In this document: piece after piece, positions 1 through 39,341 of the stretch
How the letters are laid out: each line of letters begins with the position of its first letter
Position numbering within the stretch: the first letter of the stretch is position 1
Made by a program: the position numbers and the translations under genes
DNA from: Pectinatus cerevisiiphilus
GTDB taxonomy: Bacteria; Bacillota; Negativicutes; Selenomonadales; Selenomonadaceae
NCBI RefSeq assembly: GCF_004341685.1
Contig: NZ_SMAA01000020.1
Coordinates: 1-39,341 of the forward strand
Reading direction: 5' to 3'
DNA: 39,341 nt
The notes under the pieces: model-generated
What the model saw: the letters and a program-made list of their open reading frames with translations, nothing else
Database searches by the model: none
What the model was told of the DNA's origin: nothing

Positions 1-62
1 AAACATTATTTTTTGTTCAGTGGTTGGATAAAGTCTGTATCGGTATGCCTTATTCACAATAA

Positions 63-494
63 TCACCTGCCTTGATTTTCTATGTATTTCCGAATTATCT
101 CGATAGGAGCACCGCCTGTTGTCAGCAAACAATAGCTTCTTGACCAAAACATCTCTTTCCACAGCTTATGCCTAACCTCTGGAAAATCCTTTTTGATTAG
201 CCTTGAACTGGCACTTTTGTAAGCATTGATGAATTTCGAGATCTCCGTATTAGGGTGAGCACGGAACATAATATGTATATGGTCTTGGTCGTGGTTCCAC
301 TCTTCTAGTGTGATTTTGTATGACGAGCCTATGCGAACAAATATATCTTTAGCATATTGGCTCATTTGGTCAGAGAATACCCTGCGGCGGTATTTTACCA
401 CCAAGACAAGATGGTAATAGAACAAGAATACCGAATGGTTATTATTATCTAATTCCACTGTATAATCAATCCTTTGTCTTTTACGACTGATCAT
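63..494 (-). mobile_element. tnpA: IS200/IS605-family TnpA transposase
   Basis: Single-strand DNA transposase of the Y1/HUH class (about 143 residues from the chosen start, normal for the family). Visible motifs are the HUH metal site DHIHIMF and the C-terminal catalytic tyrosine in the helix IRKYIENQ. The ORF can be extended upstream to 518 with a TTG, but the ATG at 494 gives the usual N terminus rich in basic residues. No tnpB accessory gene is seen; one could lie beyond the left edge. A small hairpin (ACCT-aag-AGGT) near 569-579, upstream of the gene, could be part of the subterminal structures this family uses, but the element ends cannot be fixed. The protein looks intact. Confidence 0.9.
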
Positions 495-607
495 ACTACA
501 AAATAAGACAAAAAGCAATCGTGTGACTCAATTACTTGCGTAAATTCGCCACACCCACCTTCATCCCCCACCTAAGAGGTAGCGGACTTCTTGCGGGTTA
601 GGTTAAA

Positions 608-709
608 ATGATTTTTTTCGGAAAACATATCTTTTGGCTGATGCTATATTTTTATCGTTTTTATTTTAAACAAAGGCAGGAAGAGAAAGCATTAGGCGAA
701 TGGAGGTAA
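608..709 (+). CDS. possible small membrane protein or gene remnant (33 aa)
   Basis: An ATG at 608 opens a 33-codon frame with a hydrophobic, aromatic N-terminal half and a charged tail (KQRQEEKALGEWR). The ribosome binding site is weak. It lies just outside the IS200-like element, so it may be the 3' end of a gene cut by the insertion rather than a true small protein. A second short frame (TTG at 714, behind GGAGGT) runs through the terminator stem and is not called. Confidence 0.2.
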   Translation: MIFFGKHIFWLMLYFYRFYFKQRQEEKALGEWR

Positions 710-725
710 TTTATTGCAAAAGGAA

Positions 726-749
726 AAGGACAGAAATTTTTCTGTCCTT
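726..749 (-). terminator. intrinsic terminator of the 794-2860 operon
   Basis: Inverted repeat AAGGACAGAAA / TTTCTGTCCTT with a very short loop; on the minus strand it is followed by a TTTTCCTTTT tract. It lies 45 nt past the stop of the secreted-protein gene. Confidence 0.75.
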
Positions 750-793
750 CCTTCAAGCATAACGCTGTTTAATTAGTTGGAAAGCATCGCGTG

Positions 794-1777
794 TTATAGT
801 GTATCAGACGATGCGGGAACTGGTGGGACAGCAGCAGACTGGGCATTAGTATTAGCCGGGGCTGCTGGTTTTGTTTCGACAGGTTGATAACGGTTGACCC
901 AGTCAGGATGGTCAGCTACGTATTGTTTTATTATGCGGAATTCCATATCTTCCTTGCTGTCAGGAACAATAGAAATATATTGCCCTGTTAAAGTCGCGTT
1001 TTGGTCTTGCCATTTATCGGCAGCCGTCCAGCTGGAATATGAAGTTAATTTATAACTATACGTCGCAAGGTTGAACACTTTCTTATAAAAGTTGATTTGG
1101 GTCACGGCGCTTGTGCTGTTATTGCGCGTTTCTTGCCAGATCCAGACGAAGACATCGTCGCCGCGTTTGCGTATTGTGGTCGTGTCAGCTGTGGATGAAG
1201 AAGCCATGCCAGCATTTATCTGCCGCCAAAGTGTAATCCAGCGGTCATTAGCTTTGGTGCGTGCGGTTTCCCCTTTACCAAACACCTGATCGACAATAGC
1301 ATCATAGAAATTTTCGTCAAAGGATTGTGAATTGATTTCTTTTAAACGCGGTTGGGCATATTTATGCGAGACAAGGACATTGCCGTTTTTATCGTAAAAA
1401 ATTTCTTCTTTGTAATCGAGTGTGCGTCCCTGTGGATTTATTTCAATAAAAGCCAAACTGTAGCTTAATACTGCCGGGTTGGGGATTTCTTTGGTAAGAT
1501 TCATTGCCGGAACGGTTTCGGCTGCTCCCGCAGGTGTATAAGCTGTTTTTATCCAAGCTTCAATGCAGGTGGGAGTACCATTGCTGTCCCTGGTAGTTAC
1601 GCGTACTCTTTCCGGTGTATAAAATTTACCGTATCTTTCATCAGAGGCTATCCATGTCCAGGTGGTTCCTCCTGTGCTTTTTTGTGTTGTTTGGGTTGCT
1701 TGGGCATGGAGCAGGGATGGCGAAAAGGTCATAAATATAAACAGGGAAAATAAAAGGCATAAGAATGAATTTTTCAA
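794..1777 (-). CDS. secreted hypothetical protein with signal peptide
   Basis: 327 aa, no recognised family. The first 27 residues form a clear Sec signal peptide ending in LLHAQA, so the protein is probably periplasmic or surface-exposed. The rest is rich in W/Y/T and beta-strand-like segments; two stretches (about 40-135 and 175-260) share a W-I-W/A-W...Y...K pattern and may be a duplicated domain. The last 25 residues are Ala/Pro-rich. The start is TTG, chosen because GAGGTG lies 8 nt upstream on the minus strand. It follows the 1805-2860 gene by 27 nt and shares its transcript, ending at the terminator at 726-749. Function unknown. Confidence 0.7.
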   Translation of the reverse strand: MKNSFLCLLFSLFIFMTFSPSLLHAQATQTTQKSTGGTTWTWIASDERYGKFYTPERVRVTTRDSNGTPTCIEAWIKTAYTPAGAAETVPAMNLTKEIPNPAVLSYSLAFIEINPQGRTLDYKEEIFYDKNGNVLVSHKYAQPRLKEINSQSFDENFYDAIVDQVFGKGETARTKANDRWITLWRQINAGMASSSTADTTTIRKRGDDVFVWIWQETRNNSTSAVTQINFYKKVFNLATYSYKLTSYSSWTAADKWQDQNATLTGQYISIVPDSKEDMEFRIIKQYVADHPDWVNRYQPVETKPAAPANTNAQSAAVPPVPASSDTL

Positions 1778-1804
1778 AATACGTTCACCTCAGGCTAAAT
1801 AATT

Positions 1805-2860
1805 TTAAAATAACAGGGACATCATAATAAGGATGAGCAAAATCAAGACGGCAAATATGCCTAAGCAGCCGGATTTGTCAGCAAGTTTTTTTCTGTCATG
1901 CTCTACAATGATATTTGGTAATTCATTTTTGGGTGAATATATGGGCAGATCAGCTGTAGCTTTATTTTCTAAATCGGGTATTTTTACTATTTTATTTTTT
2001 AATTCAATAGCTTTGCTGGGGACGAATCTATCATTTTTAGAGATGATAAAGACAGCAGGAGCCGGTTTTGTATTTTTGGCAGTTGGGTTGGCAGCGTCTT
2101 TATTTTTAGCTGTTGCAACAGGAGCTGCTGCGGGAGCTGCGGCTTGGACAGGGGCAGGCTTAGCAGGGGCGGATAATCCGTCATCCTTTAAGGCACGCGG
2201 TTGATAGTTGGCATCAAAATAGTCTTCGATAAAAGCTGTCGCTGCTTTATAGGCAATGGTGCGAGTTCCACCAGCCTTGTATCCGGCAGGCAATCCTTCA
2301 GTTGAGCCAAAGGTACAGAGATGCTCTCCTTTATAGTTGTTGATTGAGCGGAAAAGGCGGGCATCATTAGCGGCAATAGCAGCAAATTTATAGAAAATAT
2401 CTTTGTAAGGATGGGTATCTAGGTTCGTTTTTTTATCACCGGACAAAAATCTGTATACAGAAAAGACAAAAAAAGCTGATTTGCTTTCTGGTGGTAAGTT
2501 TTTGAAAGTGATGTTAAAGAGTGCTTTGTTTCCAATATATTGGGAAAAGTAAATATCCCATCTTTCGGCAAAAGCGATAAGCCCGGCAGGTGGCGCAATA
2601 TCATCTTTTCGTTCAAGCAGGCTGATTACGTCATCACTGCTTGCCTTGACAGGAATGGTAATACCGGCAGACGCAGCCTGTTCAAGTAGTTTTTTAGAGG
2701 GCGGTTTAAAATCTATTTCTTCACATATGAAAGGTGGCAGGAGTTTTTGTGTAATGGCCTTTTGCTTTGCGGCTACATCCGAGCGTGCTATAATGTCGAG
2801 AGTCCGCATGCGTTTGGTCATGTAATGCTTGCCTTTTACTTTAAATCTATGCCAGGCCAT
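1805..2860 (-). CDS. tail-anchored membrane protein with Ala/Pro linker, unknown function
   Basis: 351 aa. Residues 1-220 look like a cytoplasmic globular part; about 50-85 has a short SAP-like pattern (PSKKLLEQAASAGITIPV...LLERK). Residues 225-270 are a low-complexity Ala/Pro/Lys linker, and the last 20 residues are one strongly hydrophobic helix (GIFAVLILLILIMMSLLF) with almost nothing after it, so the protein is tail-anchored with its bulk in the cytoplasm. No catalytic motif was recognised. AAAGGAAAA lies upstream of the ATG. First gene of a two-gene operon with the secreted protein behind it. The pairing suggests a joint envelope role, which is inference. Confidence 0.65.
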   Translation of the reverse strand: MAWHRFKVKGKHYMTKRMRTLDIIARSDVAAKQKAITQKLLPPFICEEIDFKPPSKKLLEQAASAGITIPVKASSDDVISLLERKDDIAPPAGLIAFAERWDIYFSQYIGNKALFNITFKNLPPESKSAFFVFSVYRFLSGDKKTNLDTHPYKDIFYKFAAIAANDARLFRSINNYKGEHLCTFGSTEGLPAGYKAGGTRTIAYKAATAFIEDYFDANYQPRALKDDGLSAPAKPAPVQAAAPAAAPVATAKNKDAANPTAKNTKPAPAVFIISKNDRFVPSKAIELKNKIVKIPDLENKATADLPIYSPKNELPNIIVEHDRKKLADKSGCLGIFAVLILLILIMMSLLF

Positions 2861-3164
2861 GAATGTATTTTCCTTTCCACAATTTTAACTCTTACTATAA
2901 TATATATTTTCAGGATAAAGTGATGCTAAGTTTATTTTAACATAAAGAGTTTATTTTCGATATCTTTTAGAATATTATATTGAAAAATACATTGCTTAGC
3001 AAGAATTATACTAATAATGGTATTTTAATTTACACGTGGTGCTGTCCGAAAACTGAAAATTGTTATGGTGGAAAATTGCTTAAAATAGTGTCTTGCTTAG
3101 CAGGAAATGATATGTTAATATGTCACATGTCGATTCTAACTAAATAGGAAGGACACATAATATT
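2861..3164. promoter_or_regulatory. divergent intergenic region with palindromic repeats
   Basis: About 300 nt of AT-rich DNA between the minus operon and the LtaS-like gene. It holds two copies of TTGCTTAGCA: an 11-nt palindrome TTGCTTAGCAA (2992-3002) and a near copy (3093-3102). The second copy overlaps the predicted -35 box of the plus-strand gene, so these may be operator sites. Confidence 0.4.
3093..3121 (+). promoter_or_regulatory. sigma-A-type promoter for the LtaS-like gene
   Basis: TTGCTT (3093-3098), 17-nt spacer, TAATAT (3116-3121); start of transcription about 3128, with GGAAGG 12 nt ahead of the ATG. Confidence 0.55.
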
Positions 3165-5189
3165 ATGTTAAAAAATTTTTCATTAACAGATGCGAAATGG
3201 AATAGTTTTTTTACCTTTTGGGTAAAAGGTTTAAAATGTTATATATTTTTCTGGTTGATATTATCCATTTTTAGAATAATTTTTATAATCGATATGCGCG
3301 ATTATATGTCGGAACAAAGCAGTACTGCTGATATAATAAATGCATTGCTTTTAGGTACGCGGATGAGTATGCAGACTGTTGGCGTGATGACATTGGTCGT
3401 TCTCGTGGCACTGCTTGTGGGTAGTATCTTTGTTAAGCGGTGGGGACATAGGTTGATGAATACGGTGGTGCTGCTGCAACTGCTGGTTGCCTGTGTTTTG
3501 TTTGCGGCCAGATTTCCTTACTATCGTGTTTATCACAGTAGTTTTAATAAGATGCTTTTTACCGCAGCGCATGAAGATTGGTCAGCCCTTTTTTGGACGA
3601 TGGTGGAACAATTTTCTTTGCCGGCTAGATTGCTCGGGGCAATTTTGCTAACGGCGGCGTTGTTTTTTTTATGGAAAAAAATTTTAGCAGCAAATTGGGG
3701 CAAAATACTACCTGTATGCTGCCGTTTACAAAGTAAAAAGGGCAGAGTCCTGCTTTTAGTATTGGTTTTTGTGGTGGCACGGTTTTCTTTGTTCAGTGGC
3801 AGCTGGAACTGGCAGACTCAGATAGACTGGGAAAATTCAGCGATAACGAAAGATGAATTTTTGAATGAGTCCATTCTCGATGACGGACAGGCAATTTATC
3901 GTGCTTATCGCTTGGAACAACGGAATTCCGGCAGTAATGGTTTGAGTTATACAGCCGAAGATGTGAAGAAGTTTGCCACTGCATTAAGTGGTAAAAACAT
4001 TGATAGTAACAACCTTGATGACTATTTGGTAAAACAGTCACAGGGTGCAAAAATAAAGAAGCCGGAACATATATTCTTGATAATTTCCGAAAGCTATGCA
4101 AACTGGCCGCTTTTGGATGATTATGCGCAACTGCATATAGCCGATGGCATGAAGAATCTCATAAGCCAGGATAATACAGCTTATTGCCCGTCTTTCCTGC
4201 CGAATGGTTCCAGTACAGTGAATGCATTGATGGGTATAGTGACAAATCTTGCTGATGCCAATCTTTATCTGACTACAAGGGTCGATGAAATGAAGCAGCC
4301 GTATTCTACCGCTGTAGCACCGCAGATGAAAAAACTGGGCTATACGTCCAATTTTTATTATGCAGGCCCGTCTTCATGGGAAAACATAGAGAAATTTACA
4401 AAAGCACAAGGCTTTGCTAGTTTCTATGGCAGGAGCAACCTGACCGAAACATCTAAGGGAAGTGTTTGGGGAGCAGATGATAAAGATTTGTATGATTTTG
4501 TGCTTGCCAATACTGACCCGCAAAGTTCCTTCAATGTTATTTTAAACGTATCAAACCATTCTCCTTTTGAAGTGGATTTACAGGCAAATGCTTTTCCTGC
4601 CGGACAGGTAGAAGGAGCTCTCGCACCGCAATACCAAAATGACGATCAACTGTTAAAAGAACTTGGCCATTTTTGGTATGCAGATAAAATGCTAAAATAT
4701 TTCATTGATAATATGAAGGCCAAATATCCGGATAGTCTCTTTATTGTAATAGGAGACCATGCTGACCGTTATAATGTAGAAAAATCACCTACTATGTATA
4801 GACGTTATGGGATTCCGTTTATTATTAGCGGTAATGGGATTAGCAAAAACCTTATTCCTTCAGACGCTGTAGGCAGTCAGATTGACGTATTCCCTACACT
4901 GGTTGAGTTGATAGCACCAAAAGGTTTTACTTATTATTCTGTAGGTAAGAGCCTGACTTTAGGTAATAAAACGGGTGCAAATTACGCTTTTGGCATAACA
5001 GATGGTTATATAGGAAAAACTGAAGATGATCAGTTTATGCCGGAACAATTCATAGACGGGAAAACACCGCCTGATCCGGCAGCTGTTTTGCAATATGCTG
5101 ATGCCATCAGGGCTGTTTCATGGTGGAAAGCGGAATATGGCAACAATATAGACGATGCGGCGGTAAAACTTGCGGCGGGTTCGCGGTAA
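3165..5189 (+). CDS. LtaS-like membrane phosphotransferase (sulfatase family)
   Basis: 674 aa with the LtaS plan: about five N-terminal membrane helices (roughly 25-45, 74-92, 98-116, 156-171, 195-210), a linker, then an extracytoplasmic sulfatase-fold domain from about 300. The metal/active-site set is visible: E309 in IISES, a nucleophile at S350/T351 in NGSSTVN, D438/D439 in WGADDKDL, H465 in NHSPF, and D531-H532 in GDHADR. The family moves phosphoglycerol or phosphoethanolamine from lipid to a glycan or glycolipid. A diderm Negativicutes would not be expected to make classical lipoteichoic acid, so the acceptor is more likely an envelope glycan or lipid; this is inference. It appears to be a single-gene unit with its own promoter. 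Confidence 0.85.
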   Translation: MLKNFSLTDAKWNSFFTFWVKGLKCYIFFWLILSIFRIIFIIDMRDYMSEQSSTADIINALLLGTRMSMQTVGVMTLVVLVALLVGSIFVKRWGHRLMNTVVLLQLLVACVLFAARFPYYRVYHSSFNKMLFTAAHEDWSALFWTMVEQFSLPARLLGAILLTAALFFLWKKILAANWGKILPVCCRLQSKKGRVLLLVLVFVVARFSLFSGSWNWQTQIDWENSAITKDEFLNESILDDGQAIYRAYRLEQRNSGSNGLSYTAEDVKKFATALSGKNIDSNNLDDYLVKQSQGAKIKKPEHIFLIISESYANWPLLDDYAQLHIADGMKNLISQDNTAYCPSFLPNGSSTVNALMGIVTNLADANLYLTTRVDEMKQPYSTAVAPQMKKLGYTSNFYYAGPSSWENIEKFTKAQGFASFYGRSNLTETSKGSVWGADDKDLYDFVLANTDPQSSFNVILNVSNHSPFEVDLQANAFPAGQVEGALAPQYQNDDQLLKELGHFWYADKMLKYFIDNMKAKYPDSLFIVIGDHADRYNVEKSPTMYRRYGIPFIISGNGISKNLIPSDAVGSQIDVFPTLVELIAPKGFTYYSVGKSLTLGNKTGANYAFGITDGYIGKTEDDQFMPEQFIDGKTPPDPAAVLQYADAIRAVSWWKAEYGNNIDDAAVKLAAGSR

Positions 5190-5197
5190 GGCAGTAC

Positions 5198-5226
5198 TTT
5201 TAATTTTATGAGGAGCAATGTATAAT
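5198..5226 (+). promoter_or_regulatory. possible promoter for ychF
   Basis: TTTTAA (5198-5203), 17-nt spacer, perfect TATAAT (5221-5226). The -35 is weak. Confidence 0.4.
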
Positions 5227-5283
5227 AGGATAGAATGAAAAATTCGACTGAAGAAAAATGACAGTTATGAAGGGGCAATTATT

Positions 5284-6390
5284 TTGAGTAATTTGGAAGT
5301 TGGAATCGTCGGCCTCCCCAATGTAGGCAAAAGTACATTGTTTAATGCTATCACGAAGGCAGGTGCTGAAGCTGCCAATTATCCTTTTTGTACAATAGAA
5401 CCTAATGTCGGCATTGTCGATGTGCCGGATAAACGGCTCGAAGTACTGCACAAGATGTATGAATCAAAAAAAACTACACCGGCGTCTATTCGTTTTGTTG
5501 ATATAGCAGGGCTCGTAAAGGGTGCAGCTCAAGGAGAAGGTCTTGGTAATAAGTTCTTGTCGCATATACGCCAAGTTGATGCTGTGGCACATGTCGTGCG
5601 CTGTTTCAATGACAGCAATATAACACATGTAGAAGGTTCTATTGATCCTTTGCGTGATATAGAGATAATCAATACGGAACTTTGTCTTGCCGATATGGAA
5701 ACAGTGGAAAAGCGCCTTGAAAAAACTACAAGGGCCGCTAAGAGTGGGGCAAAAGAAGCTAAAGCCGAAGAAGCAATGCTGAAGAAAGTTTATGAAGTGC
5801 TTACTGACGGCAAACCCGCGCGCCGTGTTGAACTCAGTGATGATGAAGAAGTTATGCTACAGGAACTGAATCTGCTGACGATGAAACCGACGTTATTTAT
5901 AGCTAATGTAGCAGAAGATGAAGCTGCCACTGCCGATAAGGAAAATCCTTATGTGCAGAAGGTCAAAGAATATGCAGCACATGAAAATGCTGAAGTCGTT
6001 ACTATTTCTGCCAAAGTGGAAGCAGAAATTGCAGAACTGGATAAAGAAGAAGCAGAAGAATTCCTAAAGGAACTGGGGCTGACAGAATCAGGCCTTGACA
6101 GGCTGATAAAAGCGGCATTTAAACTGCTAGGTCTTTTGACTTTTCTGACGGCCGGCCCAGATGAATGCAGGGCGTGGACTATCACAAAAGGTACAAAAGC
6201 GCCACAGGCAGCGGGAAAAATCCATACGGATATCGAACGCGGTTTTATCAGGGCTGAAATAGTGTCTTATGATGATCTGGTCGCGGCAGGCAGTACAAAT
6301 GCAGCCAAGGAAAAAGGGCAAGTGCGTCTTGAAGGAAAAGATTATATTATGCAGGACGGCGATGTTACTTATTTCCGTTTCAATGTTTAA
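5284..6390 (+). CDS. ychF: redox-regulated ATPase/GTPase YchF (Obg family)
   Basis: 368 aa, the usual length for YchF/OLA1, a ribosome-associated P-loop ATPase of the Obg family. Seen: G1 loop GLPNVGKST (10-18), FCTIEPN switch [17 protein letters not shown] (G3), a coiled-coil insertion rich in Lys/Glu (about 125-200), and the C-terminal TGS domain with [18 protein letters not shown]. The G4 position reads NVAE, as expected for the ATP-preferring YchF branch. The start is TTG, supported by AAGGGG about 10 nt upstream; there is no better ATG. It is followed 57 nt later by a SIMPL-domain gene. Confidence 0.95.
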
Positions 6391-6447
6391 ACTTTTTCAC
6401 AATTATGTAATGGTATATTTATATTTTATTTAAGGAGATGAACAGTT

Positions 6448-7170
6448 ATGAAGAAATTGTATGCAGCTTTATTGATGGGTGTTTTTGTATTTTGTTTTTC
6501 GTTTGGTCAGGGAGCAGTCAGTGCCGAAACTATGCGGAATGAGCCGAGGACAATAAGTGTGCAGGGAAATTCTGATTTTGCTGTTGCACCTGATCAGGTG
6601 TCAGTTGAAATCGGAATAGAAACCACCAGTAAAACGGCGCAGGAAGCAGCACAGTCAAATGCAGCCGTGATGACAAAGGTACAAAATGCCCTTTATGGAA
6701 TAGGTTTAACAGAAAAAAATGTAAAGACATCTTCCTATGATTTTTATCCAATATATAATAAAGATAATGATCAGGTCATAGACCAGTATAGAGCCAATAA
6801 TACTATTACTGTAACGGTTAGTGATATCAGTCAGGTTGGTGGCATCATAGATACTGCTATAAAGAATGGAGCCAATAATGTCAATTCAGTAACATTTGAG
6901 TTGAAGGACGCCCAAAAATATAAAGAATCTGCCTTGAAATCGGCTATTCTTGATGCCAAGGGAAAAGCAAAGGTTATTGCCAGTGAACTTGGGAAGAATA
7001 TCGTTAACGTAGTTAGCGTTACTGAAGGCAATGTATATATAGAAAATTATCGCGCTTCAAGTGATATTACAATGAAGAGCATGAATGTTGAAATGGCAGC
7101 ACCGACACCGGTAACTGCAAAGAAATTGGATGTATCAGCAAAACTTTCCGTTGTTTTTGAGATTGATTAA
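6448..7170 (+). CDS. SIMPL (DUF541) domain periplasmic protein
   Basis: 240 aa with a signal peptide (hydrophobic core LLMGVFVFCFSFG, likely cleavage after VSA near residue 26) followed by a full SIMPL domain of the YggE/BP26 type: the start RTISVQGNSDFAVAPDQVSVEIGIET, the segment VKTSSYDFYPIY, and ITVTVSDISQVGGIIDTAIKNGANNVNSVTF. The family is periplasmic or outer-membrane associated and linked to envelope or oxidative stress, with no defined enzymatic role. A strong AAGGAGATGA lies upstream of the ATG. Probably co-transcribed with ychF, and ended by the hairpin at 7243-7275. Confidence 0.9.
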   Translation: MKKLYAALLMGVFVFCFSFGQGAVSAETMRNEPRTISVQGNSDFAVAPDQVSVEIGIETTSKTAQEAAQSNAAVMTKVQNALYGIGLTEKNVKTSSYDFYPIYNKDNDQVIDQYRANNTITVTVSDISQVGGIIDTAIKNGANNVNSVTFELKDAQKYKESALKSAILDAKGKAKVIASELGKNIVNVVSVTEGNVYIENYRASSDITMKSMNVEMAAPTPVTAKKLDVSAKLSVVFEID

Positions 7171-7242
7171 GTAAATATGTATTTAAATTAGCGCGGCTGT
7201 TTAAAGGCCGCGGCTAAGGTAAGTAATGGTTTCTTATTTATA

Positions 7243-7275
7243 AAGGCTAAGGATGACCTGTGTCCTTAGCCTTTT
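7243..7275 (+). terminator. bidirectional intrinsic terminator
   Basis: AAGGCTAAGGA / TCCTTAGCCTT, 11 perfect pairs around a 9-nt loop, then TT. It sits between the convergent SIMPL gene and the folate/ADH operon, whose last stop is at 7305, and can serve both. A smaller stem CGCGGC/GCCGCG lies at 7192-7212. Confidence 0.75.
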
Positions 7276-7304
7276 CGTGTGCAGAAAATACTTAGAAACT
7301 GTGT

Positions 7305-8381
7305 TTATGATTGATTGCGGTGGTATTGTTCCAATTCGTCAATTGCTCTTTTTATTTTTGCTTCGGTTATTTGGTAAGGCGCGTAGGTTATGTATTTATC
7401 CGCGGCTATGCCAGCAATGAATTTGGTAAGCATTGGTTGGGATACTGTTATGTCAGCAAGACAGAGGGGCAGGCCAACCTGTTTGTTGAAATTGTATACT
7501 TTGTTACGTTCCTGTAACTGCGCGTCAAGTGTGAGCAAAAACAATACGCCGTAAGACACTATTTCACCGTGCATATGCTTTTCACAGCCGGGCAACTGGG
7601 TGCGGGAAATATAGACGGCATGTGCCATACTGCTGTTGTAGCAGTTATTTACCAGAATTGATACTAAGCCTGTGTTGATGATGATAGTCAGCACAGTTTG
7701 TTCAAAGGCATCTGTATGGGCATTGTGGGAAGCGTCACTGAGCGCCTGCTGGCCGTATTTCAATAATTGGGAAGAACAGTTTCGGCTGATTTGCAGACCA
7801 AGGGCGTTTTTGTGGTCGGTGGTGTCACCGCGGGAATTGAAACCGGCTTCATATTGCTTGGATAGGGCATCGCCAATGCCTGCCCGAAAGTATACTAGCG
7901 GGGCTGCTGCTATTATTTCCGTATCAATAAAGGCATGCAGGGCAGGATGCTTGCCAAAGTAAAATTCACCAAAAGAACCGTCTTCATTATATAATATGCA
8001 TAATGAAGTGACGGCCGCACAGTTGGAAGCAATGGTCGGAAAGGTAAAAACAGGTTTGCCGAGTTTATCCGCTGTCGCTTTTGCTGTATCGACAGCTCTG
8101 CCACCACCAACAGCAAATATCATGTCGGCTGCCTTTACTGCGTCTTTGGACAGCAGAGTGGTAATATTTTTGTGGGTGGCGTTGCCACCGTACCAGATAA
8201 AGTCTGTTATTTTTAAAGGAGAAGACTTTAAGACTGCAAGAAGTTTTTCTTTCGCTTTGGCGATAGCAGTTTCACCGCCGATGACGACAATGGTTTTGCC
8301 AGCGCTGGAGCAAACTAACGGAATTTGTTTATAGGCATCGGCGCCAACTGTATAGTTTGGCAGAAAGACAGTTGAATTCAT
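7305..8381 (-). CDS. iron-containing alcohol dehydrogenase family protein (HcxA/GldA-like)
   Basis: 358 aa. NAD(P)-dependent dehydrogenase of the dehydroquinate-synthase-like/iron-ADH fold. Seen: nucleotide loop GGGRAVDTAK (about residues 92-101), TFPTIASNCAAVTSLCILY, and the metal-binding residues of GIGDALSKQYE (Asp), SMAHAVY (His) and HMHGEIVSYGVL (His). It is closer to E. coli YbdH/HcxA (2-oxo acid reductase) and glycerol dehydrogenase than to butanol dehydrogenases. The ATG overlaps the stop of folBK by 4 nt (ATGA), so it is translationally coupled to folate genes. The substrate cannot be read from sequence; a pterin-related or 2-oxo acid role is open. Confidence 0.8.
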   Translation of the reverse strand: MNSTVFLPNYTVGADAYKQIPLVCSSAGKTIVVIGGETAIAKAKEKLLAVLKSSPLKITDFIWYGGNATHKNITTLLSKDAVKAADMIFAVGGGRAVDTAKATADKLGKPVFTFPTIASNCAAVTSLCILYNEDGSFGEFYFGKHPALHAFIDTEIIAAAPLVYFRAGIGDALSKQYEAGFNSRGDTTDHKNALGLQISRNCSSQLLKYGQQALSDASHNAHTDAFEQTVLTIIINTGLVSILVNNCYNSSMAHAVYISRTQLPGCEKHMHGEIVSYGVLFLLTLDAQLQERNKVYNFNKQVGLPLCLADITVSQPMLTKFIAGIAADKYITYAPYQITEAKIKRAIDELEQYHRNQS

Positions 8382-9229
8382 AATGGTTTACCTTCTTTAT
8401 ATAGATGTAATTGATCAGGCGGAAGAGCAGCATATAATTCCTGCATGGATTTTTGCAGAAGGGGATGCAGCTTATAGGGAGCCAGTTCCACCATGGGTTT
8501 TAGTACGAAATCACGGTTTATCATGTCAGGATGAGGAACAATAAGTGTGGCAGTGCGGATTATTTCGTTATCGTAAAATAATATATCAAGGTCTAATGTG
8601 CGCGGCCCCCAATGGACAGTGTGTTTTCTTTGGGCGGCTTGTTCGATTTTTTGCAGCAGGGAAAGCAGCTCTAGCGGGGTAAACAATGTGTGTAGCAATA
8701 CTGCTCCGTTGAGAAAGTCATCCTGCTCAACACCACCGTAAGGGGTGGACGAGTAAAAAGAGGAAACAGAGTCTAGTTGGATTCCTTCCGTCTGGCGGAG
8801 GGTGTCAAGCGCAGTGTTTATATATTTTTTCCGGTCACCAAGATTAGAACCAAAAGCGACAAAAGCTTCATGCCAGCTGCGGGTAATGGTGACTGACACA
8901 TATTGCAGGGGTAATCCTATTGGTGCACTGGGTTTTTTTATGGTCAGGGATATTTTTTTCAGTGGCGCAAATTCGATCAGGATTTGTTCGGCAAGCTGTT
9001 CAGCGGCAGCTTCAATGAGTTTTACGGGATGTGTCCTTGTATATTCATTTATAAAGTGGCAAATAGCGGCGTAATTGATTGTCTTTGTAATATTATCCCC
9101 CATACCGGCAGCATGCAGGTCAAGGGAGAGCTCAGCGGATATGAAAAAGTTTTGGCCAAGGACTCCCTCTTCAGGTGAAAGTCCATGATAAGCGTATACG
9201 CTGAGATCCTTTATTGTTATAGTATCCAT
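8378..9229 (-). CDS. folK: bifunctional dihydroneopterin aldolase / HPPK (FolB-FolK)
   Basis: 283 aa fusion of two consecutive folate enzymes. Residues 1-118 are FolB (starting DTITIKDLSVYAYHGLSPEE; the catalytic Lys is likely in LTIKKPSAPIG). Residues 120-283 are FolK, 6-hydroxymethyl-7,8-dihydropterin pyrophosphokinase (AFGSNLGDRKKYI, YGGVEQDDFLNG, HWGPRTLDLDILFYD with the metal-binding DLD, VPHPDMINRDFVLKPM). The fused order matches the pathway order, and product can pass to FolP encoded just upstream (21-nt gap). AAAGGAAAG precedes the ATG. Both halves look complete. Confidence 0.93.
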   Translation of the reverse strand: MDTITIKDLSVYAYHGLSPEEGVLGQNFFISAELSLDLHAAGMGDNITKTINYAAICHFINEYTRTHPVKLIEAAAEQLAEQILIEFAPLKKISLTIKKPSAPIGLPLQYVSVTITRSWHEAFVAFGSNLGDRKKYINTALDTLRQTEGIQLDSVSSFYSSTPYGGVEQDDFLNGAVLLHTLFTPLELLSLLQKIEQAAQRKHTVHWGPRTLDLDILFYDNEIIRTATLIVPHPDMINRDFVLKPMVELAPYKLHPLLQKSMQELYAALPPDQLHLYKEGKPL

Positions 9230-9250
9230 TTTTCTTTCCTTTATAATTTA

Positions 9251-10063
9251 TTACAGATGTGAAGTGAGAATGGTTTCGGCCATTTTTACAGCGCGGTAAT
9301 TGGCTTTTACATCATGCACACGTACGAACATATAATTATTGAGTACTGCCATCACCGTAGTCACAAGTGTTCCTTCAAGACGCTGTTCAGTAGGCAGGTC
9401 AAGAGTAAGACCGATAACGGATTTACGCGACGTGCCAAGCAGTAAAGGTAGCTTGAGTTCATGCAGGATAGCCATGTGTTTGAGTAGAAATAAATTATCC
9501 GCATAGTTTTTGGCAAAACCGATACCTGGATCAAGGATGATTTTAGCGCGGTCAATACCGGCATTATCAGCAATTTGCAGAGTCTGGCGCAAATCAGTAA
9601 GCACATCTTGCAAATAGTTTTTATAATTTTTATCATGACGGTTATGCATTAGGCAGCAAGGCAGGTCGTTTGCAGCAATAACAGCCGCCATTTTTTTATC
9701 GTATTTTAATCCCCAGACATCATTTACCATGTCGGCACCAGCAGCTATGGCAGCTTTGGCTACTGCGGCTTTATAAGTATCAATGGATACGGGAACGGCA
9801 AAGTCCTTTTTTATTTTTTCAATTATGGGACAGACACGGTTGATTTCTTCTTCCTCGCTTATTTGGATGTGGCCGGGTCTGGTGGATTCACCGCCTATGT
9901 CGATTATGTCGGCACCGTCCGTGATCATTTCTGCCGTGTGGACGAGAGCTTTGTTGATGCTGTTGAATTTGCCACCGTCAGAAAATGAATCGGGGGTTAC
10001 GTTGAGTATCCCCATAATGTAAGTTTTATTTTCAGTGAGAAAATTTTTGTTGCCGATTAACAA
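9251..10063 (-). CDS. folP: dihydropteroate synthase
   Basis: 270 aa. Joins DHPP with p-aminobenzoate; the target of sulfonamides. Seen: MGILNVTPDSFSDGGK (17-32), DIIDIGGESTRPGH, VPVSIDTYK, NDVWG, CLMHNRHD, IILDPGIGFAK, LLGTSRKSVIG and VRVHDV, which is the full set of substrate loops. The start is TTG with AAAGGAAG about 10 nt upstream; an internal ATG (MGILN) would remove the first strand. First gene of folP-folBK-ADH. No folE or THF riboswitch is seen nearby. Confidence 0.93.
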   Translation of the reverse strand: MLIGNKNFLTENKTYIMGILNVTPDSFSDGGKFNSINKALVHTAEMITDGADIIDIGGESTRPGHIQISEEEEINRVCPIIEKIKKDFAVPVSIDTYKAAVAKAAIAAGADMVNDVWGLKYDKKMAAVIAANDLPCCLMHNRHDKNYKNYLQDVLTDLRQTLQIADNAGIDRAKIILDPGIGFAKNYADNLFLLKHMAILHELKLPLLLGTSRKSVIGLTLDLPTEQRLEGTLVTTVMAVLNNYMFVRVHDVKANYRAVKMAETILTSHL

Positions 10064-10476
10064 CGTCGAAGCACTTCCTTTAATTTAATGTATAGGTATG
10101 TTAGATGTTATTTTAGCTCAGCTGTTATGGGTACTGCTATATAATAAACGCAACTGCTGTAATGCTTCTGGGCAAATAGATTTCTGTTTAGATGTAAAAA
10201 TTATCGGCTGAATAAATGTATTCTGTGAAATGATAAAATTACCTGCTATAAATAAATTTTTCTACGACAGCAGCAATGTGATCTATTAGGAAGTTTGTTG
10301 ACTTTCTTAATACGGATAAATATAATTATCCTTACAGTAATAATCATATCATTGAAAATGTAATTTGGGAACAGCCGGTGGCTCTGCGCTGGAAATTTTT
10401 CCGGTATAGGACAGAGCTTTTGGTTATAAAGGCAAAATGCTTGAGCACTGTAAATAAATTCCAGGAGAGGCATTAA
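10064..10476. promoter_or_regulatory. 413-nt divergent spacer with structured leader
   Basis: AT-rich spacer between folP (minus) and the GGDEF gene (plus). It contains the strong plus promoter at 10298-10326 and, after it, a leader of about 145 nt with a nested hairpin: GCTCTG (10381-10386) pairs with CAGAGC (10412-10417) and encloses CTGGAAA/TTTCCGG. It does not match the c-di-GMP-I or -II aptamer consensus. No gene is seen in it. Confidence 0.45.
10298..10326 (+). promoter_or_regulatory. strong sigma-A promoter for the cyclase gene
   Basis: TTGACT (10298-10303), exactly 17 nt, perfect TATAAT (10321-10326). Predicted transcription start about 10333, giving a leader of about 145 nt. Confidence 0.7.
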
Positions 10477-12186
10477 ATGGAAAAAATGCGTGTACTGCAC
10501 ATTGTAAGCGATAAAAGTTTTGCGCAAAAAATACAGAAACTTGTCGAAGCAAATGGTTTTTCTTATGTACAGCTTTGCTTTGGTCGAGAAACAGACGAGG
10601 TTTTCGATGAAGTGTTTGCTGAAACTGAGTATAAACTGATTGTCCTAGATCAATTTGCGCCGTCGTTACCAGTGCGGGAACTGCTTGCTAAAATAAAAGC
10701 TAAAAATTTAGACGTACCTTCTATTATTGTTGTTTCTGCACAGCATGATTTTGAAAAGGAAAAATATTATTCACAGCTTGGTATTATGGCTCATTTTACG
10801 AAAGCTGATTTTGATGAAAAACGGTTTGCAAAGTATTTGCAGACAATTAAGGCGGAAGCGGAAAACACAGCCTTTTTAGAAGCTATGCGCATTGCCGTTC
10901 TCGATGACAGTAGGTTTAATTTGGATGTGATCAAGCAAATTTTTGCGGCCGCAGATATACAAAAGGTGGATTATTATCAGGATGCGGCGAAGTTTGTAGA
11001 AGAAAAAAAGCAGTATGATTTATATCTTGTTAATTTGGGAATGCCAGGTTATTGTGGTGAAGTGCTGGTTAATTATATAAGGCAGTTGAACAGTGAGGCA
11101 ATCATTATATTGATGACAGCGCACGATAACAAACAGATAATAGCGCATTGTCTCAGTTTAGGGGCGGATGACTTCATTATGAAGCCAATAGATTGTAAAT
11201 TGTTTATGCTCAGGATCAACTCATGTATTAATCACCATAAAATGAAAAAAGAGCTTATTTTGAAAAATAATGAGCTTTTAAAACTTGCAGAAAAAGATAA
11301 TCTTACTAATATATATAACAGGACATATTTTACGAAGCGCTATAAGGAAAACTTCCTCGCAGCAAAGCAGGAAGGTAGTCCTTTTGCATTGATAATGACG
11401 GATATAGATGATTTTAAAAATATCAATGATGAGTATGGGCATCTTGAAGGCGATCATGTACTGAAAGAATTTACGGCTATCCTGCAAAATAATATAACAG
11501 CAGATGAGGTTGTCTGCCGCTGGGGCGGCGAAGAATTTATTACTATTTTAAAAACTGGTGATTTGGCAAAGGTAATGGCTGTTGCTGAAAAAATGCGCAG
11601 TGATGTGAACGCACATATTTTTAAAAGTGCGACTGGTTTGACGGCAAGCTTCGGTGTTGCCTGCTGGCGTGCTGATGATACGAAGGAAAGCTTATTGAGA
11701 AGGCTGGATAATTCCCTTTATCTGGCTAAGATTACGGGAAAGAATAAAATTGTTTGTGAAGAAAAAGTAAAGGTAATGGAAAACGGAGTACCTATTCAAA
11801 TTGAATGGAGTCCGTTTTGGGCAAGCGGTAATGAAGAAATTGACAAGGATCACCGTAAGTTGGTACAAGATACTAATCAAATTATCGCCAATTATGTAAA
11901 TAATGGTAATGATAGGATTGTTTTTACTACGCTTGCCAGAATTATCAAAAATATGCCTGGACATTTTGATACGGAAGAGCATATTATCCAACGTTTTAAA
12001 TATGCAAATTATGAAGAACATAGGGAAAACCATCATGAACTTATAGCTAAGACAATAGATATATATAACGCTTGCCTTGCGCATAAATACAGTGCAATGA
12101 AGGTTGTGGAATTTATTGTTCAGGAGATATTGGTGGGGCATATCGTTAAAAAGGATTTTGGTTTTTATGATATTTTTACAAAATAA
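10477..12186 (+). CDS. REC-REC-GGDEF-hemerythrin diguanylate cyclase
   Basis: 569 aa, cytoplasmic, no membrane helix. Domains: a first receiver domain (about 5-120, D58 at the phospho-site position); a second receiver domain (about 137-255) with the acidic pair and KPID lysine but Asn186 in place of the acceptor Asp (YLVNLGMPG); a GGDEF domain (about 270-425) with intact GGEEF at 350-354, predicted to make c-di-GMP; and a C-terminal bacteriohemerythrin domain (about 443-565) with all seven di-iron ligands: H459, H496, E500, H515, H519, H555, D560. The autoinhibitory RxxD site before GGEEF is absent (TADE). The architecture predicts control by oxygen or iron as well as by phosphorylation on the first receiver. 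AGGAGAGG lies 6-8 nt before the ATG. Confidence 0.92.
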   Translation: MEKMRVLHIVSDKSFAQKIQKLVEANGFSYVQLCFGRETDEVFDEVFAETEYKLIVLDQFAPSLPVRELLAKIKAKNLDVPSIIVVSAQHDFEKEKYYSQLGIMAHFTKADFDEKRFAKYLQTIKAEAENTAFLEAMRIAVLDDSRFNLDVIKQIFAAADIQKVDYYQDAAKFVEEKKQYDLYLVNLGMPGYCGEVLVNYIRQLNSEAIIILMTAHDNKQIIAHCLSLGADDFIMKPIDCKLFMLRINSCINHHKMKKELILKNNELLKLAEKDNLTNIYNRTYFTKRYKENFLAAKQEGSPFALIMTDIDDFKNINDEYGHLEGDHVLKEFTAILQNNITADEVVCRWGGEEFITILKTGDLAKVMAVAEKMRSDVNAHIFKSATGLTASFGVACWRADDTKESLLRRLDNSLYLAKITGKNKIVCEEKVKVMENGVPIQIEWSPFWASGNEEIDKDHRKLVQDTNQIIANYVNNGNDRIVFTTLARIIKNMPGHFDTEEHIIQRFKYANYEEHRENHHELIAKTIDIYNACLAHKYSAMKVVEFIVQEILVGHIVKKDFGFYDIFTK

Positions 12187-12235
12187 AAAGCTGCTGGCTA
12201 TAGCAATGAATTTAACATAATTTACAATAATCGTA

Positions 12236-12264
12236 TTGCAAAGTATAGTCGATAATATTATAAT
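12236..12264 (+). promoter_or_regulatory. promoter for the NAGPA-domain operon
   Basis: TTGCAA (12236-12241), 17-nt spacer, perfect TATAAT (12259-12264); about 75 nt of leader before the ATG at 12345. Confidence 0.65.
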
Positions 12265-12344
12265 GCAAAAGGCAGTCAGTAGTTTCATAATACAGTTACT
12301 GCTCTGTTTTGTTTGTAAATAAATACGATTTATTGAGGTAATAA

Positions 12345-13292
12345 ATGAGGAGAAAAATTTTTAAAGAAATTGTAAAATTTTTTGCAGTAATGTTTATTTT
12401 ATTTATCCTTACGGCGCCTGTACTGGTTTTGTTTGGCCCATTCGCGAATTTAAAGCGTACAGTTGTCGGTGCTATCTTACAAAGTAAACATCCACAGTAT
12501 ATAACATGGCTGTTTTCACAGGACGAGCTTGATAGAATAGTAGGAAAAAATGAAACCTCACAGAAGCAGGAACTGCTCAAGCTTACGGGGAATGCAGATG
12601 GATCGATAAAATTACATACTATTGAGGCGTCACGTTATAGAGGTTTTATATTGGAAATAGCTGACCCTAAGCGCGTACAGGTGGCAACTGCGGGACAGCT
12701 TGGCGAAAGAGGGGAAACAACAAGCAATATTGCTATTGATAATAAGGCTATAGCGGCAATTAATGCCGGTGGGTTTTATGATGACAATGGGACAGGGACA
12801 GGACGTAAACCGTATGGTTTTATTATACATAATGGGAATTTTTTGTTAGGGGAAGCCTCTCTCCCGGAAGAGGTTAATGAATTCGTCGGTTTCAACCAAG
12901 AAGGGAATTTACTTGTCGGCAAGTACAGTAAGAAAGAATTAGGACAAATGGGGGCACAGGAAGGAATTTCCTTTGGGCCGCCGCTCATATTAAATGGTAA
13001 AAAAATGATTACGAATGGTGATGGGGGATGGGGAATAGGTCCGCGCACAGCTATCGGCCAGCGCAAGGATGGGACAATTTTGTTCTTGGTGATAGACGGT
13101 CGACAACCGTCGTATTCTCTCGGTGCCACATTGCGTGATGCGCAGGATATCTTGTACGAGGAAGGGGCCTATACTGCTGCAAATTTGGATGGCGGTTCCA
13201 GTTCAACCCTATATTTTAACGGTGAGGTCGTAAATAAACCGGCAGATTTGCTGGGGGAACGGATGATACCAACAGCATTTATCGTAAAATAG
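12345..13292 (+). CDS. phosphodiester glycosidase (NAGPA) domain protein, membrane-anchored
   Basis: 315 aa. One N-terminal membrane helix (about 10-30) anchors a NAGPA/DUF2233 domain (about 95-315). Family marks: AIAAINAGGFYDDNGTGTGRKPYGF, GISFGPPLILNG, IGPRTAIGQRKDGTILFLVIDGRQ, SLGATLRDAQDIL and ANLDGGSSSTLYFNG. The family cleaves a sugar from a phosphodiester-linked sugar and is often annotated as exopolysaccharide biosynthesis; the acceptor here is unknown. The domain faces the cell envelope. It is followed 9 nt later by a small anchored protein gene, with which it forms an operon. Confidence 0.88.
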   Translation: MRRKIFKEIVKFFAVMFILFILTAPVLVLFGPFANLKRTVVGAILQSKHPQYITWLFSQDELDRIVGKNETSQKQELLKLTGNADGSIKLHTIEASRYRGFILEIADPKRVQVATAGQLGERGETTSNIAIDNKAIAAINAGGFYDDNGTGTGRKPYGFIIHNGNFLLGEASLPEEVNEFVGFNQEGNLLVGKYSKKELGQMGAQEGISFGPPLILNGKKMITNGDGGWGIGPRTAIGQRKDGTILFLVIDGRQPSYSLGATLRDAQDILYEEGAYTAANLDGGSSSTLYFNGEVVNKPADLLGERMIPTAFIVK

Positions 13293-13301
13293 GAGAGTTT
13301 T

Positions 13302-14180
13302 ATGATTTTTTTCAAAAGAATATTCTTGGCGCTTATTTTAGTGCTACTTGTTCAATGTGGAGTCTATTATTATATTGATCAGGTAATGCTTACGACAACA
13401 GCAAATTTTCATATTAGTGAAGACAATAGTCCACAATCGATAACACCTGCTGAAGGTGAACAGGTTTTTTATTCTTATGATAAGAAGTTTGCGGCAAAGG
13501 TAGGAAATGATCAGGTCAGCATCTATAATATGGAGGATAAGTCGAAAGAGCCGCAAAATATTGATTTAGGTAGCTACAAACCGTCTTTTTTTGAATGGAT
13601 GCCAGACCGTAATTTGGCGATTTTGGCTTTATACGGGAAAAATCCGAAAACTAAGGAATATGAAGTATATATCAGGCAATATAATCCGCTTATGCCAGAT
13701 AATAAGACAGAAACAGAGTTGAAGGATGTCCCAAATGATAGTAAGGTCGTTGATGTAGCATATTCTACGGCAACCAATGTCGTTTATATGAAGCTGCAAG
13801 TGGCAGAGGACAAATTCCGTATATACCGTACAGATGCAAATTATGATACACGGCGCATTTCCGTACAAGCTGAAAAGATAGGCAGAATAGCCGTATTTGC
13901 TGATAAAGATATCTTTTTATATGATAATCTAAAATCAGGAGAGGTCTATATGTTTGACGGCGGAAACGGTAGTTGGAGAGTTATATCACCGCCAGGAAGG
14001 TTCAGACTTGTTGGCGTGGAAAATGAAAATATTTTTATAGCAAAATATGATAAAAAAGATAATAATGCTGTTCTTGCGACATATCAGGGGAAACTCGGTA
14101 TTGGTTTTGAAAAAACTTTAGCTTATGAAAAACCGGAAGATTTTTCGAACATAACATTGGATAAAATACAGAAGTTGTAG
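13302..14180 (+). CDS. membrane-anchored hypothetical protein, possibly beta-propeller
   Basis: 292 aa. The N-terminal hydrophobic segment (about 5-24, KRIFLALILVLLVQCGVYYYI) is a signal anchor. A cysteine at residue 19 lies inside the helix, without a convincing lipobox. The exported part shows repeated short strands of the type ...FAAKVGNDQVSIYNM, FFEWMPDRNLAILALYG, VVDVAYSTATNVVYMKL and GRIAVFADKDIFLYD, which is the pattern of a small WD/TolB-like propeller; the fold is inference. GGAGAG precedes the ATG. Cotranscribed with the NAGPA gene and closed by a strong terminator. Confidence 0.7.
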   Translation: MIFFKRIFLALILVLLVQCGVYYYIDQVMLTTTANFHISEDNSPQSITPAEGEQVFYSYDKKFAAKVGNDQVSIYNMEDKSKEPQNIDLGSYKPSFFEWMPDRNLAILALYGKNPKTKEYEVYIRQYNPLMPDNKTETELKDVPNDSKVVDVAYSTATNVVYMKLQVAEDKFRIYRTDANYDTRRISVQAEKIGRIAVFADKDIFLYDNLKSGEVYMFDGGNGSWRVISPPGRFRLVGVENENIFIAKYDKKDNNAVLATYQGKLGIGFEKTLAYEKPEDFSNITLDKIQKL

Positions 14181-14207
14181 GAAATACAAAATTACGGTTC
14201 TATACTA

Positions 14208-14255
14208 AATGTTGGGGTAAGCAAAAATTCAAGCTTACTCTAACATTATTTTTTT
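14208..14255 (+). terminator. intrinsic terminator of the NAGPA operon
   Basis: AATGTTGGGGTAAGC / GCTTACTCTAACATT, 15 pairs including two G-U, 10-nt loop, then an ATTTTTTT tract. Confidence 0.85.
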
Positions 14256-14264
14256 ACAAAAAAA

Positions 14265-14334
14265 GAGCATAAAACCAAAAATCCTTTGCGATTAAAGTCC
14301 CACAACTCAAAAAGAGGATTAATATTTTATGCTC
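14265..14334. repeat. 70-nt nested inverted-repeat element
   Basis: GAGCATAAAA (14265-14274) pairs perfectly with TTTTATGCTC (14325-14334), and AATCCT (14280-14285) with AGGATT (14315-14320). The right arm carries AGAGGA and then ATGCTC, opening a frame of only six codons. This could be a decayed insertion-sequence end, a MITE or a small RNA. It lies exactly at the left border of the AT-rich catabolic island. Confidence 0.4.
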
Positions 14335-14420
14335 AATAAAATTATATAATGGATTGTTAAATTTAGAAGGGTTTGATGTAATAAGGATAGTAGATAATCA
14401 TTGACGATGAACCAACCTAA

Positions 14421-15326
14421 TTATATTTCATTTGGTAAAACCTCATTTAAAATATGCTGAACATTATGATATTCTTCATTTGTAATGGTAATTCCAGGAG
14501 CTCTAGTGTATGTGGAAATATCTAAGCCACGAATTTTAACTGCAGCTTTGATTGCTACAATAAACAAATCTGTCACATCATAAATTTGCATTAATTGGGA
14601 TACTAATTTACCATAGGTCATTGTTGCTTTGAAATCATTTGCTTCATAAGCAGCATGATATTTAACAAATAATTGAGGGACAACGTTTGTTAAACCGCAT
14701 AAAACACCATCACCACCAGCAAGACGATTGTCTAAATAATATTCATCAAACCCAGATAGTACAGAAAAATCTGGACGCACTGATTTGACAGCAGTAATTA
14801 ATTTACGCGTATGACTGATTGTATCTACAGTGTCTTTTATGCCAATAATATTTGGATGTGATTTAACTAATGAAACAAGTGCATCTGATGTTATATCTGA
14901 GCCAACGCGAGCCGGGAAGTTATATATCTGTATTGGAATAGAAACTTGTTGTGCTATTTTTCCGTAATAATCAATAATGCTTTTTTCTGTTGGTCCAAAA
15001 TAGAAAGGTGGAACAATATTGATAATATCAGCTCCAACCTTTTCAGCATAGGTGGCTAATTCTATAACATCCGTCCATATTGTACTACCAACACCGATGA
15101 GTATTTGAGAACGGTGGTGTACTGTTTTTACAGCAAGATCAATAAGCGCTTTTTTTTCCTTTATGGAACAAGCATAGAACTCTCCTAAGCTACCCCCAAA
15201 TAATAAGCCATTAATACCAGCATCACATAAATGATTAATATGTTCTTCCATATGTTCCATATCGATAGTTCCATCATCTTTCATAATTGTGATAACAGGA
15301 GTGTAAATCCCTTTAATTTTTGTCAT
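14421..15326 (-). CDS. yjhH: DapA-family 2-keto-3-deoxy sugar acid aldolase
   Basis: 301 aa, class I aldolase of the DapA/NAL family. Seen: GLLFGGSLGEFYACS (substrate carboxylate loop), Y135 in QIYNFPARVG and the Schiff-base lysine K164 in IGIKDT. In family members beside a YjhG dehydratase the substrate is 2-keto-3-deoxy-D-pentonate, cleaved to pyruvate and glycolaldehyde (E. coli YjhH/YagE). True dihydrodipicolinate synthase is less likely because there are no lysine genes around and the locus contains a sugar-acid dehydratase and permease. Last gene of the three-gene minus operon, 56 nt after the permease. Cytoplasmic. Confidence 0.85.
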   Translation of the reverse strand: MTKIKGIYTPVITIMKDDGTIDMEHMEEHINHLCDAGINGLLFGGSLGEFYACSIKEKKALIDLAVKTVHHRSQILIGVGSTIWTDVIELATYAEKVGADIINIVPPFYFGPTEKSIIDYYGKIAQQVSIPIQIYNFPARVGSDITSDALVSLVKSHPNIIGIKDTVDTISHTRKLITAVKSVRPDFSVLSGFDEYYLDNRLAGGDGVLCGLTNVVPQLFVKYHAAYEANDFKATMTYGKLVSQLMQIYDVTDLFIVAIKAAVKIRGLDISTYTRAPGITITNEEYHNVQHILNEVLPNEI

Positions 15327-15382
15327 TTTAATTTTCCTTTCTTAATTCATAATATATTATGAATCTATACCTAAAATTTTTA

Positions 15383-16729
15383 TTATACAAAAATTTCTAA
15401 TAATAATATAAATAACAATCCACAAATGGCTTGTATTGTAGACATTAATGTCCACGTAAAAAAAGTTTCTTTCATGGTTAGTCCAAAATATTCTTTAACC
15501 ATCCAAAAAGCGGCGTCATTTACATGTGAAGCAATAGTACTTCCAGCCCCTGTAGCTAATGTGACAAGTGCTAAATTTGCATCATATGTACTCAAAAGTG
15601 GAATAATTAATCCTGATGTAGAGATAGCTGCAACGGTTGCAGATCCTAGTGAAATTCGTAGAATTGCAGCTACACACCATGCTAAAATAATGGGAGAAAC
15701 TGAAGAACCTTCGAATAATACAGAAATATATTGTCCTACACCGCCATCAATTAAAACTTGTTTAAAAGCACCGCCTCCACCGATAATAAGTAACATCATG
15801 GCAATAGCAGCAACTGCTGTTGAACAAGAAGTCATTATATGTTTTACTGAAATATTCCTTTTTATGCCCATTGTATACATGGCTACTAAAATTGAAATAA
15901 TCATAGCAATAGATGGCTTTCCAATAAATTCAATCAAATTGAGTATATATATTCCTTTAAAATTAATAAAATCGGCAACAATCGTACTTATTGTGCCACC
16001 CATCATTAAAATAACAGGGAGCATTGCTGTGAATAAGCTTATACTAAAGGAGGGTAATTCCTCATTTTTGAATACAGTTGTTGTGCCTAGCGTTGAAATA
16101 TTTCCATTTCTTTCGAAAGCATTGGGAATAATTCTTTTGACAATTTTAGGGAAAAGTAGTCCTGCAATAATAACTGTTGGGATTGCTACTATGATCCCAT
16201 ATAATAAAACAGTACCAATGTTAGCACCATATTCTCCAGCAATTACAGTGGGTCCTGGATGAGGTGGTAAAAAACAATGTGCGGATAGTAATGAAGCTGT
16301 CATAGGAATACCAAGATATAGAGGGGCTATTTTCATTTCTTTGGCAATAGAAAAAATAATTGGTAATAAAAGAACTAATCCTACTTCAAAGAACATTGCA
16401 ATACCAATAATAAAAGAAGCAATTAACACTGCCAATTGGATTTTTGTGGTTCCAAATTTATCAATTAAAACCATAGAAATTTGCTGTGCTCCACCAGCAT
16501 CTGCAACAAGCCGTCCTAACATAGCACCTAATCCAAAAATTAATGCAATATGTCCTAACGTTCCACCAATACCTGCTTCAAGTAATTGAGCTATATTGTT
16601 TAAAGGAATACCGAAACAAATGGCAGCGAAAATAGAAATAATTAGTAATGATATAAAAGTGTTCATTCGGAATTTTGAGATAAGTATGATTAATAATACA
16701 ACAGCACAAGCTGTTATAATTAATGGCAT
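15383..16729 (-). CDS. GntP-family gluconate/sugar-acid:H+ symporter
   Basis: 448 aa integral membrane protein with about 12-14 hydrophobic helices. It has the GntP marks FGLGAMLGRLVADAGGAQQIS, FFEVGLVLLLPIIFSIAKE, SLLSAHCFLPPHPGPTVIAGEYGANIG and GAGSTIASHVNDAAFWMVKEYF. The length and context match E. coli YjhF/YagG, predicted carriers of xylonate-like acids. AAAGGAGTGA lies 9 nt before the ATG. It lies between the dehydratase (37-nt gap) and the aldolase; the likely role is uptake of the operon's substrate. Confidence 0.9.
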   Translation of the reverse strand: MPLIITACAVVLLIILISKFRMNTFISLLIISIFAAICFGIPLNNIAQLLEAGIGGTLGHIALIFGLGAMLGRLVADAGGAQQISMVLIDKFGTTKIQLAVLIASFIIGIAMFFEVGLVLLLPIIFSIAKEMKIAPLYLGIPMTASLLSAHCFLPPHPGPTVIAGEYGANIGTVLLYGIIVAIPTVIIAGLLFPKIVKRIIPNAFERNGNISTLGTTTVFKNEELPSFSISLFTAMLPVILMMGGTISTIVADFINFKGIYILNLIEFIGKPSIAMIISILVAMYTMGIKRNISVKHIMTSCSTAVAAIAMMLLIIGGGGAFKQVLIDGGVGQYISVLFEGSSVSPIILAWCVAAILRISLGSATVAAISTSGLIIPLLSTYDANLALVTLATGAGSTIASHVNDAAFWMVKEYFGLTMKETFFTWTLMSTIQAICGLLFILLLEIFV

Positions 16730-16766
16730 ATAGATGTCACTCCTTTAGACACTGTGTGTCAAACTA

Positions 16767-18740
16767 TTATTTTATTTCTAACGCTTTTTTCCCCGCTTGC
16801 AATACACTTATGATTTTGTCGACATTATACACTGCTCCACTCCAAGTGCCACCGCTTATGTCTTGTAATGCTGCCCATAACCGTGTATCATCAGGTAAAT
16901 CTTTGTCCGGGTGTACTGCTGGGTTAGTTTCCCTTTTGGATAGCACTTCTGCACCTTCTTCATATGTAAGGCGTTGTTTTTCAGTGCCAATAAAGTTTAT
17001 ACTGCCTTCCAACTTGACAGTGTCTACAATGATTTCTACGATGTCACCATTACGCAATTTCCCTATGGGACCACCAGCTAGTGCTTCTGGTCCGACATGA
17101 CCAAAACAAGCTCCTGTTGATACACCAGAAAATCTGGCATCTGTAATTAATGATACATGTTTGCCAAATGATAAATGTTTGAGTGCGGAAGTTAATTGAT
17201 AAGTTTCTTCCATTCCCGATCCTAAAGGGCCACCACCTATGACTATCATGATATCGCCGGCATGTATATTATCATTTTTTAATGCAATGATAGCATTTTT
17301 TTCTGATGTAAATACTTTAACTTTTGCGGTATGACGAAATACATGATCATTGTCAATAACACTAGGATCAATAGCAGTAGATTTTACTACAGATCCTTCG
17401 GGAGCAATATTACCTATTGGAAATGTCACAGTAGACCCAATTTTCTTACATTTTGCCTGCTCAGGACTGAAAATAATATCAGTATCACGTATATTATCTA
17501 ATTCTTCTAATCTTTTTTTACATTTTTGACGACGTTCTGATTGTTCCCACCAATCAAGGTTTTCGCCTAAGGTATTACCGGTTACCGTCATGACCTCTTC
17601 ATGAAGAAGTCCTTTACTGCGTAAATGTAGCATTACCTCAGGGACTCCACCAGCTAAAAACACATCAACAGTAGGATAATTAACAGGCCCTATTGGAAGT
17701 ACGCTGACTAAACGAGGGATTTCTTTGTTTATTCGTGCCCAATCGTGTACTGTAGGTACAGTACAATTCGCGGCAAATGCGATTGCTGGTAAATGTAATA
17801 ATAAGTTTGTAGATCCACCAAAAGCAGCGTGTATAATCATAGCGTTTTCAATTGCATGATCTGTTAAGATATCTTTTGTTGAAATATTTTTTTGTATCAT
17901 ATCCATTAACGCAAAAGCAGATTTTTTTGCTAAGTCTCTCCAAATTAGTTCACCTGATGGAGCTAATGCAGAATGCGGTATAGCTAGACCAAGACCTTCA
18001 GCGACAACTTGTGATGTTCCAGCAGTTCCTAGAAATTGACAACCGCCACCTACACTAGCACAAGAACAACAACCTAAACGAATAGCGTCTTTAAAAGAAA
18101 GTTCGTGATTGGCATATCGAACACTAATTGTTTGTACTGTTCCTAAGTCTTCTCCTTTTCGAGGCATCAACGTAGCGCCGCCAGGTACAATAATTGTAGG
18201 TAAAGAATGCATGCTAGCTAATGCCATCATCATAGCTGGTAATCCTTTATCACAAGAAGCAACTCCCATTACTGCCTTCCTTGTGGGTAAAGAGCGGATT
18301 AAACGTCGCATAACGATGGAGGCATCATTACGGTAAGGAAGTGAATCGAACATGCCTGTTGTTCCATTCGTTCTACCATCACAAGGATCTGTTACGAATG
18401 TAGCATGTGGTACATAACCCAATTGTTTAAATGTATTAGCTGCTTCTGTTAACAAAGTTCCTAATTCAAAATGTCCTGGATGTAAACCTACGGCAACAGT
18501 ATGTCCGTCATCGGTACGTATTCCTCCTTTTGTGCTAATAAGCATAATATCACCGTTAGCTAATGTTTTGGGATCCCACTTCATGCCCGCATTGACAGTC
18601 ATACCGAAAATATTACCACTAGGTGATTGTTTCAAGAGCTCTGGAGTTAATGGTAGATTTCCATCTGGACCATCTGCATGTGTAGCTAGGTCTTGATACA
18701 AAGACGGATCTTCATTTTGGTATAATGTTTTTACTGTCAT
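16767..18740 (-). CDS. yjhG: D-xylonate dehydratase (YjhG/YagF, IlvD/Edd family)
   Basis: 657 aa, the length of E. coli YjhG/YagF (about 655), longer than ordinary IlvD/Edd. Iron-sulfur dehydratase turning D-xylonate into 2-keto-3-deoxy-D-xylonate. Seen: THADGPDGNLPLTPELL near the N terminus, FVTDPCDGRTNGTTGMFDSL, VASCDKGLPAMM, CCSCASVGGGCQFLGTAGTSQ (cluster cysteines), IHAAFGGSTNLLLHLPA, NIAPEGSVVKSTAIDPS and LITDARFSGVSTGACFGHVGPEA. All are typical of the YjhG branch. First gene of the operon; a perfect 12-bp inverted repeat lies 31 nt upstream. AT-rich codon use compared with the left neighbours suggests acquisition. Confidence 0.9.
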   Translation of the reverse strand: MTVKTLYQNEDPSLYQDLATHADGPDGNLPLTPELLKQSPSGNIFGMTVNAGMKWDPKTLANGDIMLISTKGGIRTDDGHTVAVGLHPGHFELGTLLTEAANTFKQLGYVPHATFVTDPCDGRTNGTTGMFDSLPYRNDASIVMRRLIRSLPTRKAVMGVASCDKGLPAMMMALASMHSLPTIIVPGGATLMPRKGEDLGTVQTISVRYANHELSFKDAIRLGCCSCASVGGGCQFLGTAGTSQVVAEGLGLAIPHSALAPSGELIWRDLAKKSAFALMDMIQKNISTKDILTDHAIENAMIIHAAFGGSTNLLLHLPAIAFAANCTVPTVHDWARINKEIPRLVSVLPIGPVNYPTVDVFLAGGVPEVMLHLRSKGLLHEEVMTVTGNTLGENLDWWEQSERRQKCKKRLEELDNIRDTDIIFSPEQAKCKKIGSTVTFPIGNIAPEGSVVKSTAIDPSVIDNDHVFRHTAKVKVFTSEKNAIIALKNDNIHAGDIMIVIGGGPLGSGMEETYQLTSALKHLSFGKHVSLITDARFSGVSTGACFGHVGPEALAGGPIGKLRNGDIVEIIVDTVKLEGSINFIGTEKQRLTYEEGAEVLSKRETNPAVHPDKDLPDDTRLWAALQDISGGTWSGAVYNVDKIISVLQAGKKALEIK

Positions 18741-18771
18741 AATAAATTTATCCTTTCTATTATTTATATTT

Positions 18772-18807
18772 GTACGTATATAAGAATCAAATTATTTATA
18801 TACGTAC
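18772..18807. promoter_or_regulatory. perfect inverted repeat, candidate operator of the IclR regulator
   Basis: GTACGTATATAA (18772-18783), 12-nt spacer, TTATATACGTAC (18796-18807). Each arm contains the self-palindrome TACGTA. It lies immediately downstream of the predicted minus-strand transcription start (about 18812), a position suited to repression. Confidence 0.6.
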
Positions 18808-18818
18808 GATTTTCTTAG

Positions 18819-18847
18819 ATTATAACACATAATCATATAATATGAAA
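18819..18847 (-). promoter_or_regulatory. promoter of the xylonate operon
   Basis: On the minus strand: TTTCAT, 17-nt spacer, perfect TATAAT (18824-18819). The weak -35 fits a regulated promoter. Confidence 0.5.
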
Positions 18848-19331
18848 TAGTGTATCTCAAATATTTTATTTAAAAATGAAGGGTAAAATATCACATATAT
18901 AATAATATTGAATAGATATTGTTAATAGTTTTTTATTATCTTGAAGAAATTTATTGAATTATTCTGGTTAAAGTAAGTGTATTAGATGACAATGATAATT
19001 CTGAATACATTAAGAAATGAGTATATTAATTGTGTTTTCAAAACGAGCTAAATAACCAGTTATAGAATGCATAGAGTCTTTAATAAACAATCTTTTTTCA
19101 ATAGAAAAGTGTCTTAAAATATAAATGTTTATTTGTATCTAATGTCGTGTTATGATTATTATGTTTTATAGTAGGTATTTAGAATATTTTTTGTATATTA
19201 TAAGGGCACTATGTATTCGTTATGTATTTAATTTTATTTTATAATTAAGCAAATAGATTATTAACTTTTATCTACATATGTTGTTATTTTTGATTTGTTG
19301 TAAAATATAATTAAAGATAAGTATAAGTTTT

Positions 19332-20105
19332 ATGCAGGAGATGAATTTATTGGCACACAAACCAACAGAACGTGTCTTAAGTGTTTTGAGTTTACTTGCG
19401 ACACACCCCGAAGGACTAACCTTGACTCAGATTACGAAACTTCTTTGTATCCCTAAAAGTACGCTTTTTCCGATTCTTCAAGAAATGGTGCAGGAGAAAT
19501 TTCTCCATTTATCAGAAAAGGAGAATCTTTATTTTATTGGAATAGCAGCATACTGTATTGGAGCAGCATATGAATATGATAAAACGTTACTTCCTTATAT
19601 AAAATCAATTATGAATAAAATTTCGCAAGAAATAAATGAAATGTGTCAAGTCGGCGTATTGGATGGGCCGAATATTTTGTATATTTTAAAGCAGGATCCA
19701 GATGTTGCACATACTATAAAAATTATTTCCTATATTGGGAAGAAACTGCCCGCATATTGTACAGCACTTGGTAAAGCTTTACTATGTCAGTATACATTAA
19801 AAGAATTGAAGAATTTGTATCCAAATGGTCTTGTACCACAAACAAAGAATACTGTTATTGATTTTGATAAATTATATAAACAATTGCAACTAATAAAAAG
19901 TACACAGGTTGCATCTGAATTTGAAGAAGTCACAGAGCAATTGTGTTGTTTTGCTGTACCTATTCGGTTACCAAATTCTCGACAATATGCAATGAGTATT
20001 AGTATGCCGTTATTCCGGGCAACAAAAGAAAAAATTGCGTTGGCCCAGAAACTTCTTTTACAGGCAAAATCATCTATTGAATCTTTTAATATGAGTGTAG
20101 ATTAA
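19332..20105 (+). CDS. IclR-family transcriptional regulator
   Basis: About 251-257 aa. N-terminal winged helix-turn-helix (KPTERVLSVLSLLATHPEGLTLTQITKLLCIPKSTLFPILQEM) and the C-terminal IclR effector domain (GVLDGPNILYILKQ, KKLPAYCTALGKALLCQY, FEEVTEQLCCFAVPIRLP). It is divergent from the dehydratase-permease-aldolase operon, like E. coli xynR/yagI and yjhI beside their operons, so it probably controls that operon through the inverted repeat at 18772. Start uncertain: the ATG at 19332 has no ribosome site, while TTG at 19350 has AGGAG 9 nt upstream and gives the N terminus MAHKPTERV; I prefer 19350. Confidence 0.9.
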   Translation: MQEMNLLAHKPTERVLSVLSLLATHPEGLTLTQITKLLCIPKSTLFPILQEMVQEKFLHLSEKENLYFIGIAAYCIGAAYEYDKTLLPYIKSIMNKISQEINEMCQVGVLDGPNILYILKQDPDVAHTIKIISYIGKKLPAYCTALGKALLCQYTLKELKNLYPNGLVPQTKNTVIDFDKLYKQLQLIKSTQVASEFEEVTEQLCCFAVPIRLPNSRQYAMSISMPLFRATKEKIALAQKLLLQAKSSIESFNMSVD

Positions 20106-20435
20106 TATTTATACTCGAGTAGATAAATGAATATATTATCATGGTATAGTAAGGAAGTCGTAACACCTTTAGCTGATAGATTATAATAAAATTATAGCAA
20201 GTGATCAATTAAATAGTGTGTTGGAAAATATGCGACTTCATTAGAGTGGGGTTTTAGGATGAAGAAGATAGGTTAAAATGCTGTATATATGATTAAATAT
20301 TGTAATAGATCTGTTGAGTTATTTTAATATTATTCAGAAATTACTTTAAAGGCAGGATTTTTAATAGATAATAGAGTAATATTGTGGCATAATTGTAAAG
20401 GAGTATTAATTGTATTTTAGAACGGAGTGTAAAAT
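20106..20435. other. 330-nt AT-rich spacer
   Basis: Right border of the AT-rich island. No ORF, hairpin terminator or repeat was recognised; a GGAGTG-type ribosome site precedes the next gene. Confidence 0.5.
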
Positions 20436-21005
20436 ATGCTAAAGGAACTAATTGCAAAAAATCGTTCTTACAGAAGATTTTATCAGGACAAACAAGTAAG
20501 CCGGGATGTTTTAAAAGAGCTGGTTGATTTGGCTAGGCTTTCTCCATGTGGAGCAAACAGGCAGACATTGCGGTTTGTATTATCTGCGGATGAAAAGAAA
20601 AATGCGGCTATCAGTAAATGTATATTTTGGGCTGGTTACTATAAGGACTGGGATGGACCGGAAGATGGTGAAAAACCGAGTGCTTATATCGTTATTGTGC
20701 GGGATATATCAGCAGGTGGTGGTATGCCGCAGGACGAAGGAATTGCTGCGCAGAGTATTCTGTTGGGGGCAGTCGAAAAAGGAATGGGCGGATGCATCAT
20801 TGCCAATATCAATAGAAAAGAATTGAAAAAAGTGCTGGCAATTGGGGACAAGTATGAGATCGCACTCGTTTTAGCAATAGGCTATCCAAAGGAAAAAGTC
20901 GTCCTTGAAGCCTTGGGGCAGTCTGGTGATATTAAATATTGGCGTGATGAAAAACAAGTACATCATGTGCCTAAAAGAAGTTTACAGGATCTTATTTTGG
21001 AGTAG
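20436..21005 (+). CDS. nitroreductase-family flavoprotein
   Basis: 189 aa. FMN-dependent NAD(P)H oxidoreductase fold: the N-terminal NRSYRRFYQDKQVSRDVLKELVDLARLSPCGANRQTLRFVLS carries the arginines and serine/asparagine that bind FMN phosphate; GIAAQSILLGAVEKGMGGC and ALVLAIGYPKEKVVLE complete the short form. The substrate cannot be inferred. AACGGAGTG precedes the ATG. Codon use returns toward the non-island pattern. It stands alone and ends at a very strong hairpin. Confidence 0.88.
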   Translation: MLKELIAKNRSYRRFYQDKQVSRDVLKELVDLARLSPCGANRQTLRFVLSADEKKNAAISKCIFWAGYYKDWDGPEDGEKPSAYIVIVRDISAGGGMPQDEGIAAQSILLGAVEKGMGGCIIANINRKELKKVLAIGDKYEIALVLAIGYPKEKVVLEALGQSGDIKYWRDEKQVHHVPKRSLQDLILE

Positions 21006-21026
21006 ATCTTAATATAGTTTTTAAAT

Positions 21027-21065
21027 AAAAGCAGCGCCTATCTTTTTGGGATAGGCGCTGCTTTT
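21027..21065 (+). terminator. bidirectional intrinsic terminator
   Basis: AAAAGCAGCGCCTATC / GATAGGCGCTGCTTTT, 16 perfect pairs, 7-nt loop, followed by TATTTTTTTT on the plus side. It lies between convergent nitroreductase and cobT. Confidence 0.9.
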
Positions 21066-21075
21066 ATTTTTTTTA

Positions 21076-22512
21076 TTAATAAGTGCTCTTTTGCCGTCCT
21101 GCACCGGGACCGTCGTTGGCAACTGAGACAGCGGCTTCGGCGAATGTTTTCATATCATTGAGCATATGCAGTGCCCCGTCGATAAGAATCAGTCCTACTT
21201 TTTCCGCAGCATAAGCATTGGTCACAGGAATCTTTAAACAGCGGCTGGTCGCTAAAATATAAGGGAGCAGCAATGCTTTATTCGCTGTTACATCATCCAT
21301 GACCGGTTGGACTTTTTTTAAGACACCAGCAAGGAATATGGCAATATCCTCAAATTTACCAAGACATTTTATGGGCTTTGTCAGATTATCAATCCGTTCC
21401 TGGCAGGTGCTCATGATGTCTTTATCCAGTGAATATTGAGTTGTTGCGGGCGGGTCAGGTAAGATGTCTGCATCAGGGAAGGTATCTGTACGCAGCATAT
21501 CGTATATTTGCACTGCTAAATCAATGAAACGGGCTATTACGGAAGAACCGGCTGTTTCACTGAGCTGCAAGCGTAGATCAATGTAAGGGGACAAGCCAAG
21601 CTTTTGCAGGGCGGCTTGGTGTGCCGGTTCTCCTGCAAGATGGGAAGGCATCATGTGCTTGGCAGATAGCGGACATAGCGCTTGGGCAATAAGTGCAGCT
21701 GCGGAAGTATTGAAGCCGTCGAGGATAATAAGGCAGTCATGGGCAGCCGCACCTAGGATTACTCCGGCAAGACAGCCAAATTCAAAACCACCTATTTTGG
21801 ATAATACATCTATGCCGTCAGCGGGATTTGGTTTATTTACTGCAAGTGCCTTTTTAACAACATCAATTTTTATTTTTAGCCTACTGTCCGAGATATTGGT
21901 TCCTCTGCCTGTTGCTTGTTCCGCAGTTAAACCGCATATGGCAGCTGCTATTGCTGCACTGGAAGTAGTATTGGCTATGCCCATTTCACCGAGGAGAAAA
22001 CAATTATATCCCTTGGCAGCAAGTTTATCAGCGAGATCAATACCGGTTTCTATAGCTTTTACAGCAGCATCGCGCGTCATTGCCGGACCGTACACAAAGT
22101 TTTCTGTACCAAAGGCTATTTTTTTATTGATTAGTCCGGGCAGGGAACTCATGTCTGCCGCGATTCCCATATCGACCACAAGCATGTCGGTAGCAGAGAA
22201 ATTTGTCATGGCATTGGCAACGGCACCTTTGCTGACAAGGTAATTTCGGGTCATATCAATAGTGGTTTTTTGCGGGTAGGCACTTACATTCATGGCGCAG
22301 ACACCATGGTCTCCACAGGCGATAATGGCAGCTTTTTTTAGCGGCAGTGGTTTAGACTGCCCTGTTATGGATACATAATTAAAGAAAATATCAGTCAGGC
22401 CGCCAAGACCGGTGCCTTTACACCAGTTAGCAGCTAAGGGTTTTCCAGTAGAAGTGTTTCGTATATCAGTAACTTGTTTTATATTATTTATAGTTGTTTC
22501 AATTGATTTCAT
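21076..22512 (-). CDS. cobT: CobT-like nicotinate-nucleotide:base phosphoribosyltransferase with extra C-terminal module
   Basis: 478 aa, about 125 longer than normal CobT. Residues 1-345 are the CobT core: AIIACGDHGVCAMNVSAYPQ, GEMGIANTTSSAAIAAAICG, DVLSKIGGFEFGCLAGVILGAAAH, DGFNTSAAALIA, HLAGEPAHQAALQKLGLSPYIDLRLQLSETAGSS, with the catalytic glutamate at E319 although the usual GEGTGA reads SETAGS. Residues 369-405 (ERIDNLTKPIKCLGKFEDIAIFLAG) look like the N-terminal helix motif normally at the start of CobT, which this protein's own N terminus lacks. CobT activates the lower base of cobamides. The ATG shares one base with the stop of tex, so it is coupled to it. Confidence 0.85.
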   Translation of the reverse strand: MKSIETTINNIKQVTDIRNTSTGKPLAANWCKGTGLGGLTDIFFNYVSITGQSKPLPLKKAAIIACGDHGVCAMNVSAYPQKTTIDMTRNYLVSKGAVANAMTNFSATDMLVVDMGIAADMSSLPGLINKKIAFGTENFVYGPAMTRDAAVKAIETGIDLADKLAAKGYNCFLLGEMGIANTTSSAAIAAAICGLTAEQATGRGTNISDSRLKIKIDVVKKALAVNKPNPADGIDVLSKIGGFEFGCLAGVILGAAAHDCLIILDGFNTSAAALIAQALCPLSAKHMMPSHLAGEPAHQAALQKLGLSPYIDLRLQLSETAGSSVIARFIDLAVQIYDMLRTDTFPDADILPDPPATTQYSLDKDIMSTCQERIDNLTKPIKCLGKFEDIAIFLAGVLKKVQPVMDDVTANKALLLPYILATSRCLKIPVTNAYAAEKVGLILIDGALHMLNDMKTFAEAAVSVANDGPGAGRQKSTY

Positions 22513-24695
22513 TAGGCATTTTTTTCCTTTGGCACTTGTTTTAGGCTGAGGCCTATTCTGTTTCTTGCGGCATCGACATTTATTACCATAACATCAAGAA
22601 TATCACCTACAGAGACAACATCTAAAGGATGTTTGACTCTTTTATAGCTGAGTTCGGAGATATGGATAAGACCTGCTGTTTTTATGCCTATGTCGACAAA
22701 TACACCAAAATCGGTGATATTTCTAACTGTACCGCGCATTACCGTCCCTACTTTTATATCATCAAGCTTGACGATTGCTTGACGTGTCAACGGCGCGGGA
22801 AGATCTTCACGGGGATCGCGTCCTGGCTTGGCAAGCGCATCCATTATATCACGCACGGTCGGAACGCCTGCATTTAATTTTTTGGCAAGCTCTTCGGCAT
22901 TTACTAATTTCATTTTCATCTTTAGAAAATCCAGCTTTTTCTTATCAGCCATATCAGTAAGGGAAAAACCGAGCTTGTTTAAGATTTGTTCGGCGAGTTC
23001 ATAAGATTCGGGATGGACTGGTGTGTTGTCAAGTGGAGTAGTACCACTGCCAATCCGTAAAAAACCGGCACACTGCGTATAGGCGGCTTGGCCAAGGCGG
23101 GGGACTTTGAGCAGTTCTTTGCGGTTTTTAAACCGGCCGTTTTCGTCACGGTATTTAACTATATTTTTAGCGACGGAGGCATTGATGCCGGCAACATGCT
23201 TTAGAAGTGCTGTTGATGCTGTATTTAAGGCTACACCGACATGGTTTACTGCCGATTCTATTACGGTATCAAGTGTGGTACCGAGTTCTTTTTGGTTGAC
23301 ATCGTGCTGATATTGGCCTACCCCGATGGCTTTAGGATCGATTTTTACAAGCTCGGCAAGCGGGTCTTGGATACGACGGGCAATAGAGACTGCACCTCTT
23401 ATAGTTACATCGTAATCGGGCAGTTCTTCTACAGCTAGTTTGGAAGCAGAATAGACAGAAGCACCTGCTTCACTGGTTATAAGATAATGGATATTTAGAC
23501 CGTTTTCTTTAATCAGTTTTGCGGTAAATTCTTCTGTTTCAAAAGAAGCTGTACCGTTACCTATAGAGATTAATGTTACATTGTGTTTTTTTATTAAGCG
23601 CAAAACTTGGTCTGCTGCTTTTTTCTTGGCTTCGTCACTCATTGTGAGATAGAGAACACCATGGTCAAGTATCTGGCCGGTGGCATCGACAATTGCCATT
23701 TTGCAGCCTGTGCGGTAGCCGGGATCAAGTCCCATAACCACATGTCCTACCAGAGGAGCCTGTAAGAGTAACTGCTTGAGATTGGCACCAAAAATATTGA
23801 TTGCCTGTTTCTCTGCATTTTCCGTTAGCAATGATCTTATTTCACGTTCAAGTGCAGGAAATAAAAGACGTTTATAGCCATCAGAGAGTGCTGCCGTTAG
23901 CACAGCACGAAAAATAGATGGACGGGTGATCACTTTTTCACATAATTGTTGAATATTTTTGTCGTGGTTGCTGACTAATTTTACCTTTAAAGCACCTTTT
24001 TTTTCACCACGGTTTATTGCTAAAATGCGGTGCGAAGGGAGTGTGCGGATAGGTTCACTATATTGCGCATACATGAGGAAGGCTTGGTCGGGGTCTTTCT
24101 CTTCATCACGTACTGTTTCAATAATTCCTTCTTGCCATAGCAATTTGCGGAGCCATGACCGGATATTTGCTTTTTCTGTTTCTGCTTCGGCAATTATATC
24201 CATGGCACCGGCAAGAGCATCATCAGCAGAGGCAATGCCTTTAGCTTCATTTATATATTCCTTGGCAAAATCAGCGACGTTACCGCTCGTCGTATTTTGG
24301 GCAACGATAAGTTGGGCCAGCGGTTCCAGTCCCTTTTCGCGGGCAAGCATAGCACGGGTACGCTTTTTCTGCTTATAAGGCAGATATATATCTTCAAGTT
24401 CCTGTAATTTGGCAGTTTTGTTTATAGCCGCTTTTAATTCAGCTGTGAGCTTACCCTGTTCTTCAATATTATTTAGAATTTCTTCTTGTCTTTTTACAAG
24501 ACTGCGTAGATAAGTCAAACGTTCTGAAAGCTCACGTAATTGTTCTTCTTTCAACTCACCGGTGACTTCTTTACGGTAACGGGCGATAAAAGGAATAGTA
24601 TTTCCCTCGTCTATGAGTTTGACAGCAGCATTCACTTGCTTTTGCGCTATATTTAATTCTTTGGCAATAGCAGGGTTAATGTTTTGTTCCAGCAA
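22512..24695 (-). CDS. tex: Tex family RNA-binding transcription accessory protein
   Basis: 727 aa, full length for Tex/YhgF. Order: N-terminal helical Tex-N domain (IPFIARYRKEVTGELKEEQLREL), YqgF/RNase H-like domain with VMGLDPGYRTGCKMAIVD, two helix-hairpin-helix segments (HVAGINASVAKNIVKYRDENG...RLGQAAYTQCAGFLRI), and C-terminal S1 domain (VGTVMRGTVRNITDFGVFVDIG...GLIHISELS). It binds nucleic acid and is linked to transcription and RNA stability. The start is TTG, supported by GAGGGAG 4 nt upstream. Its stop overlaps the cobT start. Confidence 0.95.
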   Translation of the reverse strand: MLEQNINPAIAKELNIAQKQVNAAVKLIDEGNTIPFIARYRKEVTGELKEEQLRELSERLTYLRSLVKRQEEILNNIEEQGKLTAELKAAINKTAKLQELEDIYLPYKQKKRTRAMLAREKGLEPLAQLIVAQNTTSGNVADFAKEYINEAKGIASADDALAGAMDIIAEAETEKANIRSWLRKLLWQEGIIETVRDEEKDPDQAFLMYAQYSEPIRTLPSHRILAINRGEKKGALKVKLVSNHDKNIQQLCEKVITRPSIFRAVLTAALSDGYKRLLFPALEREIRSLLTENAEKQAINIFGANLKQLLLQAPLVGHVVMGLDPGYRTGCKMAIVDATGQILDHGVLYLTMSDEAKKKAADQVLRLIKKHNVTLISIGNGTASFETEEFTAKLIKENGLNIHYLITSEAGASVYSASKLAVEELPDYDVTIRGAVSIARRIQDPLAELVKIDPKAIGVGQYQHDVNQKELGTTLDTVIESAVNHVGVALNTASTALLKHVAGINASVAKNIVKYRDENGRFKNRKELLKVPRLGQAAYTQCAGFLRIGSGTTPLDNTPVHPESYELAEQILNKLGFSLTDMADKKKLDFLKMKMKLVNAEELAKKLNAGVPTVRDIMDALAKPGRDPREDLPAPLTRQAIVKLDDIKVGTVMRGTVRNITDFGVFVDIGIKTAGLIHISELSYKRVKHPLDVVSVGDILDVMVINVDAARNRIGLSLKQVPKEKNA

Positions 24696-24810
24696 AAAAC
24701 TCCCTCATTTCGATTAACGTTAATTTTGGACGGTTATTTTCACCTTGGGGCATTTACCTTTCCAGACGAAAAGCAAGCAGTGGCTTAAAACCGCACATAG
24801 TAATTCCTAA

Positions 24811-24841
24811 ATTTCAGATAGGCGAAAATTCGCTCTGAAAT
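24811..24841 (-). terminator. hairpin after the sensor operon, possible terminator
   Basis: ATTTCAGA / TCTGAAAT with an inner GCGAA/TTCGC stem. On the minus strand it lies 76 nt past the regulator stop, but the following T-run is poor, so termination may be leaky into tex. Confidence 0.4.
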
Positions 24842-24917
24842 GAGAACTTATTTATTATAACATGAATGGTATGGTAATGTTTTGGCAGTGTATATGAGAA
24901 AGATTAAATTGCCGGTT

Positions 24918-25580
24918 TTATTTTTCTGGCAGGTCAAAAAGTTTATAACGCAATGCATAATTTACCAGTTCACTTTTCTTACTTATGTCGAGCTTTGTAA
25001 AGATACGTGTTTTATAGGTGTCGATTGTTTTTAAACTGAGGTGTAACTGACTGCCTATTTCAGCAAGTGAATAGCCGCGTGCCAGGTAGCGCAGAACTTC
25101 AAGTTCACGTTTGCTCAGTAACAGGTAGGGATTATCGTCATTGTCATTTTTTATCATTGTATTGAGCATAGAAAGGGCATTTTTATTGTTTAGATAAGTT
25201 TCTCCCTTCATGACTGTATGCAATGCTGTTAAAAGTTCTGTGTCAAAAGCACTTTTTTCTACATAACCGTCAGCTCCGGCGGCCAAAGCTTCCCTTATGT
25301 ATTCTTCTTCTGTATGCATGGTTAAAACCAGGATACGGATGTTTTTGTATGTCTTTTTTGTTTTTAGCAGTTTTAAAAGGTCAATGCCGTTTATCCCCGG
25401 CATGGATAAGTCGAGAATGATTAAATCTGTTTCGGTAACGGTAAGCTTATTCATCAGTTCTTCTCCGTTGCAGGCTTCTTCGACTATTTCTATGTCTTTT
25501 TCTGCCTCAAGTAAAAGCTTAAGTCCTGCCCTCAAAATAGCATGGTCATCGACAAGTATCACTTTGATTTTAGTCATCAT
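24918..25580 (-). CDS. NarL/FixJ-type response regulator (REC-LuxR HTH)
   Basis: About 220 aa. Receiver domain with acidic pair DDH, phospho-acceptor in IILDLSMPG (D57 counting from the chosen ATG), TMHTEEE and the conserved lysine in VEKSAF; C-terminal LuxR/GerE helix-turn-helix (LLSKRELEVLRYLARGYSLAEIGSQLHLSLKTIDTYKTRI). The frame can be read from 25610, but AAGAGGAA right before the ATGATG at 25580/25577 sets the start. The gene begins inside the last codons of the histidine kinase gene, a sign of coupled translation. Its likely target is the OPA transporter gene at 28.2 kb (inference). Confidence 0.92.
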   Translation of the reverse strand: MMTKIKVILVDDHAILRAGLKLLLEAEKDIEIVEEACNGEELMNKLTVTETDLIILDLSMPGINGIDLLKLLKTKKTYKNIRILVLTMHTEEEYIREALAAGADGYVEKSAFDTELLTALHTVMKGETYLNNKNALSMLNTMIKNDNDDNPYLLLSKRELEVLRYLARGYSLAEIGSQLHLSLKTIDTYKTRIFTKLDISKKSELVNYALRYKLFDLPEK

Positions 25581-26997
25581 TATTCCTCTTTTCGACAGGT
25601 ATGGATGCAATAATAGACGTTCCTTTTTCTGGGCGCGATTTTATATCCAGCGTTCCATCTAAAAGCTCGACCCTTTCCCGCATGCCGTACAAACCTAAAT
25701 GCCTCTTTTCTTTTGCGGTTTGTAATACATCGGCAGAAAAACCGCAGCCATCATCCGTAATTTTAAGAATAATATTATTGGCATGCAGCTTTAACGATAC
25801 TGTCAAATTAATGGCATGGGCATGGCGGACAATATTGGTTATGGATTCCTGCAAAATGCGATATAAAGCCAGTCGGACATTATCAGATACTTTGATGTCT
25901 TTTATGGCCGTGTCTGCTGAAAAATCGGCGATCAAGCCATTGTGCTTGGCAGCGTCGAACACATGCTGCTGAAAAATTGCTGTTATATCAATATCGTCAA
26001 GGCTGGGCGGACGCAAATTTACGGCCATTTCACGAAGTTCTTCTAGGACAGAGGCGATTATAGTGCGGGTAGATTTTATTAATTTTTGCTGGCTAGGGTT
26101 CGTTTCGTTGTTAAATAAAATATGTAGGTAAGCAAGGATAGAAGTTACAGACTGGCCGACTCCATCATGGAGTTCACGGGAAATTCGTTTACGTTCATCC
26201 TCCTGCGCAGAAAAAAGTTTGTGGATGAGAATATCGCGGCTATGCTTCTTTTCTTGTAATTCTGCCAGTAATTTTTTATTGTATTTATCTTTAGCAGCCA
26301 ATTCACAGACCATTTCATTAAAAGTCTGCGTCAGTGTTCCTAATTCATCTTTGCCATGATAATAAACTTGCACTTTATAATCATTGTGTTTGATTTTTTC
26401 CGCAGCAAGGGAAAGAAATCTAATCGGTGCAAGAATTTTTGCCAATAAAAAGCCGATTGTGAGCACTGCTAAAATAGTAATAATGATACCGGTTAGAGAA
26501 AAATGCATTATTATCGACATTAAAAGCTGTTGCATGGCTTTTTCTGATAAACCTACAGAGACAAAACCAATCTTTCCGTCATCAATAGATAAAGTGACTT
26601 GATGAATGTCCCCTTCATTACTTTGGAAAAGTTTAGTCTGCAAAGGTGTACTGAATGGTGTTATCTGTTTTGGCATACTGTCTGGATATTGCATGCCGAA
26701 AGTATGTGCTAATATGCGTCCTTTGTAATCGGCAACAATAATATAACGCACGTCATCATTGCTGGATTGTACTTTATTGATAAGCTGTAAAAGTAGATAA
26801 TCATTTTCGAGAAGGATATCTTCACTGCCCAAGGTAGCAACATATGAGGCAATTTCGCTGCCACGGTTAGTTAGCTGGTCGTGTAGTGTGTTTTTTAATC
26901 CAGTATACGCAAAAATAAGTAAAAGGGATATTACTGTCAAAAGACTTATGATGATGATAGTCAGTATTTTGGTGTATAAGCCAGTCTGCTGTTTCAT
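25570..26997 (-). CDS. NarX/UhpB-type membrane sensor histidine kinase
   Basis: 475 aa. Two membrane helices (about 10-31 and 163-186) bracket a 130-residue extracytoplasmic sensor domain (SEIASYVATLGSED...VRYIIVADYKGRILAHTFGMQY, single-Cache-like). HAMP about 184-236, a short coiled coil, then HisKA_3 with phospho-acceptor H277 in RISRELHDGVGQS, and HATPase_c with N-box LQESITNIVRHAHA and G-box DDGCGF, GLYGMRERV, GTSI. Its ATG overlaps the stop of the periplasmic-binding-protein gene by 4 nt. Partner of the LuxR-type regulator encoded next. Confidence 0.92.
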   Translation of the reverse strand: MKQQTGLYTKILTIIIISLLTVISLLLIFAYTGLKNTLHDQLTNRGSEIASYVATLGSEDILLENDYLLLQLINKVQSSNDDVRYIIVADYKGRILAHTFGMQYPDSMPKQITPFSTPLQTKLFQSNEGDIHQVTLSIDDGKIGFVSVGLSEKAMQQLLMSIIMHFSLTGIIITILAVLTIGFLLAKILAPIRFLSLAAEKIKHNDYKVQVYYHGKDELGTLTQTFNEMVCELAAKDKYNKKLLAELQEKKHSRDILIHKLFSAQEDERKRISRELHDGVGQSVTSILAYLHILFNNETNPSQQKLIKSTRTIIASVLEELREMAVNLRPPSLDDIDITAIFQQHVFDAAKHNGLIADFSADTAIKDIKVSDNVRLALYRILQESITNIVRHAHAINLTVSLKLHANNIILKITDDGCGFSADVLQTAKEKRHLGLYGMRERVELLDGTLDIKSRPEKGTSIIASIPVEKRNNDD

Positions 26998-27962
26998 AAG
27001 TCTGTCATCACCTTGTCATATATCTTTTTGTATGGCGTATATAGCTGCTGCTGTGGTGCCACAAATTTATCAATCATTATTTTCTTTAGCGATTTAGCCA
27101 TTTGTGGGTCATTATGCATGTTAAAAAGTAGTTGCTGGAGCTTTTCCTTTTGTTCTGCGGGCAGGTCGCTGCGCACTACGATTGGCCCAATAGGAATATT
27201 GCCAATGGTTTGAAAGATTTTGATACCATTGGTATCCTCAGGATGGTCGCCCAAAATCAGATCGTAAACTAAGCTGTCAACGCATGCCGCATCAACTAGT
27301 TTATTTTTTACAGCCCAGATGGAACGGTCATGGCTCCCCGTGTAAATATAATTGCTGAAATAGTGACTGGGACTGGTTGCATAGCGGGTGTTGAGCTCAT
27401 TTACTATGTTTATATGGCCGGAGTAGCTCAATGGGTCGGAAAAAGCCATTGTTTTGCCGCGTAGATCGTCCATTGAATTAATATCATTGCGCGAGGACAG
27501 GGCTATTAGATAAGTTTTATAATCCATCGTGCCTTGATAAAATATCATAGCTAAAACATCCAGTTGTTGAATGCCGTGATAAGAACAATACGCACCTGTT
27601 GACATGAAGGATATATCAGCATCGCCGTTGGAGAGTAATTGGTCAATTTCCTTGTAGCTGCGCCGTTGCAGTAAAATGGTAGGCCTGCCCAATTTCTTGC
27701 TTATGTAATCGGCAAAGGCACGCCAGTCTTCAATTGTTACATTTGGTGAAATAACGGTGGAAATAACAATGCGCAGGGGTCGTTCCTGCGCATCACTGCC
27801 CGCTGTGCTGTACCGCGGAGGCGTAAAGGGAGTTCCCTTGCTAAAATCAATGTAGGAGTCATAAGTATCAGGATGGGCATAAGTGAATGCAATAAAGGAA
27901 AAAATTAGGATGAGGAGAAGAGCAAAATAATGTTTATCTTTTAGATGGTGAAACATGGACAT
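26994..27962 (-). CDS. PhnD-like periplasmic binding protein, sensory component
   Basis: About 322 aa from the chosen start. The first 29 residues have a signal sequence (FALLLILIFSFIAFTYA). The mature part is a phosphate/phosphonate-type (PhnD family) binding domain: PLRIVISTVISPNVTIEDWRAFADYISKKLGRP, DADISFMSTGAYCSY, SRNDINSMDDLRGKTMAFSDPLSYSGH, DAACVDSLVYD, PIVVRSDLPAEQKEKLQQLL. There are no ABC permease or ATPase genes nearby, so it probably presents ligand to the kinase encoded 4 nt later. An in-frame ATG at 28022 exists, but the promoter at 28025-28054 would place the RNA start after it; AAAGGTTGG before the ATG at 27962 decides. Confidence 0.85.
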   Translation of the reverse strand: MSMFHHLKDKHYFALLLILIFSFIAFTYAHPDTYDSYIDFSKGTPFTPPRYSTAGSDAQERPLRIVISTVISPNVTIEDWRAFADYISKKLGRPTILLQRRSYKEIDQLLSNGDADISFMSTGAYCSYHGIQQLDVLAMIFYQGTMDYKTYLIALSSRNDINSMDDLRGKTMAFSDPLSYSGHINIVNELNTRYATSPSHYFSNYIYTGSHDRSIWAVKNKLVDAACVDSLVYDLILGDHPEDTNGIKIFQTIGNIPIGPIVVRSDLPAEQKEKLQQLLFNMHNDPQMAKSLKKIMIDKFVAPQQQLYTPYKKIYDKVMTDL

Positions 27963-28024
27963 AATATACCAACCTTTATAAAAATGCTTGTTTGGAGAGG
28001 AAAATAAGACCATAATCTGCAAAT

Positions 28025-28054
28025 ATTATAGCACAGCCCGGAAAGTGGAGTCTA
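28025..28054 (-). promoter_or_regulatory. promoter of the binding protein-kinase-regulator operon
   Basis: Minus strand TAGACT, 18-nt spacer, extended -10 TGCTATAAT (TATAAT 28030-28025). Confidence 0.55.
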
Positions 28055-28080
28055 TTAACACCATTTGGAAATGAATGATT

Positions 28081-28127
28081 TTGTGTTTACTTCCAAAAAT
28101 TCTTACAATATTTCAGAAAATATCTGA
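28081..28127 (+). promoter_or_regulatory. promoter and inverted repeat before the OPA transporter
   Basis: TTGTGT (28081-28086), 17 nt, TACAAT (28104-28109), followed at 28113-28127 by TCAGA-AAATA-TCTGA. The repeat overlaps the predicted start of transcription; a TTTCAGA/TCTGAAA stem also occurs at 24811. Confidence 0.4.
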
Positions 28128-28211
28128 TAGTAAAAGGTTATCATCCATGAAATAATATTAGAAGAGGATGACGTCTCCGCTAATATAAAAATGGAATATG
28201 AGGTGAGCATT

Positions 28212-29561
28212 TTGTTTTCAGCAATATTAAATTTTTTTAAAGCAGGGCCTGATAAACCACCTATTACAAGTAATAAAGAAAAGGCAAAAGCCTTGTTTAA
28301 TTCTACACAGCGTTCTGTTTTCATATCAATAACGCTCGGCTATGCTTTTTTCTACGTATGCCGTTTGAATTTTTCTGTAGTCAAGAAGCCGTTATTGGAT
28401 GGTAACGTACTTGATGCCAATCAAATAGGGACTATGGGAATGGTATTCTTCTTCACTTATGCCATAGGGAAATTCATTAATAGTTTTATTGGCGATCGTT
28501 GTAATATAAAACATTTTATGCCGTTTGGTTTATTTATGGTAGCTGTGCTTTCGATAATCATGGGCGTAGGGATGCCATATGTAGTAATGGTATTATTTTG
28601 GGGATTAATTGGCTGGTTCCAGTCATATGGTGCAGGGCCAAGTATAATATCACTAAATCAATGGGTTTCTGGTAAAAAACGTGGTACTTATTATGGTATT
28701 TGGTTCGCCAGCCATAACATCGGTGCAGGACTTACTTACTTGGTAACGTCAGTAGTAGTCATGCAATATGGATGGCACGCGGGTTTCTGGTTACCAGGGG
28801 CGTTGTGCCTGATAGCATCATTGCTGATGTTTAAATTTATGGCAGACAGACCGAGAGCTTGCGGACTGCCTACACCGTACGAAATAAACGGCGAAAAAGA
28901 TCCGACTATTGAAACAAATGAAAAAAGCATAGGCTCTTTACAGTGGGAAGTAATAAAACGTCCGGCTGTATGGATACTGGGGATCTCCAGTGCGGCATGC
29001 TATATAACACGTTATGCTATAGAAAGCTGGGGCGTAGTCTTTTTAACAGCTGAAAAGGGTTACACTATGCTTGGAGCAAGTTCTCTCCTTACCACTATGC
29101 AGTTCGCTGGCATTTTTGGTACTTGTCTTTGTGGACTTATTTCTGATAAATTTTTTAATCATAAAAGAAATGTACCTTGTCTTATTTTTGGTATTTTATA
29201 TGCGGCATCTGTCGCAGCCTTTGTATGGGGACCTAAAGAATACGATTGGATAAATTGGGTGAGCATGTGCGTATATGGCTTTACAATGGGATCACTTGTA
29301 TGCTATCTGGGCGGATTGATGGCCGTTGATATTTGTCCTAAACGTGCTACAGGCGCAGCCATGGGTATGATCGGTTTGTTCAGTTATATTGGTGCATCTT
29401 TGCAGGAAAAAGTCAGTGGTTATCTTATCAATGCCGGTAAAACAGTAGTAAACGGACAGGCAATATATGATTTCCATGCAGCTGCCGTATTTTGGGTGGG
29501 TGCTGCTGTAATTTCTTGTTTGATGGCAATTTTAGTATGGAATGTGAAGGTCAAAGAATAA
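28212..29561 (+). CDS. MFS transporter of the OPA family (GlpT/UhpT/PgtP-like)
   Basis: About 449 aa with 12 predicted membrane helices. The OPA family exchanges organophosphates for phosphate; family marks are FYVCRLNFSVVKKPLLDGN, FFFTYAIGKFINSFIGDRCN, WFQSYGAGPSIISLNQWVSGKKRGTYYGIWFASHNIGAGLTYL and KRATGAAMGMIGLFSYIGASLQEKVSGYLI. The substrate (hexose phosphate, glycerol phosphate or phosphoglycerate) cannot be told. Start: GAGGTG followed by TTG at 28212 gives the family-like MFSAILNFFK; an upstream ATG at 28191 lacks a site. Divergent from a sensor operon of the Uhp/Pgt kind, which probably controls it. Confidence 0.9.
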   Translation: MFSAILNFFKAGPDKPPITSNKEKAKALFNSTQRSVFISITLGYAFFYVCRLNFSVVKKPLLDGNVLDANQIGTMGMVFFFTYAIGKFINSFIGDRCNIKHFMPFGLFMVAVLSIIMGVGMPYVVMVLFWGLIGWFQSYGAGPSIISLNQWVSGKKRGTYYGIWFASHNIGAGLTYLVTSVVVMQYGWHAGFWLPGALCLIASLLMFKFMADRPRACGLPTPYEINGEKDPTIETNEKSIGSLQWEVIKRPAVWILGISSAACYITRYAIESWGVVFLTAEKGYTMLGASSLLTTMQFAGIFGTCLCGLISDKFFNHKRNVPCLIFGILYAASVAAFVWGPKEYDWINWVSMCVYGFTMGSLVCYLGGLMAVDICPKRATGAAMGMIGLFSYIGASLQEKVSGYLINAGKTVVNGQAIYDFHAAAVFWVGAAVISCLMAILVWNVKVKE

Positions 29562-29579
29562 AAGATAAGGATAAAAATA

Positions 29580-29622
29580 AAAGGCACTCCCAAATGATTT
29601 TATATCATTAGGGAGTGCCTTT
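29580..29622 (+). terminator. bidirectional intrinsic terminator
   Basis: AAAGGCACTCCC / GGGAGTGCCTTT, 12 pairs, with an inner AATGAT/ATCATT stem; T-tract on both sides. It serves the OPA gene (plus) and the DcuC-like gene (minus). Confidence 0.88.
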
Positions 29623-29641
29623 TGGAAATATCAATATGATA

Positions 29642-30898
29642 TTACAGTAATGTAAACATAACAACCAAAGTCGCTATAATTGTTGGCAAAGCGGTTCTTT
29701 TTGACAATTCGAGAGGATTTACATTAGCAATTTTTGCTATGAGTATGGCTGAACCGGCAACAGGACTCATTGTTCTACCTAAACCTGCGCCAATTTGTGC
29801 CATAGAACCGAGACTTATAATGTTATAACCAAAATCGGCTGCATGTGGCGTAACGGCTCCATTAAAAGCTAATGCCGCTGCATTACCAGTTCCGGAGATA
29901 ACACCGATAATGAAAGGTCCAAAAGCTGAAGCAAATTGTGCGATATGCTGGGAATTTTTCATTACATCTATTAAGGAATCGGTAAGGCCGATTGTCTTCA
30001 TCCCTGCAGTGAAACAAGCTGCTGCAGCGATAATACCTACAATATCACACATACCGTCTCCTGTTCCACGGAAAAATCGTTTTGTTGCTTCTTTAAGATT
30101 GGGTCTTACTACTATAAAGCCAATGGCTGTTCCAATAAGCATTGCTGTGGGAACCGAAACATAAGGAGTAAGTCCAATTTGTTTGCTTCCTGTAATTAGC
30201 ATTACGAGCGGAATAACAGGAAGTATCGCATGCAGGTAGTTTATCTTAAAGGTATCAGTAGACAAACTAGCCTGCTTTTCTGTGCTCACAAATCCTGTAT
30301 TTTCTTTTTTGACGATAGCTGTTATCGTTAAAATGATAGCAGCTATTACTGCTGCACTTAGAACCTGTACTGAAAATGAACCTATTACGGTCATGACATC
30401 TGTTCCGGCCATTTGCGCAATTTGGGGATTGAACATAAGCCCCGGACTCATTACACTTCCCCAAGTACCTAAAAAGACAGCTGCTGCGGCCATTTTGGGA
30501 TTGACACCTGCGCTAATTAATGCGGGTATCAATAAAGTACCTACCGCAGCTGCACAACCGGCAGCACTAGGCAGAGCTATATTGACAAAAAATGTTACCA
30601 GAACTGAACCAAAAATCAAAATAAACTTTAACTTGCTCAAAACATTAGTTATAACTGTTACCATGTGTTTTGAACAACCGGTATAATCCATGACGTAACT
30701 AAAACCAAGGACAGTGCAAATAGTGGGGACAAGTCCCGCATTTGTAAATTCTTTTATAAAGGCGTCACTACCTGCGATTGTATTGCCACCTATAAAACAC
30801 ATTATGATTCCGGATACAAACAGAACCAGTCTGGTTTCATAACCCTTTATGATGGCTATAAAAGTTACTATAACTAATAGTATGCCTGTTAATACCAT
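29642..30898 (-). CDS. DcuC-like anaerobic C4-dicarboxylate carrier
   Basis: About 418 aa, roughly 11-12 membrane helices. It resembles the DcuC family: IIKGYETRLVLFVSGIIMCFIGG, GFSYVMDYTGCSKHMV, NIALPSAAGCAAAVGTLLIPALISAGVNPKMAAAAVFLGTWGSVMSPG, and GTGNAAALAFNGAVTPHAADFGY. DcuC proteins exchange or export succinate and related acids in anaerobes; next to a sugar-acid dehydratase it may carry a hydroxy-dicarboxylate such as a tartrate-like acid (inference). The ATG at 30898 lies behind GGAGGGA; the frame extends to a TTG at 30913 that overlaps that site. It follows the dehydratase gene by about 30 nt. Confidence 0.85.
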   Translation of the reverse strand: MVLTGILLVIVTFIAIIKGYETRLVLFVSGIIMCFIGGNTIAGSDAFIKEFTNAGLVPTICTVLGFSYVMDYTGCSKHMVTVITNVLSKLKFILIFGSVLVTFFVNIALPSAAGCAAAVGTLLIPALISAGVNPKMAAAAVFLGTWGSVMSPGLMFNPQIAQMAGTDVMTVIGSFSVQVLSAAVIAAIILTITAIVKKENTGFVSTEKQASLSTDTFKINYLHAILPVIPLVMLITGSKQIGLTPYVSVPTAMLIGTAIGFIVVRPNLKEATKRFFRGTGDGMCDIVGIIAAAACFTAGMKTIGLTDSLIDVMKNSQHIAQFASAFGPFIIGVISGTGNAAALAFNGAVTPHAADFGYNIISLGSMAQIGAGLGRTMSPVAGSAILIAKIANVNPLELSKRTALPTIIATLVVMFTLL

Positions 30899-30929
30899 TG
30901 TTGTTCCCTCCAAATATAAAACAAGGAAA

Positions 30930-32045
30930 TTATTTTATATCGCATTTTACAAAATCCCATTCCCAGTCGTGGTATGGAGCAGTAAGTTCTATGTCATCAC
31001 GTAATTCTATGCCAAGACCTGGGCCTTCAGGAACTTCTAGATAACCATCTTTTATTTGGAAAGGTGTTTTAATTTCTTTTTGTATTTTATCCCATTCACT
31101 TGTTATAGGGCATGTTTCCAGAACTTCAAAATTGGGAATTGAAGCGGCAAAATGAAGATTCCCTGCGAGATTTATGCTACCAGTGGCAGTATGGGGAATG
31201 ACATTGATATAATGGCTTTCTGCAATAGCGGCAGCTTTTTTACAACCGGTTATACCTCTCATTAAGCAAATATCAGGGCGTATAAAGCTCACGCTTTCAT
31301 CATGTAGGAGCATCGCAATATCTTGAATGCAAAATCCCCTTTCTCCAGCACTAATAGGAGTCTTTGTCTTTTTTGTTACATTTTTTAAAGATAAATAGTT
31401 TTCATAATTTATGGGATCTTCAAAGAAGAGTAAGTTGCAATCTTCTACCATTTTAAGTAAAGTAACACTTTCATGCGGTTGCAGAGCCCGGTGAATTTCA
31501 CAACCAAGATCAATATCAAGTCCGATCGTTTCGCGAATAGCATGGATCATTTCACTCATTGCCGCCATGCGGTGGGCATAAGTACCGTTTGCTTCTTCAA
31601 TATTAGTAGGATTAAGGCGTATGCAAGTATACCCTTCCGCTTTTAATTTCTTTGCGGATTCTATACTTTCTTGTATGTTTTTACCATCTACTACACCCCA
31701 AAGACGGATTTTTTTACGTACTGCACCGCCTAATAATTGGTAAAGAGGAGCATTATAGTATTTCCCTTTTATATCCCATAAGGCTATATCAATGGCAGAT
31801 ATAGCACCACCGATTACTGTACCGCCAAACTTGAAACGCTTGTATAATTCATCGTTGATATATTCTATGCGTAAGGGATCTTGGCCAATTAATGGTTTTT
31901 CCATGCGGGTAATGGCACCTACAACAGCTTCACGAAATCCCCAATTACCGCTTTCGCCGATACCGGTAATTCCTTTATCTGTGTGTACTTTCACAAATAG
32001 GCGTCTAGAGCCAGTTAGAATAGAGTCGATTTTTACAATCTTCAT
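30930..32045 (-). CDS. enolase-superfamily acid-sugar dehydratase (mandelate racemase group)
   Basis: 371 aa. N-terminal capping domain and C-terminal barrel of the mandelate racemase/galactonate dehydratase subgroup. Seen: GESGNWGFREAVV, AISAIDIALWDIKGK, candidate metal ligands D179 in DIDLGCEIHR, E209 in FFEDP and E235 in SAGERGF, catalytic-type H185 and H285 in IPHTATGSINLAGNLHF. It likely removes water from a sugar acid or hydroxy-diacid. The exact substrate (galactonate, tartrate, other) is not readable. A strong GGAGGG precedes the ATG. First gene of the operon with the DcuC-like carrier; divergent from a LysR gene. Confidence 0.88.
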   Translation of the reverse strand: MKIVKIDSILTGSRRLFVKVHTDKGITGIGESGNWGFREAVVGAITRMEKPLIGQDPLRIEYINDELYKRFKFGGTVIGGAISAIDIALWDIKGKYYNAPLYQLLGGAVRKKIRLWGVVDGKNIQESIESAKKLKAEGYTCIRLNPTNIEEANGTYAHRMAAMSEMIHAIRETIGLDIDLGCEIHRALQPHESVTLLKMVEDCNLLFFEDPINYENYLSLKNVTKKTKTPISAGERGFCIQDIAMLLHDESVSFIRPDICLMRGITGCKKAAAIAESHYINVIPHTATGSINLAGNLHFAASIPNFEVLETCPITSEWDKIQKEIKTPFQIKDGYLEVPEGPGLGIELRDDIELTAPYHDWEWDFVKCDIK

Positions 32046-32089
32046 AGTAAACCCTCCATAAAAATATTGTTTATATTTTAATTTATATT

Positions 32090-32116
32090 AATTATGGCAT
32101 TGCCAAAAGTATAATT
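32090..32116. promoter_or_regulatory. nested inverted repeat, candidate LysR operator
   Basis: TGGC-ATT-GCCA (32095-32105) inside AATTAT (32090-32095) ... ATAATT (32111-32116), in the middle of the 124-130 nt space between the divergent dehydratase and LysR genes, the usual place for a LysR binding site. Confidence 0.5.
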
Positions 32117-32175
32117 CAAATAGTATATTATATATAAAAATATAATTTTGACATTATAATTATGGAGGAATGGTT

Positions 32176-33120
32176 ATGGAATTTCGTGATATAAAATATG
32201 TTTTGCGGGTAGCTGAAGAAAAAAGTATTTCCAATGCCGCACAGAAACTTTTTGTTACGCAACCGTCCTTGAGCCAATCTATTGCCCGCATAGAAGATTC
32301 ATTGGGAGTTAAATTATTTGATCGAAGTAAAAAACCTTTGCTGCTTACATTTGCTGGTAAACAGTTTGTTAAAACTGCATATCAGATTGTTGATTATGAA
32401 AAGCAACTTAATCGACAAATGAAAGATATTGCTGATTTAAAAAATGAATATATAACATTAGGAATTTCTCAGTTTAGGGGAAAGTATTTTCTGCCAAAAG
32501 TCCTTCCAGTTTTTTATAAGGCTTATCCGGGTGTGACTGTATCGATTCAAGAAAGGCAAGCAGCAGAAATTGAAACAGGAATAATGGTGGGAAATTTGGA
32601 CTTTGGCATTGAAATTTTACCTGCAAAAAACAATGAACTTGCGGGTAACGTCATTAGTGAAGAACGGCATTTGATTGTATTACCGGTGGGACACCGACTA
32701 AATAATAAAAAAAGAGTAGTCCCTAAAAATGAAAATTATCCATCGATTGATTTGGAAGAGTTAAAAAATGAAACATTTATTTATCTAAAAGCTGATTCTC
32801 CGTCGAGAATACAGTTAACAAATTTTTTTAAGAAAAAAAATTTTGTTCCCAAAAATGTAATTGAAATAAAGAGCATGGAAACAGCCCATGCTTTAGCTGT
32901 TTCCGGATTAGGCGTGGCATTTATTTCTGAACTGTTAGTCATGCATTGCGATACATTGCATAGAGGTGTGTATTATAATCTAAAGGATTGCAGCCCCAAA
33001 AAGCTTCAGGTGGGTTTTGTATATAAGAAAAATGGATATCATTCAAGGGCAGTACAAGCCTTTTTTTCAGTAGCTAATAAGATTTTTAGGTTTAGTAGTG
33101 AAAAACAGCATCTAATTTAG
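32176..33120 (+). CDS. LysR-family transcriptional regulator
   Basis: About 314 aa. N-terminal winged helix (FRDIKYVLRVAEEKSISNAAQKLFVTQPSLSQSIARIEDSLGVKLFDRSKKPLLLTFAG) and a two-lobed periplasmic-binding-like effector domain (LGISQFRGKYFLPKVLPVFYKAYPGVTVSI; HALAVSGLGVAFISELLV). Divergent from the dehydratase/DcuC operon, so it probably activates that operon in response to the acid. ATG at 32170 lies 1 nt after GGAGGA, too close; ATG at 32176 has 7-nt spacing and gives MEFRDIKY, the normal LysR beginning. Confidence 0.93.
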   Translation: MEFRDIKYVLRVAEEKSISNAAQKLFVTQPSLSQSIARIEDSLGVKLFDRSKKPLLLTFAGKQFVKTAYQIVDYEKQLNRQMKDIADLKNEYITLGISQFRGKYFLPKVLPVFYKAYPGVTVSIQERQAAEIETGIMVGNLDFGIEILPAKNNELAGNVISEERHLIVLPVGHRLNNKKRVVPKNENYPSIDLEELKNETFIYLKADSPSRIQLTNFFKKKNFVPKNVIEIKSMETAHALAVSGLGVAFISELLVMHCDTLHRGVYYNLKDCSPKKLQVGFVYKKNGYHSRAVQAFFSVANKIFRFSSEKQHLI

Positions 33121-33210
33121 ATAAAGTTTAAAAGAATAAAATATAAAAATAGGATAATATCATATACAAGTTTTATATACTTAGATTGTGCAGTGCTCCT
33201 GTAAAATTTA

Positions 33211-33238
33211 TTGACATGCATGGCAGGTAATATATAAT
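33211..33238 (+). promoter_or_regulatory. consensus sigma-A promoter for ogt
   Basis: TTGACA (33211-33216), 16-nt spacer, TATAAT (33233-33238), both hexamers perfect. It rules out translation from the in-frame ATG at 33237. Confidence 0.8.
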
Positions 33239-33296
33239 GAATTTATGTAATTTAAAGGAACTAGGTAAGAATGTAAAACTGGTTGAAAGAGGAAAT

Positions 33297-33809
33297 ATGG
33301 AATACATACAGACAATGCAGTCACCTTTGGGGAAGTTGACCGCATCAAGTGATGGAGATAATATAACAGGGCTTTGGTTTGAAAATCAAAAGTATTATGC
33401 GGCAACTTTAGAAAAAGAAAATGAAGTACATGATCTTTTTGTTTTCCAGCTTGTAGAAAAATGGCTGGATTTATATTTTGCTGGAAGTAAGCCAGATTTT
33501 TCTATACCGATTGCTCCTAAAGGAAGTCCTTTCAGACAGGCTGTATGGAAAATTCTCCGTACAATTCCTTATGGAGAGATAGTGACTTATGGTGACATTG
33601 CCAAGCAGTTGAAGGAAACGCAGGGAATGAACACTTCGGCACGGGCTGTGGGTGGTGCTGTTGGCCATAATCCGATATCTATTCTTATTCCCTGCCACCG
33701 AGTAATTGGTGCTAAGGGCAAGTTGACCGGATATGCAGGAGGAATTGACAAGAAGGTGCAGTTGTTAAAATTAGAGCATGTTTCACCGGAAAAATTATAT
33801 ATGTCTTGA
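33297..33809 (+). CDS. ogt: methylated-DNA--protein-cysteine methyltransferase
   Basis: About 170 aa. Suicide repair enzyme that moves the methyl group from O6-methylguanine to its own cysteine. Active site LIPCHRVIGAKGKLTGYAGG; DNA-binding helix IPYGEIVTYGDIAKQL; RAVGGAVGHNP arginine finger region. N-terminal half about 60 residues, as in Ogt/Ada-C. Start at 33297 chosen for AGAGGAA 2-8 nt upstream and because the strong promoter lies over the upstream in-frame ATG. Upstream of a DUF1848 gene by about 106 nt. Confidence 0.93.
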   Translation: MEYIQTMQSPLGKLTASSDGDNITGLWFENQKYYAATLEKENEVHDLFVFQLVEKWLDLYFAGSKPDFSIPIAPKGSPFRQAVWKILRTIPYGEIVTYGDIAKQLKETQGMNTSARAVGGAVGHNPISILIPCHRVIGAKGKLTGYAGGIDKKVQLLKLEHVSPEKLYMS

Positions 33810-33915
33810 TATTAAGTATATAAGTTGTGTTTTGGCTAATATTTTTATAGACTTGTTGCTGTTGTTAATAAGTGAGCGGCTGAATATTGGAATTTGCGGA
33901 AGAAGGGAAAGCCAG

Positions 33916-34854
33916 ATGATTATCAGTGCGAGCCGACGGACGGATATTCCTGCTTTTTATGCTGATTGGTTGATGACTCGTTTAAGGGAAGGATATGTAC
34001 TGGTGCCTAATCCTAGGAATAAACAGCATTACAGTCGTGTAAAATTAACACCGCAAACTGTTGACTGTTTTGTTTTTTGGACAAAAAATCCAGCACCAAT
34101 GTTGCCAAGGCTAAAATTGCTTGACACGATGGGCTATAATTTTTATTTTCAGTTTACATTAACACCTTATGGACGAAATATAGAAGTAAATTTACCAGCA
34201 AAAAATGACTTGCTGCATACGTTTCGTGCGCTTAGCCGCTTGATTGGGCCGGAAAGGGTGGTTTGGCGTTATGATCCGATCATCATGACGAAACAAATGA
34301 CGGTCTATTATCATATAAATTGCTTTAGAAAAATGACGGCGGCTTTGGAAGGTTTTACACACAGCTGCATATTTAGTTTTTTGGATTTTTATACAAAACT
34401 GCGACGCCCTTTGTATGATATGGGTGCCGCAGTGATAAAACAAACAGAGATGTTTCAATTGGCGGAGAGCTTTGCTGAAATAGCGCAAAAGCATAATATT
34501 AAGCTTTTTGCCTGTAGTGAGGCTGTTGATTTAAGCAGATACGGAATAAAGCCTGCCTGCTGTATAGATGCGGGACTGATTGAAAAAATTATTAAATGGC
34601 CTATTCGCCATACGCATGACCATAATCAGCGCAATGGCTGTAATTGTGCGGAAAGCATAGATATTGGCATGTATGACTCTTGTTTAAATGGTTGTAAATA
34701 TTGTTATGCGACGTCTTCATTGCAAGCTGTGCAAAAAAATAGACTGCTCCATGATGTCAGCGCACCTGTTTTATTTGGCAAATTGCCGCGGGGTGCTGTT
34801 CTTAGTGAACGAAAAGCGGAGTCTTTGAAAATTAGGCAGGGGCGGTTATTTTAA
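33916..34854 (+). CDS. DUF1848 family protein
   Basis: About 312 aa. Start MIISASRRTDIPAFYADWL is the typical DUF1848 beginning, with ISASRRTDIPAFY, LVPNPRNKQHYSRVKL, DCFVFWTKNPAPML, YFQFTLTPYG and VVWRYDPII following. The C-terminal part has a cysteine cluster (CCIDAGL; NGCNCAESIDIG; SCLNGCKYCYATSS) that could bind an iron-sulfur cluster, somewhat like radical SAM proteins, although the standard N-terminal CxxxCxxC is absent. Biochemical function not established. AAGGGAAAG precedes this ATG; the frame can be extended to 33778, into the end of ogt, but that segment is unlike the family. Confidence 0.88.
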   Translation: MIISASRRTDIPAFYADWLMTRLREGYVLVPNPRNKQHYSRVKLTPQTVDCFVFWTKNPAPMLPRLKLLDTMGYNFYFQFTLTPYGRNIEVNLPAKNDLLHTFRALSRLIGPERVVWRYDPIIMTKQMTVYYHINCFRKMTAALEGFTHSCIFSFLDFYTKLRRPLYDMGAAVIKQTEMFQLAESFAEIAQKHNIKLFACSEAVDLSRYGIKPACCIDAGLIEKIIKWPIRHTHDHNQRNGCNCAESIDIGMYDSCLNGCKYCYATSSLQAVQKNRLLHDVSAPVLFGKLPRGAVLSERKAESLKIRQGRLF

Positions 34855-34918
34855 AAAGTGTTTTTGGCAATAAATTGATAACATATAACAAAAATTAGTG
34901 CTTAAAAAGGAAAAGCAG

Positions 34919-35422
34919 ATGATAAAAATAATATTTGTTTGTCATGGTAATATTTGCAGGAGCCCTATGGCAGAATTTGTCATGAAAAAATTGGTTTATG
35001 ATGCGGGATTAGAGAATTGTTTCCAGATTGCTTCGGCAGCGACGAGCAGAGAGGCATTAGGCGGCGATATACATCCGGGAACAAAAGCTAAACTTGAAGA
35101 AGAAAAAATTCCATATACACATCGCCATGCTGTGCAATTTACATGTGATGATTATAAAAAATATGATTATATTATAGGCATGGATAAAGAAAATATTTAT
35201 AGACTACGGCAAATTATCGGTGTTGATACGGAGGAGAAGGTACATTTACTACTGTCTTTTACGGGAAGCAGCAATGAGGTTGCCGATCCTTGGTATACGG
35301 GAAATTTTACTCAGGCATATGAGGATATTACCAGAGGTTGTAAGGCACTTTTGTGTTTTATTGCAGAAAATAATAAGACTATAAATAATATTATTATGAA
35401 TAAAAAGGAGAGCAGAAAATGA
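34919..35422 (+). CDS. low-molecular-weight protein-tyrosine phosphatase
   Basis: About 167 aa. P-loop VCHGNICRSPMAEF holds the CX5R signature with catalytic Cys and Arg near the N terminus; the general acid is in VADPWYTG. The family dephosphorylates protein tyrosine (often BY-kinases in capsule synthesis) or arginine. No capsule or kinase genes lie nearby. Start at ATG 34919 behind AAGGAAAAG; a GTG at 34898 is in frame but overlaps that site. Stop overlaps the next gene by 4 nt. Confidence 0.9.
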   Translation: MIKIIFVCHGNICRSPMAEFVMKKLVYDAGLENCFQIASAATSREALGGDIHPGTKAKLEEEKIPYTHRHAVQFTCDDYKKYDYIIGMDKENIYRLRQIIGVDTEEKVHLLLSFTGSSNEVADPWYTGNFTQAYEDITRGCKALLCFIAENNKTINNIIMNKKESRK

Positions 35423-35769
35423 TCATAGCAGTACCATATAAAAACGGAAATATTTTTCAGCATTTTGGTAAAACTGAAGCCCTTAAACTTTATGAAACAA
35501 GTGATGCCAAGATAAATAAAACTGAGATTATCCCCACAAATAGCATAGGACATGGAGGTATTGTCGACATTTTGCGAGAACGAAAAGTGTCTGTACTAAT
35601 TTGTAGTGGTATCGGCAATGGTGCCAAAAAATTACTGCGGGAAAATTCTATCTTGTTTTTCGGTGGAGCATCAGGTGATGCGGATAAAGCAGTTAGTGAT
35701 TATCTTATGGGACAGCTCGTCTATGACGCAGATGCCGGTTGTAACCATCATTGTGCAGAAGAAGGATAG
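35419..35769 (+). CDS. NifX/NifB-type dinitrogenase iron-molybdenum cofactor domain protein
   Basis: 116 aa. Small RNase H-like fold of the NifX/NafY/NifB-C family: MIIAVPYKNGNIFQHFGKTEALKLYE at the N terminus, IGHGGIVDILRERKVSVLICSGIGNGAKKLL in the middle, and C-terminal CNHHCAEEG with Cys/His that could bind metal. No nitrogenase genes are present, and stand-alone members are common in anaerobes with proposed roles in Fe-S or metal cluster handling. ATGA overlap with the phosphatase; GGAGAG upstream. It converges on pdxR with only 1 nt between stops. Confidence 0.88.
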   Translation: MIIAVPYKNGNIFQHFGKTEALKLYETSDAKINKTEIIPTNSIGHGGIVDILRERKVSVLICSGIGNGAKKLLRENSILFFGGASGDADKAVSDYLMGQLVYDADAGCNHHCAEEG

Positions 35770-35770
35770 T

Positions 35771-37228
35771 TCATTTTATAGGAGTATCCTTAGTAGAAAG
35801 CAATTTACCAAGGATACGCATACCTGTTTCGATTTGCTGGAGTGAGAGCGCGGCAAAGCTGATTCTTATATGGTGAGTGTCTGTATGGTGGGGATAAAAT
35901 CCGGTACCATCAGTGAGCAGCAGGTTGTTTTTTTCGGCAGCACTGCATAATTCACCGGCATTGATCCTTTTGGGCAGTTTTAACCAGAAGGAGAGACCGC
36001 CATGGGGATTATGCCATGTGACTTCAGCAGGTAGGTATTGCTTGGCAGTGTTATAAGCAAAATCGAATTGGGCATTATATATGCGGCGGATATCATTGAC
36101 GTGTTTTTGCCATAGACCTTCTCGCAAATAAAGATCAAATATACGCTGTGTAAAACCAGAGGTAGATATATCGGCAATATATTTTACTTTTAAAAGTTTT
36201 TTTGAAAGACATTCGGGCATATTTAAAAATGCCAGCCGCAGTCCCGGCATGAATATCTTGGAAAAGCTTTTAATATAAATAATGCGGTCATCACGGTCAA
36301 GTGATTTTAGTGGGGATAAAGGAACGGTTTGGTAGGAGAGTTCACTTATATAGTCGTCTTCTAAAATAAATGTGTTGTAATAATGCGCAAGCGATAAAAG
36401 TCGATTGCGCTTTTTTAGACTGTAGGAACAGCCTGATGGGTTTTGCAGGATAGGCATCACATAAATAAGCTTAGGGTGGAATTTTCGCAGTTGGGATTCT
36501 AATAGGTTCAGATCTATGCCGTCCTCTTCAAGTGGAATGTCAATTATCTTTGCCCCTCTGGCCAGAAATGCTGCTACGGCACCTGGGTAAGTGGGGGTTT
36601 CTGTGAATACATAATCGCCGTGGTTGAGCAATGTACGGGCAGCAATATCTATTCCCTGCTGCGCACCTGAAATTATTTGTAAGTTTTGGGCATTGGTTTT
36701 GATGCCATTGCTTTTTAAATATTCGGCGATGGATTCACGCAAGGGGAAAAATCCCTGGCTTTCTTGATAAGTAAAAGCCCGTCCCTGATCACGGTCTAAA
36801 ATTTTTATTAAGACTTTTTTTAGTTCAGAGACGGAAACAATATCTGGATTTAATGAAATGCTGCGCATGTTTATAGCAGAGGTGTTTTTTATGGGGGCTA
36901 ATAATTCTGTGCTGTATATTTTAGCTGTATCAACTTCATAATCTACGGCTGAATGTACACCTAGGGGATGTTCGGAAACGTAACTACCGCTGCCTGCGGA
37001 AGAAAAAATGAAACCATTTTTTTCTAATTCCCTATAGGCGTTTACTACTGTTCCTGCATTTATAGACAAGCAGTTGGCAAGTTTCCTTACTGATGGTAAT
37101 TTTGTACCGGGCGGGAGACGTCTTTCACGTATTAGTTTTAGAAGTTTATTATACAATTGTATATACAATGCTTCTTTAGCATTTTTTACTAACTGTATCG
37201 ATACAAAATCATTTAAATTATCTATCAT
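35771..37228 (-). CDS. pdxR: MocR/GntR-aminotransferase regulator, probable PdxR
   Basis: 485 aa. N-terminal GntR winged helix (LYIQLYNKLLKLIRERRLPPGTKLPSVRKLANCLSINAGTVVNAYRELEKNG), linker, then a fold-type I aminotransferase-like domain (ISGAQQGIDIAARTLL, TPTYPGAVAAFLARGA, MPILQNPSGCSYSLKKR, EDDYISEL, and the PLP-lysine motif YIKSFSKIFMPGLRLAF). Divergent from pdxST, the known context of PdxR, which senses PLP and controls PLP synthesis and itself. AGAGATAA near the start. No terminator separates it from the convergent NifX-like gene. Confidence 0.88.
   Translation of the reverse strand: MIDNLNDFVSIQLVKNAKEALYIQLYNKLLKLIRERRLPPGTKLPSVRKLANCLSINAGTVVNAYRELEKNGFIFSSAGSGSYVSEHPLGVHSAVDYEVDTAKIYSTELLAPIKNTSAINMRSISLNPDIVSVSELKKVLIKILDRDQGRAFTYQESQGFFPLRESIAEYLKSNGIKTNAQNLQIISGAQQGIDIAARTLLNHGDYVFTETPTYPGAVAAFLARGAKIIDIPLEEDGIDLNLLESQLRKFHPKLIYVMPILQNPSGCSYSLKKRNRLLSLAHYYNTFILEDDYISELSYQTVPLSPLKSLDRDDRIIYIKSFSKIFMPGLRLAFLNMPECLSKKLLKVKYIADISTSGFTQRIFDLYLREGLWQKHVNDIRRIYNAQFDFAYNTAKQYLPAEVTWHNPHGGLSFWLKLPKRINAGELCSAAEKNNLLLTDGTGFYPHHTDTHHIRISFAALSLQQIETGMRILGKLLSTKDTPIK
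37156..37169. repeat. perfect 14-bp palindrome within pdxR
   Basis: ATTGTATATACAAT, self-complementary, inside the first codons of pdxR and between the coding region and the candidate PdxR site at 37191. Confidence 0.35.
37191..37207 (+). promoter_or_regulatory. candidate PdxR binding site 1
   Basis: AACTGTATC-GA-TACAAA, within the 5' end of pdxR. It matches the second site at 37285 in 15 of 17 positions outside the variable dinucleotide and one other base. Confidence 0.4.
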
Positions 37229-37248
37229 CTTGTATTATCTCTCCATAT

Positions 37249-37276
37249 TTGCTAAAATAAGAAAATTTATTATAAA
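37249..37276 (+). promoter_or_regulatory. possible pdxST promoter
   Basis: TTGCTA (37249-37254), 16-nt spacer, TATAAA (37271-37276); transcription start about 37283, next to site 2. Confidence 0.45.
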
Positions 37277-37284
37277 AAAGGTAT

Positions 37285-37301
37285 AACTGTATCAGTACAG
37301 A
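37285..37301 (+). promoter_or_regulatory. candidate PdxR binding site 2
   Basis: AACTGTATC-AG-TACAGA; its core CTGTA-TCAG-TACAG (37287-37300) is also an inverted repeat. Same orientation as site 1, 94 nt away. Confidence 0.45.
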
Positions 37302-37349
37302 TATATTTTAATGAATTTTAAATATTTGTCAAATAAGGGGATAGTACTT

Positions 37350-38228
37350 ATGGAAAAAAGATATCAACTCAATAAAAATCTGGCGCAAATGTTAAAGGGC
37401 GGCGTCATTATGGATGTCACCAATGTAGGGCAGGCACGAATAGCTGAAGAAGCAGGGGCTGTTGCTGTCATGGCATTGGAACGGGTGCCGGCAGACATAA
37501 GGCGTGACGGAGGCGTTGCCCGGATGTCCGATCCTAAGATGATCAGGGAAATAAAAGAAACTGTATCGATACCGGTCATGGCTAAAGCAAGAATAGGTCA
37601 TTTTGTTGAAGCGCAGATATTAGAAGCTATCGGTATAGATTATATAGATGAGTCAGAAGTACTCACTCCGGCAGATAATGTAAACCATATTGATAAAACA
37701 GCTTTTGAAATACCTTTTGTATGTGGGGCAAGGAATTTGGGAGAAGCATTACGCCGTATTGGTGAAGGGGCTTCTATGATCAGAACAAAGGGAGAGGCCG
37801 GTACTGGTGATGTAGTGGAAGCAGTAACGCATATGCGTACTATGCTCAATGATATGCGCCGTGTACAGAGTGCATCACAAATGGAATTGATGCGCATTGC
37901 CAAAGAATTTGGCGCACCTTTTGACCTTATTCAGTTTGTTCATGACAATGGTAAGCTGCCGGTAGTTAATTTTGCGGCAGGCGGTATTGCTACTCCTGCT
38001 GATGCGGCATTGATGATGCAGCTTGGCGTGGACGGCGTTTTTGTAGGATCGGGGATATTCAAAGCAGGAAATCCAGAAAAGCGGGCAAAAGCTATTGTTG
38101 AGGCTGTTACATATTATAATGATCCGCAAAAGCTGGCAAAGATTTCTGAAGATCTTGGACCGGCGATGGTCGGTATTAACATTGAAGATATCGATAATAA
38201 AGAAAGGTTTGCAGATAGAGGCTGGTAA
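37350..38228 (+). CDS. pdxS: pyridoxal 5'-phosphate synthase lyase subunit PdxS
   Basis: About 292 aa, the normal length. Makes PLP from ribose 5-phosphate, glyceraldehyde 3-phosphate and ammonia supplied by PdxT. Seen: [54 protein letters not shown] (catalytic Lys), [36 protein letters not shown] (second Lys) and [11 protein letters not shown]. Start at ATG 37350 behind AAGGGGATAG gives [13 protein letters not shown]; the in-frame ATG at 37311 would overlap the 5' leader. 5 nt before pdxT. Confidence 0.97.
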
Positions 38229-38233
38229 GAAAT

Positions 38234-38800
38234 ATGAAAAAGATAGGCGTTTTAGCAATGCAGGGAGCTGTTGACGAGCATCTCCAAAAACTGGAACGGG
38301 TTGGCGCAACAGCGTGTAAAGTAAGAAACAAGGAAGAACTGGAACAGATAGACGGTATTATTATTCCTGGAGGAGAATCAACAGCTATTGGAAAATTGTT
38401 GGCAACTTTTGGCATGATGCAGCCATTATCCAAAAAAATATGCTCTGGTATGCCTGTCTGGGGAACATGTGCAGGGATGATTTTATTGGCAAAGAAAATA
38501 TGTGACCAGGAAAATGCATATCTTAAGACGATGGATATTCTTGTACGGCGTAATGCTTATGGAAGCCAGCTGGATAGCTTTGTAACTACCCAAAAGGTAA
38601 AACATGTAGCTGAAAAAGAAATACCAATGGTATTTATTCGCGCTCCTTATATTGAGAAGGTAGATACTAAAGTAGAACCATTGGCTGAGGTGGAAGGGCA
38701 TATAGTGGCAGCAAAAGAGAAAAATATGTTGGTAACGGCATTTCATCCTGAATTAACAGAAGATGATAGTTTTCATGATTATTTTGTGAAACTATGTTAA
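38234..38800 (+). CDS. pdxT: pyridoxal 5'-phosphate synthase glutaminase subunit PdxT
   Basis: 188 aa. Class I glutamine amidotransferase giving ammonia to PdxS. Seen: IGVLAMQGAVDEHLQKLERVGA, GIIIPGGESTAIGKLL, nucleophile cysteine in VWGTCAGMILLAKK, FIRAPYIEKV and the His-Glu of TAFHPELTEDDSFHDYFV. Both triad parts intact. Operon partner of pdxS; followed by a terminator at 38845. Confidence 0.97.
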   Translation: MKKIGVLAMQGAVDEHLQKLERVGATACKVRNKEELEQIDGIIIPGGESTAIGKLLATFGMMQPLSKKICSGMPVWGTCAGMILLAKKICDQENAYLKTMDILVRRNAYGSQLDSFVTTQKVKHVAEKEIPMVFIRAPYIEKVDTKVEPLAEVEGHIVAAKEKNMLVTAFHPELTEDDSFHDYFVKLC

Positions 38801-38844
38801 GCAATAGAGATTTTTCAGACAGTATAACAGATTATGATGTGCAT

Positions 38845-38883
38845 AAAAAATGGATTTCGGTTTATAAACCGGATCCATTTTTT
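38845..38883 (+). terminator. intrinsic terminator after pdxT
   Basis: AAAAAATGGAT / ATCCATTTTTT with inner CGGTTT/AAACCG stem; U-tract formed by the 3' arm. Confidence 0.85.
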
Positions 38884-38981
38884 ATTGTAGAGAACTAAAA
38901 AAAACAGGTTAACATGTATGGATAATGAATTAGTTTTTTAAAAAATATGTTTGCACGGAATATATATATGTGTTTAGAAGA

Positions 38982-39010
38982 TTGACATATATAAAAAAAG
39001 GTGATAAAGT
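38982..39010 (+). promoter_or_regulatory. promoter of the glycine riboswitch RNA
   Basis: Perfect TTGACA (38982-38987), 17-nt spacer, TAAAGT (39005-39010); start about 39017. Confidence 0.7.
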
Positions 39011-39041
39011 ATTTTACGGTATTAACAATTACATAAGAATT

Positions 39042-39204
39042 TCGGATGAAGATATTGGGAGAGCGACTTTATAGTCCGCCGAAGATGTTAAACTTTCAGG
39101 CAAATGAACCATTATCTGACGGATCTCCGGAGAGCCTCAATTGAGCACCGAAGGAGCAAGCTGCCTATTTGGCAGTGAATCTCTCAGGTAAAAGGACAGA
39201 GTCT
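39042..39204 (+). promoter_or_regulatory. tandem glycine riboswitch
   Basis: Two aptamers in series. First: GGGAGAGCGAC (39058-), CCGCCGAAG, TCAGGCAAATGAACC, closing GGATCTCC near 39128. Second: CCGGAGAGCC (39128-), GCACCGAAGGAGCAA, and CTCTCAGGTAAAAGGACAGAG ending about 39202. These are the conserved gcvT-type motifs. Followed by an intrinsic terminator at 39220, so the expression platform acts on transcription. No coding start follows inside the window; the usual targets are gcv genes or an amino-acid:cation symporter. Confidence 0.92.
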
Positions 39205-39219
39205 AATATGCTATCTCAC

Positions 39220-39251
39220 AGAGGTCAAATTTTTTAATTTGGCCTCTTTTT
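39220..39251 (+). terminator. terminator of the glycine riboswitch
   Basis: AGAGGTCAAATT / AATTTGGCCTCT, 12 pairs with one G-U, 4-nt loop, then TTTTT. Confidence 0.85.
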
Positions 39252-39262
39252 GTATAAAAGAA

Positions 39263-39285
39263 AACCACGCGATAGTCGCGTGGTT
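39263..39285 (-). terminator. intrinsic terminator for a minus-strand RNA entering from the right
   Basis: AACCACGCGA-TAG-TCGCGTGGTT, 10 perfect pairs. Only the minus strand has a T-rich tail (TTCTTTTAT), so it ends an RNA read from beyond the right edge. Confidence 0.55.
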
Positions 39286-39341
39286 CCAGAGAGCTTAAGC
39301 GGTGAACCCTAATGTGCTAACCTGTAAATAAGCCTGCCAGC
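39286..39341. ncRNA. edge of an unassigned structured RNA, 6S-like?
   Basis: No ORF. The plus strand reads CCCTAATGTGCTAACCTG, close to the CUGAUGUGUUAG start of B. subtilis 6S-1; because 6S halves pair, the minus strand resembles a 6S 3' half as well. The minus reading has its own terminator at 39263. The RNA runs off the window; identity and strand are open. Confidence 0.25.

Follow-up and report, generated by a model that had tools for sequence, protein, structure and literature searches.

A PleD-like response regulator of Pectinatus cerevisiiphilus with two incomplete receivers, a probable diguanylate cyclase domain and a C-terminal hemerythrin domain

Introduction

The window analyzed here is a stretch of 39,341 nucleotides from Pectinatus cerevisiiphilus. 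Positions 10477–12186 of its + strand carry a gene whose product joins two receivers, a GGDEF domain and a hemerythrin domain in one chain. According to PMC11510336, the beer-spoiling Pectinatus are obligate anaerobes. The question is what controls such a protein: phosphorylation of a receiver, the redox state of a di-iron site, or neither of them. The initial annotation of this DNA proposed that c-di-GMP output is set by oxygen or redox together with phosphorylation of only the first receiver. Our preferred reading, to which we give an even chance, is that of a PleD-like response regulator that has lost its phosphorylation input and is controlled mainly through the redox state of its C-terminal di-iron hemerythrin domain.

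Results

Domain order and predicted fold

The open reading frame starts with ATG, has no internal stops and encodes 569 amino acids. From the N-terminus, the protein consists of a first receiver (REC1), a second receiver (REC2), a cyclase domain with a GGEEF motif and a hemerythrin domain. Pfam matches above the cut-off were obtained for a receiver at residues 139–244, for GGDEF at 272–424 and for Hemerythrin at 451–564. The predicted structure of the full-length protein has a mean pLDDT of 83.2, with residues 217–221 below 50, and a pTM of 0.57, which makes the relative placement of the domains unreliable. In the model one can recognize the elements that make up two receivers, followed by a long helix at residues 240–271, the GGDEF domain and a helical bundle. 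Pfam, NCBIfam, the alignment and the model agree with the initial annotation on the content of the sequence, that is, two receivers, an intact GGEEF, an absent RxxD site and a C-terminal hemerythrin domain with seven ligands.

The receiver–receiver–GGDEF order resembles that of PleD from Caulobacter. The ten best solved matches to the whole model are PleD structures; their TM-scores by query length are low (0.28–0.32) because the domains are placed differently. PleD is also the best NCBIfam model (NF007135), with 203.2 bits over residues 130–428 only, far under its cut-off of 474. Unlike the protein studied here, PleD has no hemerythrin domain. The part of the protein formed by REC2, the long helix and GGDEF resembles DgcR from Leptospira: the DgcR model gave 127.2 bits (cut-off 500), and PDB entries 6zxb and 6zxm were matched. 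The model of CbrR from C. difficile stayed below its cut-off (93.7 bits versus 600). The P. cerevisiiphilus genome contains 9 GGDEF and 5 EAL matches, and thus enzymes that make and that break c-di-GMP are encoded in it.

The cyclase domain

The GGDEF domain occupies residues 272–425 (11290–11751, + strand, as for all features of the gene). Its Pfam match scores 137.4 bits at a cut-off of 23.8, and the GG(D/E)EF motif expected in the sequence of a diguanylate cyclase is intact (GGEEF at 350–354). The motif is GGEEF in every compared row that covers this region. The long helix between REC2 and GGDEF (residues 240–271; 11194–11289) likely forms the coiled coil of a dimer, as in DgcR (PMC8041772).

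The RxxD inhibition site is replaced by T341-A-D-E344 (11497–11508). RxxD is present in all nine hemerythrin-bearing rows outside the clade of the P. cerevisiiphilus protein, namely two paralogs located beside a gene read by eye as rpoB, two further P. haikarae copies, and the proteins from Megamonas, Fusibacter, UBA5559, Proteocatella and G651. Within the clade it is lost in four of four members, where the two positions read T/E in P. cerevisiiphilus, V/N in P. haikarae, P/D in P. frisingensis and T/G in the Pectinatus genome G004. The three whole members of the clade are grouped with a support of 100/100, and the N-terminal fragment from G004 joins them at 100/99. One of the two receiver–receiver–GGDEF rows without hemerythrin has RxxD. 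Judging from these motifs, the protein is a probable diguanylate cyclase without the RxxD product-inhibition site.

The two receivers

The receivers were compared over 15 rows: the P. cerevisiiphilus protein, 11 other whole four-domain proteins, the G004 N-terminal fragment, and two receiver–receiver–GGDEF proteins without hemerythrin. REC2 (residues 137–245; 10885–11211) matches the Pfam receiver with 81.9 bits at a cut-off of 30.2. Its D143, D144 and K236 are invariant in all 15 rows, and position 214, Thr in our protein, is Thr in 13 rows and Ser in two. At the phosphorylation position, all 14 relatives whose REC2 could be read have Asp, and only the P. cerevisiiphilus protein has Asn, with the codon AAT (11032–11034) where the P. 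haikarae relative has GAT. Asn186 at the acceptor position had been correctly recognized in the initial annotation. Thus, REC2 has four of the five conserved active-site residues of PF00072. Among replacements of the receiver phospho-Asp, Asn is the next commonest after Glu (16%), and Asn at the acceptor site can revert to Asp through deamidation, as reported in PMC4395418.

REC1 (residues 4–124; 10486–10848) is more difficult to recognize. When the N-terminal 137 residues were scanned alone, the Pfam receiver gave 20.5 bits, which is below the cut-off of 30.2. At E ≤ 0.01, a profile of ten REC1 sequences retrieved 66 different PDB sequences (best E 3.4e-7), most of them annotated as response regulators or as CheY-like, and receiver strands and helices are present in this region of the predicted model. 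REC1 retains D58, S87 and K109. At the position of the two acidic residues of canonical receivers it has Val10 and Ser11 (codons at 10504–10509), so that the set of five active-site residues of PF00072 is incomplete here as well. The same register was obtained from the profile–profile alignment of REC1 with REC2, from the REC1 profile against solved receivers, and from the residues at which the first helix of the model begins (13 and 146). Both positions are acidic in none of the 15 rows; the first one is acidic in seven and the second one in a single row (Megamonas). By this comparison, REC1 is a weak, degenerate receiver across the receiver–receiver–GGDEF–hemerythrin family, with not one complete acidic pair in the 15 rows.

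To compare the rates of change, we counted private changes in P. cerevisiiphilus and P. haikarae over five domains, using P. frisingensis as the outgroup. REC1 has 17 private changes in P. cerevisiiphilus and 6 in P. haikarae (p 0.022–0.035; binomial 0.035), a difference that loses significance when corrected for five domains. For REC2, we looked for a rate shift that would point to lost function and saw none (14 versus 10 sites, p 0.41–0.54), and the linker has 3 changes versus 4. Of all domains, only the speed-up of REC1 is suggestive.

These data bear on the mechanism of the initial annotation, which would have Asp58 of REC1 take the phosphoryl group and control divided between REC1 and hemerythrin, with REC2 as a pseudo-receiver like that of PleD. 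Such a mechanism is consistent with the retained D58, S87 and K109 and with the order of PleD, which is described as a receiver followed by a pseudo-receiver and the cyclase (PMC12632262). Asp12, located directly after V10/S11, could be the residue that binds the metal. Nine rows have both D12 and D58, and six have neither; this would fit an odd but working REC1 site, and a single split of the tree could also account for it. The mechanism has to contend with V10/S11 at the acidic pair, with Glu, Ala or Gly in place of D58 in six rows (it is retained in nine Pectinatus and Megamonas rows), and with the faster, if not significantly so, change of REC1 in the P. cerevisiiphilus lineage. A one-residue shift of the acidic pair, which would make D12 a metal ligand, was considered; all three comparisons used to set the register make it less likely, as they place D12 one residue beyond the pair. 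We find it very unlikely that REC1 shares control in this way. Taking together the register and the 15-row comparison, in which REC2 carries the Asp in all relatives and has lost it only in the P. cerevisiiphilus copy, we rejected REC1 as the sole phosphorylated receiver as the best reading.

Since REC1 lacks the acidic pair and REC2 lacks the Asp, neither receiver of the P. cerevisiiphilus protein is complete. A 2025 review defines a pseudo-receiver as a receiver missing any of the five residues (DD, D, T/S, K), and both receivers fall under this definition (PMC12632262). The PleD pattern of a complete first receiver and a pseudo second one was not found; in the four-domain family the degenerate receiver is the first. 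In DgcR, a protein without hemerythrin that has an acidic pocket (E12, D13) and a phosphorylatable D56, the coiled coil shifts when the receiver Asp is modified, and the GGDEF domains can meet (PMC8041772). As REC2, the long helix and GGDEF are built as in DgcR, REC2 phosphorylation was likely the ancestral input.

Two receiver–receiver–GGDEF proteins without hemerythrin (L050:1974-3254 and L067:1504-2787) have Gly or Ala at the phospho-Asp of the first receiver. Thus, the PleD build with exchanged receiver roles is wider than the hemerythrin fusion.

The hemerythrin domain

The hemerythrin domain (residues 440–569; 11794–12183) carries H459, H496, E500, H515, H519, H555 and D560. The Pfam match (PF01814) scores 27.3 bits at a cut-off of 25.3. 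The NCBIfam hemerythrin domain TIGR02481 was passed with 71.5 bits (cut-off 51.75), and the score for bacteriohemerythrin, NF033749, was 70.4 bits, below its cut-off of 84. The same letters stand at all seven positions when the domain is aligned with 4XPX, a hemerythrin from Methylococcus, and with a single-domain protein of this kind encoded in the P. cerevisiiphilus genome. With five His, one Glu and one Asp in place, a di-iron site is predicted. Only 51 of 130 residues (39%) are identical to the domain of the P. frisingensis relative, yet all seven ligands are kept. If changes are assumed to fall at random over the domain, the hypergeometric p of this retention is 0.0011, and it is 0.015 for the closer P. 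haikarae relative.

The domain modelled alone has a pLDDT of 88.8. Foldseek with this model gave no matches at E ≤ 0.001 (best E 0.0043), though the first 14 rows were all hemerythrins (DcrH, Methylococcus, invertebrate). Re-alignment of Foldseek's own list gave these 14 rows Z-scores of 14.0–17.6 and rmsd values of 2.0–2.4 (2.0 over 129 residues for the best row); the next row, an unrelated protein, had a Z-score of 11.3. By these values, up to Z 17.6, the predicted model has the four-helix hemerythrin fold. The domain shares this fold and the seven ligand positions with DcrH-Hr and the Methylococcus bacteriohemerythrin at an identity of 17–21%. In DcrH the hemerythrin domain is C-terminal too (PMC2556348). 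However, DcrH is a chemotaxis receptor and the Methylococcus protein has a single domain, whereas the protein studied here is a cyclase fusion.

All seven ligands are present in 10 of 13 four-domain proteins, the G004 C-terminal fragment included. One ligand is lost in each of the other three: H515Y in the rpoB-side paralog of P. cerevisiiphilus, H459N in its P. haikarae counterpart and H515Q in Megamonas. When ten four-domain proteins were scanned, Pfam Hemerythrin was above the cut-off in five (the 10477–12186 protein, L033, L036, L039 and L066), and below it in L035, L037 and L058; L034 and L038 gave no listed match at E ≤ 1. For the proteins that fail Pfam the ligand states rest on the alignment; among them is that of P. 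frisingensis, which is unlisted by Pfam and has all seven. The lost ligands and the small number of Pfam passes indicate that the hemerythrin domain drifts and that iron is not always needed. The main counter-evidence to redox control is that three four-domain relatives have an incomplete set of ligands, so that proteins of this layout may manage without iron.

One could therefore suppose that hemerythrin is a structural or metal-holding tail, serving dimerization, iron storage or peroxide removal, and not a sensor for the cyclase. The three lost ligands agree with such a role, in particular since the rpoB-side paralogs of two species have lost different ligands and kept the REC2 and GGDEF motifs. 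It is harder to reconcile with the complete ligand set of the P. cerevisiiphilus copy, with the seven ligands in 12 of 12 simpler GGDEF–hemerythrin fusions that we read, and with the redox-controlled Bhr-DGC of Vibrio cholerae. A tail of this kind is in our view decidedly improbable.

Spread of the layout

The initial annotation implied that a hemerythrin domain at the C-terminus of a cyclase is unusual. It turned out that the receiver–receiver–GGDEF–hemerythrin order occurs in four of five Pectinatus genomes, including P. haikarae and P. frisingensis, as well as in Megamonas sp. UBA1796, Fusibacter bizertensis, Firmicutes bacterium UBA5559, Proteocatella sphenisci and genome G651. We also scanned whole classes, scoring at most three candidates per genome, so that the counts are lower bounds. 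On this basis, the four-domain order was seen among 380 genomes of Negativicutes only in Pectinatus and the Megamonas genome, and in at least two of 391 genomes of the class of Fusibacter. At least 22 matches running from GGDEF through hemerythrin without these receivers were found in at least 14 of the 380 Negativicutes genomes. The residue-by-residue reading covered nine of these 22 matches; G043:C18, a match with internal stops, was left out, and the receiver–receiver–GGDEF-like match L068 was excluded because no GG(D/E)EF frame of at least 150 amino acids was found in it. The fusions read, from Negativicutes and the class of Fusibacter, have the same GGDEF–hemerythrin order as our protein, but their N-terminal parts are not two receivers.

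Published surveys also count more C-terminal than N-terminal hemerythrin domains. In the 2016 survey the numbers for long proteins are 117 and 52 (PMC4919030), and in another one they are 53 and 30–31 (PMC2556348); the multidomain hemerythrins given in the latter, as far as its domain counts describe them, include none from Firmicutes. A chance or one-off fusion was rejected on the grounds of the recurring layout, the class scans, the retained ligands and these surveys. The initial annotation was right that characterized hemerythrin cyclases have the domain at the N-terminus. N-terminal hemerythrin with C-terminal GGDEF is the arrangement given in a 2022 review (PMC9388753) and the second most frequent layout of the 2016 survey, with 22 proteins (PMC4919030). 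PG_0686 from Porphyromonas gingivalis, reported in 2023, is likewise a diguanylate cyclase bearing a hemerythrin domain; it differs in its PAS-like part and its distant likeness to known cyclases, and the regulatory role of its hemerythrin is left undecided in what PMC10101095 says of it.

In the open-licence literature searched, we recognized no experimental work on a GGDEF protein whose hemerythrin domain is C-terminal. French et al. 2008 is said to be a survey of prokaryotic hemerythrins. The layout may already be listed there or in the supplementary tables of PMC2556348 and PMC4919030. The parts and the kind of protein are already known, and the domain combination is a recombination of well-known parts; the novelty lies in how the domains are ordered, in the exchange of roles between the receivers and in the fact that both of them are lost.

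The P. cerevisiiphilus genome contains a second four-domain copy, 42% identical to the first, adjoining a gene that we read by eye as rpoB. This copy (L037:4004-5692) and the rpoB-side copy of P. haikarae (L038:1989-3668) have each lost a different ligand and have REC2 and RxxD intact. Possibly, these paralogs represent the reverse specialization, with phosphorylation retained and iron lost.

Gene neighbourhood

The cyclase gene comes after a Sel1-repeat gene in P. haikarae, P. frisingensis and G004, where folate genes, identified by eye, and a gene with an HD domain are also close by. Pfam confirmed Sel1 and HD for the P. frisingensis neighbours, with 12 repeats matched in the Sel1-repeat protein. 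Folate genes lie upstream of the 10477–12186 gene as well. In the P. cerevisiiphilus genome, however, neither the Sel1 protein (threshold 1e-60) nor the HD protein (1e-5) found a match; both genes are present in the four other Pectinatus genomes. No Sel1 or HD remnant beyond chance was found in the window, including 10064–10476 (best E 0.26).

A block at 10208–10350 (+ strand) is 70% identical to the P. haikarae DNA between the HD gene and the start region of the Sel1-repeat gene, and 10298–10344 is 83% identical to G004 DNA. The best promoter-like site within 10000–12500 (10298–10326, 11 of 12) lies inside this block; 22 such sites were found where 10.6 are expected, so any single site means little. 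The block is perhaps the old promoter of the Sel1 gene, now ahead of the cyclase. The simplest account is that one deletion took the Sel1 and HD genes and left the cyclase behind the old Sel1 promoter. The Pectinatus genome G001 has the Sel1 and HD genes and no cyclase of this four-domain family, and thus the pairing of Sel1 and cyclase is not strict. Rfam gave no families at the gathering score within 10000–12600.

After the loss of its Sel1 partner and of the phospho-Asp, the gene might also be losing its job altogether, with a drifting cyclase that is always on or always off. The changes to N186 and V10, the lost RxxD, the absent Sel1 and HD genes, and the split of the same gene in G004 and its apparent absence from G001 would all be expected from such decay. 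Private changes over all domains are also more numerous in P. cerevisiiphilus than in P. haikarae (50 versus 32, binomial p 0.06). Against this, the reading frame, GGEEF and all seven iron ligands are intact, there is no significant speed-up over P. haikarae in GGDEF (8 versus 4) or hemerythrin (8 versus 8), and the block conserved with P. haikarae, carrying the promoter-like site, stands upstream of the gene. We consider decay unlikely. Relaxed drift rather than specialization could also be behind the losses.

In G004 the cyclase gene (L040:2007-3706) is interrupted within the GGDEF domain and runs in two reading frames; both a mutation and an assembly error are possible.

Proposed control of the cyclase

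The sequence by itself establishes an intact cyclase motif, the absence of RxxD, seven hemerythrin ligands, and two receivers that each miss part of the phosphorylation site. Our preferred reading, that of a PleD-like regulator now under mainly redox control, would connect them as follows. In the ancestral state, a kinase would phosphorylate REC2 beside the coiled coil, and the resulting shift would let two GGDEF domains meet, as in DgcR. REC1 would serve as an adaptor, as if in a PleD whose two receivers had swapped roles. In the P. cerevisiiphilus lineage, the loss of the REC2 Asp and of the upstream Sel1-repeat and HD genes would leave the receivers as a fixed dimer scaffold, and the output would then be controlled mainly by the di-iron site. 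The diferrous (reduced) state, normal for an anaerobe, would keep the cyclase on. Oxygen would oxidize the di-iron site and change the bundle attached to GGDEF, and the activity would fall, as for the V. cholerae Bhr-DGC. In the absence of RxxD the product would not be limiting via that site.

Bhr-DGC combines hemerythrin and GGDEF in one chain, and its c-di-GMP synthesis is redox-controlled: the diferrous form works at 0.77 per min and the diferric form at 0.073 per min, which is about ten times slower (PMC9388753). As hemerythrin is the only recognizable sensor left in our protein and Bhr-DGC is faster when diferrous, activity may be expected under reduced, anaerobic conditions and a drop on oxygen. 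However, Bhr-DGC has hemerythrin at the N-terminus and GGDEF at the C-terminus, and its description in the review mentions no receivers (PMC9388753); the order is reversed in the 10477–12186 protein. With hemerythrin at the opposite end, the coupling and its sign are not safely transferable. By analogy with Bhr-DGC, a redox input to the cyclase is plausible; the redox step as such, its sign and a hemerythrin–GGDEF contact are inferred for this protein. The interpretation given in the initial annotation thus stands in part. A probable cyclase without RxxD, an intact hemerythrin domain, a genus of anaerobes and, by analogy, a plausible redox input were retained, and the idea of an unusual C-terminal position and phosphorylation of REC1 alone were not. 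A stronger form of our reading, in which the protein has no tie left to any kinase, neither receiver functions, the product no longer inhibits and c-di-GMP is set by redox through the C-terminal di-iron tail alone, is tentative, and we would sooner doubt it than accept it.

If the preferred reading is true, the protein would be a hemerythrin cyclase whose sensor follows the catalytic domain. It would also provide a natural before/after pair for a change from phosphorylation to redox control, alongside the loss of the Sel1 partner, with the sister-species proteins that have a complete REC2 as ready comparisons. In beer-spoiling Pectinatus, oxygen exposure would be tied to c-di-GMP and hence possibly to motility or attachment.

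Other genes in the window

Two further groups of genes were seen in the window. On the − strand, 24918–28022 contains consecutive genes for a LuxR-type response regulator, a histidine kinase with HAMP and sCache domains, and a phosphonate-type periplasmic binding protein, likely a three-part sensor. A probable sugar-acid cluster lies at 14421–20105 and includes a DHDPS-like aldolase, a GntP permease, an IlvD/Edd dehydratase and, across a gap, an IclR regulator.
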